Shown here: positions 1 to 12,311 of the stretch, in pieces
How positions within the stretch are numbered: position 1 is the stretch's first letter
Layout: every line of letters begins with the position of its first letter
Assembly (NCBI GenBank): GCA_947483545.1
Contig: CANKNP010000133.1
Location: 1-12,311, forward strand
DNA: 12,311 nucleotides
Origin: Deltaproteobacteria bacterium
Lineage (GTDB): Bacteria > Myxococcota > UBA796 > SXON01
Reading direction: 5' to 3'
The notes under the pieces: model-generated
The model's database searches: none
Seen by the model: the letters and a program-made list of their open reading frames with translations, nothing else
Told to the model about the DNA's origin: nothing
Made by a program: the position numbers and the translations under genes

Positions 1-1
1 C

Positions 2-340
2 GGTGCTACGGGCATCGGCGCGAGCGGTGTCAGCAGCATCAGCGCGCTCGGTGGGAGCACCGTCTACTGGGCCACCGGGAGCTGGACCTACGGCGCGGGC
101 GGCGGGGCCGGCGGCACTGTCTGGCTGGTCGCGGACGAGCTCACGCTCGGCGCTCAGGCCGTCGATGCGACCGGTGGGTTTGGGGAGTCCACCCACATCC
201 GGGTCGGCGGCGACGGTGGCGATGGCCGCGTTCGCTTCGACTACAACACGCTCAACGGCTACGCGCCCGGCGCCACGGAGGCGGTGGCCGCGGAGATCGA
301 CAGCAGCGAGCCGGACGTCGGGCACAGCGCGGCGCCGTAG
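2..340 (+). CDS. C-terminal end of a Gly-rich, probably exported protein (partial)
   Basis: The frame starting at base 2 is open from the window edge to the TAG at 338-340 and gives about 112 residues. It has no in-window start, so the true N-terminus lies upstream. The peptide is rich in Gly, Ala, Ser and Thr, with short repeats such as GGGAGG and GGDGGDG, alternating with beta-forming stretches (VWLVADELTLG, IRVGGDGG, VRFDYNTL) and an acidic tail. This resembles the C-terminal region of large Gly-rich surface or beta-helix proteins of Myxococcota and related bacteria. There are no cysteines or membrane segments. Codon use in this frame is strongly GC at third positions, unlike the alternative frame that begins with an ATG at base 3. 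The function cannot be named from this fragment. Coding status is fairly sure, family assignment is not. Confidence 0.7.
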   Translation, partial: GATGIGASGVSSISALGGSTVYWATGSWTYGAGGGAGGTVWLVADELTLGAQAVDATGGFGESTHIRVGGDGGDGRVRFDYNTLNGYAPGATEAVAAEIDSSEPDVGHSAAP

Positions 341-354
341 CCGTAGGGCGGCGG

Positions 355-383
355 TGGACGCCTCGCCGCGGGCGTGCTACCTT
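355..383 (+). promoter_or_regulatory. Putative promoter of tRNA-Trp
   Basis: A TACCTT box (378-383, TANNNT type) lies 11 bases before the mature tRNA 5' end and is separated by 17 bases from a weak -35-like TGGACG (355-360). Spacing is right for a sigma-70 promoter that starts just upstream of the tRNA. The -35 match is poor, so confidence is moderate. Confidence 0.45.
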
Positions 384-394
384 CGCCTCACCAC

Positions 395-470
395 AGGGGT
401 ATAGCTCAGCTGGTAGAGCAGCGGATTCCAAATCCGCAGGTCATAGGTTCAAGTCCTATTGCCCCTGCCA
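395..470 (+). tRNA. tRNA-Trp (anticodon CCA)
   Basis: The 76-nt gene folds into a full cloverleaf. The acceptor stem pairs AGGGGTA (395-401) with TGCCCCT (460-466), including one T-G wobble. The D stem is GCTC/GAGC (404-407 and 416-419). The anticodon stem is GCGGA/TCCGC with loop TTCCAAA, placing anticodon CCA at 428-430, which reads UGG (Trp). The T stem is ATAGG/CCTAT around loop TTCAAGT. The discriminator base is G467 and the 3' CCA (468-470) is encoded. There is no intron and the variable loop is short. It stands alone between the Gly-rich protein gene and the HigA-like gene, with its own promoter-like box and a following hairpin. Confidence 0.98.
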
Positions 471-478
471 TTCCATAA

Positions 479-523
479 CGAAGGTCCGTTCTGGTGAATC
501 TGGGACGGGCCTTCGGCCGTTTT
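479..523 (+). terminator. Terminator-like hairpin after tRNA-Trp
   Basis: CGAAGGTCCGT (479-489) pairs with ACGGGCCTTCG (505-515), an 11-bp stem with one G-T wobble and a 15-nt loop. A second, mutually exclusive hairpin GGCC-TTC-GGCC (508-518) sits directly before the GTTTT run (519-523). The second hairpin looks like an intrinsic terminator with a short T tract. Confidence 0.55.
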
Positions 524-634
524 GTGGGGCGTGATCGCGCGGTGAGGGACGGCGGCGCCAGTGGTGTACGCGGAGCAGGAGATCTCGGCGTTGCTCCGGC
601 GCGCAGCTTCGCCAGCACCGCGGTCAGCCATCCG

Positions 635-674
635 GGTTAGTGGTGTTGCGCATCCCGCAACAGGTGACTAACCT
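635..674 (+). promoter_or_regulatory. Promoter with nested inverted-repeat operator for the HigA-like module
   Basis: Two inverted repeats are nested: outer arms GGTTAGT (635-641) and ACTAACC (667-673), inner arms TGTTGCG (644-650) and CGCAACA (656-662). All arm pairs are perfect. The same stretch holds a promoter: TTGCGC (646-651), a 17-nt spacer and TAACCT (669-674), which ends 6 nt before the ATG at 681. This predicts a transcript starting at or next to the start codon. HigA-type antitoxins usually repress their own promoter through such palindromes, so autoregulation is the expected role. Confidence 0.6.
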
Positions 675-680
675 TGTGAC

Positions 681-1145
681 ATGGCCACTCACCCTGGACA
701 CCTTCTTCGCGATGCCTTCCTCGCCCCGTTGGGTCTCACCGCGGCCGAACTGGCGCGAGGCCTTGGCATACAGCGCAGCACGGTGAGCCGTCTCCTTGCG
801 GGCGATCAGGACTTGAGCCCGGCCATGGCGGCTCGACTCGGCAGGTACCTCCAGGTGCCTGCGCTCTGGTTTCTGGAAATGCAGGCGGCGTACGACGCGG
901 AGCGGGTGAGCGCCGACCCGGCCATCGCGCGAGGGGTGACTCCGCGGCGCCGCGACCGGAACTTTCTTCTGACCCCCGGCGGCGCCCGGCCACTCGGCCC
1001 CCGCTCCTCAAAGCCCACCGAACCGTTACGAATCCCGTATGACGCCTTCGATCGGAACGCGCCCGCTCCCGCGCCGTCCTCCTATGCGGTACGGCAGGTC
1101 GAATTCGAAGGGGGCGCCGTTGCGCTCGTCTGCGAGCCGCAGTGA
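681..1145 (+). CDS. HigA-like XRE-family antitoxin/repressor with C-terminal extension
   Basis: The product has 154 residues. Residues about 8-72 match the HigA/VapA antidote family: an XRE helix-turn-helix (residues 20-60, with AELARGLGIQRSTVSRLLAG), then the family signature in which W63-F64 is followed by L-E-M-Q-A-A-Y-D (cf. FWxxLQxxYD). HigA proteins bind operator palindromes and neutralise a partner toxin. Typical HigA proteins are about 100 residues. Here some 80 extra residues follow, basic first and then Pro/Ala-rich, with no family I recognise. This tail may be the partner-binding part (inference). The ATG at 681 is preceded by a TANNNT box at a 6-nt distance and no Shine-Dalgarno, which suggests a leaderless mRNA. 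The stop codon overlaps the start of the next gene (GTGA), so the two are translationally coupled. No HigB-type RNase is present; the partner is a nucleotidyltransferase. Confidence 0.85.
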   Translation: MATHPGHLLRDAFLAPLGLTAAELARGLGIQRSTVSRLLAGDQDLSPAMAARLGRYLQVPALWFLEMQAAYDAERVSADPAIARGVTPRRRDRNFLLTPGGARPLGPRSSKPTEPLRIPYDAFDRNAPAPAPSSYAVRQVEFEGGAVALVCEPQ

Positions 1146-1651
1146 GCAGCGTTCTGGACGGTTTGCGAGGGGTCGTCCACCCGGACATCCTTGAGCGAAC
1201 CGAGCGCATCTCGAGGACGCTCACGGCGCTCGGTGTTCCCCACGCGCTTATCGGGGGCCTGGCCGTGGGGGTACACGGGCACCCACGACTGACGAAAGAC
1301 GTGGACTTCATCGTTGGATTTCAGGCGTTTGAACGGACGATGCCGTTCCTGGTCTACCGCCCGGAGCTGGCGGAGGTCGCGCGCGTCGGCTTCACGGACC
1401 TGATGGCCATCCCGACAAGGTTTCCGTGGCTGGCAGACGAGGTTGTGCTGAGTGACGCCGTCCCCGTCATCTCGCTGTCGGGCCTTGTGCTGATGAAACT
1501 CCTCGCGTTTCGTGGGCAAGATCAAGCGGACGTCGAGGCGCTCCTTCGTGACGATGAGACCCGGCTCGCGGACGTGAGCGATTACCTTGAGGAGCACGCG
1601 CCTGACCTGCTGATCCGGCTCGGCGAGGTGCTCGCGGCACGCCCGTCCTGA
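1142..1651 (+). CDS. AbiEii/MntA-like nucleotidyltransferase, putative toxin of the module
   Basis: The product has 169 residues and starts at GTG 1142, overlapping the upstream stop by 4 nt. Residues 31-60 carry the nucleotidyltransferase-superfamily signature: GG at 38-39, then T-K-D-V-D-F at 51-56 with the two expected metal-binding Asp residues D53 and D55. A conserved helix further on (VLMKLLAFRGQDQADVEALL) matches the K-L-x-A-x-R-x-x-D-x-x-D pattern of AbiEii- and DUF6036-type proteins. AbiEii and related NTases act as toxins that nucleotidylate tRNA; MntA-type proteins instead AMPylate HEPN toxins. Which applies here cannot be read from the sequence. The length fits a minimal NTase domain with little else. 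Coupling to a HigA-like DNA-binding protein suggests a toxin-antitoxin or phage-defence role. A plain regulator or enzyme pair remains possible. Confidence 0.8.
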   Translation: MSSVLDGLRGVVHPDILERTERISRTLTALGVPHALIGGLAVGVHGHPRLTKDVDFIVGFQAFERTMPFLVYRPELAEVARVGFTDLMAIPTRFPWLADEVVLSDAVPVISLSGLVLMKLLAFRGQDQADVEALLRDDETRLADVSDYLEEHAPDLLIRLGEVLAARPS

Positions 1652-1747
1652 CTTTGCCGAACGGTGCTCCGGCGCTACGAGGCAGCCCGAAGGTGGCTGT
1701 GTTGTCCAGCCTTCGCTCCGGCCGTAGACCGGGACTCGTCCCCCGGC

Positions 1748-2012
1748 CTAGCAGCGTTCGGGGAAACGTGGTTAGCGGCATTTGACCTTCCACCCCAGCC
1801 GCGGATTTCGAGGGTTCTCCCCTTCTCCCGCCTGCGGGAGAAGGTGCCCGGGTACTCGCGGGCGGATGAGGGCTGCTCAAGATCCGCGGGGAGCCCTCAT
1901 CCGGCGCCGAATACGGCGCCACCTTCTCCCGGGGGGAGAAGGGGATGAGCGTGCTTCTCGTCCCGGGGGAGCGCCGGTACCCTCGGAAGGGAGAAACGCC
2001 GAACGCTGCTAG
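1748..2012. repeat. 14-bp perfect inverted repeat flanking palindromic element copy 1
   Basis: CTAGCAGCGTTCGG (1748-1761) is the exact reverse complement of CCGAACGCTGCTAG (1999-2012). The arms enclose 237 bp that contain the RIME-like element. A related direct motif GCCGAACGGTGCT occurs at 1656-1668 and differs at one base from GCCGAACGCTGCT at 1998-2010. The arms do not flank the second element copy, so they are probably not its termini. They may belong to an older repeat into which the element was inserted. Confidence 0.7.
1813..1943 (+). repeat. RIME-like palindromic dispersed element, copy 1 (intergenic)
   Basis: This 131-bp segment is about 92% identical by eye to 6085-6216. It is a chain of hairpins. 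H1 is CCTTCTCCCG/CGGGAGAAGG (from 1821). H2 is GCCC...GGGC, imperfect in this copy. H3 is GGATGAGGGC (1863-1872) with GCCCTCATCC (1893-1902). H4 is the GGCGCCG/CGGCGCC pair around 1903-1920. H5 is CCTTCTCCC-GGG-GGGAGAAGG (1922-1942). The ends form an imperfect terminal inverted repeat (CCCTTCTCCC/GGGAGAAGGG). Differences between copies fall mainly in loops. The layout and several words (CCCTCATCCG, CCACCTTCTCCC) recall RIME elements of rhizobia, non-autonomous palindromic repeats. Confidence 0.85.
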
Positions 2013-2064
2013 AGTTTCGACGCGCTTGCCCCCCCTTGCCGATCCCCGCCCCGTCGAATAGCCG

Positions 2065-2080
2065 CTGAATCATCATTCAG
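2065..2080. promoter_or_regulatory. Putative operator of the TetR/FadR-like regulator
   Basis: CTGAAT-catc-ATTCAG is a perfect 6-bp inverted repeat ending 3 nt before the TetR start codon. The core TGAAT(N4)ATTCA resembles operators of TetR-type FadR/PsrA regulators of fatty acid degradation, which contain TGAA...TTCA arms. Its position over the translation start fits autorepression of the regulator and the downstream etf genes. There is no Shine-Dalgarno between it and the ATG. Confidence 0.55.
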
Positions 2081-2083
2081 TCG

Positions 2084-2737
2084 ATGTCCCAAGACCGCCC
2101 TCGCACCTCCGCCGACAAGCATGAACGCATCTTGGATGCGGCCATTGACGTGTTTGCGGAGAAGGGCTTCCACCACGCCCGCATCAGCGACATCGCGGCC
2201 CGGGCCGAAGTGGCGGACGGTACGATCTACTTGTACTTCCGGAACAAGGACGAGCTGCTCATCACCATCTTCGAAGAGAAGATGGGCATCCTCATCGCCG
2301 GGCTGAAGGGCGCGCTCGAAGGCGTGGACGACCCGCTGGAGCGGATTCGGGTGTTTGCCAGGTATCATTTCAAGCAGGTCAAGGACAACGAGGCGCTGGC
2401 CGAGGTGCTGCAGATCGAGCTCCGGCTGTCGAACAAGTTCTTGAAGGAGTACCGGCCCACGCAGCTGTGGGAGTACCTCAACGTCTTCGCCGGGATTGTC
2501 CGCGAAGGCCAGGAGCGCGGCATCATCCGCCCCGTGGACCCTTTCGCCAGCATGTGGGCCTTCTTTGGCGCGCTGGATGAGATCGCCATGCAGTGGGTCC
2601 TCGCCAACAAGGAGCGCAAGCAGCGCTTCTCGCTCGACGCCTCGGCCGAGGCCGTCGCCGACATCTTTGTGAGGGGCATGGCCACCCACCCGGGCGCCAT
2701 CCCCCAGCCTTCCCCAACCCTCGTCCCCAACCCATAG
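2084..2737 (+). CDS. TetR/AcrR-family regulator (FadR-like), likely controls etfBA
   Basis: The product has 217 residues. Residues about 13-60 form a canonical TetR N-terminal domain: I-L-D-A-A, then A-E-K-G-F, then the HTH (SDIAARAEVADGTIYLYF, about 35-52) and the closing F-R-N-K-D-E-L-L. The remaining 150 residues are helical and fit a ligand-binding/dimerisation domain. The composition resembles the FadR (YsiA) branch, which senses long-chain acyl-CoA and represses beta-oxidation genes. The tail after residue 200 (Pro-rich) looks disordered. The gene stops at 2735-2737, where the TAG overlaps the AGGAG Shine-Dalgarno of etfB, so the two are certainly co-transcribed. Linkage of this regulator type to etfBA is common and supports a role in fatty acid or acyl-CoA oxidation. 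The family is certain; the ligand is inferred. Confidence 0.9.
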   Translation: MSQDRPRTSADKHERILDAAIDVFAEKGFHHARISDIAARAEVADGTIYLYFRNKDELLITIFEEKMGILIAGLKGALEGVDDPLERIRVFARYHFKQVKDNEALAEVLQIELRLSNKFLKEYRPTQLWEYLNVFAGIVREGQERGIIRPVDPFASMWAFFGALDEIAMQWVLANKERKQRFSLDASAEAVADIFVRGMATHPGAIPQPSPTLVPNP

Positions 2738-2745
2738 GAGCCCCT

Positions 2746-3528
2746 GTGAAGCTCGGCGTTTGTATCAAGCAAGTCCCCGCAACCGACACCCGCGTCGTCG
2801 TGAACCCCGGCGCCACCGGCATCGTGACCAACGACGTGAAGTGGGAGATCAACCCCTACGATGAGTATGCGCTCGAAGAGGCCGTTCGCCAGAAGCAGGC
2901 CGGTAAAGGCACCGAAGTCGTGCTCTTCACCATCGGCGGTGCCCAGACCGAGCAGCGCCTCCGGGATGCGCTCGCCCGTGGCGCGGATCGCGTCGTGCGT
3001 ATCGAAGACCCCGCGCTCGACGGCTCCGACGCCCTCGGGTACGCCCGCGCTCTGGCCGCTGCGGCAAAGGCCGAGGATGTGGGCCTCTTGTTGTGCGGTC
3101 GGCAGGCCGTGGACGGGGACAACGGCGCGGTGCCGTCGATGATCGCCGAGATCCTCGGCTGGTCGCAGGTGAGCTGGATCGACAAGCTCGGCCTCGAAGG
3201 CGGAAGCTTCACGGCCAACCGCGCGGCGGGCAGCGGAGCGAAGGAGGTCGTCACCGGCCCCCTGCCGGCGGTGTTCACCTGCGACAAGGGGCTCAACGAG
3301 CCGCGTATGGCGAAGCTCCCAGACATCATGGCCGCCAAGAAGAAGGCGATCGTCGTGAAGAACCTCGCGGCGCTCGGCCTCGACGCTGGCTCGGTCGCTC
3401 CCCTCGTCGTGGAGGACGCCATGTCTCTCCCCGCCGCGCGCCCCGCTGGCCGCAAGCTGACCGGCGATCCGGCGACGGTCGCCGCGGAGCTCGTCCGCCT
3501 GCTCCGCGAAGAAGCCAAGGTCATCTGA
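2746..3528 (+). CDS. etfB: Electron transfer flavoprotein, beta subunit
   Basis: The product has 260 residues, the usual EtfB length. The start is GTG 2746, placed 5 nt after AGGAG (2736-2740); the open frame extends upstream but that part lies inside the TetR gene. The N-terminus (MKLGVCIKQVPATDTRV) and the following K-W-E-I-N-P-Y-D-E-Y-A-L-E-E-A motif are diagnostic. The AMP-binding segment begins near G118 (GRQAVDGDNGAVPSM). A later L-P-A-V-F-T-C-D-K-G-L-N-E-P-R-M block matches the recognition-loop region that docks to partner dehydrogenases. EtfB pairs with EtfA to carry electrons from acyl-CoA and other dehydrogenases to ETF-quinone oxidoreductase. It is the second gene of the TetR-etfB-etfA operon. 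Confidence 0.97.
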   Translation: MKLGVCIKQVPATDTRVVVNPGATGIVTNDVKWEINPYDEYALEEAVRQKQAGKGTEVVLFTIGGAQTEQRLRDALARGADRVVRIEDPALDGSDALGYARALAAAAKAEDVGLLLCGRQAVDGDNGAVPSMIAEILGWSQVSWIDKLGLEGGSFTANRAAGSGAKEVVTGPLPAVFTCDKGLNEPRMAKLPDIMAAKKKAIVVKNLAALGLDAGSVAPLVVEDAMSLPAARPAGRKLTGDPATVAAELVRLLREEAKVI

Positions 3529-3571
3529 ACTCAAACTCGCCTCTTTAGACCCCTTTATTCTGGAGATTCCC

Positions 3572-4531
3572 ATGGGCATCCTCGTCCTCTGTGAGACCGA
3601 CGGCGGCAACCCCCGCAAGTCGGCGTTTGAACTTCTCGGCAAGGCCAAGGCGCTCGGCCTCGGCACTGTGACCGCGCTGGTCCTCGGCCCCGCGGACGTC
3701 AGCTCCCTCGGCGGCTACGGCGCCGATGCTGTCCTACACTACGACAACGCCGTGCTCGCGAGCCACAGCACCGGCACCGTCGTGAAGGCGCTCGCCAACG
3801 CGCTCTCCGCGACGGGCGCCAGTTATCTGCTCGGCTCTGCCACCCAGATCAGCCGCGACGTCTTCCCCCGCCTCTCCGCCCGCATCGGCGCTGGCTACGC
3901 GGTCGAGTGTACCGACCTGCGGAACGACGGCGGCAAGCTCGTCGGCCGTCGCCCGGTCTACGCCGGCAAGGCCCTCGTGGACGTCAAGACCACCAGCGCC
4001 GTTGGGCTGTTCACGGTTCGCCCGAACTCCTTCCCAGTGGCGGCCCCCACGGGTGCTTCGGCCGTGGTCCACACCAACGACGGCGGCGTTGGCGCCAGCG
4101 ACATCGACGTGAAGGTCGTTCAGACCCTCGCGCCCGAGAACAAGCAGGTCGATCTGACCGAGGCGGATCGCATCGTCTCGGGCGGTCGCTCGCTCAAGTC
4201 GAAGGAGGCCTACGATGCTGTCATCCGGCCGCTCGCCAAGGCCGTCGGTGCCACGCCCGGTGCATCGCGCGCCGCTGTGGACGCGGGCTATGCACACCAC
4301 GGCGATCAGGTCGGTCAGACCGGCAAAGTTGTGAACCCTTCGCTCTACATCGCGATGGGCATCTCCGGCGCGATCCAGCACCTCGCCGGCATGCGCACCT
4401 CGCGCATCATCGTGGCCGTGAACAAGGATGCGGACGCCCCGATCTTCCAGTTCGCGACCTACGGCATCGTCGGAGACTTGTTCGAGTACGCGCCCTTGCT
4501 TGAGAAGGAATTCAAGAAGATCCTGGCGTAG
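3572..4531 (+). CDS. etfA: Electron transfer flavoprotein, alpha subunit
   Basis: The product has 319 residues, the normal EtfA size. The ATG at 3572 has GGAG (3562-3565) at a good distance and follows etfB by 43 nt. The C-terminal FAD domain is clear: Q-V-G-Q-T-G-K before V254, then [15 protein letters not shown], then N284-K-D-A-D-A-P-I-F and an ending of Y-G-I-V-G-D-L-F-E. The N-terminal domain (about 1-180) is the alpha/beta fold shared with EtfB. The subunit holds the redox-active FAD. No bifurcating-ETF features were looked for beyond these motifs, and no nearby dehydrogenase or quinone oxidoreductase gene is in the window. A GC-rich hairpin begins 7 nt after the stop. Confidence 0.97.
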
Positions 4532-4537
4532 AGCGGC

Positions 4538-4569
4538 GGGGCGGCGCGCTTGGATCCGGCCGCCGCCCC
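4538..4569 (+). terminator. GC-rich hairpin after etfA
   Basis: GGGGCGGCG (4538-4546) pairs perfectly with CGCCGCCCC (4561-4569) around a 14-nt loop, 7 nt after the etfA stop. No T tract follows, so this could be a Rho-assisted terminator or an mRNA 3' end stabiliser. Confidence 0.4.
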
Positions 4570-4614
4570 CACCGCCGTCGTGCCGCCGCTGCACCTCCGG
4601 CGGGCGTCCGGCCG

Positions 4615-4638
4615 TCCCCCACGACAAGCGGGGGATTT
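4615..4638 (+). terminator. Weak terminator-like hairpin
   Basis: TCCCCC (4615-4620) pairs with GGGGGA (4630-4635) over a 9-nt loop and is followed by TTT. The stem is short and the T tract minimal. Confidence 0.3.
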
Positions 4639-4792
4639 GCCCCTTCCGCCATCGGGTCCGGCAGGTAACAATTTCGAGCCCCTCAGTTTTGTTCGATCTC
4701 ATCGTCCCCGTAGGGCCATCGCTCGGGGCCCCCGTCACCCCCGTCCACGAGCGACGGCGTCGCGGGCGTCGCGGACCCCGGCAGCGTCTATG

Positions 4793-4984
4793 TCATCCCA
4801 GGGTTGGCACCGCGGTGGCGCACAGCGCTGCCCGATCCAACTGCATCCGGTACACCATCGCGCCCTCCCCGTCATCCGTCGTCCGGACGAGGTCGGTCCG
4901 ACGTTGTCCCCACCACCGCACGGCGTGGGTCTCGCTCATCCACTGATGCACGAGCGCGAGACCACCCGGATAGAGCGCCGCCAT
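4793..4984 (-). CDS. Possible small protein, divergent from the 4983 gene
   Basis: The minus-strand frame from ATG (4984-4982) to TGA (4795-4793) gives 63 residues. An excellent Shine-Dalgarno (AGGAAGG) lies 5 nt before this ATG on the minus strand, and third positions are strongly G or C. The peptide starts MAALYPGGLALVHQW and is rich in Trp, Arg and Met (RWWGQRR, MVYRMQLDR). I do not recognise it. It could be a genuine small gene or the remnant of a longer protein. Its ATG overlaps the ATG of the plus-strand gene at 4983, so at most one of the two starts is likely to be right as drawn. Confidence 0.35.
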   Translation of the reverse strand: MAALYPGGLALVHQWMSETHAVRWWGQRRTDLVRTTDDGEGAMVYRMQLDRAALCATAVPTLG

Positions 4985-5885
4985 GTGGACCTTCCTCGTC
5001 CCCGACGCCCGCGCTGAAGAGATCCCCACCTACGTCCTGCTACAGCGGGATGTAGCGCTCTGCCCGGGCCCCAAGGACCGCAACTGTCGCACGCCCGAGG
5101 CCCCCGCGTCGCCCTCCGCCCCCTGGCGGGATCCTCGGGTATGGCGCGTCGTAGAGGAGCGTGGCGCGTGGCTGAGCGTCGAGTCCACCCGCGCCGTGGA
5201 CATCCCCGGGGGCCCGTGCTTGGAGGTGGCCCCGGTGGACCTCGCCCTCTCGCTTCGGGTTTGGGTTCGCCGAAGCGCCGCCGTGCCTGCGACCGCTCGG
5301 GCCCTCCTGCTCGGGGATCCAGCGGGCTCGATCGCCCTCGCCGCGGGTCTCGCCACCCATCCGGTCGGCGAACGGCAAGAGGTCTCGGGGTTGGACTTCC
5401 GCGCTACGCTGCAGCTGCCCGACGATGCGACGAGCATCCTCTGGGCGGCCGAGCGCATCACCCATCCGCCCGTACCCGGGGTCCAACTCACGACGGACTT
5501 CCCGTTCTCGTTGCCCTCGCTCGGCGAAGGCGTGGTGTTTGCGACAGAGGTTTTTGGCTCCTTCGTCGAAGGTGCGACCCGGACTCTGGCGCCGCATTCC
5601 CCAGGCTGCGTCGTGCTCGTGGTCCCAGAGGACGGACGCGCGGATCACTTCAAGCCGGATCGGAGCGGTGGCCTCGAGGGCGGCATCATCGGAGGGCGCT
5701 TCGGGGGACGGGAACCAAAGCTCCAGGCAGGCGCGCTGTTGAGCTGGCCCAACGGCGAAAGCGCCGGGGTCGTCAATGGACGCTCCCAGATGACCGTGCC
5801 TTCCGCGCCGGTCCAGGACGGCCGCCTCTGCTTTGACGCCTGGGAGGGGCCGGGCTCGCTCACCGTGTGTGTAACGGTCGAGTAG
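4983..5885 (+). CDS. Hypothetical protein, possibly secreted, SH3-like N-terminal segment
   Basis: The product has 300 residues. An in-frame TAG at 4971-4973 closes the frame upstream, so ATG 4983 is the earliest ATG. The N-terminus (MWTFLVPDARAEE) contains an A-R-A-E-E signal-peptidase-like site but lacks a proper hydrophobic stretch, as if a signal peptide had been shortened or the true start lay elsewhere. Residues about 50-65 (VWRVVEERGAWLSVES) resemble a bacterial SH3-like strand pair. The rest is beta-rich with no cofactor motif. Four or more cysteines (CPGP, NCRT, GPCLE, GCVV, LCFD, VCVT) suggest disulfides and an exported location. No family is recognised. It precedes the glycosyltransferase ORF by 15 nt, so the two may be co-transcribed. 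Coding status is good, start and function are uncertain. Confidence 0.65.
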   Translation: MWTFLVPDARAEEIPTYVLLQRDVALCPGPKDRNCRTPEAPASPSAPWRDPRVWRVVEERGAWLSVESTRAVDIPGGPCLEVAPVDLALSLRVWVRRSAAVPATARALLLGDPAGSIALAAGLATHPVGERQEVSGLDFRATLQLPDDATSILWAAERITHPPVPGVQLTTDFPFSLPSLGEGVVFATEVFGSFVEGATRTLAPHSPGCVVLVVPEDGRADHFKPDRSGGLEGGIIGGRFGGREPKLQAGALLSWPNGESAGVVNGRSQMTVPSAPVQDGRLCFDAWEGPGSLTVCVTVE

Positions 5886-5900
5886 GCACCGCCCGCGCCG

Positions 5901-7310
5901 ATGCTCGGACCCCCTCCCCAGAAGCGCTGGATCATCATGGCCTTCGCCGCCTCCGCGACGGCCTCCCTGATCGGCGCCAGCGTGTCCTACACCTGGGACG
6001 TGAGCGACGGCGTGGCCGTCTCGCTCGTGGCGTTGGGCGGGATCGTCGGGCTCACGATCATCCCGAATCGGTGGGGTCCGTGCCGGTTCTTCCCTTCTCC
6101 CGCTCAGCGGGAGAAGGTGCCCGCGTACCCGCGGGCGGATGAGGGCAGTTCTACATCCGCGGGGAGCCCTCATCCGGCGCCGAAGACGGCGCCACCTTCT
6201 CCCGGGGGGAGAAGGGAAGGAACACGGGGAAAAGCGCAGGCACTCTTGCCCGTCCTCGCCGCCCTCGCCCTCCGCATCCCCTGGCTCTTCGCTCCGCCAG
6301 CGTTCAGCGACGACGTGTACCGCTACGTCTGGGAAGGTCGGGTCTGGGCCGCGGGGTTCAACCCGTTCGCTTTGGCCCCAGCGGATCCGATGCTCGCCGC
6401 GCTCACGCCTTCCAACCTCGCGATCTGGGAGCGCGTGAACCACCCGGAGGTGTCAAGCATCTACCCCCCGCTCGCGCAGGCTCTGTTCGTGATCCTGGCG
6501 CCCGGCGGGGTGCTCGCGTGGAAGATCGCCGCGATGGTCGCCGATCTCGGCACCGTGGGCCTGCTCGCGCGAAGATCCCCGCGCGCCGGCTGGCTCTGGG
6601 CGCTCTTGCCGCTCCCGGCCTTGGAGTCCGCGGGATCCGGCCATCTGGAGGCATTCGGCGTGCTCTTTCTGGTGGCGACGCTCTCAGCTGAGGCCACCGG
6701 GCGGCCCAGGTTGGCGCTCGCCGCGGCCTGGGCCGGCGCGATGGTCAAGCTCCTGCCGGGGGCCGGGGTGCTCGCCCTCGCGAAGGGGTGGCGGGCGTGG
6801 CTGACGGTCGGGGGGGCGAGCCTGCTGGTGTTCGCGCCGATGTGGACAAGCGAGCTGCTGCGCGGGTTTCAGACGTATCGCGCGACGTGGTCGTTCAACG
6901 GGAGCCTGTACCCGCTGCTCGCCGCGGGGGTGGGATCCGAGCTGGCCCGCGGCGCGTTGCAGGTCGTGGGCGCCGGGGTCGTCGGGGGGGTGTGGTGGAG
7001 GACCCGCAGCCGTCCGAACGCGACGTGGGCTGTCTTGATGGCGGCCACTGGCGGGTTTGTATTGCTCTCGCCGACGGTGCATCCCTGGTACGTGTTGTGG
7101 CCGTTGGCGGTCGCCCTATGGGGGGGCGGGGGCGGGGGCTGGCTGCTCGCGGCGGTGCTGGTGCCCTTGGCGTATCGGGTGCTTGGGACGCTGATGGGGG
7201 GCGTCTGGACCGAGGAGGCTGTCACGCGTTGGGTGATCTGGGGGCCTGTTTGGGGGATGTTGGGGGTAGAGGCCCTCGGCCGATCCCTGCGGGCAACGCC
7301 TCGCCGCTGA
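5901..7310 (+). CDS. DUF2029/GT87-like membrane glycosyltransferase with in-frame palindromic-element insertion
   Basis: The open frame codes 469 residues in three parts. Residues 1-61 contain two hydrophobic segments (about 11-33 and 40-58). Residues about 62-105 are encoded by the RIME-like repeat and read as a Pro/Ser/Gly-rich linker. Residues about 106-469 are a multi-pass glycosyltransferase: a first membrane helix (LLPVLAALALRIPWLF), then S-D137-D138-V-Y-R-Y-V-W-E-G-R-V, A-G-F-N-P-F and the long loop ending W-E-R-V-N-H-P-E-V-S-S-I-Y-P-P-L-A-Q-A, then many hydrophobic helices. The Asp pair after the first helix is the usual catalytic region of polyprenol-phosphate-dependent GT-C enzymes, so it probably transfers a sugar on the outer face of the inner membrane. 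Homologues I recall begin near the first helix of part three, so parts one and two may be a fused small gene plus the element. No clear start with a Shine-Dalgarno exists after the repeat. Confidence 0.8.
   Translation: MLGPPPQKRWIIMAFAASATASLIGASVSYTWDVSDGVAVSLVALGGIVGLTIIPNRWGPCRFFPSPAQREKVPAYPRADEGSSTSAGSPHPAPKTAPPSPGGRREGTRGKAQALLPVLAALALRIPWLFAPPAFSDDVYRYVWEGRVWAAGFNPFALAPADPMLAALTPSNLAIWERVNHPEVSSIYPPLAQALFVILAPGGVLAWKIAAMVADLGTVGLLARRSPRAGWLWALLPLPALESAGSGHLEAFGVLFLVATLSAEATGRPRLALAAAWAGAMVKLLPGAGVLALAKGWRAWLTVGGASLLVFAPMWTSELLRGFQTYRATWSFNGSLYPLLAAGVGSELARGALQVVGAGVVGGVWWRTRSRPNATWAVLMAATGGFVLLSPTVHPWYVLWPLAVALWGGGGGGWLLAAVLVPLAYRVLGTLMGGVWTEEAVTRWVIWGPVWGMLGVEALGRSLRATPRR
6085..6216 (+). 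repeat. RIME-like palindromic dispersed element, copy 2 (inside an ORF)
   Basis: This 132-bp segment, exactly 44 codons, is the partner of 1813-1943. The hairpins are cleaner here. H1 is CCTTCTCCCGC-tca-GCGGGAGAAGG. H2 is GCCCGCG-tacc-CGCGGGC. H3 is GGATGAGGGC (6137-6146) with GCCCTCATCC (6165-6174). H4 is GGCGCCG-aaga-CGGCGCC. H5 is CCTTCTCCC-GGG-GGGAGAAGG. The differences from copy 1 are mostly single substitutions in loops and a 1-nt indel in the H1 loop. It keeps the glycosyltransferase frame open. Confidence 0.88.
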
Positions 7311-7524
7311 GCGGCGCGAGCGGGAAGGCTACCGCTCGGGTCACGTCGCTGGGCCGCGCCCGGTTAGCGCCGGCCGATGTCTACCTGCGTGAAGGCCTTC
7401 GCGATCGCGCACGGCGGATTGCTCGGGTGTCGCGGGATCGGGTGGCTGATCGGGTGGCTGGGGCGGCGCCGACGCGTCACGTCGCGCCATGCTCGCCGAG
7501 TCACTCCCACCGAACAAGCCACGA

Positions 7525-7530
7525 TACGCT
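7525..7530 (+). promoter_or_regulatory. -10 box for a leaderless cytochrome transcript
   Basis: TACGCT (TANNNT) ends 7 nt before the GTG start at 7538, the intervening bases all being C. No Shine-Dalgarno and no convincing -35 are visible. The 227-bp spacer 7311-7537 otherwise shows only a short hairpin (GAGCG/CGCTC, 7318-7339) and no gene. Confidence 0.45.
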
Positions 7531-7537
7531 CCCCCCC

Positions 7538-9568
7538 GTGATCCCCCGCTCCCTCCTCGTGCTCGTGGTGCTCCTCGCGGGCTGCAAGGGCTGTCAGGAC
7601 CCCGCCGAGTCCGGCGTCCCGGAGGACGACACCGCGCCCGACGTGGAGACCGACACCGGTCCGACCCTCCGCCCGCTGCGTGTCCTCGTCACCTTGGACG
7701 GGGTGCCGGCCCCCGACACCACCGTGCTGCAAGGCGGTGCGAAGGGGCGTTGGATCACCGACGAGAACGGCGAGGTGACCATCACCGTAGACCTCTCCGT
7801 CGTCGGCGACATCGAGGTGATGGGCTCCCGGGCGGATGCCCGGATCCAGGGCGAGATCGTCCGGGACGATGACTATGCCGATACTGCGGGCGCTTTCCTC
7901 GTCGAGCTGGCGCGGTTCGACACCTCGGACAACCCCGCCTACCTGTTTCAGGACCCCGGCGAGGGCGAGTGGGCAGAGTCCAACACCGAGGTCTGTCTGC
8001 ACTGCCACCGGACGTTGCACGAGGAGTGGACCCTGTCCGCCCACCGCACGGCGACACGGAACATCACCGTGCAAGACGTGTATCAGGGCACCGCCCTCGC
8101 CCTGGACGAGGCCGATTGTGCCGATGGGGTCTGGACCAGCGTGGTGGAGCCCGGCTCCGGCCAAGCGTTGGACGCCTGCGTTGTCGAGGAGGATGCGCGC
8201 GGGCTCCCGGAGTATGGCGCCTGCGCCAACTGCCACGCCCCGGGCATCGACGGCGACATCGGCGGTCGCGATCTCCTCGACGCCACCGGCATCGCTTACG
8301 ACAACGGCGTGCATTGCGATGTGTGCCACCGCGTTGAGTCGGTGGATGTGACCCAGGCGCCGGGCGTCGGCGGGGTGTTGCACCTGCTTCGGCCAACCGA
8401 GGAGCCCTTGTCCCCGGCGCTCGGCGCGTGGGCGCCGCTCACCTTCGGCCCCTACGACGATGTGCCGAACCCGCGAATGGGCGCTGTGCAGCGTACGTTT
8501 TTTGAGGACGCAGAGCTCTGCGCCGGTTGCCACGAGGCAGTGATCCCCCCCACCGGTGGGGCGATCGACCCCGCCCGCTGGCCGTCGGGGTCCCTGCCGT
8601 TTCATACGACCTTCACCGAATGGCAGGCGGGCCCGATGAACCCGTCGTCGCCGTGTCAGACGTGCCATATGCCGCCCAAGCCCGAAGCCGCCAACGCTGC
8701 CGATTTGGACCCCGAGACCGAGTCAGGCGTCGGCGTCGCCGGCGGTTGGTACCGCGACCCTGGCAGCGTCCAGTCGCACGGGTTCTTCGGGCCGCGTCAG
8801 CCGGATGCGGGCTTCTTGAGCCTCGCGGCCACGGTGTCCGTCTCGCTCGCCGAGGCATCGGGCGAGCTGGTGGCGACCGTGGTGACGAAGAATGTGGCAG
8901 CGGGCCACCGCATCCCGACCGGCGAGCCGATGCGGGCGCTGCTGTTGCAGGTCACGGCGACGTGTGAGGGCGAACCGTTGCCCGCGGTGGGCGGAGATGT
9001 CCTGCCGGCCTGGGCGGGGGCCGCAGAGGAGCGAGGCGCCGACGAGGACTGGACCCGTTGGCCCGCGGCAGAGGTCGGCGAGCAGCTCGCGGTGGTCACT
9101 GATCTCGGTGGCTGGGTGGACTACGAGGGCTACGGGGCCTTTGGCGATGGCACCTTCACCGCGGAGCAGAAGGGCCTTCCGACCGAGGGGCTGGTCGGCG
9201 TCGTGACGGTCACCGAGGTGGCCGGCGACGGAACCGTGACCACCGAGCCCGCCTTGCCGCTCGGCGACCGCGTGTATCGCCTCATCCCAACCGCCCTCGC
9301 TGGTACCCCTGGCTGGGCATTCGCTCGGGTGACCGCCAATTCCGCCGGCGAGGTGATGGTGCCCCACGCCTTCGCCACGGACATCGTCTCAGACAACCGC
9401 CTGGCGCCGCAGCAATCCTGGACCTCGACCCACCGGTTCGAGGCCTGTGCGGCCGGGGCAACGGTGACTGCCACGCTCGTCCACCGCAACTACCCCTGGG
9501 CGGAGGCGACCGCGCGGGGCTGGGCGCTGCAGGACCAGGAGATGGACAGTGAGACGGTGAACCAGTGA
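7538..9568 (+). CDS. Pentaheme c-type cytochrome lipoprotein
   Basis: The product has 676 residues from GTG 7538; the frame runs far upstream but that part lies over the glycosyltransferase gene. The N-terminus is a lipoprotein signal peptide: basic R4, hydrophobic 6-13, lipobox L-A-G-C16. An Asp/Thr/Glu-rich linker (about 20-45) and a small beta domain resembling carboxypeptidase regulatory-like folds (about 48-115) follow. Five heme c motifs are visible: CLHCH 153-157, CANCH 229-233, CDVCH 260-264, CAGCH 328-332, CQTCH 373-377. The W-T-L-S-A-H-R stretch after the first motif is typical of cytochrome c554-like multiheme proteins. The C-terminal region begins with V-A-A-G-H457-R-I-P-T-G, a signature of that group, and ends in a beta-rich domain. 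It would be anchored in the outer membrane or periplasm and move electrons. It overlaps the multicopper oxidase gene by 4 nt. Confidence 0.92.
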   Translation: MIPRSLLVLVVLLAGCKGCQDPAESGVPEDDTAPDVETDTGPTLRPLRVLVTLDGVPAPDTTVLQGGAKGRWITDENGEVTITVDLSVVGDIEVMGSRADARIQGEIVRDDDYADTAGAFLVELARFDTSDNPAYLFQDPGEGEWAESNTEVCLHCHRTLHEEWTLSAHRTATRNITVQDVYQGTALALDEADCADGVWTSVVEPGSGQALDACVVEEDARGLPEYGACANCHAPGIDGDIGGRDLLDATGIAYDNGVHCDVCHRVESVDVTQAPGVGGVLHLLRPTEEPLSPALGAWAPLTFGPYDDVPNPRMGAVQRTFFEDAELCAGCHEAVIPPTGGAIDPARWPSGSLPFHTTFTEWQAGPMNPSSPCQTCHMPPKPEAANAADLDPETESGVGVAGGWYRDPGSVQSHGFFGPRQPDAGFLSLAATVSVSLAEASGELVATVVTKNVAAGHRIPTGEPMRALLLQVTATCEGEPLPAVGGDVLPAWAGAAEERGADEDWTRWPAAEVGEQLAVVTDLGGWVDYEGYGAFGDGTFTAEQKGLPTEGLVGVVTVTEVAGDGTVTTEPALPLGDRVYRLIPTALAGTPGWAFARVTANSAGEVMVPHAFATDIVSDNRLAPQQSWTSTHRFEACAAGATVTATLVHRNYPWAEATARGWALQDQEMDSETVNQ

Positions 9569-10917
9569 TACATGTATTGATACATATGTCGCTCGGGTGC
9601 GTATCACCAGCGCGGACGTTGATACAAGGAGAGGATACCGGGGTCGCTCCGCTTCCGGACCTGCTGACCATCGCGGACGGCGAAGACCTTGATACAGCCA
9701 GCGATGCACTCCATGTATCATTCATCGCAGCACCACATATTCACGAGGTAGAAGACATACAGTACGACGGATACGCCTACAACGGCCAGACCCCCGGCCC
9801 GACCTTGCGGGCGGCAGTCGGCGACACCCTGACCGTGGATTTCACCAACGGGCTCGTTGATACAAGCACCATCCACTGGCACGGTGTATCGGCCCCTGTC
9901 GCCATGGACGGGGTTCAATGGGTCACGGACCCGGTCCCTGCAGGCGGCAGCTTCTCCTACACCATGACCCTCGACCGGGCTGGCACCTTCTGGTACCACC
10001 CACACATCGACACGAACCATCAGGTGGACCTTGGCCTCTACGGCGCCATCGTCGTGACCGACCCCGCGGAGCCGAGCTTCGACGACGACCTCCTGCTTGT
10101 CTTCGACGCCTGGGCCGAGTCTGGCGACGGCGAGGGCAGCGACGAACATGGCCTCTTCGACCCCGGGGATTTCCCGTGGACCGTCAACGGCGTCGTCGAT
10201 CCCCTCTGGGCGACGAGCACCTCCCGCTCGCTCCGGGCGCGGCTTGTGAACGTGTCCAACACCAGCTACCTCGACCTGGTCTGGCCCGGCGCCGTCCGAA
10301 TCGCGGGAGATCAAGGCGTCATCGGCATCTCCGACACGCCGGACCACCTGCTGCTCGCCCCCGGTGACCGCATGGAGATCGCCTGGGCGCCTGTCGCCGG
10401 GGAGACCGAGATCGTCACCCACGTCTACGTGCCGGCCGGCGGGCAATCCTGGCAGCCCGACGTGCGCGTGCTCACCATCACCGCCGAGGACGACGGCGCC
10501 GCCTCGCTGCCCGACCTGAGCACGGGTCAAGCCGCCCCGACGGATCCCGGCACGACGGACCTGACGTACGTGTTCGCCGGGGGCACCACCGATGGCGACG
10601 ACGGCTGGCTCATCAACGGGGAGTCCTGGCCTGACGTCACGATTCAGACCGTCCCGCTTGGTGCCACCACGATCATCGAGGTCCGAAACCTCTCTGGCAC
10701 CGAGCACCCCTTCCACCTGCACGGCAACCCCTTCGAGGTGCTCTCCCTCGACGGCGTGCCGCCGGCCTCGATGGAGCTGCAGGACACCGTCAACGTGCCG
10801 ATCCGGTCCGTCTTGCGCGTGCGGCTCACGCCCGACAACCCCGGCGACTGGATGCTGCACTGCCACCTGCTCGGCCACGAGGAGGGCGGAATGATGACGG
10901 TGCTGCGGGTGGAGTGA
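9565..10917 (+). CDS. Multicopper oxidase (laccase/CueO type), coupled to the cytochrome
   Basis: The product has 450 residues from GTG 9565, which overlaps the cytochrome stop (GTGA); ATG 9586 is an alternative. All four copper motifs are present: H104-W-H-G, H145-P-H147, H381-P-F-H384-L-H386-G, and H432-C433-H434-L-L-G-H438-E-E-G-G-M443. C433 is the type 1 Cys and M443 the probable axial ligand, so both the type 1 site and the trinuclear cluster should be intact. Length fits a three-cupredoxin enzyme that oxidises a substrate (phenols or Mn, Fe, Cu ions) and reduces O2 to water. The leader is odd: MIHVLIHMSLGC could be a short lipoprotein signal, but the lipobox is poor and no twin-Arg is seen. 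The first 110 codons use ATA, GTA, ACA and TCA, absent or rare later in the gene, because of a dense GATAC/TGATACA word cluster. Confidence 0.94.
   Translation: MIHVLIHMSLGCVSPARTLIQGEDTGVAPLPDLLTIADGEDLDTASDALHVSFIAAPHIHEVEDIQYDGYAYNGQTPGPTLRAAVGDTLTVDFTNGLVDTSTIHWHGVSAPVAMDGVQWVTDPVPAGGSFSYTMTLDRAGTFWYHPHIDTNHQVDLGLYGAIVVTDPAEPSFDDDLLLVFDAWAESGDGEGSDEHGLFDPGDFPWTVNGVVDPLWATSTSRSLRARLVNVSNTSYLDLVWPGAVRIAGDQGVIGISDTPDHLLLAPGDRMEIAWAPVAGETEIVTHVYVPAGGQSWQPDVRVLTITAEDDGAASLPDLSTGQAAPTDPGTTDLTYVFAGGTTDGDDGWLINGESWPDVTIQTVPLGATTIIEVRNLSGTEHPFHLHGNPFEVLSLDGVPPASMELQDTVNVPIRSVLRVRLTPDNPGDWMLHCHLLGHEEGGMMTVLRVE
9566..9891. repeat. Cluster of TGATACA/GATAC words in the oxidase 5' region
   Basis: Exact TGATACA lies at 9566, 9578, 9620, 9690 and 9858, and its complement TGTATCA at 9714. 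One-mismatch copies are at 9600 (CGTATCA) and 9885 (TGTATCG). Further GATAC cores are at 9634 and 9770, making ten GATAC/GTATC words in 326 bp. The first two copies form a near-tandem 12-mer (TGATACATGTAT then TGATACATATGT), with embedded palindromes ATACATGTAT (9568-9577) and ACATATGT (9582-9589). The words occur in different codon frames. Confidence 0.8.
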
Positions 10918-10920
10918 TCC

Positions 10921-11340
10921 TCACGGCCCCGCGAGCGGCGCGAGCCTCCGCCGCAAGTCCTCCGTCCAGGGCACGGGCAGGAACGTGGTGGGATCGACGC
11001 GCACAATCGTCCGGGTTCCGGTGCAATACGGTGCGTCGTGGTCCATCGGGAGGATGTTCATGCCGAAGGTCAGGCTGGTTCGCCCCAGGGCTTCGACCCA
11101 GATCCGCACACGAACCTCGCCGACCCCGCGCACAGGCCGATCGTAGAGGATGTGGTTGGCGCGGACGACGTGGTATTGGTCGGGGTTCTCGCTCGGGGCG
11201 AGCAGGGCCCCCCAGCCGAGCTGCTTCCAGAACGAGCCGATCGTGCGCTCGAAGAGCAAGAGGTAGCGGGCGTTGTGAAGGACCTGGAAGGCGTCGAGGT
11301 CGTCGAAGTAGACGCCCATGACCTGTTCGTGAAAGCGCAT
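10921..11340 (-). CDS. Hotdog-fold acyl-CoA thioesterase (4HBT, YbgC/FadM-like)
   Basis: The product has 139 residues, the usual size for single-domain 4HBT thioesterases. The N-terminal signature V-Y-F-D-D-L-D16-A-F-Q-V-L-H22-N23-A-R-Y aligns with the YbgC motif Y-x-D-T-D-x-x-G-V-V-x-H-x-x-Y, with D16 as the catalytic acid. The strand motif V-E-A-L-G-R-T-S-L-T-F follows at about 83-93. Such enzymes hydrolyse acyl-CoA thioesters in the cytoplasm. The usual Gly after the catalytic Asp is replaced by Phe-Gln, so substrate preference may differ. The gene is convergent with the multicopper oxidase, with only 3 nt between stops. The ATG at 11340 is preceded on the minus strand by TAAGCT and six C residues, a leaderless-type start without a Shine-Dalgarno. 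Confidence 0.9.
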   Translation of the reverse strand: MRFHEQVMGVYFDDLDAFQVLHNARYLLLFERTIGSFWKQLGWGALLAPSENPDQYHVVRANHILYDRPVRGVGEVRVRIWVEALGRTSLTFGMNILPMDHDAPYCTGTRTIVRVDPTTFLPVPWTEDLRRRLAPLAGP

Positions 11341-11346
11341 GGGGGG

Positions 11347-11352
11347 AGCTTA
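11347..11352 (-). promoter_or_regulatory. -10 box for a leaderless thioesterase transcript
   Basis: On the minus strand TAAGCT (TANNNT) ends 6 nt before the ATG, separated by CCCCCC. The region where a -35 would lie is occupied by C runs (G runs on the plus strand). Confidence 0.45.
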
Positions 11353-11362
11353 CGCGGGCAGC

Positions 11363-11389
11363 GGGGTGGGGGCCAGGGGGGAGGGGGGG
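11363..11389 (+). other. G-quadruplex motif upstream of the thioesterase
   Basis: Four G runs of 4, 5, 6 and 7 bases (11363-11366, 11368-11372, 11376-11381, 11383-11389) are separated by 1-3 bases. This satisfies the canonical G4 pattern on the plus strand, the non-coding strand of the adjacent thioesterase promoter. Confidence 0.65.
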
Positions 11390-11395
11390 CCCCGC

Positions 11396-11521
11396 TCACA
11401 TGCCGAACGGCCCGCCCGTGTACCCCATGTCGTTTCGGGTGCCGTCCAGGTCGTTGTAGGCGGGATCGGGATCGCCGGCGTCGATGGCGGGCGAGCCGGG
11501 GGCGAGCGAAGCGCGCGGCAT
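11396..11521 (-). pseudogene. C-terminal remnant of a beta-helix/pectate-lyase-like secreted protein
   Basis: The minus-strand frame ending in TGA (11398-11396) encodes a terminal peptide with S-P-A-I-D-A-G-D-P-D-P, then Y-N-D-L-D-G-T-R-N-D-M-G and G-G-P-F-G. This is the well-known closing block of large secreted right-handed beta-helix proteins (the S-P-A-I-D-A-G and N-D-x-G-x-x-G-G signatures). Only about 41 residues match. The frame stays open to 11635 but the upstream peptide is Pro/Arg-rich and does not look like helix coils, and no long gene precedes it. It is best read as the leftover 3' end of a deleted or rearranged gene. A small expressed peptide is possible but unlikely. Confidence 0.65.
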
Positions 11522-11639
11522 TGCGCCTCCCGGGCGGGGGGAGTGGGCGGGCTTGGGACCATCCGGCGGGCGGCCGATCCGCCGTGACACGCCCGTGGGC
11601 ATCGGGGGCCAGCCCGGGCGCTGCGCAAACAGCAACGTC

Positions 11640-11890
11640 CTAAGTCACTGGAAGAACTTGACCTGGAGCCGGGCTGGCCCCACCCGCACCGTTCCAGGTG
11701 GAAGCGACCAGTCCATCTTCCTCCGACCCGGGTTGGCGACGACCCTCGCGCCAGTTCCGCTTTCGAGAACTCGGAGATTGCAGCACGGCCGCGTTCTTGA
11801 GATACGGACGCGTCCTCGTTGACGGCGAGGACGTACGGATCGCGTTCGGCTCGGTAACAGTCTTCAGGACGGTGTTCCGCTCTTTCGGCG
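11640..11890 (-). other. Lower-GC stretch, possible decayed coding sequence
   Basis: This stretch is visibly less GC-rich than its neighbours. On the minus strand one frame ends at a TGA (11647-11645) with a protein-like tail (RVLESGTGARVVANPG, then MDWSLPPGTVRVG and QVKFFQ). A different frame gives a plausible segment just upstream (DPYVLAVNEDASVS). No single frame is open and convincing, as expected for a frameshifted remnant. A plus-strand frame also reads reasonably around 11795-11885 (RYGRVLVDGEDVRIAFGS). I cannot assign a gene. Confidence 0.3.
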
Positions 11891-11892
11891 CG

Positions 11893-12000
11893 ACGCCGAG
11901 GGCACAGATCCCCCACATCCTCCGGCTCCACGTTCATCAACACCCCCGCGGGATGAACGCCGAGGGCACAGATCCCCACATCCTCCGCCTCCACGTTCAT
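11893..12000. repeat. Two-copy direct repeat, 45 and 44 bp
   Basis: Copy 1 (11893-11937) and copy 2 (11957-12000) share ACGCCGAGGGCACAGATCCC through CTCCACGTTCAT. They differ by one C in a C run and one G/C substitution, with a period of 64 bp. On the minus strand each copy reads M-N-V-E-[A/P]-E-D-V-G, continuing I-C-A-L-G-V in the same frame only in the 44-bp copy; the extra base in the 45-bp copy shifts the frame. Confidence 0.85.
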
Positions 12001-12129
12001 GCCCGCCCGCCGGATGCGCCGCGGCGTCCCCCGGCCAGGGCTGGCGGCCCGGCCCCGCGAGCGAGCCGCCCCAAAAGCCAGACACCCCCTCGCTCGGCTG
12101 CGCCCCATGCCCCTCCCCCGCGCCACCGT

Positions 12130-12135
12130 TACAAT
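12130..12135 (+). promoter_or_regulatory. -10 box for a leaderless transcript of the Pro/Ala-rich gene
   Basis: TACAAT, close to the sigma-70 consensus, ends 6 nt before GTG 12142. No Shine-Dalgarno is present between them and no clear -35 is seen. Confidence 0.5.
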
Positions 12136-12141
12136 CCCGCC

Positions 12142-12311
12142 GTGCTCCTCCTCCTCCTCCCGCTGGCGTGGGCAGACCCGCCCGCACCCGTCGCCACCCC
12201 CGCCCCCGCACCCGCCGCCGCCTCGGCGCCCACCGCCACCCCAGGCCCCGCCCCCCCCGCGCCCGCCGCCCCCCCCGCGCCCGCCGCCACCCCCGTGCCC
12301 GCCGCCGCCCC
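12142..12311 (+). CDS. N-terminus of a secreted Pro/Ala-rich protein (partial)
   Basis: GTG 12142 opens a frame that runs off the window end (56 codons seen). The first residues are a short hydrophobic signal peptide (MLLLLLPLAWA) with likely cleavage before D-P-P-A-P. The remainder is a low-complexity Pro/Ala/Thr linker (APAPAAASAPTATPGPAPP and similar), typical of a periplasmic spacer ahead of a folded domain not visible here. The start is chosen because it directly follows a TACAAT box and opens with the signal peptide. Confidence 0.65.
   Translation, partial: MLLLLLPLAWADPPAPVATPAPAPAAASAPTATPGPAPPAPAAPPAPAATPVPAAA

Follow-up and report, generated by a model that had tools for sequence, protein, structure and literature searches.

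The described systems closest to the locus reported here are those in which DNA-binding proteins recognise repeated palindromic sites on the bacterial chromosome; the matS sites of MatP are confined to the terminus region. The TetR-family nucleoid occlusion protein SlmA of Escherichia coli recognises tens of palindromes on each chromosome, most of them in coding regions (PMC3116907), and the TGATACA words described below resemble these in forming tens of palindromic sites, which in five of the genomes examined are mostly in genes. The SlmA site (SBS), however, is the 12-bp palindrome GTGAGTACTCAC (PMC3116907), whereas here half-sites form flexible multi-site arrays, with ten sites in the window, by which we mean the whole 12,311-nucleotide stretch of DNA that was analysed. 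Noc, a ParB homologue of Bacillus subtilis, has about 70 discrete palindromic sites (NBS) around the chromosome, which nucleate larger complexes (PMC4331003). The sites described here are likewise discrete, palindromic and dispersed over the genome, but an extra ParB/Noc-like gene, the sole class of binder looked for, was not present in genomes G038-G053, each of which gave one ParB_N match; G033 gave two.

MatP offers a further likeness, with 23 repeated palindromic sites and a role in chromosome architecture (PMC3116907). RefZ of Bacillus provides another, its features being near-palindromic sites (RBMs), a conserved chromosome position and a TetR-family binder (PMC6657595), but RefZ has five sites only, at positions conserved genus-wide, whereas the six arrays examined here were mostly not common beyond three species. 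Judged by title and the start of the abstract, none of the papers listed for myxobacteria with uptake sequences, or for Myxococcota with DNA motifs in coding sequence, treats a motif of this kind, and we make no claim that it is unpublished; among the matches listed for the letters of the word itself, the papers, judged in the same way, concern other things.

A word cluster at the start of a multicopper oxidase gene

The words begin at the junction of two genes for lipoprotein-type proteins, and the features of the window are as follows.

7538..9568, + strand: upstream gene, lipoprotein-type cytochrome (five CxxCH, counted by eye; Pfam cytochrome matches weak)
9565..10917, + strand: host gene, lipoprotein-type multicopper oxidase (Cu-oxidase_2, Cu-oxidase_3), probable start GTG 9565
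9566..9891, both strands: array of ten GATAC-core sites, six of them perfect TGATACA
9566..9572, + strand: site 1, TGATACA; its TGA is the stop of the cytochrome gene, and it overlaps the GTG start of the oxidase
9578..9584, + strand: site 2, TGATACA; follows site 1 in direct orientation (spacing 12) and faces variant site 3 inward (22)
9600..9606, - strand: site 3, variant TGATACG
9620..9626, + strand: site 4, TGATACA; followed in direct orientation by variant site 5 (spacing 13) and facing outward with respect to site 3 (20)
9633..9639, + strand: site 5, variant GGATACC
9690..9696, + strand: site 6, TGATACA; faces site 7 inward (24)
9714..9720, - strand: site 7, TGATACA
9769..9775, + strand: site 8, variant GGATACG
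9858..9864, + strand: site 9, TGATACA; faces variant site 10 inward (27)
9885..9891, - strand: site 10, variant CGATACA
2761..2767, - strand: lone TGATACA close to the etfB start
8079..8085, - strand: lone TGATACA within the cytochrome gene

Translation of the oxidase most likely starts at GTG 9565, a codon that aligns with the ATG of the oxidase gene of the nearest relative, and with this start all ten words would fall in coding sequence. Palindromes at the start codon, which the initial annotation had counted towards its case, would then encode the beginning of a lipoprotein-type signal peptide (Cys12 is invariant across 18 aligned sequences). Site 6 spells Asp-Thr; at this position Asp-Pro is found in 11 of 17 aligned homologues.

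Exact counts over the window bore out the dense cluster reported by that annotation, as well as its estimate of about ten GATAC words outside it. GATAC occurs 20 times on either strand, 10 times within 9567-9890 and 10 times elsewhere, where shuffles give an expectation of 8.2 for the whole window; TGATACA occurs eight times, six of them inside 9566-9864 (0.17 expected). The ATA codons were also found where they had been said to lie, all four falling within the first 65 codons of the oxidase gene. In a shuffle of synonymous codons over the first 110 codons, a check that had been suggested with the original observation and that keeps the unusual codons already present there, at least six TGATACA arose in 0 of 20,000 sequences (mean 0.8, maximum 4) and at least ten GATAC in 1 of 20,000 (mean 3.7). 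The GC3 of the gene, 0.65 over codons 1-110 and 0.90 beyond, might lead one to suspect chance, or a 5' codon ramp so rich in AT that GATAC is spelled by accident. These shuffles keep the ramp, however, and reversed words do not cluster in the genomes described below, where the words are also retained between species, so that such an origin is very improbable.

Selection acting on DNA or RNA had been proposed from the window alone. Use of both strands and of five frames argues against a protein or an RNA cause, and the DNA half of that proposal stands. An element in the mRNA (an attenuator, a hairpin or a site for an RNA-binding protein) could draw on the short hairpins that inward pairs might form; yet the window showed no folding excess (z = 0.07), a scan of it against Rfam at gathering thresholds gave no match, both orientations occur in genes, and head-to-tail words cannot pair mutually. 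We give the RNA half of the proposal almost no credence.

TGATACA arrays in related genomes

The word was in excess, and clustered, in genomes of a single group of uncultured, Myxococcota-like bacteria. Direct pairs matching TGATACAN{0,30}TGATACA (at most 30 bp apart) numbered 408 in 71 genomes of the class, against 9 for the reversed pattern, and were found in 24 of the 71; this count includes overlapping tandem repeats, and some of the pairs are 9-bp tandem repeats encoding Asp-Thr-Ser. Inward-facing pairs numbered 293 against 0 for the reversed control in 20 genomes, 18 of them picked for bearing words, and 17 were positive. Single words also exceeded their control (161 against 21 in G041, 160 against 19 in G047), and the number of TGATACA per genome was 79-250 in G038, G040, G041, G045-G048 and G050 and 766 in G033, the genomes of the word-counted relatives being 4.8-8.1 Mb in size. 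There are, then, tens of dispersed copies of one specific DNA motif, in arrays that are clumped along the genomes.

The arrays follow a grammar in which half-sites, TGATACATc, lie head-to-tail at 9-13 bp or face inward at 11-16 and 21-26 bp. Inward pairs outnumber outward ones (G047 21:1, G041 18:3, G045 24:3, G048 14:4), and words occur both sense and antisense (G047 32:43, G041 21:29, G045 51:30, G048 37:36), the G045 count leaning towards sense. The window array matches this grammar only partly: three of its five close spacings use variant sites, the spacing of 27 exceeds the range of the clade and two neighbouring pairs point outward. The nearest relative, G038, is more thinly supplied, with eight direct and two inward pairs, and no inward pair in the stretches examined. 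The palindrome TGATACATN{2,8}ATGTATCA is limited to much the same clade: of 377 genomes of the phylum, 14 contain a match, and all but one of these belong to the same class, the exception, G264, being an AT run. The same palindrome was seen in at least 120 stretches of viral contigs, one per locus among the matches listed.

Short words within genes are also characteristic of DNA-uptake sequences, which spread through biased transformation. Genomes with 1471 and 1965 uptake sequences are about 2 Mb in size, and the density of uptake sequences is about one per 1-2 kb. Uptake sequences of Neisseriaceae and Pasteurellaceae are short coding-sequence words that occur in reading frames and spread gradually, not by insertion of a whole sequence (PMC1939737), and the words here too arise without insertions. 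The counts given above are, however, far below the 1471 and 1965 per genome reported for uptake sequences (PMC1939737) and fall short of the very high copy number of such a system; and whereas about 10% of uptake sequences are inverted repeats (PMC1939737), the TGATACA words are tightly clustered, with prominent and strongly inward-facing pairs. An uptake function is consequently improbable, and a restriction-related word would fit neither the clustering nor the conservation.

Conservation of words between species

Six ordinary genes, chosen as recognisable enzymes among the 21 G047 genes that host 23 arrays, were used to compare words between species. G045 keeps 12 of 12 G047 words but 8 of 43 control 7-mers (83% nucleotide identity there), and G048 keeps 10 of 12 words and 23 of 39 control 7-mers; without truB and the HExxH gene, which had previously been seen to share sites, the figures are 8 of 8 and 6 of 8. 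Beyond these three species conservation breaks down (G046 1/10, G040 0/8, G041 0/10). The comparison used 26 of the 30 gene-genome combinations. TruB in G040 and G041 was left out because the matches are paralogues of 39% identity, and two further combinations, aroC with G040 and fabD with G046, gave no match among those listed. The conservation seen is that of genes in G047, G045 and G048, the window array itself having no close relative. A comparison over a wider set of loci agrees, but these were selected for words in both genomes and the result is biased.

The same alignments bear on whether the arrays are mobile repeats, short palindromes of the REP, RPE or MITE type that insert in genes, as dispersal of the palindromes over genes and gaps might suggest. 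Word-bearing and word-free orthologues align without gaps at the words in truB, rluA, aroC, the HExxH gene and fabD, whereas in dhlA they differ by one extra codon, and the window oxidase aligned with the word-free G038 gene carries two 3-nt gaps. Insertions with empty sites in relatives were found neither in the six genes nor in the window gene, and a mobile element is highly unlikely. Arrays would instead originate by base substitution over genes, and selection would keep them whichever gene carries them.

Host genes and the copper reading

An operator array serving the oxidase gene itself in response to copper, as the initial annotation had suggested, would suit a multicopper oxidase, and among 20 array-bearing genes scanned with Pfam one further gene has a metal-binding motif (Cu-binding_MopE). 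But the array spreads over 110 codons and is not in a promoter, and TGATACA is absent from the oxidase gene at every one of the 30 related loci L082-L111, two of which (L090 and L101) lack the 5' end. The same type of array occurs, moreover, in many genes without a copper connection, including truB, aroC, rluA, fabD, coaE and similar genes. The suggestion therefore survives as a predicted multi-site binding array and not in its copper-responsive form, which has very little to recommend it. In G038 the oxidase protein is kept (65% amino acid identity) and the words are absent. A word-free relative with the same protein had been named in advance as evidence against function; such a relative does exist, but it does not refute function, because turnover at larger distance is seen as well for arrays that closer species have kept.

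Placement of 98 arrays in five genomes was determined with a home-made codon-usage gene caller that misses some starts, the arrays including ones common to G045 and G047 and so not all being independent. Genes hold 71 of them (90.0 expected), fewer than random placement would give, convergent gaps 11 (0.9), tandem gaps 14 (3.6) and divergent gaps 1 (1.9). In the five genomes the arrays are mostly outside promoters and in coding sequence, and in the six genes the words are conserved among three species; in G033 most arrays fall outside called genes, which hold 12 of 40, while divergent gaps hold 4 of 40 and some arrays are found a short way upstream of genes.

These placements could also be those of operators for a global transcription regulator acting inside genes or at gene ends (by roadblock or a silencing filament) and, in some genomes, upstream. 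The excess in tandem gaps, the position of most G033 arrays outside called genes, several of them some 27-130 bp ahead of a gene, a G048 array directly upstream of mnmG (named by eye) and a same-face helical spacing that suits cooperative regulators all point that way. Against this, divergent gaps, where promoters are expected, hold 1 of the 98 arrays and convergent gaps 11, inspection by eye places at least L143 of the 'tandem' arrays inside coding sequence, where the caller had set the gene start too late, and the array-bearing genes have no clear common theme. A lipoprotein regulon was considered and is weak: lipoprotein genes account for 5 of the 21 that follow arrays in G033 (12 of 132 overall) and for 0 of 7 in G041, G047 and G045 together. 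A link to oriC through mnmG was also rejected: the similar-looking site of G045 belongs to a different gene, and the three loci checked contained no TTATNCACA box. We regard a global regulator as somewhat unlikely. Chromosomal and regulatory roles need not be mutually exclusive, since one paper (PMC5519180) presents SlmA in its title as activating transcription directly in Vibrio cholerae.

Discussion

The cluster in the oxidase gene is very probably an array of binding sites in double-stranded DNA. It would be one of dozens per genome for a putative clade-limited, sequence-specific DNA-binding protein with the half-site TGATACATc(g), a single cognate protein being what we infer. Head-to-tail half-sites would be separated by about one helical turn and inward-facing ones by about 1.5 or 2.4 turns, the 22-bp palindrome TGATACATnnnnnnATGTATCA being a frequent unit, and at these spacings several subunits could dock on one face of the DNA. 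Since divergent promoter gaps hold far fewer arrays than genes and the gaps at gene ends, the array would most likely serve the chromosome, in positioning, compaction or division control as for SlmA, Noc or MatP, rather than regulate its host gene. We lean towards this reading as a whole, from clade-limited arrays and their binder to the chromosomal job.

More tentatively, a Myxococcota-like clade may possess a previously undescribed system of chromosome organisation, in which a putative protein docks cooperatively on flexible inward TGATACATc arrays over core genes and regional clumps of arrays serve as dispersed address sites. If so, a second, chromosome-level code would be written over core genes, fixing synonymous and some amino acid choices between species. 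The 22-bp palindrome would be a concrete probe for the binder, and the arrays would make it possible to test how readily sites that organise the chromosome shift from one gene to another.

The window array and its relatives

The initial annotation had described a dense word cluster in the multicopper oxidase gene, and the count bore this out: a 326-bp stretch has ten GATAC words, of which six read TGATACA in full. When the first 110 codons were shuffled with the protein and codon counts kept, ten GATAC arose in 1 of 20,000 trials and six TGATACA in 0 of 20,000.

Features of the window
395-467: tRNA
681-1651: Xre-type HTH gene (HTH_3), then an overlapping gene without Pfam match; the couple looks like a toxin-antitoxin-type pair
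9565: GTG, likely start of the oxidase gene
9566-9891: the array
9690: word spelling Asp-Thr (Asp-Pro at this place in 11 of 17 aligned homologues)

The host gene product is a lipoprotein-type multicopper oxidase. Its probable start, GTG 9565, lines up with the start ATG in the nearest relative; with this start all ten words would lie within coding sequence. The protein is altered by some of the words, which account for the Asp-Thr at 9690 and for two histidines of the signal peptide.

The nearest relative found, in genome G038, was 68% identical across residues 22-450 (65% in the multiple alignment) and had the same cytochrome-oxidase gene order, with 72-74% nucleotide identity. The homologous stretch held no words, with two 3-nt gaps in its alignment to the window array, and none of 30 oxidase-related loci (L082-L111, of which L090 and L101 have the oxidase 5' end beyond the contig) carried TGATACA in the oxidase gene; L082 had one outside it. 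Taken alone, these results would make the window array a local oddity. Word pairs across the clade show that it is not. Another relative, locus L063 (50% identical to the window oxidase), is titled as a Klebsiella pneumoniae MAG; its genome, G004, shares its class with the Deltaproteobacteria genome G002. The label is probably wrong.

Word pairs and spacing across the clade

Two TGATACA within 30 bp were found 408 times in 71 class genomes, compared with 9 for the reversed pattern, and direct (head-to-tail) pairs were present in 24 of the 71.

Direct pairs per genome, highest counts
G033: 178
G045: 41
G041: 40
G040: 32
G046: 24
G047: 24
G048: 13
G050: 11
G042: 10
G038: 8
G039: 7

Inward pairs, two words facing each other, numbered 293 against 0 reversed in 20 genomes, 18 of which were picked for bearing words; 17 were positive, and G043, G065 and G005 had none. 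The palindrome TGATACATN{2,8}ATGTATCA was found in 14 of 377 phylum genomes, 13 being class genomes. The remaining one, G264, is a plain AT run. G065 had 101 TGATACA against 10 for the reversed control (ten-fold), yet neither direct nor inward pairs; this genome may use the word differently, or the word may overlap some other motif.

Some direct pairs belong to tandem repeats of 9 bp that spell Asp-Thr-Ser; the inward pairs are of another kind. At L140, L165, L322 and L328, in very GC-rich genomes, these repeats are written GAT-ACA-TCT (or as 9-bp word steps), either because the DNA word sets codon choice or as a microsatellite. G033 has contiguous tandems of 7-bp TGATACA (L397, G033:C133:139-194, 8 copies) and of 9-bp TGATACATC (L402, G033:C171:7369-7465, 11 copies), in contrast to the spaced arrays of other genomes.

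The flanks of 179 words gave the half-site TGATACATc(g): the next base is T in 66%, and C follows it in 60%. Direct words were mostly spaced 9-12 bp, with more peaks at multiples of 9, and inward pairs 11-17 (peak 15) or 21-26, six being larger; outward pairs were rare (7 vs 77 inward, within 40 bp). The variants CGATACA and TGACACA were enriched close to perfect words. In the window, perfect words stand close together twice, at direct 12 and inward 24, both inside the clade ranges. Counting variant sites adds a direct spacing of 13 and inward spacings of 22 and 27, of which 27 exceeds the clade range; two more neighbours face outward, at 20 and at 55. On this partial fit, the window array is of the same general type as the clade arrays, at the long end in site number. 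Words also recur in exact 207-bp steps, as inward pairs in L317 (G045:C1:29681-30116) and as single words in L141 (G047:C2:39828-40248), probably one per protein repeat.

Strand, frame and conservation

That the words lie in differing frames, so that protein is not the cause, held in four genomes, with both strands and five reading frames used (sense:antisense 32:43 in G047, 21:29 in G041, 51:30 in G045 and 37:36 in G048); the sole missing frame was the sense frame with TGA as stop. In the stretches analysed the word served as stop codon 10 times in G041, 5 in G045, 2 each in G038 and G040, 1 in G048 and never in G047 or G046; in the window, the cytochrome gene upstream of the oxidase ends on the TGA of the first word. 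The suggested RNA element is not supported: the window mRNA folds no better than shuffles (z = 0.07), and Rfam returned nothing over the window but the tRNA. The arrays are most likely a DNA-level feature, neither protein nor RNA.

Six array-bearing G047 genes, which judged by eye from their sequence are truB, rluA, aroC, an HExxH protein, fabD and a haloalkane dehalogenase, were mapped codon by codon to orthologues, with equally AT-rich 7-mers as control. In G045 (82.6% identical in these genes) 12/12 words were kept vs 8/43 controls, and in G048 (93.9%) 10/12 vs 23/39; without truB and HExxH, whose choice was non-blind, the figures were 8/8 and 6/8 words. Elsewhere few were kept (G046 1/10, G040 0/8, G041 0/10). 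Five of the six genes had no alignment gap at words, so word gain and loss proceed by substitution.

Location of the arrays

Among 98 arrays from five genomes, 71 were in genes (90.0 expected at random), and genes are therefore avoided relative to chance. Convergent gaps held 11 (0.9 expected), tandem gaps 14 (3.6) and divergent gaps 1 (1.9), with another 1 at an edge. In G033, 12 of 40 were in genes (35.5 expected) and all three kinds of gap exceeded expectation; this lineage may use the motif differently from other genomes. Host genes were ordinary (DUF455, HisRS-like, histone-deacetylase-like, two TldD/PmbA, NYN, glycosyltransferase, arginase, FabA-like, CoaE); one carried a Cu-binding_MopE motif, and 7 of 20 array-host proteins had no Pfam match.

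Counted on the first 100 listed words per genome, Asp-Thr-Ser repeats included, 23 of 30 G045 arrays had another inside 8 kb, 11 of these being <300 bp apart and perhaps one locus, and so did 14 of 27 in G047, every one >300 bp apart. Similar stretches with two same-direction words occurred in the separate loci L116, L122 and L174, and in G041 the loci L172 and L174 each carry an array ~300 bp upstream of one type of small protein. Three draft contigs end at or a few bases from a word (L333, G045:C70; L162, G041:C23; L161, G041:C13), as if word sites were breaking assembly.

Discussion

Uptake sequences, about 10% of them inverted (PMC1939737), are several-fold to tens-fold denser than the words here. 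Whether the role is chromosomal or regulatory has to be judged from array location. According to a review (PMC3116907), SlmA sites in E. coli are mainly in coding regions, with no sign that SlmA regulates genes in that species; Vibrio cholerae SlmA is, by a paper's title, a direct activator (PMC5519180). For Noc, some 70 palindromic sites are described (PMC4331003), and RefZ sites are conserved in position (PMC6657595). The arrays resemble the sites of these three proteins in number and placement, but unlike them are flexible, multi-site and clumped. No extra ParB/Noc gene was found in G038-G053. A putative dsDNA-binding protein probably docks cooperatively on one helix face of the arrays, which would account for their spacings, for words on both strands, for the inward polarity and for the conservation.
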